Source of the DNA: Candidatus Nitrosopumilus sp.
GTDB lineage: Archaea; Thermoproteota; Nitrososphaeria; Nitrososphaerales; Nitrosopumilaceae
DNA length: 64,000 nt
Direction of reading: 5' to 3'
Assembly (NCBI GenBank): GCA_029864335.1
Contig: JAOTTS010000011.1
Span: forward strand, 1-64,000
Part shown: piece by piece, positions 1 to 64,000 of the stretch
Layout: every line of letters begins with the position of its first letter
Position numbering within the stretch: the stretch's first letter is position 1
Notes under the pieces: generated by a model
Told to the model about the DNA's origin: nothing
What the model saw: only the letters and a program-made list of their open reading frames with translations
Database searches by the model: none
Made by a program: the position numbers and the translations under genes

Positions 1-15
1 CTATTTCATCAATTT

Positions 16-126
16 TCATTGGCATTCTTTCATCACTTTTTCTATCTTCTCCTTCGCTTCAAACATTACTTTTTCAAACTCTTCTCGTAACTTATCGCAC
101 TTTGATTGTTTTTCATTTTCATCCAT
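16..126 (-). CDS. small charged protein, unrecognised (36 aa)
   Basis: A 36-residue ATG-started frame rich in Lys and Glu, with a heptad-like pattern suggesting one amphipathic helix or coiled coil; two Cys residues, near the middle of the first half and at the end. It lies divergently to the membrane protein downstream. I do not recognise a family. The opposite strand is also open across this stretch, so this could be a chance frame. Confidence 0.35.
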   Translation of the reverse strand: MDENEKQSKCDKLREEFEKVMFEAKEKIEKVMKECQ

Positions 127-154
127 TGCTACAATTCATGGAATTTTTGCAACT

Positions 155-574
155 TTGGGAGTAATATTCGGTTCTGCGGCAGGATATCTTGGATGGCGTT
201 TATTGTTAGGACATTTGAGAGCTTATAGAGATCTTAGGATCTTAGCTACAATTTCATCTGTTTTTGCCGTCCTTGCCATAGTTACTGGTAATTGGATTTA
301 TACAGCTTATCGAGGCCCTGGGGGACCACGAGAGTTTTTTATTTCTACATTTCCAGAAATTCATGAAATTTTTTTTGAATTTAAAGAACACATTGCACTT
401 TTTCCACTCCCTATTGTGATAGCTTCTACCTTTATTCTTTGGAAGTATAAGGATGCAATACCTTTTGATGAAAGATTACGAAATGCATTAGGGACGATGA
501 TAGCTACAGCTTGGACCGTTCTGATGATAGCATTTGTTCTTGGAGCAGCAATAACAAAACTTATGGCGGTTTGA
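155..574 (+). CDS. multi-pass membrane protein, unknown function
   Basis: Four hydrophobic segments with short loops containing HLRAYRDLR and RGPGGPREFF. No family recognised. The TTG start at 155 is doubtful: the frame is open leftwards to the window edge, and the residues just upstream (ATIHGIFATLGVIFG) continue the first hydrophobic helix, so the real start is probably earlier or non-standard. An ATG at 138 is in another frame and stops after eight codons. The stop is separated from the next gene by one base, so the two membrane proteins probably form an operon and perhaps a complex. Confidence 0.7.
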   Translation: MGVIFGSAAGYLGWRLLLGHLRAYRDLRILATISSVFAVLAIVTGNWIYTAYRGPGGPREFFISTFPEIHEIFFEFKEHIALFPLPIVIASTFILWKYKDAIPFDERLRNALGTMIATAWTVLMIAFVLGAAITKLMAV

Positions 575-575
575 A

Positions 576-944
576 ATGACTCAAGAAAATCAAAAACCCG
601 ACAAGAAAAATGGCATTGCAGCAGCAGCAATGATCTCATCAATGATAGGAATTTTATCATTATCTGTATCTCATACCCTAAGTGTACTCTCCCAAGAATC
701 AAAATTGATGATTCATGAAATTGGAAAAGCGTGGATTCCAGGAGTAGATGCAATCGGTTCATATAGTGGAAAAGAAACAATCATGCTGATAGGATGGGGA
801 GTTAGTTGGATTATCCTACATTATGCTTTAAGGAATAGAGATGTAAAACTTTCATACTATACAATTGTTTTTATGATTGGTGTGGGTATTGCAATTTTGT
901 TAGTCTGGACACCATTCGTTCATCTGATTACAAATCAAACCTAG
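576..944 (+). CDS. three-helix membrane protein, unknown function
   Basis: A 122-residue protein with a short charged N-terminus and three membrane segments (about residues 15-35, 68-85, 92-112). The stretch GSYSGKETIMLIGWGVSW between helices 1 and 2 looks like a conserved functional loop. It starts one base after the preceding membrane gene, implying co-transcription. No domain is recognised. Confidence 0.75.
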   Translation: MTQENQKPDKKNGIAAAAMISSMIGILSLSVSHTLSVLSQESKLMIHEIGKAWIPGVDAIGSYSGKETIMLIGWGVSWIILHYALRNRDVKLSYYTIVFMIGVGIAILLVWTPFVHLITNQT

Positions 945-983
945 TTTTTAATTATTTTAGATATTAATAAATGAATTTTAAAA

Positions 984-1445
984 TTAAATTATCCCCAGAC
1001 CAAAGGAACAAGTGTTGCCATTACAACAGACACTAAAAATATGCTGATTAAATTTAACGGAATGCCAAACTTTGCCATATTTTTGGCTGTGACAAATCCA
1101 CTTCCAATCACTATTGCATTGAGGCGTTGCAACAGGCATGATAAACCCATAGCTCATAGCAATTGCAACAGGCGCCATAAGTAAAATTGGATTAACATCC
1201 ATTGTTGCAGCCAAAGATGCCATTATGGGTAGCAGTAGGGCTACCCCTGCAGTATTGCTCATCAGCTCGCCTGAAAAGATTGCAACTGCAACAACTATGA
1301 GCATTATCAGAAAATAATCCATTCCTCCAACAAATGATAGTTGGTCAGCAATCTGTAAATCAAGTCCAGACGAGGTAAAACCTCCTGCCAATGCCAGTCC
1401 CCCTCCAATTAGTATTAAAATTCCCCAAGGGATTTTTCTAGCTGA
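984..1445 (-). pseudogene. DASS/SLC13-type anion transporter, C-terminal remnant
   Basis: The translated remnant matches the C-terminal half of divalent anion:sodium symporters: KIPWGILILIGGGLALAGGF, then a TSNTA-like site (SNTAGVALLLPIMA), then the second signature MPVATP. Right after MPVATP the frame breaks. Restoring about two bases gives the expected PPNAIVIGSGFVTAKNMA and a normal C-terminus ending in LVPLVWG with stop at 989-991. The N-terminal half is absent and the left frame runs into the end of the hydrolase gene. Both lesions show a dead gene. What the family normally carries (dicarboxylate, phosphate or sulfate) cannot be told. Confidence 0.85.
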
Positions 1446-1453
1446 ATTTAGAA

Positions 1454-2104
1454 CTAAAAGTTGTTTATTGGTCTTTGTAGATGATTTATCAAATCATTTG
1501 TAGAGATGATCCAGAGTTGTTCTGGAAATCTTTCAAAGATTCCTTTTGCATGTTTTTGACCTTGTTTTTTACTGCTTGCACATGCATCCATTACTACTAT
1601 TACATAATATCCTAAATGAATGGCATCTAACACACTTGAAAGAACACAATAATCTGTTTCAACGCCTGTGAAAACTAGAATTTGTGAGGATTGTTTTTTT
1701 ATTTTGGAATAAAAATTGCCTGCCATGAATATTGATGCGGATTTTTTTCTATTGGTTACAACTGAATTTGAAACATATGGAATGAAATCATCAATTAAAT
1801 CTAATGCATCAGTTCCCAGAATACTTGTAGTAATTTCTTGATTTATTCTATAGTATGTTTGCCACGAATCCTGTTCTTTTTGCCAATTCTTAGGCGGTGT
1901 GAAGCGAGTAAATATTACATTTTGTATTCCACTATTTTTAATTAATTTTTCAATATTTGGGATTATGGATAATAGTTTTTTATTCATCCAAGGAGATTTT
2001 TTTTCAGTCAAGAATAATTTTTGCATATCTACAATCACCAGTGTTATTTTTGAATTAGTCTTTACATCTGCATGCCATTCAGGTTCAGTCAAAACAGTAC
2101 TCAT
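1454..2104 (-). CDS. isochorismatase-family cysteine hydrolase (nicotinamidase-like)
   Basis: A 216-residue Rossmann-like hydrolase. Family marks are the nucleophile-activating Asp in LVIVDMQ (about residue 26) and the catalytic Cys in TGVETDYCVLSSVLDA, followed by the usual GYYVIVVMDAC strand. Members hydrolyse nicotinamide, isochorismate, peroxyureidoacrylate or similar amide/ether substrates. Several NAD-related genes lie elsewhere in the window (NMN adenylyltransferase, NadE), so nicotinamidase is possible but unproven. The two His metal ligands typical of true nicotinamidases are not evident. Monocistronic, ATG start. Confidence 0.8.
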   Translation of the reverse strand: MSTVLTEPEWHADVKTNSKITLVIVDMQKLFLTEKKSPWMNKKLLSIIPNIEKLIKNSGIQNVIFTRFTPPKNWQKEQDSWQTYYRINQEITTSILGTDALDLIDDFIPYVSNSVVTNRKKSASIFMAGNFYSKIKKQSSQILVFTGVETDYCVLSSVLDAIHLGYYVIVVMDACASSKKQGQKHAKGIFERFPEQLWIISTNDLINHLQRPINNF

Positions 2105-2140
2105 AATGATTTTTGTTTCTCACACTAATGTGTATGTGTA

Positions 2141-2263
2141 ATGCCAAATTTCTTTTTCTTTGAAGTAACTGATTCTGTAAACATATCAGACAATGGTATA
2201 ATCACTAATGATTCAAACATCTTAAGAATCAAACCTGAAATAGATATTGATTTAAAGAAATAG
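2141..2263 (+). CDS. small ORF, unrecognised (40 aa)
   Basis: ATG-started 40-residue frame between two convergent or divergent neighbours, beginning MPNFFFFEVTDSVNISDNG. The composition is protein-like, resembling a fragment of an extracellular repeat protein, but there is no signal peptide. Just upstream is the short palindrome ACACTAATGTGT. It could be a remnant of a larger gene. Confidence 0.3.
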   Translation: MPNFFFFEVTDSVNISDNGIITNDSNILRIKPEIDIDLKK

Positions 2264-2271
2264 TCAGTATT

Positions 2272-3105
2272 TTATTTTACCGCATACTCTGTAATCTCTG
2301 GGGATAGCAAAATATTACAAATATCCCACGGTGTTACAAGCCAATCTTTGTGAATAACAAATGGATGGGCCATATCATACATCATAGATGCTACTTCGTT
2401 GATTTTCAAATTCTCAACAATTACTTTGGCTTCTTCTAAATCTACAATGTTTATTGCTTCATTTAGAAAATCATCTGTCTCTCTTAGATGCTTCATTTTC
2501 TCTGAAATGGCTTCAATGATTAATCTATCACTAAGATACTTGTTGGAACCTTCTAGCAAAATTTTTCTTGCTTTTTTCTCAAACATTGAATTAATTACAT
2601 TACCAAATGTATCTTCTTTTTTGAATGTCACGAGTTTCTTTTTTGGCAAGTCTTCAATTGTAAGATTAGTTATACATCTCTTACCAATCTCTAGAATTTT
2701 TTGTGCGGAAATTACAGAGTAAAAACCCCACTCGTTAGGAATTACAGCATATGCTCTGCCTCTCTGCCTCCAAAAATTCATCAAATCTTTGTACTTTGTT
2801 TCCTTTGACACTACAACAGGATTTGGTTCCATAATGTCTTCTACTTTGGTTCCATAGAATAAACCCGAAGTTGGATTCTTTAGCAAATTTTCCATTATTT
2901 CTTTTCCTCCAATTGTGCCAATTGGATTGTGCTTCTCATCTCTTACAATGATTGAATCCGTAGCTGATTCCAAATATTGAACCAACATTCCAGTGACAAC
3001 CCATACTTCTTTGCCTTTGTCAATATGGATACATAGTGACCACGTTAGTCTTTCTGAAAACAATTCTCTCAGCGATCTTTCTGATATTGGAACATCTCGT
3101 GACAT
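2272..3105 (-). CDS. CBS-domain protein (paralogue of the next gene)
   Basis: A 277-residue cytosolic protein with a CBS-pair arrangement in the first half: a partly degenerate first CBS (SIIVRDEKHNPIGTIGGKEI) and VEDIMEPNPVVVSKETKYKD. A second, weaker set follows (TIEDLPKKKLVTFKKEDTF). CBS pairs bind adenine nucleotides and sense energy charge. It is about 40% similar by eye to the divergently transcribed neighbour, including the ending HPFVIHKDWLVTPWDIC. The two share a 170-bp intergenic promoter region, so they look like a local duplication. Target unknown. Confidence 0.8.
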   Translation of the reverse strand: MSRDVPISERSLRELFSERLTWSLCIHIDKGKEVWVVTGMLVQYLESATDSIIVRDEKHNPIGTIGGKEIMENLLKNPTSGLFYGTKVEDIMEPNPVVVSKETKYKDLMNFWRQRGRAYAVIPNEWGFYSVISAQKILEIGKRCITNLTIEDLPKKKLVTFKKEDTFGNVINSMFEKKARKILLEGSNKYLSDRLIIEAISEKMKHLRETDDFLNEAINIVDLEEAKVIVENLKINEVASMMYDMAHPFVIHKDWLVTPWDICNILLSPEITEYAVK

Positions 3106-3275
3106 GTCTTACAATGAATTTTATTGCATAAAGCCACCACATTCAATTCTCAAAAATGATAAGAGAGATTCAATTATTTAGAAAAAGACATAACATAAGA
3201 ATTACATGGAAATCCTTTTATTTTTATAACACAGTAATAATGAATCAATTAATATACTAAATTTATGAGATAAAA

Positions 3276-4163
3276 GTGAGAAAAATGGAATCTTTTAGCA
3301 AAGGACTCATGGAATTAACATTGGAAGAATTATTTCCAGACACATTAACTGTTACAGATTGTGTTTTTGTAGATAAAGAAAGAGAAGTTTGGGTTGCTAC
3401 AGAGATGTGTGCCCAATATTTAGAATCTACAATAGATGCACTTGTAGTTCAAGACAATGACAAACCTATAGGGATTGTAGGTGGATATGATGTTTTAGAG
3501 CATTTACGCAAAAATCCTACCCCTGATTCTCAATATCAACATAGCACTCAGGACATAATGTTCAAAGATGTTACTCAAGTTAGTAAACAAACAAAATTCA
3601 AAGATATTATTGAAGATTGGAAAAAAAGTAGAAGAGCATTTGCCATAATTCCAAACAAATCAGGAAGTTATTCACCAATTTCTGCAAGAAAAATGCTAGA
3701 AGTTGGGAAAAAATACAAAACAGATCTCACGATATCTTCAATGCCTAAAAAGAATATTATCAAATTTCAAGGTGATGAACCATTAAGGGACATAATTGAT
3801 TTAATGTTTAACAACAAAACACGAAAACTTTTATTGGGAAATTCTAATCAGTTCATTAGCGATAGGACAATTCTTGAAGGACTATCACGAATTACAAAAT
3901 TTCAAAAGGATGTTGAGAATTTCTTGGATATTCCAATTAATAAGTTCACATTTGATCATATCAAAGTTATTACAGAAGACATTCCATTTGACAAACTTTG
4001 TTCAGTTATGGATAGGATGGAGCACCCTTATGTTATTTACAAAGACATAGTTGTTAGTCCATGGGACATATGCTTGACTTTGTCATCTGAGAACATACAG
4101 AAATCGGATACAAAACTTGAGATGGCAGAAAGATGTCCACATTGTGGAAAAAATATCAATTAA
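3276..4163 (+). CDS. CBS-domain protein with C-terminal zinc-knuckle
   Basis: A 295-residue paralogue of the divergent gene to its left: same CBS region (ALVVQDNDKPIGIVGGYDVL, then TQDIMFKDVTQVSKQTKFKD) and the same closing motif HPYVIYKDIVVSPWDIC. It adds a tail ending in CPHCGKNIN, a single CxxC knuckle that the sister gene lacks. The start could be GTG at 3276 or ATG at 3285; both are in frame and I cannot decide. Probably a nucleotide-sensing regulatory protein. Confidence 0.8.
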   Translation: MRKMESFSKGLMELTLEELFPDTLTVTDCVFVDKEREVWVATEMCAQYLESTIDALVVQDNDKPIGIVGGYDVLEHLRKNPTPDSQYQHSTQDIMFKDVTQVSKQTKFKDIIEDWKKSRRAFAIIPNKSGSYSPISARKMLEVGKKYKTDLTISSMPKKNIIKFQGDEPLRDIIDLMFNNKTRKLLLGNSNQFISDRTILEGLSRITKFQKDVENFLDIPINKFTFDHIKVITEDIPFDKLCSVMDRMEHPYVIYKDIVVSPWDICLTLSSENIQKSDTKLEMAERCPHCGKNIN

Positions 4164-4227
4164 TACATCCTGTAAAAATCGTTAAATTGACTATTGTACC
4201 TAGTATAGTAAAGTTTCTAAAAAGATG

Positions 4228-4602
4228 TTATTTCAAACGTCGGTAGATCTCTTTGAATTCTGCTGATAGATTATATGCGATGTTTAACACATGTGTTAAT
4301 TGATTCATGGATGTCTTCCCATTACCAATTTGTCTTAGAATAGTCAGAGCTTTTTGTGGAGAAGTTGCAGAAGGGGGTTTTTGATTAGTCCATGTTTTAA
4401 AAGAGTCCCCCACATCCAAACAAAAATTTAAAACAAATTCCTTCCAGTTTTCCATTTCATTTAGTTTCTTTTTTCCTAGAAATACTAGAGATAATTCATT
4501 AAATTCATTTTTTCTATCTGTGTATAATGTTTTAAGAGCTTCATGAATTTTTTCTTCAGTATACTCTGGAGTATTTAGCATATACAATCCCTCAATGCTC
4601 AT
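4228..4602 (-). CDS. helical protein, unknown function
   Basis: 124 residues, no Cys, predicted largely alpha-helical (KIHEALKTLYTDRKNEF... KALTILRQIGNGK... LSAEFKEIYRRLK). ATG starts exist at 4602 and at residue 8 (4581); the latter gives MLNTPEYTEEK and may be the true start. No family recognised. The helical C-terminal half slightly resembles HEPN-like or death-like bundles, but no motif supports that. Confidence 0.6.
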   Translation of the reverse strand: MSIEGLYMLNTPEYTEEKIHEALKTLYTDRKNEFNELSLVFLGKKKLNEMENWKEFVLNFCLDVGDSFKTWTNQKPPSATSPQKALTILRQIGNGKTSMNQLTHVLNIAYNLSAEFKEIYRRLK

Positions 4603-4736
4603 GATTTTAAGCAGACATTTTTGATAATTAAACTAATACAAAATTCTCACATATGAAAACATGATTTATTTTTGATAAACGAAATCACATGTGAAAAATG
4701 CTAGTGTGCTATGCATGTTATATATTGAACGAATAA

Positions 4737-4880
4737 TTGGAATCAACGAAAAAAGAATTTTGCATAAATTGCCCTCTTCATAATGACATAAAACTCAGTC
4801 ACACAGAATTAAAAGATGGCACATCTAAAGACTATTGGTCAAAATATCAGGAATTATTTAAAGAAAAAATTCGATTGTAA
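4737..4880 (+). CDS. small cysteine-containing ORF (47 aa)
   Basis: TTG-started frame with KKEFCINCPLHND near the start, a CxxC-x2-H arrangement that could bind a metal, followed by a charged helical tail ending WSKYQELFKEKIRL. A TATA-like TTATATA lies at about 4718. It is the most protein-like frame in the 1-kb stretch 4603-5598, which otherwise holds only two other doubtful mini-ORFs. Confidence 0.4.
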   Translation: MESTKKEFCINCPLHNDIKLSHTELKDGTSKDYWSKYQELFKEKIRL

Positions 4881-5029
4881 AATTTTGACAGGAGTTCTGT
4901 CTATTTTCATCACAAAAAGTGAGCAGAGTCACCATAAGGTTGAATCTATGCAGGATAATTCTGATTTCTGATAAAGCCACTCATTAAAAGAAATAGTCAA
5001 TATTTCCTATGCTAAATTATAGTTCAAAA

Positions 5030-5149
5030 ATGAGTTTTCCTAAAAATAAATTCCAATCTACAATTAAAACAAAATCAAAAAAGAGTCTAATTAAAAGACC
5101 TCGTCAAATTACAGTATTAAGTGATTTTATTTTATTCAATTTACTCTAG
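5030..5149 (+). CDS. small basic ORF, doubtful (39 aa)
   Basis: ATG-started, Lys/Arg-rich first 30 residues and a hydrophobic end. No family. It is reported only because the surrounding kilobase is otherwise empty; it may be chance. Confidence 0.2.
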   Translation: MSFPKNKFQSTIKTKSKKSLIKRPRQITVLSDFILFNLL

Positions 5150-5236
5150 ATAAATTATTGTGGGTTAGACTCCACGAGAATTCAGCCACTAAATTGGGGA
5201 TAAAATTGGACGCAGATAGGTGTAAAATTTCATAGA

Positions 5237-5371
5237 TTAGATTTTCAGAACTAGTTCAAGAGGAATTTCTGCACTTTCAAATGATTCATCAATTAAAAGA
5301 GAATACTCTTTTGATTGATCATATTCAAAATCTACATAATTTCCATACTGGAAATACTCTGGTTGTGTCAT
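5237..5371 (-). CDS. small acidic ORF (44 aa)
   Basis: ATG-started frame beginning MTQPEYFQYGNYVDFEYDQ and ending SAEIPLELVLKI. Strongly acidic, with no Cys. The composition resembles small structured proteins more than random AT-rich sequence. Family unknown. Confidence 0.35.
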   Translation of the reverse strand: MTQPEYFQYGNYVDFEYDQSKEYSLLIDESFESAEIPLELVLKI

Positions 5372-5709
5372 TTTCTCCGTAGATGTAACGTCTCAATAAG
5401 ATTTTTAGAAAATTAAATTAATTGAGAAGTAAATTATCTTGGTGAATTGAATCAATTGCATATATTGAAAAAATTTCAACAGATCTATGTATTACTTAAC
5501 AGATCCATCAGAAAGTGACGATCCATTTTAAATATTATTTTAACATGATGTAATCAATCGAGAGATTGTACCAGTCGTCCCTCTAGGTAGACAAGGTTTC
5601 ACAACAATCTCTTGATGCTATTTTCTGTAATAAAATTTGATTTAACTGCAGTGCAAATTCCCAATTTTGGTAGGATAGTTTTATTACCTAAAAAATATAC
5701 TAAATTTTT

Positions 5710-5829
5710 GTGAGACCACCTGTCGGAATACCTGGTAAGGATGTATTTTTTGTCCCAAACTACTGTGATAAATGCAATAGACATTTTTTGATCGAAGAAG
5801 AATTAGAAATACACACAAAAAACTGCTAA
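5710..5829 (+). CDS. mini zinc-finger protein (39 aa)
   Basis: GTG-started frame containing NYCDKCNRHFLIEEELEIHTKNC: Cys-x2-Cys, then His and a final Cys in the spacing of a C2HC/C2H2 finger. The N-terminal part is PPVGIPGKDVFFVP. A 61-codon frame on the opposite strand is the shadow of this gene. Likely a one-finger nucleic-acid-binding or protein-binding protein. An in-frame TAA lies three codons before the GTG, so the start is well bounded. Confidence 0.55.
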   Translation: MRPPVGIPGKDVFFVPNYCDKCNRHFLIEEELEIHTKNC

Positions 5830-5847
5830 CAGGGTACAAACTGATTA

Positions 5848-6123
5848 ATGGGTTTTGGATTATTTTGCTACTTGATTGTATCTAAAATTATCCAAAGAGA
5901 AGAATTATGTATTCATGCAGGTCCTGGTTCAGGTAATTCAGAAGACATTAAGAAAAATTATCAGCACATGATAATTATTCATTTCTACATGTCCTTTCCA
6001 CAATCCCCATACTGGAAATATTCTGATTTGAAATTGTTTAATGAGAAGTGTTTAGAGTATCAAAAAACATTAACACATCATTATGATATGCAAGTAAATT
6101 TGTCACATTACAATGACAATTAA
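5848..6123 (+). CDS. hypothetical protein, doubtful
   Basis: A 91-codon frame with a hydrophobic N-terminus and a middle part SFPQSPYWKYSDLKLFNEKC. No family recognised. It overlaps the start of the basic-protein gene by 11 bases. The composition is uneven and it could be a decayed gene. Confidence 0.35.
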   Translation: MGFGLFCYLIVSKIIQREELCIHAGPGSGNSEDIKKNYQHMIIIHFYMSFPQSPYWKYSDLKLFNEKCLEYQKTLTHHYDMQVNLSHYNDN

Positions 6124-6379
6124 AAGAAAAGCAGTAAAGAAGAAGGTATCAGCTATAAGAAAAATTGTTAAGAAAAAAGCAGCAGCTACAAGGAAGACAG
6201 TGGCAAAGAAAGTAGCTACAAAGAGAACGTCAACCAATTTTCCTGGACCAATTTGGAAGGGAGCAAAGAAAAAACCTTCAAAAAAAGATGAGACTAGCTA
6301 TCCGGGACCAACTTGGGAAGTAAAATCTGAAGCTGCAAAGAAAGGCTGGATTACAAGAAGAAAGAACGCAAAGAAATAA
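6113..6379 (+). CDS. Lys/Ala-rich histone-H1-like basic protein
   Basis: An 88-residue, very basic protein. The first 45 residues are almost only K, A, R, T, V and I, like the tail of histone H1 or bacterial AlgP/HctB-type proteins. The second half carries two copies of a short module, NFPGPIWKGAKKK and SYPGPTWEVKSEAAKKGW, and ends TRRKNAKK. Probably a DNA- or RNA-coating protein. The PGP-W module repeat is distinctive and may bind a partner. ATG start. Confidence 0.75.
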   Translation: MTIKRKAVKKKVSAIRKIVKKKAAATRKTVAKKVATKRTSTNFPGPIWKGAKKKPSKKDETSYPGPTWEVKSEAAKKGWITRRKNAKK

Positions 6380-6395
6380 TCTTATTTTTTACAAA

Positions 6396-6506
6396 TTACT
6401 CTTGTAAGGTCTTGGTATCTTGAAATGGATGATCAACATCTACATGATTTAATAGAAGACGGCCACATCTAGTGCATCTTTCGTCAGGATCTTCATTCTT
6501 TATTGT
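6396..6506 (-). other. in-frame continuation after TGA, second zinc knuckle
   Basis: Directly after the TGA that ends the small zinc protein at 6507, the same frame continues for 36 codons. It contains DPDERCTRCGRLLLNHVDVDHPF with another CxxC and ends with TAA. It has no start codon of its own. Either the upstream gene has gained a nonsense codon, or this is a relic. Confidence 0.4.
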
Positions 6507-6713
6507 TCATGGAGTGTAGTCCATTCCCCTTCTGAGATTAAATATACTTGGGGAGTGATATTTTGAACATAAACATTTCTTACATTGTTCATAACTCTCT
6601 TTGATTCCAGTCTCATCCCAAAAACCTTCATGTCGAATCCATACATGTTCGTAATTGTAATGACCACAATCACATTTTTTTCCGTCATCATTTCCCAGTG
6701 TACAATATTGCAC
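6507..6713 (-). CDS. small zinc-binding protein (68 aa), possibly truncated by TGA
   Basis: Contains two Cys clusters: KKCDCGHYNYEHVW and EQCKKCLCSKYHSP, the layout of a small treble-clef or zinc-ribbon. The frame stops at TGA 6507-6509 but continues in frame with a third CxxC for 36 codons. An overlapping frame at 6500-6715 is a shadow. Function unknown; no neighbour gives a hint. Confidence 0.6.
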   Translation of the reverse strand: MQYCTLGNDDGKKCDCGHYNYEHVWIRHEGFWDETGIKESYEQCKKCLCSKYHSPSIFNLRRGMDYTP

Positions 6714-6735
6714 ATGTAGAAAATTTTTTTTTAAT

Positions 6736-7400
6736 TCAGTTCATTCCATAATTAATCACAGGTTCTTCTTGTATTTGCCCTACTGAATGATTGCCAGGCA
6801 AGTCAACTTTCAAACCCAGCTGAATACATCCATGAATTGACAACTCCCATGCAGTACTCAAGTCATTGTGTCTTCCTGTTGGATGATCAAATGATTCTCT
6901 ACCTGATTGGGTTAGTTTCATCTCTTGATGTTTCAGCTGTTCAATTAATTCTCGTGTCAGTTGTGATTTTGTTTGGTCTAGTATTGTAGCAGGGTTTGGG
7001 AATCTGTACCCCTGTTTTAAAATGGATAGGCCGTCGTCCTTTAGCATCTTCTTTGTGCCTGATATTCCTGATGAGAAATTTATTTTTTCAATTCTTGATT
7101 TTCCAAATCTTGCCTCCATGATATCAGTAAATGACCTTTCGTTTGTGTAATCAATTACTATTAGCGATGGTGGAAATTTTGGGAATAATACTCTGGTGTG
7201 AAACTCTATGATTTTATCAAATGATGTATGATTCAGTTTGTATAGGTCTCGCAGTTTGGGGAGGGTTTTGGAATTTCTCTAGTTGGTGAGGGCATCTCAT
7301 GTATTACAATTCCAAAGAAATCATCTTGTGAAGCTGTATCTTCTCCCCAAATGTATCGAGTCAATGATTGAGAGAAAGTTTGAAGGGAAAAGAGAACTAA
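6736..7400 (-). pseudogene. phage terminase large subunit, C-terminal (nuclease) part, frameshifted
   Basis: Read on the minus strand from 7400, the frame gives RYIWGEDTASQDDFFGIVI, a terminase nuclease-type strand with Asp. A frameshift near 7260 in a C-rich run follows. The new frame reads KLRDLYKLNHTSFDKI, then FPPSLIVIDYTNE, and ends with GRHNDLSTAWELSIHG, the closing Asp-bearing helix of terminase nucleases. The N-terminal ATPase half lies at 8909-9862 beyond a cargo insertion. The ATG at 7119 is internal. Confidence 0.75.
7349..7399. repeat. 51-bp direct repeat, copy 1
   Basis: Matches 7600-7650 over the full 51 bases with most positions identical, including AAATGTATCG, TCAATGATTG and GGAAAAGAGAACTA. 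Both copies encode a related peptide on the minus strand (SLTRYIWGED here, SLKRYIYDED in copy 2), so the duplication is within terminase-type coding sequence. Confidence 0.8.
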
Positions 7401-7412
7401 TTATCGAAAAAA

Positions 7413-7520
7413 CTAGTTGAGAAGGGTTTCACAAGTACCCATCAGAACAGTTTCCCGGTCAAAAGAATCCGGATTGAATTTTCGTTTTAAAATTTGCTTC
7501 ATTTCCAAATCATTACACAT
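7413..7520 (-). CDS. mini-ORF (35 aa) ending ETLLN
   Basis: ATG-started frame with FNPDSFDRETVLMGTCETLLN. Its ending resembles another mini-ORF at 55131-55229 (DDFGREAILLRIKETLLN). Two related short peptides in otherwise gene-poor DNA suggest a genuine small-protein family. It sits between the two copies of the 51-bp repeat in the provirus remnant. Confidence 0.4.
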   Translation of the reverse strand: MCNDLEMKQILKRKFNPDSFDRETVLMGTCETLLN

Positions 7521-7599
7521 GTTTCGCTTTTAACATATTCTTGTATAGCTACACGAACTAATCATATAATTATTCTGCACTAAATGACATCTTCATCGT

Positions 7600-7650
7600 A
7601 AATGTATCGTTTCAATGATTGTAAAAAATTATGAAAGGAAAAGAGAACTA
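7600..7650. repeat. 51-bp direct repeat, copy 2
   Basis: Second copy of the repeat at 7349-7399, offset by 251 bases. It ends three bases before the left terminal inverted repeat of the first cargo unit. It may be a duplicated piece of terminase gene created when the unit inserted or by later rearrangement. Confidence 0.8.
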
Positions 7651-7652
7651 TT

Positions 7653-7679
7653 GAATAATCCTAATGGAGATTATGAAAA
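7653..7679 (+). repeat. left terminal inverted repeat, unit 1
   Basis: Begins GAATAATCCTA and ends AGATTATGAAA; matches the inverted right end of unit 2 (11554-11580) except for the central four to five bases. Confidence 0.75.
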
Positions 7680-7723
7680 TTTCTTAAAAATTAAGTTTAA
7701 GTGAGGAGATATGAAAATAAAGT

Positions 7724-8782
7724 ATGAAATTATTATTTTTAATTATCATATTTACACTTACTATGTCCATTCTATTGTCTGGTCCAGTCTATGCACATCA
7801 TGTAGATGGACATTCCGAAGATGAACCCAGACGATTTCATGTAAAACAGGGTGAAGATCTAGAAGAATACATGTACTTGTATGATGATCGTTATGCAAAA
7901 TCTTTTGATGGTCCCCCCCATCTATGGAATTCTGGAATCTTACTTACCAGAATTGGCGACATAAACAAAGTATCAGGATCCTATGAAGCAGAATTTTGGT
8001 TTTTTATGGAGATAATGGAAGAAGACGATCCTACAGATTTTACTCTAAATCCTCCTGAATTTAGTTTTGTTAATGGTAAAGATATATTGTATGAATCTGA
8101 ATCCTTTGAACCACATTACTATGAAAGCAAAGTTAGCGGAGTATTTTTCAACAACATGGATTTTAGTCAATTTCCCTATGAAACTTTGATTCTAAAATTT
8201 ACAGTTGAACCAAGCGGCACAGATAAAACAATTGATCAAATTAGATTTATTTTGGATCCTGTTAGCGGGATTGATAATTCAGCAGTAGTACCGGGTTGGC
8301 AAATCAGTGAATTCATCTTGTCTGTTGAAGATCATCATTATGACAATGAAGATGATTCTACATACGTTTGGTCATGGTTAAATGCAGAATATTTGGTTGA
8401 ACGATCCATAATAGGATCCACTGTAAAATACCTTTTACCTGTTTCCATAATTACGGGATTATCTCTTACGGTATTTCTTCTTCGTGGTAATTACACCCCG
8501 AGAATTTATTTGACTGCCCCTCTACTTCTTTCTCTGGTATATCTACATCAAGGAGCCTTGGATGACATTCCATCAGTAGGTTACATGACAATTTTTGATA
8601 AAGTAATGACAATCAACTATGCTCTGTTTGTTAATGCAATTCTTTCCATTGTTTTACAAATGCGAGTTCATAATGACGATTCTGCTAGCTTAGCAAAGGA
8701 ACTCAAAATAAACAATATCATGAAATACTTTATTCCTGTAATCATCATCATAGGAATAATCTACATAATCACAACTTCCTAA
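7724..8782 (+). CDS. pentameric ligand-gated ion channel (Cys-loop family) homologue
   Basis: A 352-residue membrane protein. Signal peptide 1-24 ends in PVYA, followed by a beta-rich extracellular domain to about residue 225, then four membrane helices at roughly 230-252, 258-280, 288-312 and 333-350. Family marks are MDFSQFPYETLILKFTVE, which is the Cys-loop strand (FPFD/YE) without cysteines as in bacterial GLIC and ELIC. The M2-M3 linker IPSVGYMT leads to FDKVMTINYALFVNAILSIVL, aligning with GLIC M2-M3. The expected role is a proton- or ligand-gated ion channel in the cell membrane. It stands alone inside a TIR-bounded unit, oriented opposite to the disrupted terminase, so it was probably acquired horizontally. 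Ligand unknown. Confidence 0.8.
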   Translation: MKLLFLIIIFTLTMSILLSGPVYAHHVDGHSEDEPRRFHVKQGEDLEEYMYLYDDRYAKSFDGPPHLWNSGILLTRIGDINKVSGSYEAEFWFFMEIMEEDDPTDFTLNPPEFSFVNGKDILYESESFEPHYYESKVSGVFFNNMDFSQFPYETLILKFTVEPSGTDKTIDQIRFILDPVSGIDNSAVVPGWQISEFILSVEDHHYDNEDDSTYVWSWLNAEYLVERSIIGSTVKYLLPVSIITGLSLTVFLLRGNYTPRIYLTAPLLLSLVYLHQGALDDIPSVGYMTIFDKVMTINYALFVNAILSIVLQMRVHNDDSASLAKELKINNIMKYFIPVIIIIGIIYIITTS

Positions 8783-8863
8783 AAAAATGATGTCTTAGAC
8801 GGATCAGATAATTTTGTAGTATCTACTTATATTTTTCAATAACAATTAGTGATGTTGAAATTA

Positions 8864-8888
8864 ATTCATAATCTTAGATGGACTTATG
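8864..8888 (-). repeat. right terminal inverted repeat, unit 1
   Basis: Contains TTCATAATCTTAGAT (8865-8879), identical to 11556-11570, then a diverged GGACTTAT instead of AGGATTATTC. It ends about 20 bases after the stop of the truncated terminase reading frame on the minus strand. Confidence 0.7.
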
Positions 8889-8908
8889 AAATAAGAAAAA
8901 ACATCGAG

Positions 8909-9862
8909 CTACATATCCTCTCCGTAATCACCATATTGAAACATCTCGGGCTTGTACCATGTACTACTAGAATTATAGAAATCACACTCGTAATACATCG
9001 GATACAAAGGACCTAATCTTTCACGTTCTGCATCCAGAAATTCTTGGTTAATTAACCCTGCATCGACTGCCATTATAGCTGGTATCTCATGAATCTTGAA
9101 CTGCCCTATCGCAGAGTCCTTGTCGATGTTTTTCTTTAGCTTGGACATTTCATAGATTTTGTAAATCATTCCGGACGGCCTTCGTGGTGGTGACTCTATC
9201 AGCATGGTTCCGTTTGTGTTTGCAAGACGTGAGAATGCGGCTCCAAATACTTCTGCATCGTCTATTCTACTACTAGCTGCAATGTCAGACATGTGAATGT
9301 GTGCGACTTCCTTCCATGACCATATACTACCGGGATTGGAACCGCCCAGTCCGATTATTCTTGTTGGTTTGTGTGGATTGTCAGGATTGTGAATAAACAG
9401 CTGCATGACCTTTGTAACTTCATCTTTTAACAATAACTCAGTTGGTTTACTGATTAGAAACTTTGAATACTTGTTAGAGTTTGAAATTAGTTTTCTTAGA
9501 GTGTACAGATGGTCTTTGGCGTGATCAGTGTCCTGTGCAATTACTAGAATTTCTTTTCCCTTGCATGTTGTTATTGCCTTTTGAAAGTCTTCTATCAAAC
9601 TAGATGTAGTGATTCCAACCTTTTGTGATTTGATAACTTCTCTATACTTGTGTCTGAATCCGTCTTTCCATACTGCGTACTGGTATGCTGTTAGATGTTG
9701 TACTGGTTCTCTTGTTAACGGATGCTCCAGTAATCCAAAGTCTTGGTAGAATTCATCAGGGTCTGTAGGAATGTCAGTTGGAAGTTTAAGATCTTGTACT
9801 GTATCATTGAGTAATAATTTCTGGGCTATTTGAAATTCCTGTGGTGTCCTTTCCAATTTCAA
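8909..9862 (-). pseudogene. phage terminase large subunit, N-terminal ATPase part
   Basis: 317 codons with terminase ATPase features: LTAYQYAVWKDGFRHKYREV before a degenerate Walker A (KSQKVGITTSS), a Walker-B-like strand VAHIHMSDIAAS and the coupling region GTMLIESPPRRPSG. It ends YECDFYNSSSTWYKPEMF, after which intact terminases enter the nuclease domain. Here the frame stops at GEDM right beside the right repeat of cargo unit 1. The continuation (WGEDTASQDD...) is at 6736-7400. The ATG at 9862 overlaps the upstream gene by about 59 bases. Confidence 0.75.
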
Positions 9863-10295
9863 CCTCCTCTAGTTTCTTTTTGATTTGTGCAATTATAGGA
9901 GAACCAAGTGTTAATTCTGATAGTCTCTTGTTTACGTTTACTATTTCACGAGATAACTCCATGATTGTTTGAGTCTCATTAGTTTGAAGGAATTGCTTCA
10001 TGAGTCTGCCTTGTACTTTTTCCATCTCGTCCATTCTTTTCTTGTGTTCTTTTACGAATCCAATCCTTGTATGGTGTCCTAGCCAGTCATTAATTACCGG
10101 GTCTTGTTCTTGCAGTCTCTTCTTTTTGTTTATAGTTCCTTCATGAAGTGTAACGTTAGTTCTTGATTTGATGTAACTTTGTGATTCCTTGTCAGTTAGT
10201 CTGTAAATTAGGCAATCTTGGATTAAGCTGTTCAGTATATGTTCTGGGATGTGTTGTGTCAGTTTTCCTTCGTGGAATGTTGGTTTTGTATCTCT
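9804..10295 (-). pseudogene. terminase small subunit-like protein, 5'-truncated
   Basis: An open frame runs from 10295 to a stop at 9804 with no start codon at its beginning; the longest ATG-started part is only 76 codons. The translation is helical and charged (IPEHILNSLIQDCLIYRLTD, then EGTINKKKRLQEQDPVINDW, then a coiled-coil ending). Its position just before and overlapping the large terminase gene is typical of a small terminase or packaging DNA-binding subunit. The missing 5' end borders cargo unit 2. The functional name rests on position and is inference. Confidence 0.5.
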
Positions 10296-10326
10296 TTAGG
10301 AAGTATTCTATATTATGAAATATTTC

Positions 10327-10353
10327 AGATAATCCTAATGGAGATTATGAAAT
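10327..10353 (+). repeat. left terminal inverted repeat, unit 2
   Basis: Positions 10329-10352 are identical to 7655-7678. The first base or two differ from unit 1. Confidence 0.75.
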
Positions 10354-10399
10354 AATATTGTAGCATATTTACAAATTATAGAATTCAGATATTTAATTT

Positions 10400-11455
10400 T
10401 CAAAATTGTGTTGTCTGAATTTGTGGGTCATATTTTGATTTTATTTGCTTGAATCCAGTCAGGATATATTCTGAATTTACATTTGGTTTCACATAAGGGG
10501 GTCTGTCTTTTGCATTTTCAGATATTTTTAAAAGTTTTAAAATTTTTGAATCTGCCCAAAATTTAAGTTGTTTTTTCACTAATTTCTTACCTGAAATAAC
10601 TTTCTTCGTATTTTTTGTCTCTTTTGGATTGATTTTCTTTTTTTCATCCAATAGTTTTTTGATTTGATAAAACCTATCCATATTAGAATATAAAAAACGT
10701 GTTGAAGAATTAACCTGCAACCAATTCTCTCTTAAAATTTCGTAATCATTATGAAAAGTTAAGGTATTTGGAAGATTTTTGAATTTTTTTGGATCACACA
10801 CAACTAAACTTATCGTAGGGTTAATTGGAAAATGAATTTCAATTCCTTCCACAATTATTCCTAATCCACTATATGGAGAATAATCAATACTATTGAATAA
10901 AGAGATCGGATTATCTGATGTCCAAAATGGAAACTTCGTTTTATTGATTATTGTGATAAATTTCATACGATTAATTGCCTGCCCTAAATTTGGATAATCT
11001 GTAAGTGCCTTGAAATGAAGTTTTAGAACATATTCTTCTGTTAGAGAAATATCTTTAATGAGTTCTTTATCTATGTCAGGATGGTCCATTGAAAACATTT
11101 CACGAATTACATAACCTATTGCATCGTCTATTTGTATTCTCATATTCTGAGTCCTAACATATTGTAATGCTAAAAAATCACACAAATTTTTAAAATTAGT
11201 ATTAGAAATTATTGTTGGGTCTTTCTTTTCTATTAATTCTTTAATCGCTAGATTTGCTTTTCCCTCAATTTTAGAAAATAATGCTTCTAATGGATGACCC
11301 CCATTTATGACTGGCCCGTAGAAATCAGATCCATGTGCTACAGTCTTAGAATTTACTTTTCTTTTGTTATCTTTTTTCTTATCAAAATGGAAAAAAGTTT
11401 CACCAAAATTTTTCAAATAAAATTGTGGAACAAAATGGGATTTAATGCCGGCCAT
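10400..11455 (-). CDS. DUF4238 family protein
   Basis: 351 residues beginning AGIKSHFVPQFYLKNF, the signature of DUF4238 proteins (KxHxxPxxYLxxF). The second family mark is WTSDNPISLFN near residue 195. The C-terminal third is Lys-rich. The family is of unknown function and is common in mobile or defence neighbourhoods. The conserved His and the S-D-N-P segment suggest an enzyme, but no activity is established that I can name. It is the only gene in cargo unit 2 and is oriented with the viral genes. Confidence 0.8.
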   Translation of the reverse strand: MAGIKSHFVPQFYLKNFGETFFHFDKKKDNKRKVNSKTVAHGSDFYGPVINGGHPLEALFSKIEGKANLAIKELIEKKDPTIISNTNFKNLCDFLALQYVRTQNMRIQIDDAIGYVIREMFSMDHPDIDKELIKDISLTEEYVLKLHFKALTDYPNLGQAINRMKFITIINKTKFPFWTSDNPISLFNSIDYSPYSGLGIIVEGIEIHFPINPTISLVVCDPKKFKNLPNTLTFHNDYEILRENWLQVNSSTRFLYSNMDRFYQIKKLLDEKKKINPKETKNTKKVISGKKLVKKQLKFWADSKILKLLKISENAKDRPPYVKPNVNSEYILTGFKQIKSKYDPQIQTTQF

Positions 11456-11553
11456 ACTTCATAATATAACGTATAGATTCTATTTTTTATGTTATTGAAT
11501 TTTAACTAAAAATTCACAATGATTTCAAGACTTGGCGTGTCAATTTAATTAGA

Positions 11554-11580
11554 ATTTCATAATCTTAGATAGGATTATTC
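11554..11580 (-). repeat. right terminal inverted repeat, unit 2
   Basis: Starts ATTTCATAATCT and ends AGGATTATTC; reverse complement of the left repeats apart from the centre. It provides the last codon and stop of the adjacent methyltransferase frame. Confidence 0.75.
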
Positions 11581-12012
11581 TAATTTCTCGGCCTTTTGAC
11601 CTGAAAAATTCTCAAATCTTTCTACAATTACGTCAACATACGCAGGTTCCAGTTCCATTCCAAAACATGTTCTGCCAGTCTGCTCACATGCAATTAGAGT
11701 ACTGCCAGATCCTAGAAATGGATCATAGACAATTCCATCTTTGTCAGACCCTTCTGTGACTAGTTCTGCCATTAGTGGAACGGGTTTCATGACTAGATGT
11801 AGGTCATTTGACTGAGGCTTGTCATACTCGTAGATGGTGGTCTTGAATCCGCCATAGAACTTGTGCTTGCCTTTCCAGCCATACAGGCACGCCTCATGCT
11901 TGGGAGAATGATCTTGTTTTGAGCGAGTCATTACATGGTTGTTTTTTAGCCAAATTATCTGGTGAGAGAAATTGATTTTGCATTTCTCAAATGACTCAAA
12001 GATTTTCTTCAT
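11575..12012 (-). pseudogene. phage-type DNA methyltransferase (N4/N6), C-terminal half
   Basis: 145 codons matching the second half of viral adenine/cytosine-N4 methyltransferases: IIWLKNNHVMTRSKQDHSPKH, LYGWKGKHKFYGG, DKPQSNDLHLVMKPVPLM, then the SAM-binding motif DPFLGSGSTLIACEQTGR. The N-terminal half with the catalytic DPPY motif is missing: an in-frame TAA lies four codons before the ATG, and the mcm operon follows. The gene is therefore dead or only a fragment. It is the right-hand border of the provirus remnant. Confidence 0.75.
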
Positions 12013-12102
12013 TGTAGGGATTTACGACTGTATATACTGAAATCTTGGCACTCAATACATGTTCAAAAAGTATATCCTATAAAAATATCATGAAAAAACT
12101 AC

Positions 12103-13704
12103 TCAAAAAACTTCTTTTGGACGATATTCTCCAAATACTTCTCTGAATGTATTACTAATTTCACCAGTAGTAGCAAATGCTTTAGCAGCAATAATTATGT
12201 AAGGCATAAGGTTTTCATCAGTATCAGCAGCACTTTTCATTGCAGAAAGTGCTTTTTCCCATTTGTTTTTGTCTCTTGATTCACGTAATTTTTTGAGTGC
12301 CTTTTTCTGTTGAATTTCAACATCGCCTCCAACTCGAAGTAATTCTGGTTGTTTTTCTTCTTCAGAATACTTGTTCATACCAACTATAATTCGTTCACCA
12401 TCATCGATTTCTTTTTTTAAACGATATGCATTAGCACGGATTTCAGATTGGAAGAACCCTTTCTCAATTGCTTTAACAGAGCCACCCATTTTTTGTATTT
12501 TTTTAAGATATTTCCATACACCGTCTTCAATTTGGTCACATAATTCTTCAAGATAGTAGGAACCTGCCAAAGGATCGGCAGTTTTTGTAATTCCACTTTC
12601 ATGTGCGACAATTTGTTGTGTTCTAAGAGCAATTTTTGCAGACTCTTGAGTAGGAAGGGCTAGTGCCTCATCTCTAGAGTTTGTGTGAAGTGATTGAGTA
12701 CCACCAGCAACAGCTGCCATTGTTTGAATTGCAACTCGAATGATGTTGTTATCAGGTTGTTGTGCAGTTAATGATTCACCGCTAGTTTGAGTATGGAATT
12801 TAAGCTGTAGTGAGCGAGGATTCTTTGCATGAAACATTTCTTTTAAAATTTTTGCATAAACTTTTCTTGCAACCCGAAACTTTGCAACTTCCTCAAAGAA
12901 TTCAATAGTACAACAAAAGAAGAATGAAAGACGTGGTGCAAAGTCATCAATTTTCAAACCCTTATCCAAACAAGTTTGAATATATGCAATAGCGTTTGCC
13001 AGTGTGAATGCAACTTCTTGTGTAGCAGTACATCCTGCTTCTCTCATATGATATCCTGAAATTGATACAGGATACCATGAAGGAACTTTTTCTGCACAGT
13101 ATCCAATCATATCACCAATTAATCGCATTGAGGGTTGAGGAGGATAGATGTAGGTATTTCTTGCAATGTATTCTTTTAGAATATCATTTTGAGTGGTTCC
13201 ACGGAGTTCATGACTTTTGAATCCTTGAGATTCTCCAACTGCAATGTAATATGCAAGTAATGTTGATGCTGTAGAATTAATTGTCATAGAAGAACTAACT
13301 TTACCTAATGGAATTCCATCAAATGCAGTTATCATGTCTTTAATGGATGTAATTGATACACCAACTTTTCCTACTTCACCTTCTGCTTGAGGAGAATCAG
13401 AATCATAGCCAATTTGAGTTGGCAAATCAAAAGCCATACTGAGGCCAGTTTGTCCTTTTTCAAGCATGAATTTGAATCGTTCATTTGTAAGTTTAGCATC
13501 ACCAAATCCAGAATACTGCCTCATAGTCCAGAATCTTTCACGGAACATTTCAGGATGAATACCTCTTGTGAAAGGATATTTTCCCGCATCCTCAACAGGT
13601 CTCTTTTTAGGAGATTTTTGATAGATTCGTTTTACTGGAAAAGAAGAATCTGTGAAAATTTTCTTTTCAGGACTTTCTGATTTTGTGGATTTTTTTGCAG
13701 CCAT
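12103..13704 (-). CDS. mcmA1: methylmalonyl-CoA mutase, large (catalytic) subunit
   Basis: 533 residues; catalyses interconversion of methylmalonyl-CoA and succinyl-CoA with adenosylcobalamin, a step of the 3-hydroxypropionate/4-hydroxybutyrate CO2-fixation cycle. Family motifs are YPFTRGIHPEM (43-53), RQYSGFGDA (62-70) and AFDLPTQIGYDSD (91-103), followed by the TIM-barrel segments SISGYHMREAG and QSLHTNSRDEA. The length matches archaeal two-subunit enzymes that lack the B12 domain; that domain is the separate gene at 20916. It lies 4 bases downstream of meaB in the same orientation, so they are co-transcribed. Confidence 0.95.
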   Translation of the reverse strand: MAAKKSTKSESPEKKIFTDSSFPVKRIYQKSPKKRPVEDAGKYPFTRGIHPEMFRERFWTMRQYSGFGDAKLTNERFKFMLEKGQTGLSMAFDLPTQIGYDSDSPQAEGEVGKVGVSITSIKDMITAFDGIPLGKVSSSMTINSTASTLLAYYIAVGESQGFKSHELRGTTQNDILKEYIARNTYIYPPQPSMRLIGDMIGYCAEKVPSWYPVSISGYHMREAGCTATQEVAFTLANAIAYIQTCLDKGLKIDDFAPRLSFFFCCTIEFFEEVAKFRVARKVYAKILKEMFHAKNPRSLQLKFHTQTSGESLTAQQPDNNIIRVAIQTMAAVAGGTQSLHTNSRDEALALPTQESAKIALRTQQIVAHESGITKTADPLAGSYYLEELCDQIEDGVWKYLKKIQKMGGSVKAIEKGFFQSEIRANAYRLKKEIDDGERIIVGMNKYSEEEKQPELLRVGGDVEIQQKKALKKLRESRDKNKWEKALSAMKSAADTDENLMPYIIIAAKAFATTGEISNTFREVFGEYRPKEVF

Positions 13705-13708
13705 ATTA

Positions 13709-14626
13709 TCACTTTAACAAAGATTTTGTAATTTTATCTCCTGCATCAAATGGGTCGATGTTTTTTGTTTGTAATTTTTTAAGATATTTTGAGAACGATT
13801 TATCAGAATTCAGCATGTTATCTATCTTTTCTTTGATGTTATTTAAAACAATATCCTTTAGTTCGGCTTCTAGTCGTTTTTGGTCTTTTTCCTTTTTGGA
13901 TTTCTTTTTAGATATCATCATCTCTTTGAGGGTTTTTGCAAATAATGTAATTCCGGAATTTTTTTTGACTGATGTTTTAAGGATTGTTGGATTTCTCGCT
14001 GAATCTCCAATAAAGTCCCTTACTGCATCAAATAGTTGATTTGTTCCAGTAAGATCACTTTTGTTTACAAGATAGATATCTCCAATTTCAGTTAAACCAG
14101 CTTTAATAGTTTGGATACTATCACCTGTATTTGGATTAAAAACTACAACTGTAATATCTGCGATATTAGAGATCTCAACTTCTGTTTGTCCAGCACCAAC
14201 ACTTTCAATAATGATTGGATTGAATCCAGCATATTCTAAAATTCTAATACTGTTTCGTAATGAACGAGAAACTGCACCTGTTGCACCTCTGGATGCAATA
14301 CTTCTGATATAAGTTCCAGAATCTGTGGATTCAGTCATTCTGACTCGGTCACCAAGTATAGCACCGCCAGTGACATGACTAGTAGGATCAATTGCAAGAA
14401 CTGCAGGTTTTGTGCCTAATTTTTTCATCTCTACAGCTGTTTTGTTAATCAAGGAACTTTTTCCAGCACCTGCAGGTCCTGTTATTCCAATAATAATAGA
14501 ATCTCCAGTATCTTTGAAAATTTTCTTTATGATCTTTTTTGCTTCCTTTTGATCATTTTCCATTATAGTTATTGCCTTTGCAATAGCTCCTCGTTTTCCT
14601 TTTTTTAAATCTGTAAGTATATCCAT
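13709..14626 (-). CDS. meaB: MeaB-type G-protein chaperone of methylmalonyl-CoA mutase
   Basis: 305 residues. P-loop GPAGAGKSS at 50-58, AIDPTSHVTGGAILGDRVRM (Mg2+/switch region), SVGAGQTEVE, and the guanine-specificity motif NKSD. MeaB/ArgK proteins load and protect adenosylcobalamin in the mutase using GTP. It is the first gene of the meaB-mcm operon, in agreement with that role. Confidence 0.95.
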   Translation of the reverse strand: MDILTDLKKGKRGAIAKAITIMENDQKEAKKIIKKIFKDTGDSIIIGITGPAGAGKSSLINKTAVEMKKLGTKPAVLAIDPTSHVTGGAILGDRVRMTESTDSGTYIRSIASRGATGAVSRSLRNSIRILEYAGFNPIIIESVGAGQTEVEISNIADITVVVFNPNTGDSIQTIKAGLTEIGDIYLVNKSDLTGTNQLFDAVRDFIGDSARNPTILKTSVKKNSGITLFAKTLKEMMISKKKSKKEKDQKRLEAELKDIVLNNIKEKIDNMLNSDKSFSKYLKKLQTKNIDPFDAGDKITKSLLK

Positions 14627-14670
14627 TATACAAATAGATTTCAGAGGTGCAATAAAATCTTGTATACGAT

Positions 14671-15078
14671 CTAAGGTCTAGAATAGATTATAGGAGGTGC
14701 AGGATCATTAATAAAATGGATCTCAGTTTTTAGTTGGACGTGTCCCAATTCTTCATGATCAATTTCCAATACGATTGGATGAATAGCCCAACCATATTTT
14801 GGCATATTTGAAAATGGTACAATTTCAATAAATTGAGAATCAGAAAATGTTTTTTGAAAAGACTCATCCATTCCAAGAATTTCCATCACTACAGAAGTTG
14901 TCTTTTTAGATTTGTCATGGTAGGAAATTTCTACATGTCCAGTATCATAGTATACCGCATCCACCTGGAATGTTTGGCGTAGTTCATCTTTGTCATCTGT
15001 TCCACCACCAATAAGGAAAACTATTGCCAAAATTGTAAAAATTCCAAGAAAAATTGGAGGGGCAAGTTTTCTAGCCAT
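14671..15078 (-). CDS. membrane-anchored extracytoplasmic protein, unknown
   Basis: 135 residues with one N-terminal hydrophobic helix (about 8-25, PPIFLGIFTILAIVFLIGGG) followed by a beta-rich domain exposed outside. Its ATG overlaps the end of the M1 aminopeptidase gene by 8 bases, so the two are translationally coupled. No family recognised. Confidence 0.75.
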   Translation of the reverse strand: MARKLAPPIFLGIFTILAIVFLIGGGTDDKDELRQTFQVDAVYYDTGHVEISYHDKSKKTTSVVMEILGMDESFQKTFSDSQFIEIVPFSNMPKYGWAIHPIVLEIDHEELGHVQLKTEIHFINDPAPPIIYSRP

Positions 15079-17572
15079 CTTTGAATTCTTGTCTCATTCG
15101 TCTAAGAAGTTTGGAGTTTATTCTAATTCTTTCCAGTGTTTGTGCTTGAGTTCTCTCAGTACCTGGAGTCGGATTATTTTTGAAGAATGTTTTAATTTCT
15201 TTTTCCATAGAGTCGTCTGCCACAGAAGAAATACTGGCTACAATTCTGTTAAACAAAGGATTTCCATGGCCCATTTTTTTGTTTAATTTTTTCCAATTTT
15301 TCTTTAACCAGGGCCACAAAACCTTGTCACCGTATGGATTTGCAGCGACTTTCATGATTGGTAATTGCATATTTTGTGAACGAACATTTGGGGTTTGAGA
15401 AAAGTCAAGTGATTTAAGTAAGAGCTTTTTATCTTTGAATCCACACATGGCACCAAGGAATCGAAGTTTTTCTTCCATGGTTTTTGCATTCTTGTATAGT
15501 TTTGTTAGTTCTACATGAGTTTTTGAATTTCCATTCCATGCAGCAATTGAGCAAATGGATTCTATTAAATCAGGAGAGATAGAACTAGGAAATTTCAGGA
15601 ATTTTTTGTATCTCCTAAGAGCTTCATCTGTAACCTCATCATCATTCATTTTTCCCAATGCAGAAATTACAAAAGAGCGTAATAGTGCATCAGTGTGTTT
15701 GTCTGATTTTTTGGGTTCCCATCCTAAATTAAATAAAATTTTTCTAAAATAGTTTACAGCATAACTTCTAATCTCTTCTACAAATTTTTCATCAAATGCT
15801 CGGAAAAACAAAGAAGCCAAATTGTGTGCGACGTTAACTGATGCAAGATAACTATCCTCATTAAAGTAAGCATCAGAAAAGTACAGATAATTTCGGACTT
15901 GTTCATCGCCTGAAACACAGAGGGAGAATAAATCATTTTGAATTGCCCACCTATCAATTGCAGGTATACGTTTTTCATCTACTAACATTTTCAAATCAAG
16001 AAGGATTCCTTCATCATATCTTACACGATAGAATCCTTTTCGTCCATAGTTAGCAACAAAGCCTACTGTGTTTTTAGGTAATTTTATAGACATTGATTTT
16101 TTTGTGAATAGTTTTTTAGAAATTTCATTCTCTAATCCTAAAGATAGCGGAATAGACCATAAACCCTTACTGAATTTTTTATCAGATTCAAGCAGGTATC
16201 TTTTCTGTTTAAGTTTGAGAATATTTCCATCTTGATGAACTTCAATTAATGGAAATCCAGGCTGTTTTAGCCAGGTATGAACCATAGAGGAGACAGGCAT
16301 TCCAGATGCATTTCCAATTGCATTCCACAAATCTTGTCCTTCAGCATTTTTGTATTTGAAATCAGACAGATATTTTTTGAGGCCCTTTTGGAAATTTGGT
16401 TCCCCAACATAATGCTCAAGCATTCGCAGTATGCAGCCACCTTTATCATAAGAAATCGCATCAAAGATTTCTCGAATTTCAGCAGGAGAGTTTACCGTAA
16501 CATCAATGGGATGTGTTGTTTTTAGTGAATCAAGACCCATTGCAACATTCATTGCGTCCTCAATGAATTGATCCCACAAATCCCATTCAGGATAGAATTT
16601 ATCAACAAACTTTGTAGCCATAAATGTTGCAAAGCTTTCATTGAGCCACAAATCATTCCACCATTTCATAGTAACTAAATTTCCAAACCATTGATGAGCA
16701 ATCTCATGTGAGATTACTTCTGCAATGAATTGTTTTGTTCTAGTTGAAGATGTTTTAGGATCATAGAGTAAGATCGTTTCTCTGAATGTAATTGCACCCC
16801 AGTTTTCCATTGCACCTGCTGCAAAGTCAGGTACGGCAATTAAATCAAGTTTAGGTAAAGGATATTTTATCCCAAAATATTTTTCATAAGATGTTAGAAG
16901 TTTTTTTCCTAGTTCTAAGGAAAATTTACCTTTCGATTTGTTTCCCTTTGTTGTGACAACTCTAATCTGAGTCTTGTCAATTTTACCTGTTAGATACTCA
17001 AATTCCCCAACACCAAGATAAATCAAATATGTTGAAATAATCGGAGTTTTTCCAAAATTGTAAATTGTTTTACTGCCAATTTTTTTCTTTGATTTAATAG
17101 GCATATTAGATATTGCTGAAAATTTATTGTCGGCAATTATTGAAATTTCAAATGTAGCCTTTGCTTCAGGCTCATCCCAGCAGGGAAATGCACGTCTAGC
17201 ATCTGCTGCTTCAAATTGTGTCGTAGCAAGATATTTTGTTTTATCATTTTGTTGGTATTGGCTTCGATAAAATCCGAGTAGTCTATCATTTAAAATTCCT
17301 TCAAATTCAATGTTGATGAGAACTTTGCCTTTGATTTTTTCACCTAATTTGATTTGTAATTCTTCTTTTTTCTCATTTAATATCGGAGTTGATTTGATAA
17401 GATTCCCCCTAGATTTTACATTGCATGATGTAATTTTTAGCTCAGCAGAATTCATGGAAATTGTATTTGTAGACTTTTTACAATCCGCAGTAATTGTTTC
17501 AGTTCCAGAAAATATGAATTTTTTTAGATCAGGCTCAAAAGTCAATCTATAATTGATTGGAGTAACGTCCAC
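15071..17572 (-). CDS. M1-family zinc aminopeptidase
   Basis: 833 residues with the full M1 layout: N-terminal beta domain, GAMENWG exopeptidase motif (253-259), zinc site HEIAHQWFGN (289-298) with the third ligand Glu in NESFA (312), and an ERAP-like C-terminal helical domain. It removes N-terminal residues from peptides, similar to tricorn-interacting factors F2/F3 of archaea. There is no signal peptide, so it is cytosolic. The downstream membrane-anchored gene overlaps its stop. ATG start chosen because it begins the family's conserved MDVTPINYRL segment. Confidence 0.93.
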   Translation of the reverse strand: MDVTPINYRLTFEPDLKKFIFSGTETITADCKKSTNTISMNSAELKITSCNVKSRGNLIKSTPILNEKKEELQIKLGEKIKGKVLINIEFEGILNDRLLGFYRSQYQQNDKTKYLATTQFEAADARRAFPCWDEPEAKATFEISIIADNKFSAISNMPIKSKKKIGSKTIYNFGKTPIISTYLIYLGVGEFEYLTGKIDKTQIRVVTTKGNKSKGKFSLELGKKLLTSYEKYFGIKYPLPKLDLIAVPDFAAGAMENWGAITFRETILLYDPKTSSTRTKQFIAEVISHEIAHQWFGNLVTMKWWNDLWLNESFATFMATKFVDKFYPEWDLWDQFIEDAMNVAMGLDSLKTTHPIDVTVNSPAEIREIFDAISYDKGGCILRMLEHYVGEPNFQKGLKKYLSDFKYKNAEGQDLWNAIGNASGMPVSSMVHTWLKQPGFPLIEVHQDGNILKLKQKRYLLESDKKFSKGLWSIPLSLGLENEISKKLFTKKSMSIKLPKNTVGFVANYGRKGFYRVRYDEGILLDLKMLVDEKRIPAIDRWAIQNDLFSLCVSGDEQVRNYLYFSDAYFNEDSYLASVNVAHNLASLFFRAFDEKFVEEIRSYAVNYFRKILFNLGWEPKKSDKHTDALLRSFVISALGKMNDDEVTDEALRRYKKFLKFPSSISPDLIESICSIAAWNGNSKTHVELTKLYKNAKTMEEKLRFLGAMCGFKDKKLLLKSLDFSQTPNVRSQNMQLPIMKVAANPYGDKVLWPWLKKNWKKLNKKMGHGNPLFNRIVASISSVADDSMEKEIKTFFKNNPTPGTERTQAQTLERIRINSKLLRRMRQEFKDG

Positions 17573-17628
17573 GATTGACGTACTTTGCTTAGGCTTTAAG
17601 TAGATTTTCCATCTTCAATTTTCAGGGA

Positions 17629-17790
17629 TCATGTCCATGGATCAGATCTCTCATCCCAAGAAACTGCATTGAATTCGTTTTCTGATAAAGAAGTACTATC
17701 ACGAATGCTTGAAAGCAGGCATTCATCTGAGCAATGAGTTAATTCTGAAATTTTCATAAATTTCCCACAGTTTTCACAGTATTGACCCAT
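17629..17790 (-). CDS. small zinc-binding protein (53 aa)
   Basis: ATG-started frame beginning MGQYCENCGKFMKISELTHC, with three or four Cys in zinc-ribbon spacing (CxxC, then C-x4-C) and an acidic Ser-rich tail ending WDERSDPWT. It lies upstream of the aminopeptidase operon on the same strand. One of many stand-alone mini zinc proteins in this window. Function unknown. Confidence 0.6.
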   Translation of the reverse strand: MGQYCENCGKFMKISELTHCSDECLLSSIRDSTSLSENEFNAVSWDERSDPWT

Positions 17791-17939
17791 TTTTTAATTC
17801 ATTATGCTTTTGCATTAGCTCCTAAGGTGTTAAGAATAGAAATAGACTATAAAATAATGCACAATTATCATTTCTGATAACAAATGTCTAAGAACAATAG
17901 ATCCAACTTATATGATCATCTTACTTTGACTTTTATTAA

Positions 17940-18527
17940 TTGGATTCAAAAGCATTAAAGTCACAGCAGCATCCACCAAAAAAAGAAAAAACACGTAGTG
18001 TGACTTATCGCCTTCCAGTAAAATTAGTTGAAGAGATAGAAGCAGAAGCTAGTAATCACAACATATCACACAATGTTATGGCGAGACAAATTTTAGAAAA
18101 ATATATTCGATGGGACAAATATACAGAAAAAATAGGCATCATTCCAGTACCAAAAAAAATTCTAGATATTTTTGGAGTCGAAATGAATTCACAAGACATC
18201 AATGAAATTATCAATGTGATAAAGCCTGTAATTAAAGACACGGTGTTATTTATCAAAGGAGGGTATGATTTGAAAAGATGCATTGAGACATTAGAAGACT
18301 ATATGCGAGCATCAGGAATGAAATCAGATCATAGGGTAGAAGGAAATACACATCATTTTGTCATTCAACATGAGCTTGGAAGTAACTGGTCAATTTTCAC
18401 AGAACAATTACTGCAAGAAATATTTCATGAATTCTTACCTGATACAAAAATGAAATCTCAAACAACAGAATCTACTGTAGTAACATCTATTGAATTAGGC
18501 AATAATTTTAGTGAGCACGATTATTAA
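17940..18527 (+). CDS. ribbon-helix-helix transcription regulator
   Basis: 195 residues. Residues 18-55 (KTRSVTYRLPVKLVEEIEAE...) form an RHH fold: a basic strand followed by two helices ending MARQILEKYIRWDKY. The remaining part looks like an alpha/beta ligand or dimerisation domain with GGYDLKRCIETLEDYM. The family is lineage-specific as far as I can tell. TTG start at 17940; a TATA-like TTATATG lies about 20-30 bases upstream. A divergent small zinc-protein gene shares the intergenic region. Confidence 0.75.
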   Translation: MDSKALKSQQHPPKKEKTRSVTYRLPVKLVEEIEAEASNHNISHNVMARQILEKYIRWDKYTEKIGIIPVPKKILDIFGVEMNSQDINEIINVIKPVIKDTVLFIKGGYDLKRCIETLEDYMRASGMKSDHRVEGNTHHFVIQHELGSNWSIFTEQLLQEIFHEFLPDTKMKSQTTESTVVTSIELGNNFSEHDY

Positions 18528-18541
18528 AAATTAGAAAATAA

Positions 18542-18934
18542 TTAGTTTTTGTTAAAAACTACATCAACAGTAATTTTTCCATCATAGAATCTGGTATTGA
18601 CTTCTTTAATTTTGCTCTTATACAAAAAGAGTCTTTTTCCTTCTTCAGTAATTATTCCAGAAGTACGAACCATATGAGAGTCATGAAGTTGTTGGATTCG
18701 TCTATAAACAGTACTCAGAGGAATATCTTTTTCACGAGATATCTCAATTGCAGATTTTGGCGTATTCATTATTGATTCTAAGATTAATCTACAATACTTG
18801 TCAGAAAGAATTTCAATAAAAACTTCTTTTCTTTCTGGCTCTTCAATGTTTAATTGGTTTATGATTTGCATATTATCTTTAGATAATTTTTGGATATAAT
18901 TAGTGAGAAGACAACTATGTGCACTGCAAGACAA
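18542..18934 (-). CDS. winged-helix transcription regulator (ArsR-like)
   Basis: 130 residues with a winged helix-turn-helix: ILSDKYCRLILESIMNTPKS, then AIEISREKDIPLSTVYRRIQ as the recognition helix, then LHDSHMVRTSG and the wing. The C-terminal part is beta-rich. The real start may be the ATG of MQIINQLN (residue 22), which begins the conserved part. It sits 23 bases after a TFB gene on the same strand. Confidence 0.75.
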   Translation of the reverse strand: MSCSAHSCLLTNYIQKLSKDNMQIINQLNIEEPERKEVFIEILSDKYCRLILESIMNTPKSAIEISREKDIPLSTVYRRIQQLHDSHMVRTSGIITEEGKRLFLYKSKIKEVNTRFYDGKITVDVVFNKN

Positions 18935-18957
18935 TCTTTATGAAAACATGAGAATAA

Positions 18958-19878
18958 TTAAAGTTCAGATTTTGTGCTTTGATCTGCTTTTAGTCCCTTG
19001 TATCGATTTCTAATTGTAACCTCTGTGACGCCTGCAGCTTCTGCGAGGTCTCGTTGAGTGATTGATACTCCGTTATGAACGCATGACAAGTATAATGCAG
19101 TGGCTGCAAGTCCCATAGGATCTTTTCCTGCAGATTCTTTACGTTCTTGGGCGTCTTTTAGTACTTTAACTGCATAACGTTTTGTTTTCTCAGAAATATC
19201 CAGTTTGCTTGAAATTCTTGCAATACACTGAATGGAGTCTACAACAGGCATTTTTAATTCCAATTCATGATGTAGTAATCTATAGCATCTTGCAATATCT
19301 TTTCGTTTTACATTTGCAGCATCAGCAATATCTTTTAATGTTCTAGGAGTTTCAGTATCTCTGCATGCAGCATAAAGAGATGCTGCAATCATTGCAGATA
19401 TAGATCTTCCACGCACTAGTTTTTTCTCCAATGCTTTTCTGTAAATGTATGATGCTTTTTCAAGAACATTTGCAGGGATTGCAACCTTGTCTTTTAATTT
19501 ATTTAAATCACTTAGTGCTTGTCGGAGATTTCTGTCAATAGGTTCATGAACTTGGCTTCTACTATCCCAAGTTCTGAGTCTCTCAATTGTACTTTTCATA
19601 GATGAAGAAAGTGGTTTTCCAGACGCATCCTTGTTTATTGGATTGATTACAGTAGATAATCCCATATCATGAATCATTAATGATGATGGTGCACCAGTTC
19701 TTGTAGGATCTGTACCGCCATCTTTTGAAAATGATCTCCATTCAGGTCCTGAATCTTGCAATATCTCAGAAATCACAAAACCACATTTACTGCAAAATCT
19801 TTCTCCAGTGGTATCATCAGTAAGTAAAGAATTTTTTCCGCAACGTAAACAAAGAGAATTTTGATTTGTAGTTACCAT
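18958..19878 (-). CDS. tfb: transcription initiation factor IIB
   Basis: 306 residues. N-terminal zinc ribbon with CLRCGK and RFCSKCGFV, B-finger/linker PEWRSFSKDGGTDPTRTGAP, then two cyclin folds (SYIYRKALEKKLVRGRSI and KDPMGLAATALYLSCVHNG) ending with the BRE-binding helix AAGVTEVTIRNRYKG. It recruits RNA polymerase to TBP-bound promoters. This is a classical TFB with all four zinc ligands. It is very similar to the gene at 24254 and lies 11 bases downstream of the Alba gene. Confidence 0.96.
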   Translation of the reverse strand: MVTTNQNSLCLRCGKNSLLTDDTTGERFCSKCGFVISEILQDSGPEWRSFSKDGGTDPTRTGAPSSLMIHDMGLSTVINPINKDASGKPLSSSMKSTIERLRTWDSRSQVHEPIDRNLRQALSDLNKLKDKVAIPANVLEKASYIYRKALEKKLVRGRSISAMIAASLYAACRDTETPRTLKDIADAANVKRKDIARCYRLLHHELELKMPVVDSIQCIARISSKLDISEKTKRYAVKVLKDAQERKESAGKDPMGLAATALYLSCVHNGVSITQRDLAEAAGVTEVTIRNRYKGLKADQSTKSEL

Positions 19879-19889
19879 GTAAACTAACC

Positions 19890-20174
19890 TTATGCTTCTG
19901 CCCTTTTTAGGGAAATCTCAATTGATGAAACATCTCTGTTTCTACCATCTTGAGATACTAATGATTCTGAACCAATATTAACATCGCCAATAACAAACGC
20001 AGGTTTTGTTTTCTGTAATACTATTTGAGCTACATCCACGGCATGAGCAATAGTCATCCCCCTTGCCTTAATTGTGATTGAAGGCATGGTAGCTAATTGA
20101 ATAATTGCTGATGTGACATAAGTCATCAATGGTTTTTTTCCAATGAAAATGGTATCTTTTGAATTGTTTGACAT
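19890..20174 (-). CDS. albA: chromatin protein Alba
   Basis: 94 residues with the Alba fold: FIGKKPLMTYVTSAIIQLAT, then ITIKARGMTIAHAVDVAQIV, with the conserved GKKP and RG residues that contact nucleic acid. It coats DNA and RNA in archaea. It is the first gene of a probable alba-tfb operon. Confidence 0.95.
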   Translation of the reverse strand: MSNNSKDTIFIGKKPLMTYVTSAIIQLATMPSITIKARGMTIAHAVDVAQIVLQKTKPAFVIGDVNIGSESLVSQDGRNRDVSSIEISLKRAEA

Positions 20175-20316
20175 ATTGCATTAGTATTGGCACATAATTT
20201 AAACTGAGTATATACAACTAGTCGCAAATTCTCTAAAATAAAAAAGAAAAAAGGCTTTTGATATACTTGGAAATAATTTAGTTCAAAATTAATTAAACGA
20301 AACTAGTCTAAATTCA

Positions 20317-20445
20317 TCAATTACGATGTTTTGGTAAACATTCTCGGCAATAGACTGGTCTGCCCTCTTTTGGTTCAAAAGGAACTTCAGATTCTTTGCC
20401 GCAGTCAGAACATGTACATTTGTACATTTTTCTATCTTCGGACAT
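20317..20445 (-). CDS. CxxC-CxxC mini zinc protein (42 aa)
   Basis: Frame MSEDRKMYKCTCSDCGKE...VPFEPKEGRPVYCRECLPKHRN. The C-x-C-x2-C-G plus GRPVYCxxC pattern is a widespread small zinc-binding protein seen next to ribosomal or transcription genes in archaea and some bacteria. Function is not established. It lies between the Alba and DnaJ-like zinc genes, same strand. The rest of 20175-20523 shows no other gene. Confidence 0.75.
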   Translation of the reverse strand: MSEDRKMYKCTCSDCGKESEVPFEPKEGRPVYCRECLPKHRN

Positions 20446-20523
20446 GATAAACTTGAATTTCTCAACTATAAGAACGATAGGTAATTTTATAAAAAAATAG
20501 AAAAATCTTGAAATTGTTAGAAT

Positions 20524-20787
20524 TTATGCAATTATAGTAATTTCAGGACTAGACATTCCACCATAACCTGGATCAATTTTTTGTTTAGGATTCAGTGTAG
20601 TATCATGATGACATGCTTTGTTGCAAACAGGGCAGAATTTCCTATCAAGTACAATGCATTGACAAATATGATTTTTCACATATGCTTGAGCAGCATTATT
20701 CCATTCTCCTGTCCCATTACAGTACACGCAAGTGTTTGGACCAGAGGATCCAATTCCTTTACAAAAATCACATACGTCTTCGGTCAT
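20524..20787 (-). CDS. DnaJ-type cysteine-rich zinc protein
   Basis: 87 residues with CxxCxGxG-like repeats (CDFCKGIGSSG and CVYCNGTGEW) plus CQC and RKFCPVCNKACHHD. This resembles the zinc domain of DnaJ without a J domain. Such stand-alone proteins may act in thiol chemistry or protein folding. The flanking gene is an unrelated mini zinc protein. Moderately sure of the fold, unsure of the role. Confidence 0.75.
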   Translation of the reverse strand: MTEDVCDFCKGIGSSGPNTCVYCNGTGEWNNAAQAYVKNHICQCIVLDRKFCPVCNKACHHDTTLNPKQKIDPGYGGMSSPEITIIA

Positions 20788-20915
20788 ACCTATTATTACT
20801 AATACAGCCTAATTTTTGAATCAATATATTTCAAGAGATTAGAGCATGTACCTAAAAAAATAGATAGATGAAAATCAAATAAACCTTTTAAAACATACAA
20901 AATATAGAAATTATT

Positions 20916-21338
20916 ATGAAACAAAAGACTGCATCACGAAGTATCAAAATCTTGGTTGCCAAGTTAGGTCTTGACGGTCATGATAGAGGAGCTTTAGTAC
21001 TTTGTAGAGCATTCAGGGATGCAGGAATGGAAGTAATCTATTCAGGACTTTTTGCAACTCCAGAAAGAATTGCACAGATTGCAGAAGATGAAGATGTAGA
21101 TGCTGTTGCAATGAGTTTACTAAATGGTGCACATGGAACTCTTTTTCCAAGAGTAGTAAGGGCATTAAAAAAGAAAAATATCAACGATGTCCTCATCGTT
21201 GGTGGAGGAGTAATTCCAGACATAGACCACAAAGATTTGATTAAATCTGGAGTAGATCATGTGTTTGGTCCAGGCACACCATTACCAACAATTATCAACC
21301 ACATTACAACTGGGGTATCCAAATTAAGAAAAATATAA
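20916..21338 (+). CDS. mcmA2: methylmalonyl-CoA mutase, small (B12-binding) subunit
   Basis: 140 residues forming one B12-binding Rossmann domain: KLGLDGHDRGALVLCRAF holds the lower-ligand motif DxHxxG, SLLNGAH the SxL motif, and IVGGGVIP the GG motif. It partners the catalytic subunit encoded at 12103. Here it stands alone, 7 kb from that gene and monocistronic. Length equals known archaeal small subunits. Confidence 0.95.
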   Translation: MKQKTASRSIKILVAKLGLDGHDRGALVLCRAFRDAGMEVIYSGLFATPERIAQIAEDEDVDAVAMSLLNGAHGTLFPRVVRALKKKNINDVLIVGGGVIPDIDHKDLIKSGVDHVFGPGTPLPTIINHITTGVSKLRKI

Positions 21339-21348
21339 GAAAAAAAGA

Positions 21349-22347
21349 TTATTCTGTGGAATCAGGCCACATCATTTTACGCATTTCTTTACCAACTTTT
21401 TCAATTTGGTGTTCGTCATATTGTTTCATGTATTTGTCAAATGCATCTTTGCCGTTTTTCTGATATTCAGAAATCCACTCGCTGTTGAATGTACCATCTT
21501 GAATCATGGTAAGAACTTTTTTCATATTTTCTTTATTTGCAGAATCCATCACCATTGGTCCACGTGTAAGACCACCATATCTTGCGGTTTCACTTACACG
21601 TCTCCACATACCATTAATTCCATATCTCTGAATCATATCTACGATGAGTTTGAGCTCATGTAAAACTTCAAAGTATGCAATTTCAGGTTGATATCCTGCT
21701 TCAACAAGAGTCTCAAATGCATTTTTCACCATAGAAGCTGCACCACCACAAAGGTCTGCTTGTTCACCAAACCAATCAGTTTCTACTTCTTCTTTGAAAG
21801 CAGTTTTGATCAATCCAGCTCTTGCACTTCCGATTGCTTTTGCAATTCCTAATGTCCTATCCCAAGCTTTTCCTGTAAAATCTTGTTCAACTGCAACAAT
21901 TGCAGGAGTTCCAAAATTCTCAAGATATGTTTCTCTAACTTTTGAACCAGGTCCTTTTGGGGCCACCATAATCAGGTCAACATTACTTGGAGCTTCAATC
22001 CATTTCCAATAAATTGCAGCAGCATGAGAAAATGACAATGCTTTTCCTTCAGAAAGATTTGGTCCGATTTCATCCTTGTAAACTTGACCTTGAATCATGT
22101 CTGGAATCAAAATGTGTATAATGTCTCCTTGTTTTGTTGCATCTGCAACAGACATTACTTTATGACCATCAGCTGCTGCCTTTTTCCAGCTGTTACCGCC
22201 TTCTTTGAGACCAATTATTACATTCAGACCAGAGTCTTTCATGTTGTTAGCTTGTGCGTCACCTTGGATTCCATAACCGATTACAGCAATAGTTTGATCT
22301 TTTATTGGAACAAGGCTGATTTCGTTATCCTTCCATGTTTTTGCCAT
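21349..22347 (-). CDS. ilvC: ketol-acid reductoisomerase
   Basis: 332 residues, class I. NAD(P)-binding VIGYGIQGDAQANN (about 24-37), HAAAIYWKWI, APKGPG, and the metal-binding helix KEEVETDWFGEQADLCGG with the knotted C-terminal domain (LHELKLIVDMIQRYGINGM). It makes 2,3-dihydroxy-isovalerate and the isoleucine precursor in branched-chain amino-acid synthesis. The adjacent ORF on the other strand is a shadow. Confidence 0.95.
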   Translation of the reverse strand: MAKTWKDNEISLVPIKDQTIAVIGYGIQGDAQANNMKDSGLNVIIGLKEGGNSWKKAAADGHKVMSVADATKQGDIIHILIPDMIQGQVYKDEIGPNLSEGKALSFSHAAAIYWKWIEAPSNVDLIMVAPKGPGSKVRETYLENFGTPAIVAVEQDFTGKAWDRTLGIAKAIGSARAGLIKTAFKEEVETDWFGEQADLCGGAASMVKNAFETLVEAGYQPEIAYFEVLHELKLIVDMIQRYGINGMWRRVSETARYGGLTRGPMVMDSANKENMKKVLTMIQDGTFNSEWISEYQKNGKDAFDKYMKQYDEHQIEKVGKEMRKMMWPDSTE

Positions 22348-22385
22348 GATTTTTTCAAGAATGCTGCAAATATTAACTATGAAAT

Positions 22386-22505
22386 TTAGATTTCAATTAT
22401 TTTATTACATGAACTACATTTTACAGTGACCTTTTTGCCGGCAAGTCTAACAAATCTCTTAGAACCACATTTAGGACAAATAGGGCAGGATCGGACAGGT
22501 TCCAT
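22386..22505 (-). CDS. mini zinc-ribbon protein (39 aa)
   Basis: Frame MEPVRSCPICPKCGSKRF... ending VKCSSCNKIIEI, a two-knuckle zinc ribbon (CxxCxxC and CxxC). Its ATG overlaps the stop codon of the NMN adenylyltransferase gene (TAATG), implying coupled translation. Probably a nucleic-acid or ribosome-associated zinc ribbon; role unknown. Confidence 0.7.
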   Translation of the reverse strand: MEPVRSCPICPKCGSKRFVRLAGKKVTVKCSSCNKIIEI

Positions 22506-23041
22506 TAGTGTTCAGTAGGATTTGTGTCAGAATTAGAAATTACTGTAAGTCTATTTTTTGCATTAATTTTTGTTAGTAGTTCATAAACAGCATTAGGAAC
22601 ATAGTCCTTCCAGTTTTCATCAGAAATAATCATTGCACGAATTTTAGTTGCACTGAATTGAGTTCGATCTAAAAACACAGGAGTAACAACATCAATGCCA
22701 GAATCCCCCAACAACATTGAAACATAATTATTCCCGCTATACACTTTATCAAAATATGGTAATGCAGATTTTAGATATGACACCCATGTAGATACATTGA
22801 ATTGGTTTTCTATAGATACAACAAAACATCGTGAAAGATCAAGAGACGATTCCTTTAGAGAATTATGAATCATTTCAATTCTCTCACCTGCTGTAAAAGG
22901 ATCCTTTTCTAAATAATTAAACTGAGAACTAGTAACTGCGATAATCACCTCATCGTATTCATCAAGAATTTGTTTTGCCAAATCCAAATGTCCTAAATGA
23001 AAAGGTTGAAACCTCCCCATCATCAATCCTCGCATAATCAA
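22505..23041 (-). CDS. nicotinamide-nucleotide adenylyltransferase (archaeal type)
   Basis: 178 residues. MGRFQPFHLGHLDLAKQIL has the GRFxPxHxGH nucleotidyltransferase motif and TQFSATKIRAMI is the ISSTxxR-like motif. It joins NMN and ATP to give NAD, or dNAD from nicotinate mononucleotide. The window also holds NadE (30617) and a nicotinamidase-like hydrolase (1454), so much of NAD salvage is represented. The next gene downstream starts within its stop codon. Confidence 0.92.
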   Translation of the reverse strand: MIMRGLMMGRFQPFHLGHLDLAKQILDEYDEVIIAVTSSQFNYLEKDPFTAGERIEMIHNSLKESSLDLSRCFVVSIENQFNVSTWVSYLKSALPYFDKVYSGNNYVSMLLGDSGIDVVTPVFLDRTQFSATKIRAMIISDENWKDYVPNAVYELLTKINAKNRLTVISNSDTNPTEH

Positions 23042-23069
23042 TTATTAATTTTGATTCAATTAAATTAGT

Positions 23070-23990
23070 CTATTGAATTGTGCCACTTCCAAGAATTCTA
23101 ATTGTGGGAGATTCTGGTTTTAGAATTACAGCGATTTGACCTTTTTTGCATACTATTGGTTTTTCAAATATTAATTTCAAAGGAGAGATGGATGTGAATT
23201 TTGCAGCTTTTATTTGCAACCCAACATTTACCAAACAGCCCTGATTTTCGGTAATTTCATTTTTGTAAAAGGGGTTTTTTTGAAAATCAAGTTCAATCTC
23301 TGTTTTAACATCCACAACACTTTCTTTAGAAATAACATCGCCACGTCCTATCTCATCAGGTTTTGCACCCTTTACTGCAAGTCCAACTCTTGCAGGACAA
23401 ACAGATTCTTCAACAGGATCATCGTGCATTTGTATCGATTTTATCAGTACGTCAATTCCTGCAGGATACAGTTTCAAGGTATCATATTGTTTTATTGTCC
23501 CATGCGTTACTTTACCCAAGATTACAGTTCCGACGCCCTTTACATCAAAACAATGATCAATTACCATCTCAGAAGGTTGATCATTAGACAAAGGTTCTAG
23601 TTTGTTCATTTCTTCTTTAATTTTATCAGGTTCAACTTTAGCATAATTTTCTACTACGGTTCCTTTGATCATTGCATCTAACTTTGATTCATCTACATCA
23701 AATGTATGAGATAGGATACCTTTCTCTTTTTTTAGGGAATCCAATGCAACGATTTGCTCCCCAGTAAATTTATCTAATTTATCCACTAGAAGTATCACAT
23801 ATTCTGCTAAATTGATTGCTTGAAACAGTGACTGAATCTTTTCTGGAAATCCACTTGGCGTAACCCAAGTTTTGATAATGTCTGATTCTTTTCGATCATA
23901 AAGTGAAAGATCAGTTACGGTTCCTTTTTTTCCAAATTCAGCTGCAATATCTTGCTTGCCTAAAACAACAAAGTTTACAGATAGTACCAT
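23070..23990 (-). CDS. EF-Tu/SelB-like protein with degenerate GTPase domain
   Basis: 306 residues. The C-terminal 160 residues are translation-factor beta-barrels (IDHCFDVKGVGTVILGKVTHG, then the L-P-G-like region, ending VCKKGQIAVILKPESPTIRILGSG). The N-terminal third keeps the shape of a G domain (AINLAEYVILLVDKLDKFTGEQIVALDSL) but has no GxxxxGK[ST] P-loop and no NKxD, so it cannot bind GTP in the usual way. Archaeal homologues exist as SelB/EF1A relatives of unknown function. Possibly a tRNA- or ribosome-binding pseudo-GTPase. Confidence 0.8.
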   Translation of the reverse strand: MVLSVNFVVLGKQDIAAEFGKKGTVTDLSLYDRKESDIIKTWVTPSGFPEKIQSLFQAINLAEYVILLVDKLDKFTGEQIVALDSLKKEKGILSHTFDVDESKLDAMIKGTVVENYAKVEPDKIKEEMNKLEPLSNDQPSEMVIDHCFDVKGVGTVILGKVTHGTIKQYDTLKLYPAGIDVLIKSIQMHDDPVEESVCPARVGLAVKGAKPDEIGRGDVISKESVVDVKTEIELDFQKNPFYKNEITENQGCLVNVGLQIKAAKFTSISPLKLIFEKPIVCKKGQIAVILKPESPTIRILGSGTIQ

Positions 23991-24064
23991 TAGTTTTGAA
24001 TAAAAAATTTGGGTTAATGTAGGTTATTGTAATGCTTATACAATACAAACAGTTCACACAAAAT

Positions 24065-24142
24065 ATGAAATTAGGAATTAAAATTTTAATATTTGGAATT
24101 ATAGCAATTCTTGCCCAGGCATTGGGGGCTTTACTGTTGTGA
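24065..24142 (+). CDS. single-helix hydrophobic mini-protein (25 aa), tentative
   Basis: ATG frame MKLGIKILIFGIIAILAQAL plus five more hydrophobic residues: one membrane helix with a basic N-terminus. It lies alone in the 260-bp gap between the divergent pseudo-GTPase and TFB genes. It could be a real membrane peptide or chance. Confidence 0.3.
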   Translation: MKLGIKILIFGIIAILAQALGALLL

Positions 24143-24253
24143 AAAAACATCTTGTTTTCAGAGAACATCATAGTGTCTAAAAAATCAAAAAGAGGCATTT
24201 TGAAGTAAATTCACAAAATAAGTCGGTTATTATAGGAAACAAACTAATGAATA

Positions 24254-25186
24254 GTGGTCATATTTTTGGTTTTAGAAATTATCAATGCAGATAGTGTCTG
24301 TAGACGTTGTGGACAAAAGTCCATGTTAACAGACAATGTCACAGGAGAAAGATTTTGCAGTAAATGTGGTTTTGTGATTTCTGAGATATTGCAAGATTCA
24401 GGACCTGAATGGAGATCATTTTCAAAAGATGGCGGTACAGATCCTACAAGAACGGGTGCACCAACATCACTTGCTATGCACGATAGAGGACTTGCAACAA
24501 TCATCAACCCTATGAATAAAGATGCATCTGGAAAACCACTTTCTTCATCTATGAAAAGTACAATTGAGAGACTCAGAACTTGGGATAGTAGAAGTAAAGT
24601 AAATGCATCATCAGATAAAAATCTCAGGCAAGCCCTAAGTCAGTTATCAACACTAAAAGATAAATTATCACTTTCAGGTTCCGTAATTGAAAAAGCATCA
24701 TACATTTACAGAAAGGCATTGGAGAAAGGTCTAGTAAGAGGTCGCTCCATCTCGGCACTGATTGCTGCGGCACTCTATGCTGCATGTAGAGATACTGAAA
24801 CGCCTAGAACCCTAAAAGATGTTGCAGATGCAGGTAACATAAAGAAGAAAGACATTTCACGATGTTATAGAATTTTACATCAGGAATTGGAGCTAAAAAT
24901 GCCAGTAGTCAATCCGATTCAGTGTATTTCAAGAATTTCAAGCAAACTGGATATTTCTGAGAAAACAAAACGTTATGCTGCCAAAGTTCTTCAAATTGCT
25001 CAAGAGCATGAGGAATCTGCAGGAAAAGATCCTATGGGACTTGCAGCAGCTGCATTGTACCTCTCATGTGTAAAAAATGGTGAGGATAGAACTCAAAAAG
25101 ACATTGCAGAAGCCTCAAATGTGACAGAAGTAACCATTAGAAATAGATACAAAGGTCTCAGATTAGATCAAGATACGGAGATATAG
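24254..25186 (+). CDS. tfb: transcription initiation factor IIB
   Basis: A 310-residue TFB with intact zinc ribbon (CRRCGQK, FCSKCGFV), B-finger PEWRSFSKDGGTDPTRTGAP, and both cyclin folds ending TEVTIRNRYKGL. It is nearly identical in the B-finger to the TFB at 18958. The first ten residues (GTG start) are hydrophobic and unusual for TFB; a later start is possible but no ATG occurs before the ribbon. It is followed 20 bases later by TBP, forming a tfb-tbp operon. Confidence 0.95.
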   Translation: MVIFLVLEIINADSVCRRCGQKSMLTDNVTGERFCSKCGFVISEILQDSGPEWRSFSKDGGTDPTRTGAPTSLAMHDRGLATIINPMNKDASGKPLSSSMKSTIERLRTWDSRSKVNASSDKNLRQALSQLSTLKDKLSLSGSVIEKASYIYRKALEKGLVRGRSISALIAAALYAACRDTETPRTLKDVADAGNIKKKDISRCYRILHQELELKMPVVNPIQCISRISSKLDISEKTKRYAAKVLQIAQEHEESAGKDPMGLAAAALYLSCVKNGEDRTQKDIAEASNVTEVTIRNRYKGLRLDQDTEI

Positions 25187-25206
25187 TCAAGAAATAATGA
25201 AAAAAT

Positions 25207-25767
25207 ATGACAGAAACCAAGCCAGTTATAGCAATAGTTAACGTAGTAGCATCTGCAACGATTGAGCAGAAATTAGATCTTGTAGATATAACAAAAAAGT
25301 TTCCAGATGTAGAGTATCATCCAGAACAATTCCCAGGAGCAGTTTTCAGACTTAAAACCCCACGAACTGCAACACTGCTATTTGGCTCAGGAAAAATGGT
25401 ATGCACTGGCGCAAAATCAGAAGCGATGGCAATTAAAGCAGTAAACATTGTTGTTCAAAATTTAAGAAAAGGAAAAATTAAAATTAAAAATGAACCCATA
25501 GTTACAATTCAAAATATCGTCTCATCAATTAATCTTGGAGGTAAAGTAAACTTGGAACAAGCTGCAAGAACTCTTCCTAGAAGTATGTATGAACCAGAAC
25601 AATTCCCAGGATTAATTCACAGAATGCTTGATCCAAAAACAGTAATTCTAATTTTTGCCTCAGGTAAGCTTGTATGTGTTGGTGCAAGAATTGAAAAAGA
25701 CATTCATCGTTCTGTCAATCAGATTCATAGCTTGCTTGAAGAGAAAAATTTAATGGTTTACAAGTAA
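25207..25767 (+). CDS. tbp: TATA-box-binding protein
   Basis: 186 residues, two imperfect repeats of the TBP saddle: KFPDVEYHPEQFPGAVFRLK with GSGKMVCTGAKSE, and LPRSMYEPEQFPGLIHRML with ASGKLVCVGAR. It binds the TATA box and recruits TFB. It is co-oriented with and adjacent to a TFB gene. Confidence 0.97.
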   Translation: MTETKPVIAIVNVVASATIEQKLDLVDITKKFPDVEYHPEQFPGAVFRLKTPRTATLLFGSGKMVCTGAKSEAMAIKAVNIVVQNLRKGKIKIKNEPIVTIQNIVSSINLGGKVNLEQAARTLPRSMYEPEQFPGLIHRMLDPKTVILIFASGKLVCVGARIEKDIHRSVNQIHSLLEEKNLMVYK

Positions 25768-25814
25768 ATAAAAAAAGCAAGTAAACAAAGAGATTGTAAA
25801 TTTTTGTAAATGAT

Positions 25815-25916
25815 TTATTCTGTTTTTTTAAAACAATCACAACTACATTCATACATTCCAGCCTTTCCCATGCATTGATCATGTTGATTATTGTAGCATT
25901 TATTGCAAGTAAGCAT
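25815..25916 (-). CDS. Cys-rich mini-protein (33 aa)
   Basis: Frame MLTCNKCYNNQHDQCMGK... ending YECSCDCFKKTE: six Cys in CxxC, C and CxCxC clusters, probably a metal-binding peptide. Its ATG overlaps the stop of the C2H2 mini-gene upstream (TAATG), so the pair is translated together. Confidence 0.6.
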   Translation of the reverse strand: MLTCNKCYNNQHDQCMGKAGMYECSCDCFKKTE

Positions 25917-26023
25917 TATATTGAAACCTTCTTTTTGTGAGTTTTTTCATGGATTAACACTTTAGAAAATGTGTCAGAATTTCCTTCCCAATGGAAATTA
26001 CAAGTTCTACATTGATACTTCAT
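25916..26023 (-). CDS. single C2H2 zinc-finger mini-protein (35 aa)
   Basis: Frame MKYQCRTCNFHWEG... VLIHEKTHKKKVSI: Cys-x2-Cys, then His-x4-His in C2H2 spacing, with a basic tail. A one-finger protein, likely nucleic-acid binding. It is coupled by a stop/start overlap to the Cys-rich mini-gene. Confidence 0.6.
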   Translation of the reverse strand: MKYQCRTCNFHWEGNSDTFSKVLIHEKTHKKKVSI

Positions 26024-26029
26024 TTTAAT

Positions 26030-26232
26030 TCAGTTATCCCTCTCTCTTTTTTCAGATTCTGTGAATGCATTAACATCATCTGAAATTTTGGCCTTTGTAA
26101 AACCAAATTGGAATTTTCCAAATATTTTTTTAAACATACTCTGATTAGTTTACCCCAGATATATACCGGCTTAATTTCTGAATTTATGCCTAATTCCCTA
26201 TAGATTTCTTCAAATTCTATAAATTTAGACAT
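26030..26232 (-). pseudogene. small hypothetical gene with A7-run frameshift
   Basis: The ATG at 26230-26232 begins MSKFIEFEEIYRELGINSE and continues KPVYIWGKLIRVCLKK. After a run of seven A bases the encoded sequence becomes unlikely. In the next frame it resumes as IFGKFQFGFTKAKISDD and ends ESEKRERDN, then TGA at 26030-26032. One extra A would restore a 67-residue protein. It is therefore broken, subject to slippage, or a sequencing error. Function unknown. Confidence 0.5.
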
Positions 26233-26250
26233 ATAGGCACATATTATCAA

Positions 26251-26485
26251 TAATTATATATATAGATGATTCAAAATGCACAAAATTGAATTTTTTGTGT
26301 TCTAACATAGATACTCGAAAAGATTATCAGTGTCATCGTATGCCTCATCCAGAATATACAAATGATATAAAATGGATTTATTATTTTGAGCACAAGATAT
26401 GCTGGTTTTCATAATAAGTTACGAATGTCATTTTTTCTATAAAAGAGTAATGTACGAATCACACCACACCAATGTGTTTGCAAAA
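26251..26485. other. intergenic, no feature seen
   Basis: An AT-rich 235-base gap between the frameshifted mini-gene and the hydrolase gene. It includes a TATATATAG run near 26258-26268 suited to a promoter for the minus-strand gene on the left. No ORF, RNA or repeat was recognised. Confidence 0.5.
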
Positions 26486-27238
26486 TCATGGAAATGAATT
26501 CAGTACTGCAGCATAACTTGCAAATCTATGATTTTTTGGTTTTACTAGTTTTTGATGATACTTACTGATTGGTTTTCCAGTTGCCCCATTAAGACCCAAT
26601 GGGCCTTTAACGTATTTTTCATTATCTGCCCAACCAAGTACTTCATCTGAAGGAGCATAATGGTTTATAATTTTTTTATTTACAATGTTTTGAAGGATTT
26701 TACCATATTTTTTAGAAGAAAGTACATCTCCAGTGATTGATGCACCAAAAAAGTAAACACCTTCAATTAATCCAATATTTTGTTTCTTTTTTGAAAGATA
26801 CTCCAATGTACTCAATATTACCTGAGAACCTAAAGAGTGACCCATCAATCTAATCTTTGTATTTGGACTTGATTTCTTAAAATCCTGAATAAACAGGCCA
26901 AGATTACGTCCATTTTTCTTTGCAATTGTTTGTCCTACATCAAGTGCATGTTTTGCATATTTTATCAAATGGGCTCCTGTTGTGTTTGAATCATAACTAA
27001 ATCCAATCACAGGATTAGTGTATCCCAATTTGTGCAAACGATTTTTTGCTAACAATGCCTTAGCAACAGCTCCTGCGCTATCGTTTCTCAATCCATGAAT
27101 CATAATTGTGAGTTCCTTAGAATTAATCAATTTTTTAAAATATTTTTTAGGATACAAGAAATATGAATTAGTTTTGAGGGTTTTTCCATTAGAAAGATCA
27201 TAGTACCCCCTAGTGGAAATTCGTGGAATGGGCCTCAT
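26486..27238 (-). CDS. alpha/beta-hydrolase (esterase/lipase-like)
   Basis: 250 residues. Strand ELTIMIHGLRNDSAG carries the oxyanion region, GHSLGSQVILSTLE is the nucleophile elbow with Ser, NHYAPSDEVLGW supplies Asp, and PKNHRFASYAAV the His. The fold resembles DUF726-type or thaumarchaeal lipase-like hydrolases. No signal peptide. The ATG overlaps the stop of metG (ATGA), so it is coupled to a methionyl-tRNA synthetase, though no functional link is obvious. Confidence 0.8.
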   Translation of the reverse strand: MRPIPRISTRGYYDLSNGKTLKTNSYFLYPKKYFKKLINSKELTIMIHGLRNDSAGAVAKALLAKNRLHKLGYTNPVIGFSYDSNTTGAHLIKYAKHALDVGQTIAKKNGRNLGLFIQDFKKSSPNTKIRLMGHSLGSQVILSTLEYLSKKKQNIGLIEGVYFFGASITGDVLSSKKYGKILQNIVNKKIINHYAPSDEVLGWADNEKYVKGPLGLNGATGKPISKYHQKLVKPKNHRFASYAAVLNSFP

Positions 27239-28893
27239 TCCTCAAATGAGCCTAACTGTTTTTTATGCTGTTGAATATCAGATTCTTCCACTTTGACAAA
27301 CAAAGGCGATGTATCTCCCAAAGTATGTCCTGCAGGCATACCAAATTCAGAAATATCACCCCAAGAAGAATTTTCAACGTTGCCATCTAATCCCAATTGT
27401 GTCCAGATTTTTTGTGCAGATTCGGGCAAAAATGGGAAAATAGCAATTGCGATACTTCTTGCAGCGTTAACTGAAAGACATACACAGTTTGCCATGCCTG
27501 GTCCTTTTTTCCAAGGTTCTTTGTGCTGAAAATATGTGTTGAAAAAAGACGAAAACTCCATTATTTTCTTTAAAGCTCTATCAAGATGATTCTGCTCCAA
27601 AAGAAAACCAAGTTCTGAAGTAAAATTCTTTATTTTTTCTTCTGCCTCAGAATCTTTTTGATCAAATGTTTCAATTTCGGGAATTTTTCCATCAAACGCT
27701 TTTTTTGTAAATCCCAATGCACGATTTACAAAGTTTCCAAGATTTCCAATTAATTCAGAATTAATTCGAGTTGTAAAGTCATCCCAATCAAAATTCAAAT
27801 CATCTTGAGAATAAGGATTAATCGATACAAGATAATATCTAAGATAATCTGCAGGATAAAATTCTAAAAATTCTTTTAATCCAATATACCAATTTCTGCT
27901 TTTAGATATTTTCTTTCCCTGAAGAGTAAGATGGCCTCTTGTTGGAATATAGTCAGGTAGTTTGTACTCACTATTTATTCCCAATCGCATTGCAGGTAAG
28001 AAAAGATAATGATGATAGACAATATCTTTTCCAATAAAGTGATAAATATCTGCAGAATTCCAAAACTTTTTTCCATCAATTCCTTTATCGTTTAGAAATT
28101 TTAATGCAGTTGAAATGTATGCAAGGTGATTATCAAACCACCCATAGAAAACTTTGTCCTTTGCATCATCTAGTGGGATTGGGACTCCCCAATGAATATC
28201 ACGAGTAATATCCCAATCAATTAATCCAGATTTAATCCAGTTTTGAACATATTTTTTGACATCTTTTTGAAGATGTTCATTCTCATCTAACCATTTGGTC
28301 AAAGAGTCACCAAAATTTTTGAGTTTGAAAAAATAATGCTTTGTTTTCTCCTTTGTTGGAACTTGACCACAAAGAGAACATTTAGGATCAGTAATCTCTT
28401 CTGGAACACGACCACAACTCTCACAAAGATCAGAGTATTGGTCCTCTGCATTGCAATTGGGACATGTTCCTTTGACGTATCTGTCTGGCAGGAATTTTTT
28501 ATCGTTATTACAGTAGAATTGAATTATTTCTTGTTCATAGATATGACCTGCGTCATTTAGTTTTTTGAAGACATCCTGAACAAATGCAATATTTTCAGGT
28601 GAGCTAGTCTTGTAAAAATAATCAAATTGAATGTTAAATGCTGAAAAGTCTTCATAGTCACGTTTATTCCAATGAGCAACATATTCTTCAGGGGTCTTGC
28701 CTTCTTTCTCAGACTGAATTAAGATAGGAGTTCCAAAATCATCAGATGCGCAAACATAGTAGGCCTCCACACCGTTTAGTTTTAGGAATCGAGTTGTTAC
28801 ATCGGCTGGAAGATATGTCGATGCAACATGTCCCAAATGGATTTCACCATTTGCATATGGCAATGCACTTGTAATGATGGCTTTGTTGTTCAT
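27235..28893 (-). CDS. metG: methionyl-tRNA synthetase
   Basis: 552 residues, class I. HLGH (HIGH motif, residues 19-22) in PYANGEIHLGH; zinc-binding insert with four CxxC knuckles (CPNCNAED..., CESCGRV, CSLCGQ); and KKISKS as the KMSKS loop. It lacks the C-terminal EMAP-like tRNA-binding domain of longer versions. It is the upstream partner of the overlapping hydrolase gene. Confidence 0.95.
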   Translation of the reverse strand: MNNKAIITSALPYANGEIHLGHVASTYLPADVTTRFLKLNGVEAYYVCASDDFGTPILIQSEKEGKTPEEYVAHWNKRDYEDFSAFNIQFDYFYKTSSPENIAFVQDVFKKLNDAGHIYEQEIIQFYCNNDKKFLPDRYVKGTCPNCNAEDQYSDLCESCGRVPEEITDPKCSLCGQVPTKEKTKHYFFKLKNFGDSLTKWLDENEHLQKDVKKYVQNWIKSGLIDWDITRDIHWGVPIPLDDAKDKVFYGWFDNHLAYISTALKFLNDKGIDGKKFWNSADIYHFIGKDIVYHHYLFLPAMRLGINSEYKLPDYIPTRGHLTLQGKKISKSRNWYIGLKEFLEFYPADYLRYYLVSINPYSQDDLNFDWDDFTTRINSELIGNLGNFVNRALGFTKKAFDGKIPEIETFDQKDSEAEEKIKNFTSELGFLLEQNHLDRALKKIMEFSSFFNTYFQHKEPWKKGPGMANCVCLSVNAARSIAIAIFPFLPESAQKIWTQLGLDGNVENSSWGDISEFGMPAGHTLGDTSPLFVKVEESDIQQHKKQLGSFEE

Positions 28894-28931
28894 CAGATAC
28901 TTGTCAAGAACTGTATTGAGGTTAAGAAGTT

Positions 28932-30173
28932 TTACCAGCTGTTTACATATTTTACTTGTTCTGGAGTAAGTTTATCGATTTTTACATTCATTGCAGCCAG
29001 TGTATCAACTGCTACTTGTTTATCAATTTCTTCAGGAACATTAATGATTTTGTTTTTCATTTTTTTGTGATTTTTAAGAATGTACAAAACAGACAAGATT
29101 TGATTTGAAAATGATTGTGCCATGACTTCTGGAGGATGTCCTTCAGCTGCAACTAAGTTTGCAAGTCTACCTTGTCCAATTAGATAAACTACTTTACCAT
29201 TTTTTAGAGTGCATTCGTCAAGATTTGGTCTTACTTCTTTTACAGATGTTGATTGTTTTAACAAGAATTTACTATCAATTTCAACATCAAAGTGACCTAC
29301 ATTGCCCATGATTGCACCATTTTTCATTTGCAATATATGCTCTTTTCTAATTACACTAGTCATTCCAGTACATGTGACAAACATATCACCAATCTTTGCA
29401 GCTTGCGCCATTGGCATTACTTCAAATCCATCCATATGAGCCTCAAGTGCTTTTACAGGATCAATCTCAGTTACAATTACTTTAGAACCCATTCCTTGGA
29501 ATCGTGATGCTACACCACGACCAACCCAACCATACCCAATGACAACTACACGTTTTGAGGCCATGAGTAAGTTCATAGCTCTAAGATATCCATCAATAGT
29601 GCTTTGCCCAGTACCATATCGATTATCAAACATGTGCTTTGTGTATGCTTCATTTACCAAAATTACAGGATAACGGAGTTTACCCTGATTTTCTACAGCT
29701 CTAATTCTTGTAACACCTGCAGTAGTTTCTTCAGTAGCTCCTAGGATTTTCATAGTGCTGAATCTTTTATCAAAATGAGCTTTGATGTTCATGTCAGCCC
29801 CATCATCAGTTAAGATTGTAGGTTTGTGCTTCAATACTTGATCAATGCACCAATCATATTCTTTGACAGATTGGCCATGCCATGCATAGACATGTATTCC
29901 TTGAGAGGCTAAAAAGGAAGCAATATCATCTTGTGTAGTTAATGGATTTCCACCACAGCATGCAACAGTTGCACCAAGTTCTTTTGCACCCATTAGCAAG
30001 ACAGAAGTCTCTTTTGTTATATGCAAACAAAATCCAAGGGTTACACCCTTTAGTGGTTTTGATTTTTTAAATCTGTTAATAGTATTATCAAGAATTTGCA
30101 TGTGAGATCTGGCCCATTCATAGGACAATTTACCCTCTTTGATTAGTTTAGAACTGGACTTTACTTTACTCAA
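28932..30173 (-). CDS. ahcY: adenosylhomocysteinase
   Basis: 413 residues. Substrate domain with LHITKETSVLLMGAKELGA, DDGADM, EETTAGVTR, and an NAD-binding domain VVVIGYGWVGRGVASRFQGMG. The C-terminus ends near VKYVNSW and lacks the usual KPDHYRY tail, as in many archaea. It recycles S-adenosylhomocysteine to adenosine and homocysteine in the methylation cycle. Next to metG, consistent with methionine metabolism. Confidence 0.95.
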   Translation of the reverse strand: MSKVKSSSKLIKEGKLSYEWARSHMQILDNTINRFKKSKPLKGVTLGFCLHITKETSVLLMGAKELGATVACCGGNPLTTQDDIASFLASQGIHVYAWHGQSVKEYDWCIDQVLKHKPTILTDDGADMNIKAHFDKRFSTMKILGATEETTAGVTRIRAVENQGKLRYPVILVNEAYTKHMFDNRYGTGQSTIDGYLRAMNLLMASKRVVVIGYGWVGRGVASRFQGMGSKVIVTEIDPVKALEAHMDGFEVMPMAQAAKIGDMFVTCTGMTSVIRKEHILQMKNGAIMGNVGHFDVEIDSKFLLKQSTSVKEVRPNLDECTLKNGKVVYLIGQGRLANLVAAEGHPPEVMAQSFSNQILSVLYILKNHKKMKNKIINVPEEIDKQVAVDTLAAMNVKIDKLTPEQVKYVNSW

Positions 30174-30247
30174 TAATCAAACCCTCTAGGTGCACTATAA
30201 AATTCTTCATGCGAATCTAAATAAATGACAAAAATGTCAGAACATTA

Positions 30248-30550
30248 TTGACTTGGAAAAAGATTGCTGAAAAAGATGAAGTTGCGGCAGGAAAAGGCAA
30301 GGCCTTCAAAATCGAAGGAAAACAAATTGCAATCTTTAATCAAGACGGATATCATGCAATAGATGATCTATGTGTTCATCAAGATGGCTCAATTGCTCCT
30401 GGAAAATTAGATGGAGACATTGTAGAATGCCCATTGCATTTTTGGCATTACAATATCAAGACAGGAGAACTGACAGATTATCTAAAAGATGTTAAACTAG
30501 AAACATACAAAGTTGAGGCCAGAGACGACGGCATCTACGTGGATGTCTAG
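30248..30550 (+). CDS. Rieske [2Fe-2S] ferredoxin-like protein
   Basis: A 100-residue soluble Rieske protein. Cluster ligands are in LCVHQDGS (C42-x-H44) and VECPLHFWHYN (C61-x2-H64). It lacks a membrane helix, so it resembles biphenyl-dioxygenase or nitrite-reductase NirD-type ferredoxins that pass electrons to oxygenases. Start TTG at 30248, the first codon in frame before the conserved WKKIAEKDEV. No oxygenase lies next to it. Confidence 0.88.
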   Translation: MTWKKIAEKDEVAAGKGKAFKIEGKQIAIFNQDGYHAIDDLCVHQDGSIAPGKLDGDIVECPLHFWHYNIKTGELTDYLKDVKLETYKVEARDDGIYVDV

Positions 30551-30616
30551 AAAAGACAGCGATTTTCCTTCAAATTAAGGAGAATTTTTATCCTAAGAAA
30601 TAATCAAAACTAATCA

Positions 30617-31408
30617 TTGAATCAAGACATAATTAATGAAATTAAAAATCAGGATTATGTTTCAATAACAAAGACATTTGAGAAATTTCTATCAGATCAA
30701 ATAGAAAAAAATCACGCAAATGGGGTAATTCTAGGATTAAGTGGAGGAATTGATTCTGCCGTTTTAGCTTATCTTTGTAAAAGACAAATCAAAGAAAAAA
30801 CAGTTGCGCTGATTATGCCAGATACTTCAATCACACCAAAATCTGAAACAGATGATGCCCTCAAAATGATTTCACTTACAGGTATCGAATACAAGCTGAT
30901 TGACATAAAACCAATCCTAAATGAGTATTCGATGTACCTAGAACCCAATGATTGGGCAAAGGGGAATCTTCGTGCAAGAATTAGAACGAATATTTTGTAT
31001 TACTATGCAAATTCCAAAAATTATCTAGTTTTAGGCTCTAGTGATAAAAGCGAGTATTTTATAGGATATTTTACAAAATACGGTGATGGGGCATCAGACA
31101 TTACACCAATTATTTCACTCTACAAACTACAGGTAAGAGAAATCGCAAAATATCTAGGGGTTCCCGAAAATGTCATTTCAAAAAAGAGTAGTCCTCATTT
31201 GTGGAAAGAACATGAGGCAGAAGAAGAAATAGGGGCAACATATGAAGAAATTGACTCCATATTGTATTGTTTGTTTGAAAAGAAATTATCCATTGAGGAA
31301 ACGGCAGAATTAACTCAAATTGATAAATCAATTGTAGAGAAGGTACACCAGCAAAACATTAACAGTGAACATAAAAGATTACCTGCACAAAAACCAGATA
31401 GAGATTAA
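30617..31408 (+). CDS. nadE: NH3-dependent NAD+ synthetase
   Basis: 263 residues. PP-loop LSGGIDSAVL (SGGIDS 42-47), LVLGSSDKSEYFIGYFTKYGDG for deamido-NAD and ATP contact. It converts nicotinate adenine dinucleotide to NAD using ammonia (no glutaminase domain). TTG start. Followed three bases later by cysS on the same strand. Confidence 0.95.
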   Translation: MNQDIINEIKNQDYVSITKTFEKFLSDQIEKNHANGVILGLSGGIDSAVLAYLCKRQIKEKTVALIMPDTSITPKSETDDALKMISLTGIEYKLIDIKPILNEYSMYLEPNDWAKGNLRARIRTNILYYYANSKNYLVLGSSDKSEYFIGYFTKYGDGASDITPIISLYKLQVREIAKYLGVPENVISKKSSPHLWKEHEAEEEIGATYEEIDSILYCLFEKKLSIEETAELTQIDKSIVEKVHQQNINSEHKRLPAQKPDRD

Positions 31409-31411
31409 GGA

Positions 31412-32806
31412 ATGAAACTTCAAGACACATTACTAAATTCTGAGCAAGAATTAGATATTTCAAAAAAGGTGAAAATTTACCTGTGTGGAGTTACAGTTTA
31501 TGATGAGTCACATATTGGTCATGCAAGAACCATCATAGTTTTTGATGTACTAAGAAAATATTTAGAAAGCAAAAATATGGAAATTGTATTTATTCAAAAT
31601 TTTACAGATGTGGATGACAAAATTATCAATCGTGCGAATTCAGAGAATACCACAGCAGAAGAAATCAGTGCAAGATACATTGAAAACTATTTCAAAGATT
31701 TTGATGGATTAAATGTAAAGCGTGCAACAAACTATCCTAAAGCAACAGAGCATATTAAAGACATTATAAAATTTATTGAGAAACTAATTGAAAAAGAAAT
31801 TGCATACCCTACAAAAAATGGCGTGTATTTTGCAGTATCAAAATTTCCTGAATACGGAAAATTATCAAAGAAAAAAATAGATGAACTCCAATCAGGTGCA
31901 AGAATAGAAGTAGATGAAGCTAAAAATGATCCATTAGATTTTGCCGTATGGAAATTCTCAGATAAAGAACCTCTATGGGATAGTCCATGGGGTAAAGGTC
32001 GTCCAGGATGGCACATAGAATGCTCTGCTATGAGCATAAAGTATCTAGGAGAAAATTTTGATATTCATGGAGGTGGACGGGATTTAATTTTCCCACATCA
32101 TGAAAACGAAATAGCACAATCTGAATCATGTACAGGGGTTCAATTTGCAAAGATATGGATGCATGTTGGAATGGTGACAATTAATGGTGAAAAAATGTCA
32201 AAATCACTTGGAAATATCAAATCAATCAAGCATGTACTTGAAAACTGGGGTCCAAATATTATCAGACTATTTTGTCTTTCAGGGCACTATTCAAAACCAA
32301 TTGACTACTCTGAAGAATTACTAAAAGAGAATTTAATTAAATGGAGGCAAGTAGAAACTTGCTATTATGAGTTGATTCATGCAAATAGTGAGAATAGTGA
32401 AAAAATCAATTCAATAATTGATAAGGCAAGCACAGACTTTGATAATGCATTAGATGTTGATCTGAACACACATCTTGCATTGTCTGCATTTTTTCAACTA
32501 GTAAAAGAGACCAATAGACTAGCAGCTGAAGAGAGACTAGGCAAAGAAGATGCCCACATAATCAAAAGTGAACTTGAAAGGATGCTTGAAATTTTAGGAT
32601 TGCAAATTCCAGAAATGACTGAAAAGAAAAAGCAAGAGATTGATAATTTGATTATATCTAGAGAGACATTTAGAAAAGAAAAACAATTCGAAGAGGCAGA
32701 TAAAATTCGAGATAAATTAAACGAAATGAATGTTGAGTTAATTGATCACAAGGAAAAGACAATTTGGATGAAAAAAGAGAAAATTAAAGATGAGAATAAA
32801 AAATAA
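31412..32806 (+). CDS. cysS: cysteinyl-tRNA synthetase
   Basis: 464 residues, class I. Zinc Cys in YLCGVTVYDESHIGHARTI (contains HIGH), WHIECSAMS, HHENEIAQSE and the loop KMSKSLGN. Full length. It starts three bases after nadE, suggesting an operon. The C-terminal anticodon helix bundle ends in a Lys-rich tail. Confidence 0.96.
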   Translation: MKLQDTLLNSEQELDISKKVKIYLCGVTVYDESHIGHARTIIVFDVLRKYLESKNMEIVFIQNFTDVDDKIINRANSENTTAEEISARYIENYFKDFDGLNVKRATNYPKATEHIKDIIKFIEKLIEKEIAYPTKNGVYFAVSKFPEYGKLSKKKIDELQSGARIEVDEAKNDPLDFAVWKFSDKEPLWDSPWGKGRPGWHIECSAMSIKYLGENFDIHGGGRDLIFPHHENEIAQSESCTGVQFAKIWMHVGMVTINGEKMSKSLGNIKSIKHVLENWGPNIIRLFCLSGHYSKPIDYSEELLKENLIKWRQVETCYYELIHANSENSEKINSIIDKASTDFDNALDVDLNTHLALSAFFQLVKETNRLAAEERLGKEDAHIIKSELERMLEILGLQIPEMTEKKKQEIDNLIISRETFRKEKQFEEADKIRDKLNEMNVELIDHKEKTIWMKKEKIKDENKK

Positions 32807-32818
32807 AAAATATAGAGA

Positions 32819-33133
32819 TTAAGGATTTACCATTGCTAGTTTGTCCTCAATTCTATCATAGTATCCGTTTTGCTCCATTGCAGGGACATAAAATGTTGCA
32901 GAGACTATATCTCCAACACCTGCATCACAATTGGAAACAACAACGGAATGTCCTAAGATGGACTCTCCAACACAGCCGTGGTCAGTTACAGCAATTACTG
33001 TGACATCTTCAGTTACTATAGTTGGAATTATGTTCCAAGGAGTAATTGTCAATACTAGTATTACTGAAGTGGCAACAGCAAAGATTGCTAGAAACTTTAG
33101 CTGTGGTGTTTTTTTGTTTGTTGTTTGTTGCAT
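32819..33133 (-). CDS. membrane-anchored extracytoplasmic small protein
   Basis: 104 residues with a basic N-terminus, one hydrophobic helix (about 13-35) and an outside domain containing two Cys (DHGCVGESILGHSVVVSNCD) likely to form a disulfide. No family recognised. Convergent with cysS. Confidence 0.7.
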   Translation of the reverse strand: MQQTTNKKTPQLKFLAIFAVATSVILVLTITPWNIIPTIVTEDVTVIAVTDHGCVGESILGHSVVVSNCDAGVGDIVSATFYVPAMEQNGYYDRIEDKLAMVNP

Positions 33134-33211
33134 TTCTCCTCACTATCCTTTAGTTTTTCTACGATATAATCTAGAGGTAAATTCTCTACTAGTGCCAACC
33201 AAATTATATAT

Positions 33212-33343
33212 TCATGAATACCAAAATTTTTTGCAGTTGTGGCATTCATTTTTTAGTATTTGTGTGCCACCAGAATTTTTTTCCGAATCTATGCTTTCAA
33301 AATTTTTAGAGCCACAAGTAGGGCATCTATCTTCAGTGATCAA
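33212..33343 (-). CDS. mini zinc-ribbon protein (43 aa)
   Basis: TTG-started frame with DRCPTCGSKNFE and NECHNCKKFWYS, a clean two-knuckle zinc ribbon. It follows the stop of the flavin-oxidoreductase gene by three bases in the same frame (TGA GAA TTG). It may be translated by reinitiation. Confidence 0.6.
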   Translation of the reverse strand: MITEDRCPTCGSKNFESIDSEKNSGGTQILKNECHNCKKFWYS

Positions 33344-33346
33344 TTC

Positions 33347-33783
33347 TCAAGCATCCTTCATCCTTTTTGAGTAATCATAGTTGAATAATTTTTTAGGAGT
33401 AATTTCAATTGCCACCTCAGATTTAGAGTTTTCTCGTAAAAATTTTGAGAGAGTGGATTCTTTATCCCCCAAGTATTTCTTTATTAGAGTCTCAAGTATT
33501 TCAGCACCACTTTCTTCAATAATTTTTAGAGCCATCTCCCCGAACCCCCCCCCCCGTAAGGCGGTTTATCAGCAGCAATTTCAAATCCACATTTTGGATT
33601 ACTCTTTAGATATGAAACTATTTTCGCAGTTTTCTGTGTGGCACAATAAATTTTTTCATTTTCAATTGCATACCACAAAGAAATTACATTTGGAGTACCG
33701 TCAGGTTTGATAAAAGCAATCCTTATTGGTATTTTTTTATCATGAACCATTCCATCTAATTCGTCAGGGGATAATTTCTGCAT
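33347..33783 (-). pseudogene. pyridoxamine-phosphate-oxidase-like flavoprotein, frameshifted in a G11 tract
   Basis: The first part (33783-33526) encodes IPIRIAFIKPDGTPNVISLWYA and GFEIAADKPPYG, typical of PNPOx/F420-type split-barrel flavoproteins. At the PPY motif the coding strand has eleven G in a row and the frame runs into a stop. The rest of the domain (GFGEMALKIIEESGAEILE ... KLFNYDYSKRMKDA) continues in the other frame to 33347. One added G, or two removed, restores a normal roughly 145-residue protein. Phase variation or sequencing error are both possible. Confidence 0.8.
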
Positions 33784-33838
33784 ACATTGACCTCAATGTT
33801 CTCATTAATACGGATTTAGAATAGCAAAAGTCGCATGA

Positions 33839-33895
33839 TCATTCTTGAATTTCTTTTCCACATTTGCCGCATTTTTGAATAGTTGTTAATCTCAT
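33839..33895 (-). CDS. mini CxxC peptide (18 aa), leaderless
   Basis: Frame MRLTTIQKCGKCGKEIQE. Very short, but its ATG lies at the expected distance from a TATA box (TATATC near 33916-33923) preceded by two copies of the cluster's 10-bp box (33924-33933, 33943-33952). This looks like a genuine leaderless start leading into the flavoprotein gene downstream. Confidence 0.45.
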   Translation of the reverse strand: MRLTTIQKCGKCGKEIQE

Positions 33896-33923
33896 GATTC
33901 ATCTAGTCACTTTTGATATATCA

Positions 33924-33952
33924 ATAGTGCTGAAAATAATTGCTAGTGCCAA
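33924..33952 (-). promoter_or_regulatory. two 10-bp cluster boxes, 19 bp apart
   Basis: Read on the minus strand, TTGGCACTAG (33952-33943) and TCAGCACTAT (33933-33924), the latter immediately followed by a TATA-like ATATATC. This is the same arrangement as before 37653, 42490, 44597 and 50862. It probably controls the mini-peptide and flavoprotein genes to the left. Confidence 0.55.
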
Positions 33953-33987
33953 CATGAATTTTTCTTATTCTTCTTAAAATAGTAATT

Positions 33988-34695
33988 TTGCATATGGCTC
34001 TTATGAAAAAAATTATTGTTCCTCTACTTTTTCTAATTGTAGTTTCCTCTAGTCCAGCATACGGACACAAATTAATATCACATGATGATTCCCACAGGGA
34101 TTTTGATTCAGCTCTAGTCATTCCAGATCATAAAATTTCATGGGCAATTTATGAGAATTTAGGCATAAATGAAGCAAAATTTTATTCTTTTGATGCAAAG
34201 AAAGGAGATTTATTTTATACAAGTATTGTCATTCCAAAAATTGAAGGGCTAGAAGAATATTCACCAACTCTAGTTTTAGTTAGTCCACAAAAAGTTCAAA
34301 ACGACAATAATTCCTATGGAACACATAGCAATACTGAAAAATTTCTCTATGAAGGCAATTTTCCTGGAAGAGAATTTTATGAGCCATTTGGTCAAGTGAC
34401 ATATTGGGAAAGACAAGAAATTAAAACAGAAATTCCTGAAGATGGAAGGTATTTCATTATAGTAACTGATGAGAAAAACCAAATTGGTAAATATAGTTTA
34501 GCTATTGGAACAATAGAAGATTTTTCAGGAGAAAACATGTTTTTGATTTTACCAAAATCCTGGTTTGAAACCAAACTGTTTGTAAATGATTATGCATCAA
34601 TAGTCATTTCATTTTTTATTTTAATTGCATTGCCAATAACACTCAGTATGATTTTTATCAAAAAAAGAAAAAGAAAATTAAAAAGATTTAGCTAA
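33988..34695 (+). CDS. secreted, membrane-anchored protein, unknown
   Basis: 235 residues. Signal peptide (VPLLFLIVVSSSPAYG), an extracytoplasmic beta-rich domain (DAKKGDLFYTSIVIPK, EDGRYFIIVTDEKNQIGKYS) and a C-terminal membrane helix (about 205-225) followed by a basic KKRKRKLKR cytoplasmic tail. The layout recalls sugar- or lectin-like PPC domains, but no family is certain. The second ATG (MALMKK) may be the true start. Confidence 0.75.
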   Translation: MHMALMKKIIVPLLFLIVVSSSPAYGHKLISHDDSHRDFDSALVIPDHKISWAIYENLGINEAKFYSFDAKKGDLFYTSIVIPKIEGLEEYSPTLVLVSPQKVQNDNNSYGTHSNTEKFLYEGNFPGREFYEPFGQVTYWERQEIKTEIPEDGRYFIIVTDEKNQIGKYSLAIGTIEDFSGENMFLILPKSWFETKLFVNDYASIVISFFILIALPITLSMIFIKKRKRKLKRFS

Positions 34696-34789
34696 TTTTA
34701 AAAAATCTATACCTAAAATTATTAGTTCAGGCTAATTAGTTGTATCTAATTTTCACATTGTTTATTACAATTAAAAAATAATTCAATAC

Positions 34790-35074
34790 ATGAATGCATG
34801 GAATAAATTTTGGAATTGGTATGAAAATAAAATACTAGGAAGTGTTATCCTCATTGCAATTATTCAATTTATTCAAGTTCCCCATATGGTATGGAATGCA
34901 GACATCATGTTAGAAGCAGGAATTGTATCAAGAGTTAATCCAGTGATTGATTGGTTCTTGTACGGAGTTGATTTGATTGAAATAATTTCCATCATTAATG
35001 TTGGAATGATAATGTTTGCTTTAATTAAAAAAAGAAGAGTAAATAAAAAACAATTTGGCGTAATTGAAAAATAA
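34790..35074 (+). CDS. two-helix membrane protein, unknown
   Basis: 94 residues, two hydrophobic segments (about 17-33 and 60-80) and a basic C-terminus (KKRRVNKKQF). Trp-rich N-terminus MNAWNKFWNWYE. No family recognised. Convergent with the MscS gene. Confidence 0.7.
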   Translation: MNAWNKFWNWYENKILGSVILIAIIQFIQVPHMVWNADIMLEAGIVSRVNPVIDWFLYGVDLIEIISIINVGMIMFALIKKRRVNKKQFGVIEK

Positions 35075-35079
35075 ATTCT

Positions 35080-35904
35080 TTATTCCTTTGCTTGCCAGAT
35101 TACCCGCTGAGGGAATGGAATCTCTATTCCAGCTTGATCCAGAGCTTTTTTAGCAACTTTTAGTAAATGGGGACCTACCTGATCCCAATCATCTCTAGGA
35201 TGCCATACAAGAATTTCTATATTGACACTTGAGTCAGCTAATTCCTTAATTCTAAATTCAGGTTTGGGGAGTATTAAAACAAAGGGCATAGATTTACGGA
35301 TTTGTTTTTCAATTACAGAAATGGCACCGTCAATGTCTTCCTTATACGCAATTCCCACTATTGCCTCAGATCTTCTTACAGGTGTTGATGAAAGGGAACG
35401 AATGTTGGATGTAAAAAATGACTCATTGGGAATTCGAATAATTGTGCCATCAAATCTTTTTACGCGAACCGAGAATGTATTAATGTCCAATAAAGTTCCA
35501 GATATATCAGAGCCAGGAATGTCAATTTTGTCTCCTTGTTTAGCAGGTTTTTCTATCATCAAGAAAATACCTGAAATTAAATTTGAAACAACTGACTGTG
35601 TTGCAAAGCCAATTACAATTCCAAATATTCCACCTGCAATAAGCAAACCAGAAAAATCAACACCAGTAGTGGATGTAAAAACTAAAAACGATATAAGTAT
35701 GATTCCAAAATAAATAAGCTTACCAAAGTTTTTTGCAGAATCTTGTGGAAGTTTTGGTGCATAGTATTTTGAAAAAAGAAGTCGGACTGTTCTTGCAATA
35801 ATTATTCCAACACCCATAATTATTCCTCCAATAAATAGTGAAAGAAGTGTTAAACCACCAGCTATTTCAATTGTGTCTAAACTTTGAAGGAATTCAAACT
35901 GCAT
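35080..35904 (-). CDS. mscS: small-conductance mechanosensitive channel (MscS family)
   Basis: 274 residues. Three N-terminal membrane helices, the pore helix region GVDFSGLLIAGGIFGIVIGFA then the beta domain signature QGDKIDIPGSDISGTLLD and KRFDGTIIRIPNESFF, and an alpha/beta C-terminal domain. It opens under membrane tension to relieve osmotic stress. The upstream gene stops on the first base of its ATG, so both are co-translated. Confidence 0.92.
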   Translation of the reverse strand: MQFEFLQSLDTIEIAGGLTLLSLFIGGIIMGVGIIIARTVRLLFSKYYAPKLPQDSAKNFGKLIYFGIILISFLVFTSTTGVDFSGLLIAGGIFGIVIGFATQSVVSNLISGIFLMIEKPAKQGDKIDIPGSDISGTLLDINTFSVRVKRFDGTIIRIPNESFFTSNIRSLSSTPVRRSEAIVGIAYKEDIDGAISVIEKQIRKSMPFVLILPKPEFRIKELADSSVNIEILVWHPRDDWDQVGPHLLKVAKKALDQAGIEIPFPQRVIWQAKE

Positions 35905-36665
35905 TAATCAACACCCATGTCCACTCGTTTTATACTTTCAACCCGTTCATATGTGGGGGATTTTACCCAATCTGTTTCAATTGACTCAGAATTAACATCA
36001 AGAATTTCAAGAGTGAGTTTTTTCTTTAGGACAGCCTTCAATGAATCAAATATTGCCTTTGAATTTTTATAATATACAGAATTATCTGTTATTGGAAAAA
36101 CGATTTTGGAGATTGTCAGGCCTTTATCCAAATCGTTTTTAATATCAATTTTTAAAACACCATTGATAAAAGGGATTGAATCATCATAAGATTCAACTAT
36201 TTCTGATGATGCATGTTTACAAAGAGTTCCAGATTCAGGAGATCCATAAAGACAAAATCTTGAGTTTAATGGTTCACAGTCTATCCAATCCAGAGAATCT
36301 TTGTGTCCTTCATGAACTAGGAATATCCCTATTTCTATAGGACATAGAACAAAAACACTGGCAGCAGAACCCTCAGATAGAAAAATAGGTGTTTCTAAAT
36401 CCAAATAAACGTGAACAGCCCTCCTAGCAGGATAATTTAATGGTCTGATTGGAGATAGTTCAATAGTTAGTTCAGACGAAGATGTAGGAATTATTTTTTT
36501 AACAATATTATCCTCAGCATCTCTTCTAAGGTAAGAAAAAACATGGTCTCCTATTTTTTCAATTTTTATAGTTACATTAGGAAGTAAAAATTCAATATTA
36601 TCCTTAATGGTGTAAATACCATAATTAGAAAAAGAAGATTCAGAATTAGTATCACTCACGATCAA
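35904..36665 (-). CDS. DUF432-like archaeal protein
   Basis: 253 residues, cytosolic, beta-rich. Features such as SPIRPLNYPARRAVHVYLDLETPIFL, IEIGIFL and GLTISKIVFPITDNSVYY resemble the archaeal family DUF432 (from memory, moderately sure). It overlaps the mscS start by one base, so it may regulate or assemble the channel. Confidence 0.65.
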   Translation of the reverse strand: MIVSDTNSESSFSNYGIYTIKDNIEFLLPNVTIKIEKIGDHVFSYLRRDAEDNIVKKIIPTSSSELTIELSPIRPLNYPARRAVHVYLDLETPIFLSEGSAASVFVLCPIEIGIFLVHEGHKDSLDWIDCEPLNSRFCLYGSPESGTLCKHASSEIVESYDDSIPFINGVLKIDIKNDLDKGLTISKIVFPITDNSVYYKNSKAIFDSLKAVLKKKLTLEILDVNSESIETDWVKSPTYERVESIKRVDMGVD

Positions 36666-36747
36666 TTATTATTTAAAAACCATCATTTAATCTCTATCAT
36701 TATAAAAAATAATAAGTTAACAGAATATCCATTAGAAAAAGAATGAA

Positions 36748-37653
36748 TCACTCTAATTCTAAAAGAATGTTTGTATTACCAAAGTTCTCATTGATTCTAA
36801 AATAGTATGTCTTTGAAGGATCATATTTGAACTCGGTTCCTCCATATCCAATATTTGGTCCAAAAAGAATGTTGAATTCCCTAGTATCACCAGGATTCAG
36901 TACAATTTCCCCGCTGGTAAAATCCATTCCGGAATATTTGAAGGCTTTGGAACCATCCCAAACATCATAGCTACAAATTGAAGGACTTGTGCAATGCATT
37001 GCAGTAATCTCAGAACTTGTATTCTCAGCTAGCATACGAATGGATAGTATGGCTTGCCCAGATGGACGAATTTCAAAGTCATTTCCTTCCGAGCCAACAC
37101 CAAACCAGTAATAGTTGATTGGTCCTAGTTCAAATTTTTCTGCATTGGTTTTATACTTGTATAGAGTAATTGCTTTTTTGAGTGGTTTTTCACAATCAAT
37201 TCTTTTGTAGCCAACCTTGATCTCAGAGCATTTTTCTAGTTCAGCCTCAAGTGATATCAATTTAGAATCAGTATTTTTTGGTTTTTCAGATATCATTTGT
37301 GTAGTTTCATTATTTGATGCAACTGAGATTAATCCAGTCTTTATCAAATGCTGAATGCCGTTTACAAATTCGCCATCAGTAATGGTACCATCTGCCCACC
37401 AACCAGCGTTGTTCTTTACCCAAGCAGGAACACCCTCTGATGTTTCAGAAGATATGGTTGTTGGAGGAACTACAATGATTCCATCTTTAATGAGAAATTC
37501 TATTCCGGAAATAAATTCAGATTCAGCTATAATTCCATCTGCCCACCAACCAGCGTTGTTCTTTACCCAAGCAGGAACACCTTCTGTATAAGCAAAAGAT
37601 GCTGTAGAAGCTAGCAGTAGAATTGCTGCGATTACAGTTATTGCGATTTTCAT
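36748..37653 (-). CDS. secreted protein with two PAWVKNNAGWWADG repeats
   Basis: 301 residues: signal peptide (ending ASFAYT), then two 48-residue modules each starting EGVPAWVKNNAGWWADG and ending in a hydrophobic LIKDGII-type helix. This module is common in Nitrosopumilus-type surface proteins, and I believe it forms small helical domains outside the cell. The C-terminal 170 residues are a beta-sandwich with two Cys near CTSPSICSYD. The repeats share 47 identical bases. The promoter carries cluster boxes. Confidence 0.8.
   Translation of the reverse strand: MKIAITVIAAILLLASTASFAYTEGVPAWVKNNAGWWADGIIAESEFISGIEFLIKDGIIVVPPTTISSETSEGVPAWVKNNAGWWADGTITDGEFVNGIQHLIKTGLISVASNNETTQMISEKPKNTDSKLISLEAELEKCSEIKVGYKRIDCEKPLKKAITLYKYKTNAEKFELGPINYYWFGVGSEGNDFEIRPSGQAILSIRMLAENTSSEITAMHCTSPSICSYDVWDGSKAFKYSGMDFTSGEIVLNPGDTREFNILFGPNIGYGGTEFKYDPSKTYYFRINENFGNTNILLELE
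37388..37434. repeat. 47-bp exact direct repeat, copy 1
   Basis: Identical to 37535-37581, 147 bases apart. It encodes the PAWVKNNAGWWADG module on the minus strand. Perfect identity at the base level, beyond what the protein needs, suggests recent duplication or gene conversion. Confidence 0.9.
37535..37581. repeat. 47-bp exact direct repeat, copy 2
   Basis: Second copy of the repeat at 37388-37434. Recombination between the copies would delete one 147-bp (49-residue) module in frame. Confidence 0.9.
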
Positions 37654-37674
37654 TGTTTTGTTTACAACAAAATG

Positions 37675-37770
37675 ATATTTAAGCTAGTGGTAAAGATGTA
37701 ACTAGTGCTAATTTTCTAAAAAGGATGTAAAAGTACCAAAACATAGTGCCAAATCAAAACATAGTGATTC
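37675..37770 (-). promoter_or_regulatory. TATA plus four 10-bp cluster boxes
   Basis: Plus-strand copies CTAGTGGTAA (37684), CTAGTGCTAA (37702), ATAGTGCCAA (37743) and ATAGTGATTC (37761). They are spaced 18, 41 and 18 bp. For the minus-strand repeat-protein gene the nearest box directly abuts the TATA-like TTAAATAT (37682-37675). The other pair lies close to the plus-strand gene at 37786. Confidence 0.6.
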
Positions 37771-37785
37771 TGCTTTATATCTAAA

Positions 37786-38340
37786 TTGGAAGGAGAAAAA
37801 GAAGTGAGTAAGAAAGTAGAGAGCACCAATTCAATCATTCCAAAGATTTCAGAAAAGGATGTAAAAGAATATATTTTTGAAAAATTTGACGATGTAAAAA
37901 ATTCAAATAAAATAAAAAATCTAGTCTCATTTCAAGCCATGAATAAATTCATGATAATGTCACATAATCAAGAAGAACTAAAAAATTTAGGGCATGCTGT
38001 TGCAAGTTATAAAAAAGGTCAATTTTCAGAAATTATTAGTGAATATGAAACATTTTTAAAGATTGCATTAGAAAAAGAACCTACAATTAAAACACATAGC
38101 AATGTAATAATGCATATTTTTGGATATTTTTCAAAAAATTTTAGTCAATCTGAGAAAGAAGTGTTTTTTGATTTGCTAAAACAATTTCAAGAAGAAAAAA
38201 TCACACTAGGAAGATTACTATCAGAAATAAATCCAATAATTTACAGGTTTAATTCAACATATCTTGCAAGTCAAACTTATTTTCTACTATATTCGGATTC
38301 TGATCCAGGAAATTTATTTCAAATTTTAGCAAACAAATAA
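37786..38340 (+). CDS. DUF1722 domain protein
   Basis: 184 residues. The DUF1722 region contains FMIMSHNQEELKNLGHAVAS, LKIALEKEPTIKTHSNVIMH and IFGYFSKNFSQSEKEVFFDL. In bacteria the domain is often attached to DUF523 or adjacent to photolyase genes; here a photolyase is 7 kb away within the same box-bearing cluster. The start may be TTG 37786 or GTG 37804; the GTG follows an AAGGAG-like sequence by 8 bases. Confidence 0.8.
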   Translation: MEGEKEVSKKVESTNSIIPKISEKDVKEYIFEKFDDVKNSNKIKNLVSFQAMNKFMIMSHNQEELKNLGHAVASYKKGQFSEIISEYETFLKIALEKEPTIKTHSNVIMHIFGYFSKNFSQSEKEVFFDLLKQFQEEKITLGRLLSEINPIIYRFNSTYLASQTYFLLYSDSDPGNLFQILANK

Positions 38341-38350
38341 TTTGTAAAAA

Positions 38351-39508
38351 TTAAAAAAAATCAGACAGTGTTTTCTGTCTCATTAGTTTACAAATATTTC
38401 CATGTGAAAGCCATTCTGTTTTACTAATACTCATTTCATTCGATGCCAATGCCAAGGAATTATCAAAATTATCAGCAAATATTGGATTTTGCCTCATTGC
38501 TTGGCGTATACCCTCACGAACTTGCCATACCCCCACAGGAATTGCATATTCTGGTCGTATTTCTCGCAAGATTACAACTCCTGATTGAATATGATTTTTT
38601 GCTAAATATTCCAAAACTCCGAGTTTGGCTGCAAAATAGGCACCAGCGATTGCAGGAGGGTGATCAATTCCTCGCGCATCCTCATAATCAGAGCCAAATC
38701 CCAAAACACCATTTGAATACCAAGCCTCAATCATCTTGTAGATCCATCTGTGTGGAAATAAAACAACAGTGAAAACATTTCCTAGATGTTCATAAGAAAA
38801 AACTCTACATGAATCAATAATGTTATAATCCAAAATTTCCTCAACGAGTGATTTTGAAATAATATCATCAGTCGCAGTTATACTCCATTTAGTTGGAACC
38901 AATTTTCTTTTTTGACCTAGCATCCCAATACTGAAACATTTTTGAATTTTTGAAATTTCAATTCCAGAATTATACAAATTCAATACAGCATCTTGTGCTT
39001 TCAAATCTTTATCATAGAATGTTTTTTCAATTGATTTTTCAGAAATTGTTCCTGAAAATTTTGCAGAGTTGATAACTCCAATTGGACCAAATGGTGCACT
39101 TTCACCATCAAGAGAGATATATGATGATGTTGATTTTTCAAATGTTAAATCAGAATCTATTGGTTTTGAAGACATTGCAACTTCTTGAAGATTTTCAATG
39201 TATCTTCCTTCGGTTTGATCAACAGAAATTTTTTGTATACCACGAACTAAATTTAGTCTAAAATTTACAATGTCTTCTAATGATTTTCCTATCCATCTTT
39301 CAGGGTTATCAAGTAGGCTGGTATCGCCATGGATAGGGGGAACCATTGGACCGACAAAGACTTTGGGATAATTATAAGACCCAACAAAGACAGATGGAGG
39401 ACTGGTTCCACTTATAGAATCAGATGAAAAAAGATTACCATGTTTTGAAAGTGTTTCATGCCATTTTGCCAAAATTGCACGTCTAATATCTTGGGAATTA
39501 GAGGACAA
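38351..39508 (-). CDS. nreA: NreA-type archaeal DNA repair protein
   Basis: 385 residues. The N-terminal family signature PSVFVGSYNYPKVFVGPMVPP, then DNPERWIGKSLEDIVNFR and GPIGVINSAKFSG. The C-terminus QKTLSDFF is a PCNA-interacting (PIP) box, as known for Nre proteins that act in repair of DNA damage. Located in the cluster with photolyase. Its own promoter shows no cluster box. Confidence 0.88.
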   Translation of the reverse strand: MSSNSQDIRRAILAKWHETLSKHGNLFSSDSISGTSPPSVFVGSYNYPKVFVGPMVPPIHGDTSLLDNPERWIGKSLEDIVNFRLNLVRGIQKISVDQTEGRYIENLQEVAMSSKPIDSDLTFEKSTSSYISLDGESAPFGPIGVINSAKFSGTISEKSIEKTFYDKDLKAQDAVLNLYNSGIEISKIQKCFSIGMLGQKRKLVPTKWSITATDDIISKSLVEEILDYNIIDSCRVFSYEHLGNVFTVVLFPHRWIYKMIEAWYSNGVLGFGSDYEDARGIDHPPAIAGAYFAAKLGVLEYLAKNHIQSGVVILREIRPEYAIPVGVWQVREGIRQAMRQNPIFADNFDNSLALASNEMSISKTEWLSHGNICKLMRQKTLSDFF

Positions 39509-39574
39509 TGCAATTTATACCTAAATTGAGCCTATTAACTTGCCTGATTATGAATATAGACTCGTTGTTAGTAT

Positions 39575-39676
39575 CTATTCAGGATCCTCTTGTTCCCTTT
39601 CACGTCCACAGTGTGGACAAATGGTCTGATTTTGCCATAGTTCTTTTCCACAATTTCTACAAGATTGGAGTTTCAT
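39575..39676 (-). CDS. mini zinc-ribbon protein (33 aa)
   Basis: Frame MKLQSCRNCGKELWQNQTIC PHCGREREQEDPE has two CxxC knuckles 11 residues apart. It sits upstream of nreA on the same strand. Role unknown. Confidence 0.65.
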   Translation of the reverse strand: MKLQSCRNCGKELWQNQTICPHCGREREQEDPE

Positions 39677-39708
39677 GATATACTCATGACACGATTGGAT
39701 TTAAGAAC

Positions 39709-40647
39709 TTGCAAATTATTATATTCTTAGTGCCAAAAAGAATAGTCTCGTTTTTGCCTAGTGCAACAGAATTACTTTATGAATTTGGAGTACAAGATTA
39801 TCTGTATGGAGTTACACATGAATGCAAATTTCCTCAAGATGCATTAACAAAGCCAAGAATTATCAATTCAGTAATTAATTCAGATGAATTAACAAGTAAT
39901 GAAATTGATACTATGACTTGTCAATTACTAAATGACGGAAAGGATATTTTTATAATTGATGAGAAAAATCTAAAGAAAGCAGATCCAGATCTAATAATTT
40001 CTCAAGAAACATGTGAAGTTTGTGCAGCATATACAAATCAAGTGAACAAAGCACTACAAATTCTTCAAACAAAACCAATGCTTCATTCAATGGACTCCCA
40101 CAACATGCACGAGATCATCCAATCAGTAATAAAATTGGGCAAAATACTAGATAAAGAAACTAAAGCAAAGGAAATCACAGAGTCACTTGAAAAAAGAATT
40201 CAGAATATCAAAAAAGATCAGAATGATGAAAAACCAAAAGTTCTTGCAATAGAATGGATTGAGCCATTTTTTACTGCAGGTCATTGGGTTCCCGAGATGA
40301 TAGAGATTGCTGGAGGAATTAACATGATAAGTAAAACAGGAGAACACTCAAGACGTCTAGATTTGCAGGAAGTAATTAATGCAGATCCAGACGTCATTAT
40401 CATGATGCCATGTGGCTTTGATGTAAACCGAACAATTTTGGAATACAAGAATGTTTTAAAAAGAAATGAAAGTTGGAATTCTCTTAAATCAGTGAAGAAA
40501 AATCAAATTTTTGCAGTTGATGCAAATTCATTTTTTAGTAAACCAAGCATCAGAACTATAGATGGAATAGAGATATTAGCAAAAATTATCCAGCTAGAGA
40601 AATTTGAAAATCTCAAAGTACCTAGTGAATCATTTTTACGACTATAA
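39709..40647 (+). CDS. BtuF-like cobalamin-binding protein
   Basis: 312 residues of the type III periplasmic-binding fold: RIVSFLPSATELLYEFG, GVTHECKFP, DPDLIISQETCEVCA, IEWIEPFFTAGHWVPEMIEIAGG. These match B12-binding BtuF-type proteins with the HEC motif. There is no signal peptide and no ABC transporter gene next door, so it may be a cytosolic B12 carrier. GTG at 39730 gives the conserved start VPKRIVSFLPS and may be preferable to TTG 39709. It fits a cluster rich in B12 proteins. Confidence 0.85.
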   Translation: MQIIIFLVPKRIVSFLPSATELLYEFGVQDYLYGVTHECKFPQDALTKPRIINSVINSDELTSNEIDTMTCQLLNDGKDIFIIDEKNLKKADPDLIISQETCEVCAAYTNQVNKALQILQTKPMLHSMDSHNMHEIIQSVIKLGKILDKETKAKEITESLEKRIQNIKKDQNDEKPKVLAIEWIEPFFTAGHWVPEMIEIAGGINMISKTGEHSRRLDLQEVINADPDVIIMMPCGFDVNRTILEYKNVLKRNESWNSLKSVKKNQIFAVDANSFFSKPSIRTIDGIEILAKIIQLEKFENLKVPSESFLRL

Positions 40648-40682
40648 CAATATAATGAAATGCGCAATCGTTGAATTTCACA

Positions 40683-41471
40683 TCATGCCCATGCAATAAT
40701 GCTATTTTCTTTTTCAAAAATTCCTAAAAACATTCCAAGAGTGATTCTAGGTGAATTTCCAGTGATTTTTGTAACCATATGATAATAATTAGGATTGATA
40801 AGTACAAGATCTCCTGATTTAAGATTTGGTATTTTACAGAATTCAGTTGATTTTACTAATTGGGACGAATATCCAAAGTCAATATTTCTAAATTTCTCAT
40901 TTTCTTTCACCCATTTTTTCTTGAAGATAATTACATCCCCTCCACTTTCAGATTCTTGCAAATGAAGTACACATGAAATTTGATGATCAATTTTTGATAC
41001 ACCAAATTCTATTCCCTCATATTTCACATCATCCTTGTGAATTGGAATCAGTTTTCCTTTTTTATGAATTCGTATTATGCAGCAAGAGTAGAATTTTTTC
41101 AATTCCTTTGCAGAAGATATTGAATAATCGGGTAAAATATCTCCAATTGCTTCACGTATTTTGATTGTAGGTGATTTTAATTGAGAGAAAACAGATTCAA
41201 ATATTTTTTCATGTTTTTTAGCATCATCAAAATAGTCATTTCTTCTGGTAGCATATGACATTAAAAAGGGCCCTATGTGATTAGACTCACCATTTAGGAA
41301 GGTAGATTTTTCAAAATTTAATCTATCAACTATTTTTTTGCACATTTTTTTATCATATACATTCTGAATGATTATTGCCGGAACTTTTCCATTTATCAGA
41401 GAATCAATATTTATAGAATTAATATTCATAGAATTAATTTTAGAGTAATCAAAAATTTTTGGTGTCCACAC
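40683..41471 (-). CDS. 2-oxoglutarate/Fe(II) oxygenase (prolyl-4-hydroxylase-like)
   Basis: 262 residues. Double-stranded beta-helix with the HxD pair in LIPIHKDDVKYEG, the distal His in INPNYYHMVTKI and the 2OG-binding Arg in SPRITLGMFLG. The family hydroxylates amino-acid side chains or small molecules. Substrate unknown. It shares a base with the upstream gene's stop, so the two are co-translated. Confidence 0.82.
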   Translation of the reverse strand: MWTPKIFDYSKINSMNINSINIDSLINGKVPAIIIQNVYDKKMCKKIVDRLNFEKSTFLNGESNHIGPFLMSYATRRNDYFDDAKKHEKIFESVFSQLKSPTIKIREAIGDILPDYSISSAKELKKFYSCCIIRIHKKGKLIPIHKDDVKYEGIEFGVSKIDHQISCVLHLQESESGGDVIIFKKKWVKENEKFRNIDFGYSSQLVKSTEFCKIPNLKSGDLVLINPNYYHMVTKITGNSPRITLGMFLGIFEKENSIIAWA

Positions 41472-41758
41472 TAGTATCCACCAACACCAGAATGAGAAAC
41501 TTTAGCCAGCAATATACCCGCATCATCCCTAGAGTCTACCTCACATTTTAGAAAAGCATCAATCACAGATTTTTTCATGATATCTTCATTCCAATCATTC
41601 TGGCTATTAGGTAATCCAGGAATATCAGCAGAAATTATTCTAATTTTTTCTTGATCTTTGTAATTGGATTTGTTTCCATCTTTTCTATGGGTTACATGAA
41701 GAATGAATGAATTGTTTGTAAGAACACTGGAACCATTACCCCAAATAATATCAACCAT
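41471..41758 (-). CDS. hypothetical protein (95 aa)
   Basis: Begins MVDIIWGNGSSVLTNNSF and ends LAKVSHSGVGGY; no Cys, mixed alpha/beta. It is coupled to the oxygenase gene by a one-base overlap and could be a small partner or substrate. One palindromic GCACTAGTGC lies about 55 bases upstream. No family recognised. Confidence 0.65.
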   Translation of the reverse strand: MVDIIWGNGSSVLTNNSFILHVTHRKDGNKSNYKDQEKIRIISADIPGLPNSQNDWNEDIMKKSVIDAFLKCEVDSRDDAGILLAKVSHSGVGGY

Positions 41759-41811
41759 ATGTAATTATTATTTTTTTGACATTTATTGTATTAGTTAAAA
41801 ATATTATTTTG

Positions 41812-41824
41812 GCACTAGTGCTTT
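41812..41824 (-). promoter_or_regulatory. single palindromic cluster box
   Basis: GCACTAGTGC (41812-41821) is a perfect palindrome embedding the cluster box in both orientations. It lies about 55 bases before the hypothetical gene at 41758, farther than the usual position. Confidence 0.35.
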
Positions 41825-41938
41825 AATCAGATGAAGTTGAGACATTTTTTTGTCTAATTATTAAAATATCTTTGACATATTTCAAAAATATTTGAAAAGA
41901 ACCTGGTTTCAGAGTGATTTCAAATAATCGGTGTTTTT

Positions 41939-42490
41939 TTAAATTTCAATGGAAATCCTTAGGAATTTTGAAATATTATCTATTGATCTTTGAATTACTG
42001 ATGGATTGGTTGAGAAAAATCCCCTGTATTGACCATCACCCATATTTTCAGCTATTAACCCAAATGGACCAGTTGAATTCTTTGTCACGACAATCCACAT
42101 ATCAGAAATATTTGTTCCATCGCAGCTAACCACTTGAGCGGTTTTTGGAGGTTGTTTAGCTAAGAAGGGATTATTGAAATTGCCTATAATCCAGGCTTTG
42201 GGAATTTTTTGAAGAATTTCAATATATCTGTCCTCAACGTACTTGTATCTTTTTTCAGTCTCAAAAGTTGCCAATAAAGGTACATTATGCTTTACAGCAA
42301 AATTTTCAAGCAAAATACTTAGTCGATATAGTTCTTTTCTTCCTGTTTTGAAATTAACATATCCGGCCTTGATGTATTCATCAAGAGTCCAGAGAATATT
42401 ATGATCTGTTATATCTGTAATTTCTTTTTCAGACAATCCAGGAAACTCATTCCAGAGCTCTTCCAAGAAACTGTTATACTGTGATGTCAT
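41939..42490 (-). CDS. DICT-like sensory protein (paralogue of 47012)
   Basis: Reading from the ATG at 42490 (183 residues): PLLATFETEKRYKYVEDRYIE, PKAWIIGNFNNPFL, then MWIVVTKNSTGPFGLIAENM and YRGFFSTNPSVIQRSID. The pattern resembles the DICT sensory domain found near light- and signal-responsive proteins; this is a moderate-confidence match. I chose 42490 over 42505 because it is 22-29 bases from the TATA and 30 from the adjoining cluster box, as in the other leaderless genes. A close paralogue sits by the photolyase. Confidence 0.7.
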   Translation of the reverse strand: MTSQYNSFLEELWNEFPGLSEKEITDITDHNILWTLDEYIKAGYVNFKTGRKELYRLSILLENFAVKHNVPLLATFETEKRYKYVEDRYIEILQKIPKAWIIGNFNNPFLAKQPPKTAQVVSCDGTNISDMWIVVTKNSTGPFGLIAENMGDGQYRGFFSTNPSVIQRSIDNISKFLRISIEI

Positions 42491-42511
42491 AACTGCTTTG
42501 TGCATCTTTAG

Positions 42512-42548
42512 TATTTAAACTAGTGGTAACTAAATATTATAGTGGTAA
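42512..42548 (-). promoter_or_regulatory. TATA plus two 10-bp cluster boxes, 19 bp apart
   Basis: Plus-strand CTAGTGGTAA (42520-42529) and ATAGTGGTAA (42539-42548). On the coding strand the near box TTACCACTAG is directly followed by TTTAAATA (42519-42512). Confidence 0.65.
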
Positions 42549-42609
42549 TAATGAATATCGTTTTCAAAATTTGAGCAAACAACTAATTAAAAAAATAAAA
42601 GGATGAATC

Positions 42610-44034
42610 TCAAATTGGCTTTCCTTTGAATTGATAATCAATTACTTTGTGAAAAGTATTATGTGATGCAATAACTGCAAGTGCAGATAAGCCAGTCCAA
42701 ATGAAATTTCGGATAGTGATTAATTCATTTGGTTGATCCATTATTAGTGATGTATCAAACAACACATAGAAGTTATCAAATAACCAAAATGCCAAAGTTA
42801 CCCAAGAAAGTATTCCACCAATAAGAAATCCCAATCGGGTTTTACTTTTTATAAAAATTATTGCTGTAATTATTGCAACATACCATATGATACCGGCAAA
42901 AAGCCATATCGGTTCAAAAAGTTCAGATCTATCATCTAACCAGTAGTATGTAGTTCCAATAAGTGCCATTGCAATTAATGATGCCATCAGAAGTTTTTGA
43001 TTAATTTTGAAACCAGTACGTTCTTCCTTTAGCGGTGTTGTAGGTGGATTGTCTCTAATTTCCTGTGTTGCTATGTCAATTGATTCGATAACTGATTTGA
43101 GAGACACTTGAATTATTTTAGATATAGAATCATCAGTAACTATAGTATCATGAACAAGACTATCAATTAGAGGTCTAGCAAGAGATGCTTTCACAGGAGT
43201 TATCAGATCAACCCAGTACGAAGATAATCGAGTTGTCAAAAATGGAATTTGTATCACAAAAAGTTTTTTCCCCAAATATTTGGCATATACTCTCATCAAT
43301 TCCTCATAAGTTATTTTATCAGGTCCACCTATTTCATAGATATTACCAGATGTCTCAGGCTTTTCCATACATCCCCTAAGGTATTCTATTACATCATCAA
43401 CAGCAATAGGTTGTGCTAAAGACTTTACCCAAGAGGGGCAGACCATGACAGGTAATCTCTCTACAAGATATCGGAGCATAGCATAGGAACCACCCTGAGA
43501 TCCAATTATCAAAGATGCACGTAATTCAGTTACTGGAATGCCTCCAGATGCAAGTATTTCACCAACTTCCTTTCTACTTTTCATGTGTGGTGATAACGAT
43601 AGACTATCATTTACAAGACCGCCTAAATAGATTATCCTTTTTACACCAGCATTTGTAGCGGCTTTTAAGAAATTCTGAGCTTGAATTTTTTCACGATTAG
43701 CAAATTCCTTCCATTGTTCTTTGTTGCCCTCCATAGAATGAAGTAGGTAATATGCAACCTCAATTCCATTTAGGGCACGTTCCAATTCTTCAGGTTCAAA
43801 AACATCGGCCTGAACATATTTCACATTTGAGGTTTGGGGCATTTTTCTTCTCGACATGCCTTTTACAGAATAGCCATTTTTTGTAAGATTTGATATCAAC
43901 CTAGAACCAATAAATCCTGTAGAACCTGTAACCATAATACTGTAAGGCTTATTCTTTAAACTTTGAAAAGATGATGAATTATGAGACATACTTTCCGGAT
44001 TAATTTGATCAGTTTCCATTAAATTATCTTTCAA
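42610..44034 (-). CDS. SDR-type NAD(P)-binding protein with C-terminal membrane domain
   Basis: 474 residues. An atypical short-chain dehydrogenase fold: SIMVTGSTGFIGSRLI at about residue 32, NVKYVQADVFEPEEL, YYLLHSMEG, RIIYLGGL and YEIGGPDKITYEEL (complex-I-39-kDa/YbjT type). From about residue 345 there are four or five membrane helices. In bacteria, similar proteins sit near photolyase and carotenoid or B12-light regulons. It is the last gene of the operon 44597 to 42610. Confidence 0.82.
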   Translation of the reverse strand: MKDNLMETDQINPESMSHNSSSFQSLKNKPYSIMVTGSTGFIGSRLISNLTKNGYSVKGMSRRKMPQTSNVKYVQADVFEPEELERALNGIEVAYYLLHSMEGNKEQWKEFANREKIQAQNFLKAATNAGVKRIIYLGGLVNDSLSLSPHMKSRKEVGEILASGGIPVTELRASLIIGSQGGSYAMLRYLVERLPVMVCPSWVKSLAQPIAVDDVIEYLRGCMEKPETSGNIYEIGGPDKITYEELMRVYAKYLGKKLFVIQIPFLTTRLSSYWVDLITPVKASLARPLIDSLVHDTIVTDDSISKIIQVSLKSVIESIDIATQEIRDNPPTTPLKEERTGFKINQKLLMASLIAMALIGTTYYWLDDRSELFEPIWLFAGIIWYVAIITAIIFIKSKTRLGFLIGGILSWVTLAFWLFDNFYVLFDTSLIMDQPNELITIRNFIWTGLSALAVIASHNTFHKVIDYQFKGKPI

Positions 44035-44400
44035 TTAAAACACATCACTTAATTTTTTTAATTTTTTCAGATCGGTTATTTCTATATGGTTACTGAGTGT
44101 TATTATTTTTGCAAGTTTAGGGTTTGCCTTTTCACCCAGCTTAAGAACGGTTTCTCCTTTTAGTCTAATTTCAAGAGTTATTTTTTGTTGTTGCAAATTC
44201 TTTGCAAGATCTTTTGCTTCAGATAATTGTTTAATTAGACCAGGTCTGCTTGTTATTTCAATTGGAATGTCAAGAACGTTGATAATTCTTAAATCATCTT
44301 GTGCAATGAAATCAACAGAAGGCTCACCATCACAAGTGACTTTGAGGGAACCACGTTCCAAATAGGATAAAAAATAAGCAGGTAATTGAAAATCTTTCAT
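44035..44400 (-). CDS. hypothetical protein of the SDR operon (121 aa)
   Basis: Mixed alpha/beta, no Cys, with VDFIAQDDLRIINVLDIPIE in the middle and a Lys/Leu-rich helix at the end. It begins 11 bases after the preceding mini-gene and stops immediately before the SDR gene, so it is part of one operon. No family recognised. Confidence 0.7.
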   Translation of the reverse strand: MKDFQLPAYFLSYLERGSLKVTCDGEPSVDFIAQDDLRIINVLDIPIEITSRPGLIKQLSEAKDLAKNLQQQKITLEIRLKGETVLKLGEKANPKLAKIITLSNHIEITDLKKLKKLSDVF

Positions 44401-44411
44401 TTCACATATAC

Positions 44412-44597
44412 CTACTTTGCAGTAATTGTCAGTTTTCCAGTAAGGGAAACTGTACCTGTTGGGATAACTTTGCCTTCTTTTTCAATTCTTCCATTCATTG
44501 AAAGATCCTCAAACTCATATGTTATTGAGGCATGTTTTTGAGTGAGTTTTTCAAAAATTTCTGCAAGCAAATTTGCCCATTCTTGTTCTTCAGCCAT
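44412..44597 (-). CDS. small hypothetical protein (61 aa), first gene of SDR operon
   Basis: Helix (WANLLAEIFEKLTQKHAS) followed by beta hairpins rich in Gly and Thr (GRIEKEGKVIPTGTVSLTGK). Its promoter has TATA and two cluster boxes. No family recognised. Confidence 0.7.
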   Translation of the reverse strand: MAEEQEWANLLAEIFEKLTQKHASITYEFEDLSMNGRIEKEGKVIPTGTVSLTGKLTITAK

Positions 44598-44617
44598 GAA
44601 TTGTTTGGTTAATCGTG

Positions 44618-44655
44618 ATATTTAACATAGTGATAAATTTATTTTCTAGTGGTAA
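44618..44655 (-). promoter_or_regulatory. TATA plus two 10-bp cluster boxes, 19 bp apart
   Basis: Boxes ATAGTGATAA (44627-44636) and CTAGTGGTAA (44646-44655) on the plus strand, the near one adjoining ATATTTAA (44618-44625). The distal box lies inside the 3' end of the TFB gene. The ATG at 44597 is 30 bases away. Confidence 0.65.
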
Positions 44656-45553
44656 CATTTTTCTTTTGAGCCATTTCAACCTCTTTTACTCTATTGCGAA
44701 TAGTTACAGCACTAATTCCAGATATTTGAGAAATGAATGTTTGTGAAATTCTCTCATCATTTTTTTTGATTGCAAGATATACTGCAGCTGCTGCCATGGA
44801 CATTGGGTGTTTTCCATAATTTATCCCAACTTTCTGACTAAATTCCAAGATCTTTCTTGCATCACGCATAGTTTTTTCTGAAATTTTAGCTTCACTTGAA
44901 ATACGTGATACAAATTCACTTGGGCTATACGATACTGAATGAACATCAAGATTACGACATAGGAGACGATATGTACGCTGTATAACCTTCTTTTTGATAC
45001 CGGCTGCATCTCCAATATCTGTCAAAGTTCTTGGAGTGTCAGTAATTCCACATGCCATGTATACCACTGCACAAAGAATTACTAGATTTGAACGACCTGC
45101 GAGTAATTTTTTCTGTTCCACTTTTCTAAACAAATACGCTGATTTTTCTACAACATGTTCGGGTAACCCAAGTTTTGAGCGAATTCCATCAAGAAAAGTA
45201 AATACTTTGATAAAGGATTGTTTTGTAAGGGCAGATTTACTGTTTCTATCCCACATTCTTAAGCGATGAAAGGATTGTTTGTTTTTGACTGAAAGTATTT
45301 TCCCAGATGAATCCCTGTTTTGAGATTGAATTGTTGTAGAAAGCCCCATATCAGCCATCTTTAATGAAATTTTTTGTCCTGTTCTTGCCCCATTTTGATA
45401 ATCTTCCATAGATCGATTTTGATTTTCGGGTCCAAAATCAATTATTTTTTCTGATAATACTTCAGCACAATTACGACAAACGATTTCTCCAGTAATCTGA
45501 TCTGTTATTTTAAAAAAATGCTGGCATGAACTAACAAAATTATTTTGTTTCAT
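44639..45553 (-). CDS. tfb: divergent transcription factor IIB (type 2)
   Basis: 304 residues. Both cyclin folds are recognisable (SAYLFRKVEQKKLLAGRSN, KHPMSMAAAAVYLAIKKND, ending GISAVTIRNRVKEVE). The zinc ribbon has lost ligands: the first knuckle is SSCQHFF instead of CxxC, the second is VCRNCAEV. The B-finger lacks WRSF and reads PENQNRSMEDYQNGARTG. It groups with the TFB at 52041, not with the three classical ones. Located next to photolyase, so probably a specialised TFB for this cluster. Confidence 0.9.
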   Translation of the reverse strand: MKQNNFVSSCQHFFKITDQITGEIVCRNCAEVLSEKIIDFGPENQNRSMEDYQNGARTGQKISLKMADMGLSTTIQSQNRDSSGKILSVKNKQSFHRLRMWDRNSKSALTKQSFIKVFTFLDGIRSKLGLPEHVVEKSAYLFRKVEQKKLLAGRSNLVILCAVVYMACGITDTPRTLTDIGDAAGIKKKVIQRTYRLLCRNLDVHSVSYSPSEFVSRISSEAKISEKTMRDARKILEFSQKVGINYGKHPMSMAAAAVYLAIKKNDERISQTFISQISGISAVTIRNRVKEVEMAQKKNVTTRK

Positions 45554-45600
45554 GATAATTAATGGTTTTTATTGAATTTTAACCACATCCTATTTTTAAA

Positions 45601-45610
45601 ATGGTGCTAA
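45601..45610 (-). promoter_or_regulatory. cluster box before type-2 TFB
   Basis: ATGGTGCTAA on the plus strand (coding strand TTAGCACCAT), followed on the coding strand by TTTAAAAATA. The distance to the ATG is 48 bases, so a short leader or a one-period shift. Confidence 0.4.
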
Positions 45611-45638
45611 AACTATTTTAAAGGAAATTCTTAATGAA

Positions 45639-46985
45639 TTATTTTTGTGACTTAAACATAACTTTTGTTTTTTCAGATTCTATTTTATGAATCACTATTG
45701 GTTTCACATAGTCTATATCACTTGGGAAATCTTTCCACAAATTATGGATTGTTTTAGAGGGAATTCCATGTAATTCAGGAATCCATTTCTTGATATAGGT
45801 ACAATTAGCATCAAATTTTTCTTGTTGTAGCCATGGATTGAAAATTCGAAAATATGGAACTGCATCACAGCCAGTGGATGCAGCCCATTGCCAATTACCA
45901 ACATTTACAGCAGGATCATAATCCACAAGTCTTTTAGCAAAATATCGCTCCCCCCATCTCCAATCAATATGGAGATCTTTTGTCAGAAATGACGCAACTA
46001 TCATTCTGACTCGGTTATGCATAAATCCAGACTGATTGATTTGTCTCATTCCGGCATCAACAATTGGAAAGCCAGTTTTACCGTTAGTCCAGGCAGAAAA
46101 ATTCTCTTTAGATTTTGACCATTGAATTTTTTGGAATTTTTTCCTAAACGATTTATTTTGAGACCATGGAAAATGGAATAAAATATAGTTGAAAAATTCT
46201 CTCCAGTAAATCCCACCCATCAAGATATGTTCCGAGCCAAGTTGTTGTTCTATTTCATGATAAATCTCCCTTATTGATAAAGTTCCAAATTTGTTATGTG
46301 CAGATAATGTTGTAGTATGGCCAAGTCCTGGGAAATCTCGGAATTTTTTGTAATCTATGAATTTTTCTAAATTTTTTATGATTTTCAAGCCTTTCTTTCG
46401 ACCGCCTGGAATTTCTGGTTTTTTAATAGAGGGAATTTTAATTTGTATATTAGAAATTTTCTCATTGAAATAATTTTTTTTAGAATTTTTTGAAGATGAT
46501 CTAACAGAAAATTGACGAACCTTTTTGTAAAAATGTGAATAAATCATGTATGGTTTTTCATCGTTTGTTTTGATTTCATTTGGATTGTGTAGAAGAAAAT
46601 CCAATGAACAATTAAAATCAATATTATTTTGTTTACAAATTTGATTAATTTTTACGTCCCTATTTTTAGAATAGTTTGAAAAATCAGTATTTACAAATAC
46701 CGCATCAACATCATGTTTTGCAATAATTTCATTTACAATCAAATTAGAATTTCCCTGAAATATTTGAAGTGAAGTTTTTTTCTTTTTTAAATCCAAATCT
46801 AAATCCAATAATGATTCTGCAAGAAAATTCCACCTAAATTTAGAATCGTTTAAATTTTTTAGTAAATTATCATCATAAATAAAACAAGGAATTACAGTTT
46901 TAGAATTCGTGAGTGATTTAATTAACCCAGTATTATCATCTAATCTTAAATCTCGCCTAAAAATAAATAAGGATTTCTCATACAT
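45639..46985 (-). CDS. phr: deoxyribodipyrimidine photolyase
   Basis: 448 residues. N-terminal antenna domain (SLFIFRRDLRLDDNTGL), then the FAD domain with GGIYWREFFNYILFHFPW, FPIVDAGMRQINQSGFMHNR, and the active-site stretch NWQWAASTGCDAVPYFRIFN. It repairs UV-induced cyclobutane pyrimidine dimers using blue light (class I CPD type). It follows the DICT gene by 26 bases on the same strand, so they are co-transcribed. Confidence 0.95.
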   Translation of the reverse strand: MYEKSLFIFRRDLRLDDNTGLIKSLTNSKTVIPCFIYDDNLLKNLNDSKFRWNFLAESLLDLDLDLKKKKTSLQIFQGNSNLIVNEIIAKHDVDAVFVNTDFSNYSKNRDVKINQICKQNNIDFNCSLDFLLHNPNEIKTNDEKPYMIYSHFYKKVRQFSVRSSSKNSKKNYFNEKISNIQIKIPSIKKPEIPGGRKKGLKIIKNLEKFIDYKKFRDFPGLGHTTTLSAHNKFGTLSIREIYHEIEQQLGSEHILMGGIYWREFFNYILFHFPWSQNKSFRKKFQKIQWSKSKENFSAWTNGKTGFPIVDAGMRQINQSGFMHNRVRMIVASFLTKDLHIDWRWGERYFAKRLVDYDPAVNVGNWQWAASTGCDAVPYFRIFNPWLQQEKFDANCTYIKKWIPELHGIPSKTIHNLWKDFPSDIDYVKPIVIHKIESEKTKVMFKSQK

Positions 46986-47011
46986 CTTTTATTATTAAAT
47001 GATAATATGAT

Positions 47012-47557
47012 TTATTGAATGGTGAATTTTGCGCCAAGTGTTTTACCCATTATCTTTAGGGCATATCTACAAACATTTGGATTAAGTGTAAAAAATCCTC
47101 TAAACATTCCATCTTCAAATTCTTCTGCAATCAAACCAAATGGGCCATAAGGTCCTCTTGTAATTACAGTCCAAACTTTTGCTAGATTCGTATTTCCACA
47201 ATTCAACACTTGAATTTTTGGAGGAGTTTTAAATTCTGTTTTTCCAAAATTTGCGATAACCCAAATTTTTGGGATTGTCTTTATCATTTCCTGATATCTT
47301 TTCTCAACAAATTTGTATCTTTTAATCTCTTCAAAAGATGCAAGCAATGGCTGACTATTTTTTTGAGCATAATCTTCAATTAGTTTACTAACATGAAACA
47401 AAGCCTTTCTTTCAGCTGAAAAATTATGGTAACCGGCCTCCACAAATTTATCTAAATTCCAAAGAGGAAGAATAGATTTATCCAAATTATGCCATTCTGC
47501 AAGTTGAGGAAATTCTGTCCATACTTGACCTACAAAATCAGTATAGGGAGCATCCAT
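47012..47557 (-). CDS. DICT-like sensory protein upstream of photolyase
   Basis: 181 residues, paralogue of the gene at 41939: PLLASFEEIKRYKFVEKRYQE, PKIWVIANFGKTEF, VWTVITRGPYGPFGLIAEEF and MFRGFFTLNPNVCRYALK. DICT domains accompany light and redox regulators in other prokaryotes. Operon with photolyase supports a light- or damage-sensing role. The promoter has a weak single cluster box at 47606. Confidence 0.72.
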   Translation of the reverse strand: MDAPYTDFVGQVWTEFPQLAEWHNLDKSILPLWNLDKFVEAGYHNFSAERKALFHVSKLIEDYAQKNSQPLLASFEEIKRYKFVEKRYQEMIKTIPKIWVIANFGKTEFKTPPKIQVLNCGNTNLAKVWTVITRGPYGPFGLIAEEFEDGMFRGFFTLNPNVCRYALKIMGKTLGAKFTIQ

Positions 47558-47622
47558 GGTTATTTAATTTCAAAATAAGATATAAGTTAACCCTTTAAAA
47601 TTTTCATAGTGCATTCATCCAA

Positions 47623-48060
47623 TTGTTTTTATTCTTTGAGTTATTACTTAAATTAATGAGGCGTTATGAAAAACTTCTCGACATGCTGATGGATTACAAC
47701 AATTCCATAAGGCTTGCTGCAATCAGCAGTACGACAGGGGAGATATTGTGGCACAGTAAAAGAAACGATGTCAAATTAAAGGTACCTCTAGCAGAGACAA
47801 AAAAAGCATTAATACGTGAAGCGATTGATTGGATTGATCGTTCAAAATTAGAAGACAGAAGTGAACTTGGAAGAGCCATGTATCATATAACATCTTTTGA
47901 AAAAATAAAAAGAATCACTATCCCAATAGATGCATTTCATCTTTTGTTTGTAAGTGTTGATAATGAGCCATTAAAGAAGACCAAAAAGAAAAGTTATGGA
48001 AGATTAGTGGAGATGGGAAAAATTATGTCAATTGTGGATTTTGTCAATACATTTGAATGA
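47623..48060 (+). CDS. roadblock/DUF6659-like protein (copy 1)
   Basis: 145 codons; the ATG at residue 13 (MRRYEKLLDMLMDYN) is probably the start because the next gene begins the same way. Pattern: SIRLAAISSTTGEILWHS, then helix, then HLLFVSVDNEP and SYGRLVEMGKIMSIVDFV. Similar to the following gene and, more distantly, to 60603. The fold resembles profilin/roadblock, and I believe it is DUF6659. Divergent from the DICT-photolyase operon. Confidence 0.7.
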   Translation: MFLFFELLLKLMRRYEKLLDMLMDYNNSIRLAAISSTTGEILWHSKRNDVKLKVPLAETKKALIREAIDWIDRSKLEDRSELGRAMYHITSFEKIKRITIPIDAFHLLFVSVDNEPLKKTKKKSYGRLVEMGKIMSIVDFVNTFE

Positions 48061-48208
48061 AAATTACTTCAAATCACACATTACTAAAAAACAGTAAGTT
48101 TATGGAATCAATTATTTATAAAACATTAAAAAATATTCATGATTTTAATAATTTATCACTAGATTGAAAATTTAGAATATTTATTAACAGAAATAGAATA
48201 CATACTAC

Positions 48209-48607
48209 GTGGACAAGTACGAACAACTTCTCAATATGCTTATGGATTTTAATGAGTCAATTAGATTTGCAGCTGTTTGTGATAAGAATGGAGAAATTCT
48301 TTGGAACAGTCAACGAAAAGGAGTCAAAAACATTGTTCCACTTGAAGAAACCAAACAGACCATTTCACGAGCCATGGAGGGATGGGAAGAAAATTTTAGA
48401 ATCACCGACATAGTAGGTTCAGGACTGTACTCAATTACATCATATGAAAAAATTAAAAGAATATCGATTCCGTTGAATGATGGCAATTTGTTATTCATCA
48501 GTATAAACAATAAACCCATAGCCAATCTCAAGGGTAAGAGTTACGGCCATTTAGCCGAGATGGGAGAGATACTGTCCATAGTAGATTTTATTAAAGCAAA
48601 GAAATAG
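48209..48607 (+). CDS. roadblock/DUF6659-like protein (copy 2)
   Basis: 132 residues (GTG start) closely related to the preceding gene: KYEQLLNMLMDFNESIRFAA, GEILWNSQRKGVKNIVPLEE, YGHLAEMGEILSIVDFIKA. Tandem duplication. A single cluster box (TTATCACTAG, 48153-48162) lies 47 bases upstream. May be a small signalling partner of the B12-photoreceptor gene that follows. Confidence 0.7.
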   Translation: MDKYEQLLNMLMDFNESIRFAAVCDKNGEILWNSQRKGVKNIVPLEETKQTISRAMEGWEENFRITDIVGSGLYSITSYEKIKRISIPLNDGNLLFISINNKPIANLKGKSYGHLAEMGEILSIVDFIKAKK

Positions 48608-48619
48608 TTTTGAGATTAA

Positions 48620-48655
48620 TTAGCACCATTCAAATTAGTTAGCATTAGTTATATA
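48620..48655 (+). promoter_or_regulatory. two 10-bp cluster boxes plus TATA
   Basis: TTAGCACCAT (48620-48629) and TTAGCATTAG (48639-48648), 19 bp apart, the near box directly joined to TTATATA (48649-48655). The ATG of the CarH-like gene at 48677 is 29 bases from the near box: a leaderless promoter of the cluster class. Confidence 0.65.
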
Positions 48656-48676
48656 GGAATTATCAAAACCAAAATA

Positions 48677-49519
48677 ATGGTATACATTAGATCTAAAAAA
48701 GTAAAGTCTGACCAATATCTTTATCTGGTAAAGAGTGTCTGGAATTCAAAAAAGAGTACATCAAAACAAGAGATTATAAAATATCTTGGCAAGGCATCAG
48801 AAGTAGTAAAAGATGACATACCAGTAGACTATAGAGATGATCCTAAAGTTTTATCAGTTCTTGCATCATTTAATCCAAAAGACATTAGAAAAAGAGAAGA
48901 TGCAAGCAAAAAATCAAAGAAGCAATTATACAAAAAATTAACAGATGGAAATATTCAAGAATGTGTTAAAATTTTTGAAGAATACGTAAAAATATTTAAT
49001 ACATCAGATTTTTTTGACAAAATTCTCAAACCCGTAATGTATCAAATTGGGGAAGATTGGGCCAATAACAAAATAAGTATTGCCACAGAGCATGTAGCAA
49101 GTAACATTGCACTAACTTTGGTAAAAATAATTATGGATAAAGTTTCAGGTTCTAGAAACAAGGAAAAAATTCTAATCTGTGTTCCATTGGGCGAAGAACA
49201 CCATTTAGGATGTGATGTGTTAGAAACATATCTATCCATTAAAGGATACAAAGTATACAATATTGGGACATCAATCCCAACAGAATCAATTCTAACATTT
49301 ATTGAAAATGATAAACCTGACGCAGTACTAATTTCAATTACAATAGAAGATAACTTACTAGCAGGACAAAGACTAGTAAAAAAGATCAAAGATCAATATA
49401 AAATTCCAATAGTAATTGGCGGAAGAGCTGTACAAGCAGAAAAAATTCCAAAGCTTGATGCTCAGATAATTCGAGATACATGCCTTGAAGATATTCCAAA
49501 AATACTAAGAAAATTATAA
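48677..49519 (+). CDS. CarH-like adenosylcobalamin photoreceptor module protein
   Basis: 280 residues. A helical cap domain (about 85-158) with W128-x9-E138-H139 (WANNKISIATEH), the Wx9EH motif of CarH/LitR light sensors. It is followed by a B12-binding domain with E173-x-H175-x2-G178, S220-x-T222 (exactly 41 residues after G178) and the GG pair 248-249. CarH binds adenosyl-B12, which is broken by light to change oligomer state. The N-terminal region (1-45, YLYLVKSVWNSKKSTSKQEI) replaces the MerR DNA-binding domain and resembles IS1634-type transposase N-termini. It is probably a light- or B12-sensing regulator that acts through a partner. Confidence 0.85.
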   Translation: MVYIRSKKVKSDQYLYLVKSVWNSKKSTSKQEIIKYLGKASEVVKDDIPVDYRDDPKVLSVLASFNPKDIRKREDASKKSKKQLYKKLTDGNIQECVKIFEEYVKIFNTSDFFDKILKPVMYQIGEDWANNKISIATEHVASNIALTLVKIIMDKVSGSRNKEKILICVPLGEEHHLGCDVLETYLSIKGYKVYNIGTSIPTESILTFIENDKPDAVLISITIEDNLLAGQRLVKKIKDQYKIPIVIGGRAVQAEKIPKLDAQIIRDTCLEDIPKILRKL

Positions 49520-49527
49520 TGGAAAAT

Positions 49528-50862
49528 TTAAGATTTTAAGTAGGATTGAATTTTAGGTGTGCATAAAATTGAGCTATGTGCCGCAGAATCTGTGCATATA
49601 CCATAACTAATTGTAGAGTCACCAACAAAAAATAAACCTTCAATCCCGGGTATTTGATGAGGCATTTTTGATTTCCAAACCATTCCCGGTTCTTTGACTA
49701 CGGACTCTACAAGTTTCCAAGCCATTGGCCTTTCCCATAACAATGACGAATTAAATTCGGGATAAATTGAGGAAATTTCATCCTTCATTTTTTCTACGAT
49801 TTCTTTAATTTTTACAGGTTCATCTGCTACAGAAGGATCAACAGGAGTACCGGCAATGATCAAGTGTTCTCCTTTTGGAGAAACAGATGGAGTAATGTTG
49901 GATATAAAGAAAATTCCTTTTGTTGTGAATTGATTTCCAACAGGAAAAATAACTTGACGGGAATCAATTTTGGAGTTTAGTGCGAAATGAACCTCAACTA
50001 CAGCAGTTTTTTTATCTAAGCGATTTATTTTTTCAACAAATTGTCTGTCAATTACATTATCATCAAATAATTGATTGAGAGCAATATACGCAGGATAAGA
50101 CACCACAACACAGTCAGATTTAAAAAAAGTTCCATCATTTTCTATAATTCCAACTACTCTAGAATTCTCAATGACAATTTTTTTCACAGAATGATTTGTT
50201 TCGATGGTTCCATTATTTTCAACAATATAATCTGCTAAAACTCTTGAAATAGAATCATAACCACCATCATCAGGATATGCAAATTCACTTGTACCTCCTT
50301 TGAAAGGATTTGCGCGGATAATTGTTCTTGCAAATTCACCCAACGAAATATGTTCAGCAGTGTCAGCAAATGCCAGTATGCAGACTGCCTCAAAAAAAGC
50401 ATTTGTGTCAGGATCAAGATTCTTTGTAATTTCAGTTAATGATTTGTCATCCCATTGCTCTGTTTGTTCAATAGATGAAAATGCCATAGGGAGTAAAAGT
50501 TTCAGCAATCTAATTCTGCTCTTAAAGGGTATTAGCGAAAGTCGTAGTAAGTCACCCATTCCTTTAGGATATTTATGAAATCTACTCTCAGAATGAAATG
50601 CAATTTCATCAACTTTAACCAATTTCAATCTAGATTCAATTCCAATTTCTTTTAAAATACTAAAAATTGCAGATTTTTTGTAAAATGGCATTATATGAAA
50701 GCCATTGTCTAGAATATGATTGCGATATTTCATAGAGGCAGTTCTGCCCCCCAATTTAGATGATTTTTCTAAAATTCTGACTGAATGGCCTTGTTTTGAG
50801 AGTAGAGCTCCAGTTGTCAAGCCGCCAACACCAGCACCAATTATTACTGCAGTTCTAGCCAT
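49528..50862 (-). CDS. phytoene-desaturase-like FAD oxidoreductase
   Basis: 444 residues. Dinucleotide-binding start VIIGAGVGGLTTGALLSKQGHSV with RILEKSSKLGGRT, a DNGFHIMPFY segment and the closing GLFFVGDSTISYGICTDSA flavin motif. The family includes carotenoid and bacteriochlorophyll desaturases and retinol saturases. In bacteria CarH controls carotenoid genes; here the CarH-like gene is convergent, 9 bases away. Substrate unproven. The promoter carries two cluster boxes. Confidence 0.88.
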   Translation of the reverse strand: MARTAVIIGAGVGGLTTGALLSKQGHSVRILEKSSKLGGRTASMKYRNHILDNGFHIMPFYKKSAIFSILKEIGIESRLKLVKVDEIAFHSESRFHKYPKGMGDLLRLSLIPFKSRIRLLKLLLPMAFSSIEQTEQWDDKSLTEITKNLDPDTNAFFEAVCILAFADTAEHISLGEFARTIIRANPFKGGTSEFAYPDDGGYDSISRVLADYIVENNGTIETNHSVKKIVIENSRVVGIIENDGTFFKSDCVVVSYPAYIALNQLFDDNVIDRQFVEKINRLDKKTAVVEVHFALNSKIDSRQVIFPVGNQFTTKGIFFISNITPSVSPKGEHLIIAGTPVDPSVADEPVKIKEIVEKMKDEISSIYPEFNSSLLWERPMAWKLVESVVKEPGMVWKSKMPHQIPGIEGLFFVGDSTISYGICTDSAAHSSILCTPKIQSYLKS

Positions 50863-50881
50863 AATCTGATTTTGGTTTTTT

Positions 50882-50920
50882 GGTATTTATGCAGGTGCTA
50901 ACAAAATGGCAGAGTGCTAA
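50882..50920 (-). promoter_or_regulatory. TATA plus two 10-bp cluster boxes, 19 bp apart
   Basis: Plus-strand CAGGTGCTAA (50892-50901) and AGAGTGCTAA (50911-50920); the coding strand reads TTAGCACCTG then CATAAATACC. The ATG at 50862 is 30 bases from the near box. Confidence 0.6.
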
Positions 50921-51371
50921 TTTTGGAAATGGTTAATAGAAGATTCAAATTTTTCAGCAGCAATGATAAATTTGCCCATGGTGGCAGTCATTTTATTTTT
51001 AAGATAATTCTCTAAAAATCCAAATAACCTAAAAAATCCATTAAGAACTAATTTTACATGTATAGAAATTATTGTTCCGTTCCCTGATTGAATGTATGTT
51101 TCAGTAAAAACAGTACCACTAGTAGGGCCACTTAAAATATGAATTTCATGTACGTTTGGTTTGATAATCAGATGTTTTGTTTTAATTGTTAAGGGAATTT
51201 TAAGAAATTTAATTTTTCAATAACAATGTTCCCATAATGGTTTTCTTTTATTATTTTAAGTGATTTGAAATATTCAGGCATGACATTATGAAAATTCTCA
51301 ACATCAGTGCTTATTTGAAAAATCTTGTTTTGAGATAATGATGAGCAACGCTCCATTGTAAAACTTTTCAA
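50917..51371 (-). pseudogene. SRPBCC (polyketide-cyclase/START-like) protein, frameshifted
   Basis: The first 60 codons (CSSLSQNKIFQISTDVENFH, then NVMPEYFKSLKIIKE) look like the start of an SRPBCC lipid/ligand-binding domain. After FLKF the frame stops. In the next frame the protein continues PLTIKTKHLIIKPNVHEIHI, then GTVFTETYIQSGNGT, and ends with a helix KFIIAAEKFESSINHFQN at 50917. One missing C near 51194 accounts for it. Its ATG overlaps the preceding gene's stop. The 3' end overlaps the distal cluster box of the neighbouring promoter. Confidence 0.7.
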
Positions 51372-51730
51372 TTTTTAATCACCATAGATAGATAATTAGA
51401 TAGATTTGTCTGTATTATCTGAAAGTTTGGATAGTGACTCATGATTTGTTCTGCAAGCAGGGCCATAGAAAATTTCACACCATCAGTCTTTTCAGGATCA
51501 GTGTTAGGGTATAACCTAATGGTTGTTTTTGATTTTCGTGTTGAAATTTCTATCAAAAACTGCTGATGTTTTTCAGATCTTACAACTGCAGGTAACAGCG
51601 CAGTAAGTTTCTCCTTGTCCACAAAAATGTTAGTAACCTTAATCAAAATTGGGTCTCTTTGAAATATTTCTGCAAACTTTTCTGAGAAATCATCAAGATC
51701 AATTCTTTCACCAAACACAATATGAGGCAT
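51368..51730 (-). CDS. hypothetical protein coupled to SRPBCC gene (120 aa)
   Basis: Mixed alpha/beta protein with VFGERIDLDDFSEKFAEIFQ and FLIEISTRKSKTTIRLYP. No family recognised. Overlaps the SRPBCC gene by four bases. TATA-like GATATATATC near 51755, with a cluster box one period further upstream (51782). Confidence 0.7.
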   Translation of the reverse strand: MPHIVFGERIDLDDFSEKFAEIFQRDPILIKVTNIFVDKEKLTALLPAVVRSEKHQQFLIEISTRKSKTTIRLYPNTDPEKTDGVKFSMALLAEQIMSHYPNFQIIQTNLSNYLSMVIKN

Positions 51731-51781
51731 TATATACTATTTTAGCAGTTTTTGATATATATCTAAAAATTAAAAAAAGTC

Positions 51782-51862
51782 CTAGTGCTAAATTATAAGA
51801 ATTTTTTAATGATTTTACGCATACATTAGCACTAGTTAAGAAATTATTTTCATCTTATATAA
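51782..51862. promoter_or_regulatory. divergent promoter with two opposed cluster boxes
   Basis: CTAGTGCTAA (51782-51791) serves the leftward gene and TTAGCACTAG (51826-51835) the rightward genes. A TATA box TTATATAA (51855-51862) lies 20 bases after the latter, and the ATG at 51883 follows as expected for a leaderless mRNA. The boxes are perfect and inverted, 44 bp apart. Confidence 0.65.
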
Positions 51863-51882
51863 TTTTGAGCCATAGTCTAAGC

Positions 51883-52044
51883 ATGAGACAGCAAATAATT
51901 CAAAATAAGGAAGAAAAAGAATCATTACAAATAGTAAATCAAGAAATAAGAATTTGTATAATATGTGGTTATGAAAAAATTGAATCTTTCGAGTTTGGAA
52001 TGTCATGTGAGGAGTGCTGGGTATCATTTGGGAGAAAAAAATGA
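51883..52044 (+). CDS. small zinc-ribbon protein (53 aa) in front of TFB
   Basis: Charged N-terminus, then RICIICGYEKIE and FGMSCEECWVSFGRKK: two CxxC knuckles. The stop overlaps the ATG of the TFB gene (ATGA), so it is translated with it and might supply zinc-ribbon function to a TFB whose own ribbon is degenerate (inference). Confidence 0.7.
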   Translation: MRQQIIQNKEEKESLQIVNQEIRICIICGYEKIESFEFGMSCEECWVSFGRKK

Positions 52045-52949
52045 TAACGAAAATAGTCCATCAAAAAGGATGCAAGCTGAAAAGTATCATTACAGATGAA
52101 TACACAGGTGAAATTGCATGTAGTAATTGTGGAGTAGTTTCTTCTGAGAGAACTGTTAGTACTGCCTCTGAGACCATAGGTATGTCACCAGCGGAATATC
52201 AAACAAACAGTAGAGTGGGTGGAAAAATTTCTTTGAAAATGATAGATATGGGATTATCAACAATCATAGAATCAAAAAATAAAGATTCCACAGGAAAGTT
52301 ACTCTCTAGTGAAAATCGTAGAATGTTTTATCGCCTCAGAATGTGGGATAGAAACAGTAGATCCGTAAATTCGATAAAATCATTTCAAAAGGCATTTACA
52401 TTATTAGATGGGATTAGCCCAAAACTTGGGTTACCCGAATCAGTGGTGGAACATACAGCATACTTGTTTAGAAAAATAGCGGCAAAAAGAATTCTTGCTG
52501 GACGTTCGACAACAGATACGCTTTGTGCTACGGTATACATTGCATGTAGACTAACAAATACTCCAAGAACTCTTCAGGATATTGCAGACGCAGGTAACAT
52601 AAAGAAAAAAAATGTACAGAGAGTCTATAGATTTCTAGCAAAAGAATTGGATGTTAATCCCCAATCATACAATCCAATAGAATTTGTAACAAGGCTTGCA
52701 AAAGCAGTAAACATTTCTGAGAAAACAGAGAGACTAGCCTTTAAAATTCTCAGTATTGCTCAAAAAAGCAATATTTCAACAAGTAAAAATCCAATGGCCA
52801 TGGCAGCAGCTATACATTTAGCCGCAGTAATGAATAAAGAAAAAGCATCACAGTTGAAAATTTCCGAAGTTTCTGGAATTAGTGCAGTAACAATCAGAGA
52901 CAGAACAAAGGAGATTAAGAAAATTATTGGAGGTGAGATTAATGGGTAG
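52041..52949 (+). CDS. tfb: divergent transcription factor IIB (type 2)
   Basis: 302 residues from the ATG at 52041; a start at 52014 is possible but overlaps the upstream gene more. The zinc ribbon is incomplete: KGCKLKSIITDEYTGEIACSNCG has one Cys where CxxC is expected. The linker SPAEYQTNSRVGGKISLKM resembles the TFB at 44639. Cyclin folds AYLFRKIAAKRILAGRS and NPMAMAAAIHLAAVMN, ending GISAVTIRDRTKEIK. Member of the specialised pair within the box-bearing cluster, with a cluster box in its own promoter. Confidence 0.9.
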   Translation: MITKIVHQKGCKLKSIITDEYTGEIACSNCGVVSSERTVSTASETIGMSPAEYQTNSRVGGKISLKMIDMGLSTIIESKNKDSTGKLLSSENRRMFYRLRMWDRNSRSVNSIKSFQKAFTLLDGISPKLGLPESVVEHTAYLFRKIAAKRILAGRSTTDTLCATVYIACRLTNTPRTLQDIADAGNIKKKNVQRVYRFLAKELDVNPQSYNPIEFVTRLAKAVNISEKTERLAFKILSIAQKSNISTSKNPMAMAAAIHLAAVMNKEKASQLKISEVSGISAVTIRDRTKEIKKIIGGEING

Positions 52950-53127
52950 AACATGCAGAGGAATATGCACTATGCATAGAGCAGAGCCAGTTCCAAACAA
53001 AATCAGATATGAAATTGGACAGAAAAGATGCACATTTTGTGGAATATTTTTGTCAGTTGAGGACACTAGGTGCATTTGCTGCAAGGCAGTATTGAGAACA
53101 AAGCCGAGAAGCAAGAAAAAAGATTAG
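52942..53127 (+). CDS. Cys-rich small protein after TFB (61 aa)
   Basis: From the ATG at 52942 (overlapping the TFB stop): GRTCRGICTMHRAEPVPNKI, then KRCTFCGIFLSVEDTRCICC and a basic tail KPRSKKKD. Two CxxC-like pairs suggest one zinc site; the basic tail suggests nucleic-acid binding. It is the third gene of the operon from 51883. Related small proteins follow TFB genes in this lineage as far as I recall. Confidence 0.7.
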   Translation: MGRTCRGICTMHRAEPVPNKIRYEIGQKRCTFCGIFLSVEDTRCICCKAVLRTKPRSKKKD

Positions 53128-54338
53128 TTATTTTTTCCTGCGCTAACTAGAGATACAACATCTCTATCTCTTAGTTGGTAATCAACAGGCAATCTTAGGT
53201 TATATCGTAAATCTTTTCCATAGAGTAATCCCTTAGTTAGGTCAGTGTGAATTTCCTTGGCAAGATCACTTATTGTTGCACCTTCTTTTAACAATATCAA
53301 ATCGGGTAGAACTCGTCCCTTTTTATCAGTAAGATTTGTTTCATCAGCCACTGGATAAATAGAGTTCATTTTGAGTAGTTTGAATACTGCAACATTAATT
53401 GCAAATTGGACTCCAGTTCTCATATATTCTCCCATTATACCTTTTTTGATAAAATTGAGTGCATTGATTTGTTTCTCATTTAGATCCTCAGATTTGATGA
53501 TTTCAAATTGCTCAGAACCTGAGGAATATTTTATCAATCCTTTCTGCTCTGCACGTCTTAGACTAAATTCACTATCACCGCTAACTGGAATAACTATAGA
53601 ATCATTGTAACGCTCTCTGAGTCTTGCAAAATTTTTATCTGCTCCTTCGACATCAACTTTGTTTGCTACAATCAATGTAGGTTTAGAAATTTTTCTCAAA
53701 TGAGAAGCAAATTTCTTGCTATCTACCATATCAAAATTATCAAAGTCCCTTTCCTCCAATCCTGTTATCAAAAATGTTTCTTTAACATGATTCTTGTTTA
53801 CTCCAATTCCGCGATACAAATCAGTGATAGCATCAGAAATATCAGTTCCTGTTCGGATTAGTTTTGATACCTTCTCCCTATTTCCTTCCAAAATTTTATG
53901 ATACCACATGATCAATTCCTCTTCAATATCTGCAAAATCAGAGATTGGATCACCAATTCCAATTTCGGTGATTTTTCCAGTAGAATCAATTCCGCCAGAT
54001 GCATCTACAACATGAAGTAAAGCATCTGATTGAGCAGCGATTGACAAGAATTGATTTCCCAATCCTTTACCTTTCCAAGCATCTTTGATTAGTCCAGGTA
54101 AATCTATCAATTCTATTGGAATATAGCGCCACCCGTCAAGACATTTTGAATTGTTTGGGTTATCTTGAATTTTAAATTCTGGGTGAACACATAATGTAAT
54201 GGCATGTGCAATTCCAGACACAGGTGATTTGGTAGTAAAGGGATAAGATGAAATTTCTTCAGATGATAATGTTGCAGAATTAAAGAAGGTGGTTTTTCCA
54301 GTATTGGTTTTGCCAATTAAGCCAATTTTTATGGTCAG
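53124..54338 (-). CDS. YchF/Obg-related GTPase with TGS domain, non-AUG start
   Basis: The conserved P-loop LIGKTNTGKTTFFNSATL lies upstream of the first ATG (54221), so the gene must start earlier. The frame reaches a TAA just before AAC CTG ACC ATA AAA ATT, leaving CTG (54338) or ATA as the only plausible starts. Other GTPase motifs: ELIDLPGLIKDAWKGKGLGN (G3) and VANKVD (G4). The C-terminal TGS domain (LILLKEGATISDLAKEIHTD) ends RDRDVVSLVSAG. Archaeal YchF-like ATP/GTPases act with ribosomes. About 404 residues. Confidence 0.85.
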   Translation of the reverse strand: MTIKIGLIGKTNTGKTTFFNSATLSSEEISSYPFTTKSPVSGIAHAITLCVHPEFKIQDNPNNSKCLDGWRYIPIELIDLPGLIKDAWKGKGLGNQFLSIAAQSDALLHVVDASGGIDSTGKITEIGIGDPISDFADIEEELIMWYHKILEGNREKVSKLIRTGTDISDAITDLYRGIGVNKNHVKETFLITGLEERDFDNFDMVDSKKFASHLRKISKPTLIVANKVDVEGADKNFARLRERYNDSIVIPVSGDSEFSLRRAEQKGLIKYSSGSEQFEIIKSEDLNEKQINALNFIKKGIMGEYMRTGVQFAINVAVFKLLKMNSIYPVADETNLTDKKGRVLPDLILLKEGATISDLAKEIHTDLTKGLLYGKDLRYNLRLPVDYQLRDRDVVSLVSAGKNN

Positions 54339-54386
54339 GTTTTAGAGTAATATTCGATCAAATTTAGGTTTTTTTTTTGTTCCTGA

Positions 54387-54394
54387 CTTAAATA
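54387..54394 (+). promoter_or_regulatory. TATA box before the tRNA-like sequence
   Basis: CTTAAATA, located 20 bases upstream of the probable 5' end of the tRNA-like sequence. Confidence 0.35.
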
Positions 54395-54413
54395 GAGATT
54401 TTATAATCAAACT

Positions 54414-54497
54414 CAACGGCTTTGCCAAGGATGGTATGCCGATGGTTTGAAAAACCATTCCTTCCTCGGATTGTGGGTTCAAATCCCATATTGATGT
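54414..54497 (+). other. tRNA-like sequence (class II-like, probably a pseudo-tRNA)
   Basis: A perfect T-arm (GTGGG TTCAAAT CCCAT, 54473-54489), an anticodon-like hairpin with 5-bp stem and 7-base loop TTGAAAA (54442-54458), and a long variable region that can form a small stem. The D-arm and acceptor stem pair poorly (about five of seven, with two G-U). The loop would give anticodon GAA (Phe), which does not fit a long variable arm. Decayed or intron-disrupted tRNA is likely. Confidence 0.4.
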
Positions 54498-54720
54498 ACG
54501 AGTAGAATGATGTTTAACTTTTCTTGACAAAATGCGATCAACAGAATCACATAATCTCTTAGATTTGCATACTCTGTAATTATGCCATTTTGCACAACAC
54601 CAACAGACTCAGTTTGAGATTTCTAACTAATGCCATCTAGCCAGTATCAAATTTTGACCCAGATCGAACCAAATTTCAAGTAAAACGATTCAAATCCACA
54701 GAGACATGACTTTAATCTCC

Positions 54721-54841
54721 ATGAAAGGATTATGTCACAAATGCCACACTTCAGGAATTGAATTGGTACTAAGAAATTGATAGAAACGATATTGGAATAA
54801 CTACAATTCCTCTTTGTGACAAGTGCAAAGATAAGACGTAA
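54721..54841 (+). pseudogene. frameshifted mini zinc-ribbon gene
   Basis: ATG frame MKGLCHKCHTSGIELVLRN stops. In another frame it resumes IDRNDIGITTIPLCDKCKDKT and ends with TAA. Together the two CxxC knuckles make a normal zinc ribbon of about 40 residues; two bases appear lost near 54775. Confidence 0.5.
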
Positions 54842-54933
54842 TTGATAATTACTAAAGAGGGAAAGATTATTGTGAAATCGGCAATTTTGATAAAGAAGTG
54901 ATAAATATCAATGACGTTTGTATTACTAATTAG

Positions 54934-54995
54934 CCAAGGGAAACGAAAACCATCATCTTCAAATCATCCTCTCGGAATGATTTAACTTCCCTTGG
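54934..54995 (+). ncRNA. nested hairpin element (possible structured RNA)
   Basis: Outer stem CCAAGGGAA (54934-54942) with TTCCCTTGG (54987-54995), a perfect 9-bp inverted repeat. Inside, AAATCAT (54961-54967) pairs with ATGATTT (54977-54983). The element lies in gene-free DNA between 54842 and 55130. It could be a small RNA, a terminator or a protein-binding site; no family recognised. Confidence 0.4.
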
Positions 54996-55130
54996 TGCAT
55001 TTTAAAAGAAAATATTCATTCTTACCAGATGTGCCACATGTATGATATCAAAAACTCTTACTTTAATTATGAAAAATATTGATTTTGTATATTTAGTATA
55101 TAGGTGTGGTTTAATATCATTAATGTGTAT

Positions 55131-55229
55131 ATGACATACATGAAACAAGAAATAATACACAAAGAACAATCTGACGATTTTGGTCGGGAAGCAATCCTGT
55201 TAAGAATCAAAGAGACACTCCTAAACTAG
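55131..55229 (+). CDS. mini-ORF (32 aa) ending ETLLN
   Basis: ATG frame MTYMKQEIIHKEQSDDFGRE followed by AILLRIKETLLN, resembling the mini-ORF at 7413-7520. A TATA-like TAGTATATAG lies about 25-30 bases upstream, consistent with leaderless expression. Function unknown. Confidence 0.4.
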   Translation: MTYMKQEIIHKEQSDDFGREAILLRIKETLLN

Positions 55230-55247
55230 GATTTTTTTTATTCTACT

Positions 55248-55427
55248 TTACAATTTGTAAGCACAAATGGCTTGAAATATAGGTTTAGATTCTTTCTCTG
55301 TATATTTTCTACAAACTGTTGTGAAATATCTGCTCGTCTCCTTGGTTGGAATCATTTTGTATAATTGGTATCCTAATCTAGATATTCCAAGCATTCCTGC
55401 TATTGGACAGATAATTTGCCATAGCAT
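55248..55427 (-). CDS. small protein with hydrophobic N-terminus (59 aa)
   Basis: ATG frame MLWQIICPIAGMLGISRLGY, then a basic/amphipathic part ending FQAICAYKL. Possibly one membrane helix. No family recognised. Confidence 0.4.
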   Translation of the reverse strand: MLWQIICPIAGMLGISRLGYQLYKMIPTKETSRYFTTVCRKYTEKESKPIFQAICAYKL

Positions 55428-55451
55428 GACATAATTCTCAGTTGAGAATAT

Positions 55452-55823
55452 TTATCCCTGCCTGGAATTGGTAGATTTTTTATTTTTGATTTTTTCAAGT
55501 GTTTGTTCAAGTTCTTTTAATGCCCAATCAATATCAGACAAATCTTCTTCAGATAGAGTACTTTTCCACTTATCTAACACACTATTTACAATTTCAGAAG
55601 AATTGTAAAGAATATTCCAATATGGATGATACTCAGCTGAAGCATATGCAAGTTCAGTTACATCATTGAGACCATTTTTTGCTCTTGTCAGAGAATTGAT
55701 TTTCTCACCAAAGATTTTGATGATATTATTTTCAAGATCTTGTTCAATCTTTAAAGGAATGTTTTGATTTTCATATTTTTTTACCAAATCAAGTAAATCA
55801 TTGTAAAAATTTTCAAAGGTCAT
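55452..55823 (-). CDS. helical hypothetical protein (123 aa)
   Basis: From the ATG at 55823 (MTFENFYNDLLDLV), which overlaps the stop of the CoA-binding gene by one base (TAATG); the longer frame to 55859 is unlikely. All-helical, acidic, with EYHPYWNILYNSSEIVNSVL in the middle. No family recognised. Confidence 0.7.
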   Translation of the reverse strand: MTFENFYNDLLDLVKKYENQNIPLKIEQDLENNIIKIFGEKINSLTRAKNGLNDVTELAYASAEYHPYWNILYNSSEIVNSVLDKWKSTLSEEDLSDIDWALKELEQTLEKIKNKKSTNSRQG

Positions 55824-56236
55824 TACTTCATCAATCTCTGATGTTCTGCAAGCATGCATCTATTGAAAACAACATGGATCCCTTCTTTTCGAGCTAGTTC
55901 TTCTGCTTCAGAATTATGGATTCCTTCTTGAAGCCATATTACTTTGGGTTTTTTCTTGATTGCATCTTGTATTACAGATAAAACTTGATCTGATGGTCGA
56001 AAAATATCTACAATGTCAATTTCTGCTTCAATTTTTGAAACAAAGTCATAGCATTTTTTACCCAATATTTCATCAGAGGTAGGATTCACAGGCATAATGT
56101 CATATCCGTTCTCAGAAAGATATTTTGGTACATAGTGTGCTGCTTTGGAAGAATTTTTAGACATTCCAATAACTGTAACTTTTTTCATTGAAAGAAAATC
56201 ACGAATTTGTTCATCAGTGTATTTATCTTGTTCCAT
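55823..56236 (-). CDS. CoA-binding-domain protein (YccU type)
   Basis: 137 residues. Rossmann CoA-binding fold: KKVTVIGMSKNSSKAAHYVPKY, DIMPVNPTSDEILGKKCYDF, DIVDIFRPSDQV, VIWLQEGIHNSEA, NRCMLAEHQRL. Small stand-alone relatives of succinyl-CoA synthetase CoA-binding domains; role uncertain. Co-translated with the helical protein downstream. Confidence 0.85.
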   Translation of the reverse strand: MEQDKYTDEQIRDFLSMKKVTVIGMSKNSSKAAHYVPKYLSENGYDIMPVNPTSDEILGKKCYDFVSKIEAEIDIVDIFRPSDQVLSVIQDAIKKKPKVIWLQEGIHNSEAEELARKEGIHVVFNRCMLAEHQRLMK

Positions 56237-56321
56237 AAAAATAGAATACAGTTGCAGAATATAATTTTTGAAATTTTACTTAAAGCAAAGAATTTTTTAG
56301 GCATGAAAAAAGGAAAATAGT

Positions 56322-56840
56322 GTGGAAGAAGAGCCAAAAGACATCATAGTTTTGGGTGCAATTAAACACGGAATTAAAAAATTTGAAAAAATCCAAAAAA
56401 CTACCCAAATTGAAGGTGACGAATTGAATAAAATTTTAGAGCAATTAGAAAACAGAGGGTTAATCGAGGTTGTAGAGAGAAAAGGTTGGCTAGGAAAGAA
56501 AATAGAGATGAATGTTACCGAAAAAGGTTCTAAAGAAGTAGATGAATGTATCCACAGATTACAAACAAGATGGAATGAAATGTCTCAAATTTACAAAACA
56601 GGTGATAAAGAAAAAATGAAACAATGTATGGATGAGAACAAGTCATTTTTACCAACAATGATGTTCTTTGGAGTCATGGATATGATGATGTTTTCAATGA
56701 TGTTTAGCATGATGGGTATGGCAATGTCAGATTATGTTCCAGCAGAAAGTATGTCAGATGGAGGAGATGCAGGAATGGATGGTGGAAGTATGGACGGAGG
56801 TACGGATGATGGTGGATTTGATATTGATATTGGATTCTAG
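56322..56840 (+). CDS. winged-helix protein with Met-rich membrane segment and Gly/Asp tail
   Basis: 172 residues (GTG start). N-terminal winged helix (IVLGAIKHGIKKFEKIQKTT ... LENRGLIEVVERKGWLGKK), a linker, then a Met- and Phe-rich hydrophobic stretch (TMMFFGVMDMMMFSMMFSMM, about 120-140) and a tail with repeated DGG motifs (SDGGDAGMDGGSMDGG). A membrane-tethered DNA-binding protein is suggested; Met and Asp-Gly clusters could bind metal ions. Unusual composition; function unknown. Confidence 0.7.
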   Translation: MEEEPKDIIVLGAIKHGIKKFEKIQKTTQIEGDELNKILEQLENRGLIEVVERKGWLGKKIEMNVTEKGSKEVDECIHRLQTRWNEMSQIYKTGDKEKMKQCMDENKSFLPTMMFFGVMDMMMFSMMFSMMGMAMSDYVPAESMSDGGDAGMDGGSMDGGTDDGGFDIDIGF

Positions 56841-56876
56841 TTCACATTTTATACTCGGAATTAAAACAGAACTTAA

Positions 56877-57884
56877 TTGATTTACAATTCATTTGATAGT
56901 CCAGGATTAGTAAAGGTACTAACATTTTTGCAGACACACAATACCGAATATTTGTCAGGTCAAGATTTGAGTGATGTCCTAAGAATTAGCAGAGTGGCAA
57001 TATGGAAACAGATAAAAAAAATTCAAGAGTTAGGATACACTGTAGAATCAAAACAAAAGTTAGGATATAAGATTATATCAAATTCTGATGCTCTTTTACC
57101 TTGGGAGATTACATCAGGGTTAAAAACAAAAAAGATTGGCAAGAATGCATATTATTTTGATTCAATAGATTCCACTCAAAGCCAAGCAGTAAAGATGTCA
57201 GAAGACTCTGCAATTGATGGAACAATAATTGTTGCAGCAAAACAGACAGGAGGAAAAGGGAGACTAGGAAGAAAATGGGTTTCACCTAAAGGAGGTATTT
57301 GGTTTTCAATAATTTTACAACCAAAATTCGATATTTCAATTACAACCCTATTTCCAATTGCATCATCACTTGCATTATCTTATGCCATAGAAAAAACATT
57401 CAAGATCAAACCAGAATTAAAATGGCCAAATGATTTGACAATAAAGGGTAAAAAAGTTGCAGGAATGTTAGTCGATGTATCCCTAGAATCAAACAAGATC
57501 GAAAGTTTAGTTTTAGGGGTTGGGATAAATTTTGATGTAGATGTAAAACAGATTGAAAAAACGCTCAAAGATACACCCAATTTTTATGGAGTGACTTCGC
57601 TAAGTGAACAAACAAAGAAAGTGAAACCAAAAATATTAGTTCAGACATTTTTAGTAGAATTAGAAAAAATTTATGAATTACTGAATACAAAGCAAACAAA
57701 AAATATTATTTCAGAGTGGACAAAAAGATCATCTACAATTGGAAAGAAAGTAGAACTCAGCACAATAGAGAAAAAAATTAAAGGAGAGGCAATCAAAATT
57801 GATGATGATGGAGCATTGATTGTATCAGATAAAAATAAAACAAGCAAAATAATTGCAGGTGATATTATTCATCTATCAAAATAG
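56877..57884 (+). CDS. birA: biotin-protein ligase with HTH domain
   Basis: 335 residues. N-terminal HTH (LSGQDLSDVLRISRVAIWKQ), then the ligase domain with AAKQTGGKGRLGRKWVSPKG (biotinyl-AMP loop), GGIWFSIIL and LKWPNDLTIKGKKVAGMLVD, and a C-terminal SH3-like domain. It biotinylates acetyl/propionyl-CoA carboxylase of the carbon-fixation cycle and may repress transcription. TTG start at 56877. Confidence 0.94.
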   Translation: MIYNSFDSPGLVKVLTFLQTHNTEYLSGQDLSDVLRISRVAIWKQIKKIQELGYTVESKQKLGYKIISNSDALLPWEITSGLKTKKIGKNAYYFDSIDSTQSQAVKMSEDSAIDGTIIVAAKQTGGKGRLGRKWVSPKGGIWFSIILQPKFDISITTLFPIASSLALSYAIEKTFKIKPELKWPNDLTIKGKKVAGMLVDVSLESNKIESLVLGVGINFDVDVKQIEKTLKDTPNFYGVTSLSEQTKKVKPKILVQTFLVELEKIYELLNTKQTKNIISEWTKRSSTIGKKVELSTIEKKIKGEAIKIDDDGALIVSDKNKTSKIIAGDIIHLSK

Positions 57885-57886
57885 GA

Positions 57887-58222
57887 TTATTTTTTAGTGT
57901 TTTTTGATTTTGAGGGTTTCTTTTTTTTGGTAGTAATCATAGAGGATTGTGTTTTGAGAATTTCTTTGAGATCTTTTTGTATCTCAAAAACAGATGAAAG
58001 CATCGCCTCTAAAGCCTCAGAATACTGTTCATAGGTAGAAACTAATTCAGTTTTCTTTTCATTTGTTTTTAATAAGAATTCATTTGAACGCAACAAGTTT
58101 GCAGAAGTAATCATTTCTGGGATTTCAGATGGGGACTCACCCAATTGATTCAAATCATATTTGATTTCGTGTATTTTTTTTCGTAAATCATATATTATTT
58201 CTCCCACTCCAACTTTTTTCAA
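57887..58222 (-). CDS. coiled-coil hypothetical protein (111 aa)
   Basis: Heptad-rich helix (IIYDLRKKIHEIKYDLNQLG ... SVFEIQKDLKEILKTQSS) and a Lys/Ser basic tail ending SKSKNTKK. Convergent with birA, two bases apart. No family recognised; perhaps nucleoid- or cell-shape-related. Confidence 0.6.
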   Translation of the reverse strand: MKKVGVGEIIYDLRKKIHEIKYDLNQLGESPSEIPEMITSANLLRSNEFLLKTNEKKTELVSTYEQYSEALEAMLSSVFEIQKDLKEILKTQSSMITTKKKKPSKSKNTKK

Positions 58223-58387
58223 TACAAAAGACGTATCTATGAATAAATTAAAGATTTTCTAACAATAACAAATGCTCAGTTATGTAAAAACAGAGCATAC
58301 TTGGTATAAAATAAAAATAAATTATATCTAAAACGGCAAAATATCGAAAAAGATATAATATTAATCCTTCATTTTTTAGTCATAGTT

Positions 58388-58835
58388 TTGCTTAGTTCAT
58401 CAATTGTTACAGTGACTGGTTTTGCACAAACAGAGAAAGAAGCAGAAGTGATGTTTAATCAAGCAAAAGATCTATTTGCTAACGGAAATTATAACCAGGC
58501 AATCATAATTTATGACTATATTTTAGAGATTGCACCAAATAACATTTCAACTCTAAAGATGAAAGGGGCAGTATAGAGTAATTTGGAGGATCATACAAAT
58601 CCATTAAAACAATTTTTCAAAGTTTTGCAATATTTCCTAAATGATGCACTCGCATTGACTGGGATGGGAGTAGGATGTGGAAATCTTGGAGAACACCAAG
58701 AACCCATATCACATATTGAAAGAGCACATAATGAAAACCAAATTGCACAGTAGTTAATAATTATAAAGATTTTATCGAAAAAGTCATTTCAAAATATCCA
58801 TACACACCAACATATGCAAATTGTCTATTGAGTTA
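58388..58835 (+). pseudogene. secreted TPR protein, decayed
   Basis: The first 61 codons give a signal-like start (SSSIVTVTGFAQTE) and a TPR unit (AKDLFANGNYNQAIIIYDYI). In-frame TAG, then another TPR-like part LNDALALTGMGVGCGNLGEH to a second stop at 58752. A further frame then gives NYKDFIEKVISKYPYTPT. Multiple stops and a frame change show a dead gene. The 380 bases before the TFB at 58959 hold nothing else. Confidence 0.7.
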
Positions 58836-58958
58836 AATTCAAAAAAACACATTTATGTCCTAAATAATGAGAATAGGTATTAGCTTAACCTACACACAAT
58901 TAACCTGCAGAAATTAGGTAAAACGGATAATAAGGTAATTAGACAATTAATTCTCATT

Positions 58959-59870
58959 ATGCTTAAAAACACAATGATCTCAGGGCCAAAATGTCCATCT
59001 TGTGGAAATCAAAAAATGGTTACAGATCAAGACACAGGAGAATTGTTTTGTGGTAAATGTGGATTTGTAGTTACTGATAAAATTGCAGATACAGGTGCTG
59101 AATGGCGTTCTTTTTCAAATGATGAGACAAATAGAACTAGAGTAGGAGCTGGAACATCGCTGACAATGCACGACATGGGATTATCAACAGTGATTGGAGC
59201 TGCTAACAAAGATTCTACAGGTAAACCACTATCTGCAAGTGTGAGGAGTTCTATTGAAAGATTAAGAACTTGGGATAGTAGAACACAAGCACATTCATCT
59301 GCAGACAGAAATCTCAGACAAGCTCTAAATGAAATGGATAAATTGAAAGACAAACTTGCATTAACTGATGCAGTAGTAGAGAAAGCAGCTTATATTTACA
59401 GAAAAGCAATGGAGAGAAAATTAGTTAGAGGTCGTTCAATTCAAGGATTGGTTGCAGCATGTCTTTATGCATCATGCAGAAATACAGAAACACCTAGAAC
59501 GCTAGATGATATTGCAAAAGGAATCAACATTAGAAGAAAAGATGTTGCAAGATGTTATAGATTAATTTTTAGAGAACTGGAATTAAAAATGCCAGTAGTT
59601 GATCCTGTCAAAGGAGTTTCAAGAATTGCAAGCATCGCAGAGTTAAGTGAGAAGAGTAAACGAAAGGCAATTGAGATTTTAAATCAAGCAAAAACAATAG
59701 GCATTGTTGCAGGAAAAGATCCAATGGGCATTGCAGCTGCTGCATTGTATCTAGCTTGTATCAGTACAGGAGAAATTAAATCCCAGAAAGACATCTCCGT
59801 GGCATCAGGAGTGACAGAAGTCACCATTAGAAATAGATGTGCAGGCTTGAGAAAAATGCTCAATGATTGA
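58959..59870 (+). CDS. tfb: transcription initiation factor IIB (classical)
   Basis: 303 residues with an intact zinc ribbon (KCPSCGNQ, FCGKCGFVV), B-finger AEWRSFSNDETNRTRVGAG and cyclin folds AAYIYRKAMERKLVRGRSIQ, GKDPMGIAAAALYLACISTG, ending TEVTIRNRCAGL. Belongs with the 18958 and 24254 TFBs, but has a one-residue-shorter B-finger. It overlaps the GIY-YIG-like gene by 8 bases. Confidence 0.96.
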   Translation: MLKNTMISGPKCPSCGNQKMVTDQDTGELFCGKCGFVVTDKIADTGAEWRSFSNDETNRTRVGAGTSLTMHDMGLSTVIGAANKDSTGKPLSASVRSSIERLRTWDSRTQAHSSADRNLRQALNEMDKLKDKLALTDAVVEKAAYIYRKAMERKLVRGRSIQGLVAACLYASCRNTETPRTLDDIAKGINIRRKDVARCYRLIFRELELKMPVVDPVKGVSRIASIAELSEKSKRKAIEILNQAKTIGIVAGKDPMGIAAAALYLACISTGEIKSQKDISVASGVTEVTIRNRCAGLRKMLND

Positions 59871-60159
59871 AATGTTAGAAAACAAATGGTCTGACTGGCG
59901 AGATAATAATCAAAAAGTACTTTCCGAAATACCTGAAAAACCAGGCGTGTATATGATGCATGCAGATATCAAAATATTATTTATTGGTGGTTCTCAAAAC
60001 ATGAAAAAATCCATAACTGAAGCACTAGAAAAAAAATGTGTTTCAAAAGCAACTAGAATTAGATTTAGAGAAGAAGGGAATTTTGATGAAATAAAAAATA
60101 AATTAATTACAGATTACAAAAAAAGACATGAAGGCAACATCCCTCAATGCATGAATTAA
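59863..60159 (+). CDS. GIY-YIG-like small protein
   Basis: 98 residues; KPGVYMMHADIKILFIGGSQ resembles the GIY-YIG core (GVYxxxxxxxILYIG) with Phe for Tyr, so nuclease activity is uncertain. No downstream Arg/Glu catalytic pair is obvious. Translationally coupled to TFB; a later ATG (MLENKWSDW) may be the start. Possibly a thaumarchaeal family of catalytically dead GIY-YIG proteins. Confidence 0.6.
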   Translation: MIEMLENKWSDWRDNNQKVLSEIPEKPGVYMMHADIKILFIGGSQNMKKSITEALEKKCVSKATRIRFREEGNFDEIKNKLITDYKKRHEGNIPQCMN

Positions 60160-60565
60160 CTATGAGATTTTTTAAACTCCAATCTATCCCATGAAAAAAC
60201 AACATATGCAGAATTATCTATTTTTCTCGCATAGATTAGTTGTTTAGGATATTTTTTCCACGTCTTGCAAATAATGTACCAAAGACAAGTTTCGACGGAT
60301 CATTAACCTTTGAAATAATTTTGTTAAATGTATTACCAGTATCAAAAATATCATCAACAAATAAAGAATCTGAAGATATCTTTTTTTTGTCAACGAGAAT
60401 TTTTTCAAGTCCAAGATGATCTGCAAGTAAACGCGAAGGAATCAATCCACCTCTACTAATAGTAGTTATACTTGAAAAAGTTCGCGGTAATTTTGAAATA
60501 GTTTTTGAAAGTATTTTCACGAGTGATTCTATTTCATTCCAATCAACGTTCTGGTTTAATGTCAT
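60156..60565 (-). pseudogene. phosphoribosyltransferase with A-run frameshift
   Basis: 109 codons contain TTISRGGLIPSRLLADHLG and the PRPP loop SLFVDDIFDTGNTF, then end prematurely after LFARRGK. After a run of six A bases the next frame reads YPKQLIYARKIDNSAYVVF and SWDRLEFKKSHS, the expected end of xanthine/hypoxanthine-type PRTases. One added A restores it, with stop at 60156. Real loss or sequencing error; the conserved rest suggests the latter. Confidence 0.8.
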
Positions 60566-60602
60566 AATTGTGATTTGAAAATACTGAATAAAGTAGTTAT
60601 GC

Positions 60603-60995
60603 TCAGAATGTTTTTGTTGGAGATTTTTTCAATGGTTCAATGATTTTAAGAATTTTGAAAGGCAATTTTCCAAAATCTATGTCTTTTTGACATGACAAAA
60701 GTAACACATCATCACTATTTAATGGAAAGCTCATTACAATCACCTTATCCCTGTAAGACATTGAAAAATGAACTTCACCAAATTCATGATCAAATTCCCT
60801 TCTCATTCTAACACGTAGTGCCAGTTCCATGAACATCATTTCGTCTTGTTTTTGGGCTTCAAGTGAAAAGACACCTTTCTTCATTCCACCAGCAGTAAGA
60901 TGACCTCTACTATTGATGATTCTTGCCGAACGCATTTTAGGATCTAGTTTTATAATTTTTTGACAGATTTTTTCAAGCTCTTCAGCATTATCCAT
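60603..60995 (-). CDS. roadblock/DUF6659-like protein
   Basis: 130 residues: KMRSARIINSRGHLTAGGMK, ELALRVRMRREFDHEFGEVH and VIVMSFPLNSDDVLLLSCQK. The pattern (AxI--RG---G--K, then F----FG, then SFPL) matches the thaumarchaeal small family that also includes the genes at 47623 and 48209, though distantly. Probable profilin-like fold, function unknown. Confidence 0.65.
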   Translation of the reverse strand: MDNAEELEKICQKIIKLDPKMRSARIINSRGHLTAGGMKKGVFSLEAQKQDEMMFMELALRVRMRREFDHEFGEVHFSMSYRDKVIVMSFPLNSDDVLLLSCQKDIDFGKLPFKILKIIEPLKKSPTKTF

Positions 60996-61048
60996 TAGTC
61001 TAAATTTACAATCGATCTATTTATTGCGAGCTGTAATAATGTATATTT

Positions 61049-61648
61049 GTGCAACCAGAGCAACCTAAAGACAGATTAGAGCCCACCAAAGAGATGACGG
61101 ATCGGTTTAAGCATCTTTCATTGTTCTGGACAGATATTATGCATTTGATGGCAAGTAAGCCTCAAGCACTCACATCAATTGGTCCAATGCGAGCATTTGC
61201 TGCAAACTCTAAAAAAATTTCAACTGAATTAATTGAAATTAATGAGGATTTGATGGAATTCAATAAATATCTAACCCAATACTACAAACAGCTCTCAGAA
61301 GCATGGGGAATTGCTCAAAAAAAAGTAAATCTAAAAGCTCCAGAAGTCCCTCAAAATGCTGAACAAATAGAGGCATTCAAACGAATTTGGATTGACATAT
61401 TTGATAATGACTTTACAGAATTATTTGATTCTGAGAAATTTGGAGAGAATTATGGAAAATTAGTATCAAAAGAACTTGAATTAACCAAACATTGGAATAA
61501 AATAGCTAATGTGATTTTACAATCAGTTAATCTTCCAAGTAAAGAAGAGATAGACGAAGTGTATAAAGAGATGCATTCATTAAAAAAGAGAGTTGGAAAA
61601 CTAGAATTAGAATTAAAGAAAAGGGAGATGAGGAAAAATGCAAAGTGA
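61049..61648 (+). CDS. phaE: polyhydroxyalkanoate synthase subunit PhaE-like
   Basis: 199 residues, all helical with a C-terminal coiled coil (YKEMHSLKKRVGKLELELKK). Conserved PhaE-like features include FDSEKFGENYGKLVSKELEL. GTG start. It overlaps the phaC start by 11 bases. PhaE forms the class III PHA synthase complex with PhaC. Confidence 0.85.
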   Translation: MQPEQPKDRLEPTKEMTDRFKHLSLFWTDIMHLMASKPQALTSIGPMRAFAANSKKISTELIEINEDLMEFNKYLTQYYKQLSEAWGIAQKKVNLKAPEVPQNAEQIEAFKRIWIDIFDNDFTELFDSEKFGENYGKLVSKELELTKHWNKIANVILQSVNLPSKEEIDEVYKEMHSLKKRVGKLELELKKREMRKNAK

Positions 61649-62702
61649 GTCAAGAGTAGATCCAAAAATCATTGAAGAGATTTTAAAATTTAGTAAAAAT
61701 GTAATTAATGCTCCAAAATTAGTTGCAGCACCTGATGAGATTGTTTTGGAAGTAACTCCTCATGATACAGTACAAATGATGGACAAAAGTAGATTAATAC
61801 ATTACAAACCAATTACTGAGAAACAACAAAAAACACCATTACTTATTTCATATGCATTGATTAACAGATATCACATACTTGATATTCAACCAGAAAAAAG
61901 TTGGGTTAGAAATTTACTTCAACAAGGATTTGATGTATACATGCTAGATTGGGGAACACCTACTAGCATGGACAAGTATCTTGATTTTGATGATTATGTA
62001 AATGGGTATTTGGATTCCTATGTAGAATATATCAAAAATGAATCATCAAATGAAAAAATTTCATTGCAAGGATATTGCACCGGAGCAACTATTGCTACAG
62101 CTTACACATCTTTGCATCCAGAAAGTGTAAAAAATTACATTGCAACTGCTCCTGTAATTGACGGATGGCGTGATACAACTGTAATTAGTAATCTTGCAAA
62201 ACATATGGATGTGGATAAAATGGTTGAAATCATAGGAAATATGCCTCCTGAGTTCATGTATTATTGCTTTTCAGTTCTCAAACCATTTGAGCAGGGAATT
62301 GAAAAATATATTAAATTTTTCAAAAATATAGATAACAAAAAATTTGTAGATAATTTCCTTAGAGTTGAAAAATGGTTAGGAGACACACCTCCAATCCCAG
62401 GAGAATTATTCAAACAGTGGATTAAAGACATCTATCAAGACAATTTACTGATTCAAAACAAGATGTACATAGCGGGGCAAAAGATTGATTTGAAAAAAAT
62501 AAATATGCCAGTATTTACACAAGTTGCAGTAGGAGATCATCTTGTATCACCTGAATGTAGTATGCCTTTACATTATGCCATTGGAAGTAAAGACAAAACA
62601 TTGAGAATGTATCCAACAGGGCATGTAGGGATGATTGCTAGCTCGTTATCACAAAAGAAAGTTTTGCCTGAGCTGGGACAATGGTTAGCTGAAAGATCAT
62701 AA
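61638..62702 (+). CDS. phaC: class III polyhydroxyalkanoate synthase PhaC
   Basis: 354 residues. Lipase-like elbow GYCTG with catalytic Cys147 (145-149), Asp in AVGDHLVSPE and His in YPTGHVGM; also VYMLDWGTP and NRYHILDIQPEKSW. It polymerises hydroxyacyl-CoA into storage polyester. The phaEC operon is followed by convergent phasin genes. Confidence 0.95.
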   Translation: MQSESRVDPKIIEEILKFSKNVINAPKLVAAPDEIVLEVTPHDTVQMMDKSRLIHYKPITEKQQKTPLLISYALINRYHILDIQPEKSWVRNLLQQGFDVYMLDWGTPTSMDKYLDFDDYVNGYLDSYVEYIKNESSNEKISLQGYCTGATIATAYTSLHPESVKNYIATAPVIDGWRDTTVISNLAKHMDVDKMVEIIGNMPPEFMYYCFSVLKPFEQGIEKYIKFFKNIDNKKFVDNFLRVEKWLGDTPPIPGELFKQWIKDIYQDNLLIQNKMYIAGQKIDLKKINMPVFTQVAVGDHLVSPECSMPLHYAIGSKDKTLRMYPTGHVGMIASSLSQKKVLPELGQWLAERS

Positions 62703-62728
62703 AAAAGAAAAAGAATAAAAAAATCTTT

Positions 62729-63154
62729 CTAGTTATTCTTTGTAGTGAAGACAGAAATCCAAGATTGTAGAATGTTTCTGTTTAGGTCAGCAAATGACTT
62801 TGCATTATCGTTGAATGTTTTGATGTTTTGTTGTGTTGCATCCATAGTTGCAAGTACCACTTGATTTTGTATTGAAGTTACCTTTACGAATTCTTCTGTT
62901 GTATCATGAATTACTTTTAGTGTTGCTTCAGGAATATTTGCTGCAATACCTGTTTTCTTTACATATTCCTTTTGTAGTGTGATAGCTGAATCTACTACGT
63001 TTTCATATGCTTGTAGGTATTCCTGTTGTACGTTAGTAATTGATTGATGATACTGAGGTACTGATTGTTTGATACCATTGAAGATTTTGTCTACATTTTC
63101 TTGATATGCAGAAAATAGATCTTTTGAATTTACGGTTGTTTCATTTTTACTCAT
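62729..63154 (-). CDS. phasin-like granule-associated protein
   Basis: 141 residues, amphipathic helical (AYQENVDKIFNGIKQSVPQY, LQKEYVKKTGIAANIP, then a Gln/Asn-rich helix). This is the composition of phasins coating PHA granules. It overlaps the next upstream gene by four bases (ATGA). Placed beside phaEC. Confidence 0.75.
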   Translation of the reverse strand: MSKNETTVNSKDLFSAYQENVDKIFNGIKQSVPQYHQSITNVQQEYLQAYENVVDSAITLQKEYVKKTGIAANIPEATLKVIHDTTEEFVKVTSIQNQVVLATMDATQQNIKTFNDNAKSFADLNRNILQSWISVFTTKNN

Positions 63155-63576
63155 TGTTTCACCTCCTTATTTTTTGATTTTTTTGCAATTGGTAGGATGA
63201 TAACTTGAACCAAGTCACCGTCACTCAAGCCAAGTGCATTACGTTCAGCTTCAGGGATTGAGATTCGTCCATTACTACTAATGGTAGTTTTGTATGCACC
63301 CCAATTCATGAAGGACGGAAGCATTTGTCCGATGTTGAACATGGTATCCATGCTTTTACTTTGCATTGATGCTACGTTCTCCATAATGTTAGATTGAGTT
63401 TTTCGAGTACTTGCAGAAACTCCTTTGAGTGTTTCTAAAGGATCGAATTTTTGGCTAGGTTGATTTGTCATCAAAGCGCCAAAACTTTTCATAAATTCTG
63501 CTTGAGCACGTCCACTTTTTTGGATCCATGATTTGAACATTTCACTAGGATCATATAGGTTTTGATTACCATTCAT
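63151..63576 (-). CDS. phasin-like protein with C-terminal AbrB/SpoVT domain
   Basis: 141 residues. The N-terminal 95 are helical and granule-protein-like (MFKSWIQKSGRAQAEFMKSF). The last 45 contain TTISSNGRISIPEAERNALG followed by LSDGDLVQVIILP, a swapped-hairpin AbrB DNA-binding motif. This fusion suggests a regulator that senses granule surface, analogous in role to bacterial PhaR, but of different architecture. Confidence 0.75.
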   Translation of the reverse strand: MNGNQNLYDPSEMFKSWIQKSGRAQAEFMKSFGALMTNQPSQKFDPLETLKGVSASTRKTQSNIMENVASMQSKSMDTMFNIGQMLPSFMNWGAYKTTISSNGRISIPEAERNALGLSDGDLVQVIILPIAKKSKNKEVKQ

Positions 63577-63601
63577 TGGTAATCATAGGAAATAGTTATA
63601 T

Positions 63602-64000
63602 TTAAATGATCAGTGGATCGGTTAAGAATTCTAAAACTTTACTTGAAAAAGTATGCGGATCTTGAACATATGGAGTATGACCACAACGTTCCATTTTAAA
63701 AAGTTGGCAATCCTGAATTTTGGAGATAAAAATCTCCGAATTTTCAATTGGAATTACTGGATCATCAACACCCCAAATAACTAAGGTAGGAGCAATTATA
63801 GATTCAAGTTTTGATGAAATTAATTTTGAATTTTTTAATCCTAAGACAGTGGACATAAAAGCTAGTTTTGCATTAGGTAATTTCATTCGTTCTATAAAAC
63901 CATTAACAATTTCTTCAGGAACCTCTTCTCCAGATCCTTCCATTAGTTCAAATGCTTTTTTTACATTTAGTTCATTAGGATACAAAGCAGCCATAATGTA
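63602..64000 (-). CDS. alpha/beta-hydrolase, C-terminal part (runs off the window)
   Basis: The frame is open to the right edge, so the N-terminal half with the nucleophile is outside. Visible are a cap-like helix (EELVPEEI region), the Asp strand IIAPTLVIWGVDDPVIPIEN and the His loop MERCGHTPYVQDP. Next to PHA genes; could be a PHA/hydroxyacid hydrolase or epoxide-hydrolase-like enzyme, but substrate is unknown. Confidence 0.8.
   Translation of the reverse strand, partial: YIMAALYPNELNVKKAFELMEGSGEEVPEEIVNGFIERMKLPNAKLAFMSTVLGLKNSKLISSKLESIIAPTLVIWGVDDPVIPIENSEIFISKIQDCQLFKMERCGHTPYVQDPHTFSSKVLEFLTDPLII

Follow-up and report, generated by a model that had tools for sequence, protein, structure and literature searches.

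Bioinformatics analysis of a 64,000-nt stretch of the genome of Candidatus Nitrosopumilus sp. (contig JAOTTS010000011.1; hereafter, the window) revealed a gene whose product, referred to here as the CBD protein, is probably an AdoCbl-dependent transcription regulator that responds to light, works in the manner of CarH and acts as a repressor in the dark. With somewhat less assurance, the gene and its relatives are read as the first archaeal B12-based photoreceptor family, that is, a light-dependent repressor found across the ammonia-oxidizing archaea (AOA), which would combine a CarH sensor with a novel beta-sheet DNA-binding domain shared with transposases, a direct-repeat operator with 19-bp spacing at TATA boxes, and a photo-oxidative-stress regulon. 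AOA are abundant nitrifiers, among the commonest cells in sea and soil, and are light-sensitive; no established light-sensing pathway in AOA was found in the literature searched. The predicted operator sites and their target genes, as listed below, bring light regulation in AOA within reach of direct tests. If true, the proposed reading would make available a new DNA-binding module that responds to green light and would bring archaea into B12 photobiology, and the operator would serve as a DNA-level handle on the lineages that keep the light response.

The following features were assigned to the gene:

48677–49519, + strand: CBD protein, predicted CarH-like AdoCbl photoreceptor/regulator (ORF, 280 aa)
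48677–48826, + strand: N-terminal beta-meander domain, residues 1–50, proposed to bind DNA (conservation, model, profile)
48920–49147, + strand: four-helix bundle of the cobalamin-binding module, residues 82–157 (PF02607 at residues 82–151; model)
49058–49093, + strand: Wx9EH light-sensor motif, W128...E138H139 (invariant, 101/101 orthologs)
49154–49462, + strand: Rossmann B12-binding domain, residues 160–262 (PF02310; model)
49193–49210, + strand: ExHxxG motif with the putative lower axial ligand H175 (motif and conservation)

An earlier note on this DNA had drawn attention to a Wx9EH motif (W128, E138, H139) and to the B12 signature ExHxxG-x41-SxT-x25-GG with exact spacing. Both were recovered in the 280-aa ORF, where the former is exact and the latter reads E173-x-H175-x-x-G178-x41-S220-x-T222-x25-G248G249. 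The motifs are far from chance: the Pfam matches to B12-binding_2 (residues 82–151; E-value, 8.6e-11) and B12-binding (residues 165–254; E-value, 6.3e-13) are above cut-off, and W128, E138, H139, E173 and H175 are conserved in all of the 101 AOA orthologs described below. The published photoreceptor signature comprises four elements, GxxW, EH, GxxH and GxxxP (PMC11796333), and all of them are present in the CBD protein (G125xxW128, E138H139, G172xxH175 and G197xxxP201). The host genome also encodes cob(I)alamin adenosyltransferase, which is required for AdoCbl, and B12-dependent methionine synthase (852-aa frame).

A search for homologues and their genomic context, as suggested in the earlier note, yielded an AOA family with recurrent neighbours: full-length relatives (E < 1e-20, the cut used for scoring presence or absence per genome) were found in 145 out of 400 genomes of the class. 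The family spans Nitrosopumilaceae, Nitrososphaeraceae-like and other AOA families, and the named records are Nitrosopumilus, Nitrosarchaeum and Nitrosomarinus. No copies of the gene were found in phages or in IMG/VR. An incomplete literature search gave no report of such a family in AOA; members may be present, without being discussed, among the 1,561 putative photoreceptors listed by SignatureFinder (PMC11796333). Residues W128, E138, H139, E173, H175 and P201 are invariant in 101/101 AOA orthologs, down to ~38% identity, and the GxxW, EH and GxxH elements are retained in 100 of the 101; a separate alignment of the family comprised 62 sequences. Residue 129 is never His among the orthologs, and therefore the bis-His light state of TtCarH cannot form, which argues for a light state like that of CtMerR or the photocobilins, proteins that also lack the bis-His residue (PMC11796333).

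Paralogs L109–L114 and L120 have lost W128, E138 and H139 but retain the N-terminal domain. Several adjoin MEDS and DICT genes, in some loci together with photolyase genes, and by analogy with CarA and CarH they may represent a light-insensitive partner. Protein L162 (312 aa; genome contig C6, near 2225) combines a helix-turn-helix-like region at its N-terminus with a B12-binding-like domain without cobalamin ligand motifs, and is possibly a cobalamin-independent relative.

The AF2 model of the CBD protein (mean pLDDT, 88.3) bears out the structural comparison with CarH proposed in the earlier note, as every one of the 50 best PDB matches is a structure of TtCarH/LitR, CtMerR or a photocobilin. 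Photocobilins were also the best relatives in a profile search of the PDB (E-value, 1e-22), with a match covering residues 81–252 only. In a tree of 63 cobalamin domains, a clade with 100/100 support unites the methyltransferase and MetH domains and leaves the AOA family outside, and the AOA proteins fall on the side of the Wx9EH proteins. The CarH branch lies inside the AOA clade, a weak placement on long branches from which no reading was drawn; the exact relation between the AOA proteins and CarH is unsettled in the tree because of these long branches. The nearest NCBIfam model is that of CarH (NF052513), with a score of 69.9 bits, which does not reach the cut-off of 400 bits. No MerR domain was matched in the CBD protein by Pfam or NCBIfam, a three-stranded beta domain being present instead; no region corresponding to a globin-like bilin domain was seen in the 280-aa model, and no DDE catalytic domain was found by Pfam, protein L146 with its DDE_Tnp_1 domain serving as the comparison. 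With no MerR domain and a score below the NF052513 cut-off, the CBD protein is not to be filed as CarH. Judged by its sequence, it is probably a B12 photoreceptor-regulator of a new form, CarH-like in its working.

Compared with CarH/LitR (T. thermophilus CarH, PDB 5C8A/5C8D; NF052513), the CBD protein has in common the AdoCbl-binding helix bundle and Rossmann domain, the Wx9EH and ExHxxG motifs and, with respect to Thermus, the neighbouring photolyase and NDUFA9-like SDR. A direct-repeat element at the TATA box of the CBD gene and of other genes may be the counterpart of the promoter-overlapping operator of CarH. The differences are that CarH/LitR has a MerR winged helix where the CBD protein has the N-terminal beta-meander domain, that both the sequence and the 19-bp spacing of the predicted CBD operator depart from the CarH consensus, that H132 of CarH has no equivalent, and that the CBD system is associated with archaeal promoters, in a genome where phytoene synthase was not matched. 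Photocobilins, or photoglobin-B12 proteins (8J2W, 8J2Y), share the Wx9EH motif, the lack of a bis-His residue and a non-MerR architecture, but carry a globin/biliverdin domain in contrast to the N-terminal beta domain of the CBD protein. CtMerR (8JBS/8JBT) is a close structural match with a light state without bis-His ligation; unlike the CBD protein, it is a bacterial MerR-family protein.

In the AF2 model, residues 1–50 form three antiparallel strands (pLDDT, 94), and the mean net charge of the domain is ~+7 over residues 1–40. Residues R5, K7, Y14, Y16, V18, W22, Q31, K35, Y36, G38 and P49 are 99–100% conserved, and the conservation of the domain among the 101 orthologs exceeds that of most of the sensor. 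A profile search with the domain retrieved the N-termini of DDE_Tnp_1 transposase and Fic proteins, as well as short stand-alone proteins in Thermoproteota; therefore, the IS1634-like N-terminus which the earlier note placed where the DNA-binding half of CarH would be is a real resemblance, extending over a domain of ~50 residues. What the IS1634/IS4-type transposase and Fic proteins have in common with the CBD protein is the short beta domain (Y-x-YLV-S ... Q-x-x-x-KYLG), whereas the DDE or Fic domain that follows in them is lacking in the CBD protein. The domain, which is not matched by Pfam, appears to be a mobile module of protein N-termini. Foldseek against the PDB gave nothing significant for it (best E-value, 1.3; PC4 at E-value 2), and its sequence profile likewise yielded no fold identity. 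The domain is proposed to bind DNA, a reading supported by the predicted operator described below. The Fic-domain proteins of AOA genus g8 (L148–L151) start with the same short beta domain.

Alignment of the promoters of the family gene led to the prediction of two elements in front of the CBD gene:

48620–48647, + strand: predicted operator of the CBD gene, TTAGCACCA-N10-TTAGCATTA, direct repeat with spacing 19
48649–48655, + strand: TATA box TTATATA, abutting the operator

The operator consensus consists of TTRSCAYTA direct repeats 19 bp apart that abut the TATA box (TTAGCACTAK-N9-TTAGCAYTAG-TTAWATA in the aligned upstream regions), and it usually starts 57 bp before the ATG of the CBD gene; in CarH, direct repeats also overlap its promoter (PMC8156234). 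High-scoring operators were present in 69/107 CBD-family promoters, a denominator that includes paralogs and distant families. Over the fetched loci, 54 half-site pairs have a spacing of 19, 12 a spacing of 18, and no more than 7 any other spacing; a TATA-like box follows 47 of the 54 pairs at spacing 19. Most of the more distant (Nitrososphaeraceae-type) orthologs are low scorers without an operator directly 5' of the gene, though some of these orthologs have it there or where the gene run begins. In the 1.95-Mb genome of the window, only seven sites with ≤1 mismatch occur. Four of them lie in this region, in front of the CBD gene, the DICT-cluster gene, the run ending in the SDR gene and the PNPOx-like gene, and contig C48 has the other three, including one in front of TspO. 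With ≤2 mismatches, 17 matches were obtained versus 11 for the reversed pattern; the two-mismatch sites outside the cluster are thus at background level and were not used. Divergent single half-sites are located at 51764–51850, between a 120-aa gene (51368–51730, - strand) and a TFB gene (52014, + strand), with no clear second half.

The further putative operators and their candidate target genes in the window are:

42521–42548, - strand: operator, 0 mismatches, before the DICT-like gene (pattern search)
41939–42505, - strand: DICT-cluster protein 1, 188 aa, grouped with the DICT-like protein at 47012–47557; no Pfam match of its own
44628–44655, - strand: operator, 1 mismatch, before the run of a small ORF, the 121-aa protein and the SDR (pattern search)
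44035–44400, - strand: 121-aa protein in the same run as the SDR (ORF)
42610–44034, - strand: NmrA/NDUFA9-like SDR, the most conserved neighbour of the family (neighbourhood comparison)
37685–37711, - strand: operator, 0 mismatches, spacing 18, before the gene of a secreted-type protein (pattern search)
36748–37653, - strand: secreted-type protein with VPAWVKNNAGWWADG repeats, a recurrent target (relatives)
33925–33952, - strand: operator, 1 mismatch, before the PNPOx-like gene (pattern search)
33526–33783, - strand: PNPOx-like protein, apparently frameshifted (ORF and relatives)
50893–50920, - strand: degenerate operator TTAGCACTC-N10-TTAGCACCT with ATAAATA, ahead of the CrtI-like gene; relatives have better-preserved copies
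49528–50862, - strand: CrtI-like protein of the FAD amine-oxidase superfamily (Pfam/NCBIfam)

The frameshift in the PNPOx-like gene seemingly follows a G-rich run and could be a sequencing error. In relatives, the genes that recur downstream of the operator encode SDR, CrtI-like oxidase, DICT, PNPOx, the secreted-type protein and small membrane proteins, and a uracil-DNA glycosylase gene was found there once. The predicted operator targets include DICT, TspO and oxidase genes, not B12 genes.

The presence of the operator tracks that of the photoreceptor gene. Operator sites other than that of the CBD gene itself were found in 15/16 CBD-positive versus 3/16 CBD-negative Nitrosopumilaceae genomes (p = 2e-5); the genomes are related, so that this and the other p-values overstate the association and serve as a guide only. 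Two of the three CBD-negative genomes with sites look like chance, and the third is G111, which has operator-like sites and a photolyase and in which the gene may be missing through an assembly gap. The picture was similar in a further set of 40 genomes, which represent other genera and families, and over both sets (72 genomes) perfect non-self sites occur in 10/36 CBD-positive and 0/36 CBD-negative genomes. Loss of the light response as a block would leave the same pattern of operator and gene without direct binding.

The earlier note had listed a photolyase, a BtuF-like protein, two TFBs and a phytoene-desaturase-like gene as neighbours. The first three entries stand, while the last is no more specific than a general amine-oxidase/CrtI-superfamily FAD protein: phytoene synthase (PF00494) is absent from the genome (95.6% complete), with matches obtained in control genomes, and the label of phytoene desaturase is doubtful for this reason. 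On the same ground, a link with carotenoid biosynthesis is not supported and was rejected. The neighbours of the CBD gene include:

45639–46985, - strand: DNA photolyase, without an operator of its own (Pfam/NCBIfam)
47012–47557, - strand: DICT-like protein 2, upstream of the photolyase on the same strand (PF10069; E-value, 3e-4, below cut-off)

All of the 22 photolyase-positive genomes of the genus are CBD-positive, compared with 34/64 of the rest (p = 1e-5; related genomes), and 28 out of 57 photolyase genes have a CBD-family gene within 12 kb, in several different arrangements, where about one would be expected. An operator was looked for before the photolyase genes and was mostly absent; the link of the photolyase is therefore one of gene distance and co-occurrence, and the gene is not counted as a demonstrated target. 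Epipelagic AOA are known to have photolyases (PMC9239080). The SDR of the window is similar to the NDUFA9-like protein beside carH of Thermus brockianus (E-value, 1e-16), the photolyase gene (phr) likewise adjoins Thermus carH, and a MerR-B12 gene of Azoarcus is divergent from an FAD oxidoreductase gene. Elsewhere, DICT and MEDS domains are reported to be fused to light-responsive B12 domains (PMC11796333); in AOA, they are neighbours of the CBD family, as are, recurrently, the BtuF-like gene (39709–40647 in the window) and, in 36 loci, TFB genes. As far as gene content indicates, the targets and neighbours of the CBD gene resemble bacterial carH/litR loci.

The possibility envisaged in the earlier note, a light sensor of archaea whose output domain is new, is thus supported by the signature, predicted fold, phylogeny, neighbourhood and linked operator, and the sequence data suggest that the output of the new domain is binding to DNA, at a specific operator of direct repeats. 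CarH in the dark is an AdoCbl-bound tetramer on promoter-overlapping direct repeats, and light cleaves the Co–C bond, which leads to disassembly and derepression (PMC8156234). The CBD protein presumably binds AdoCbl and undergoes photolysis as well. In the dark, AdoCbl would be held between the four-helix bundle and the Rossmann domain, with W128 and E138-H139 capping the adenosyl group and H175 as the lower ligand. The AdoCbl-bound state would drive dimer or higher assembly and place the basic N-terminal domains on the two TTRSCAYTA repeats, and occupancy of the operator at the TATA box would block TBP/TFB. From the analogy with CarH and from the second repeat abutting the TATA box, we infer dark repression as the sign of regulation. 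Blue-green light would break the Co–C bond and loosen the assembly, derepressing the regulon, which would include the CBD gene itself and the genes for the NmrA/NDUFA9-like SDR, the CrtI-like FAD oxidase, DICT, the PNPOx-like protein and TspO.

Other explanations were weighed against the same data. It is conceivable, albeit unlikely, that the CBD protein senses light without binding DNA of its own and acts by protein–protein contacts, as AerR or stand-alone photocobilins do, on another factor that reads the operator, e.g., a nearby regulon-specific TFB. The closeness of TFB genes, the position of the second half-site where the BRE of TFB lies and the precedent of stand-alone photocobilins, which work via protein contacts (PMC10979010), agree with this; however, a TFB leaves the second identical repeat 19 bp upstream unexplained, the operator is found together with the CBD gene and lies in the promoter of that gene itself, and the N-terminal domain is basic and common to transposases. 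It is also highly improbable that the repeat is a general promoter element of AOA without relation to the photoreceptor, with the clustering of the genes due only to a common sunlit habitat. Although the genomes are related and photolyase genes are mostly without the repeat, the genome has just the seven near-perfect sites, four of them in this region, and sister genomes without the CBD gene have nearly none.

The remaining explanations concern the cobalamin. A sensor of AdoCbl level, which would be DNA-bound with AdoCbl and report cobalamin status instead of light, would fit a genome with B12-dependent methionine synthase and adenosyltransferase and a recurrent BtuF-like neighbour, but is very unlikely given that the genes associated with it are those for photolyase, DICT, TspO and oxidase, given the lack of B12 genes among the operator targets, and the invariance of the adenosyl-capping Wx9EH. 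A corrinoid methyl carrier of a methyltransferase system (TIGR02370, MtaC/MtbC), the alternative raised in the earlier note, is scarcely credible. In its favour are the two-domain B12 fold common to both and weak matches to TIGR02370 and MtaC/MtbC, but the pyl_corrinoid methyltransferase model TIGR02370 gives 48.9 bits against a cut-off of 215.3. The methylamine and methanol corrinoid proteins fall in their separate 100/100 clade and have DxHxxG and no Wx9EH, in contrast to the ExHxxG and Wx9EH of the CBD protein, and Pfam scans of the neighbours showed no methyltransferase. By tree, score and motif, this candidate was rejected.

Two further observations were made in the window. The ORF at 40683–41471 (- strand) matches the WelO5-type Fe/2OG halogenase family (94.9 bits against a cut-off of 27), which is unexpected in AOA. 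Directly upstream of the CBD gene, two tandem paralogous small proteins are encoded (47623–48060 and 48209–48607, + strand), the first of which has a weak match to DUF6659, and relatives of these proteins recur near DICT and photolyase genes.
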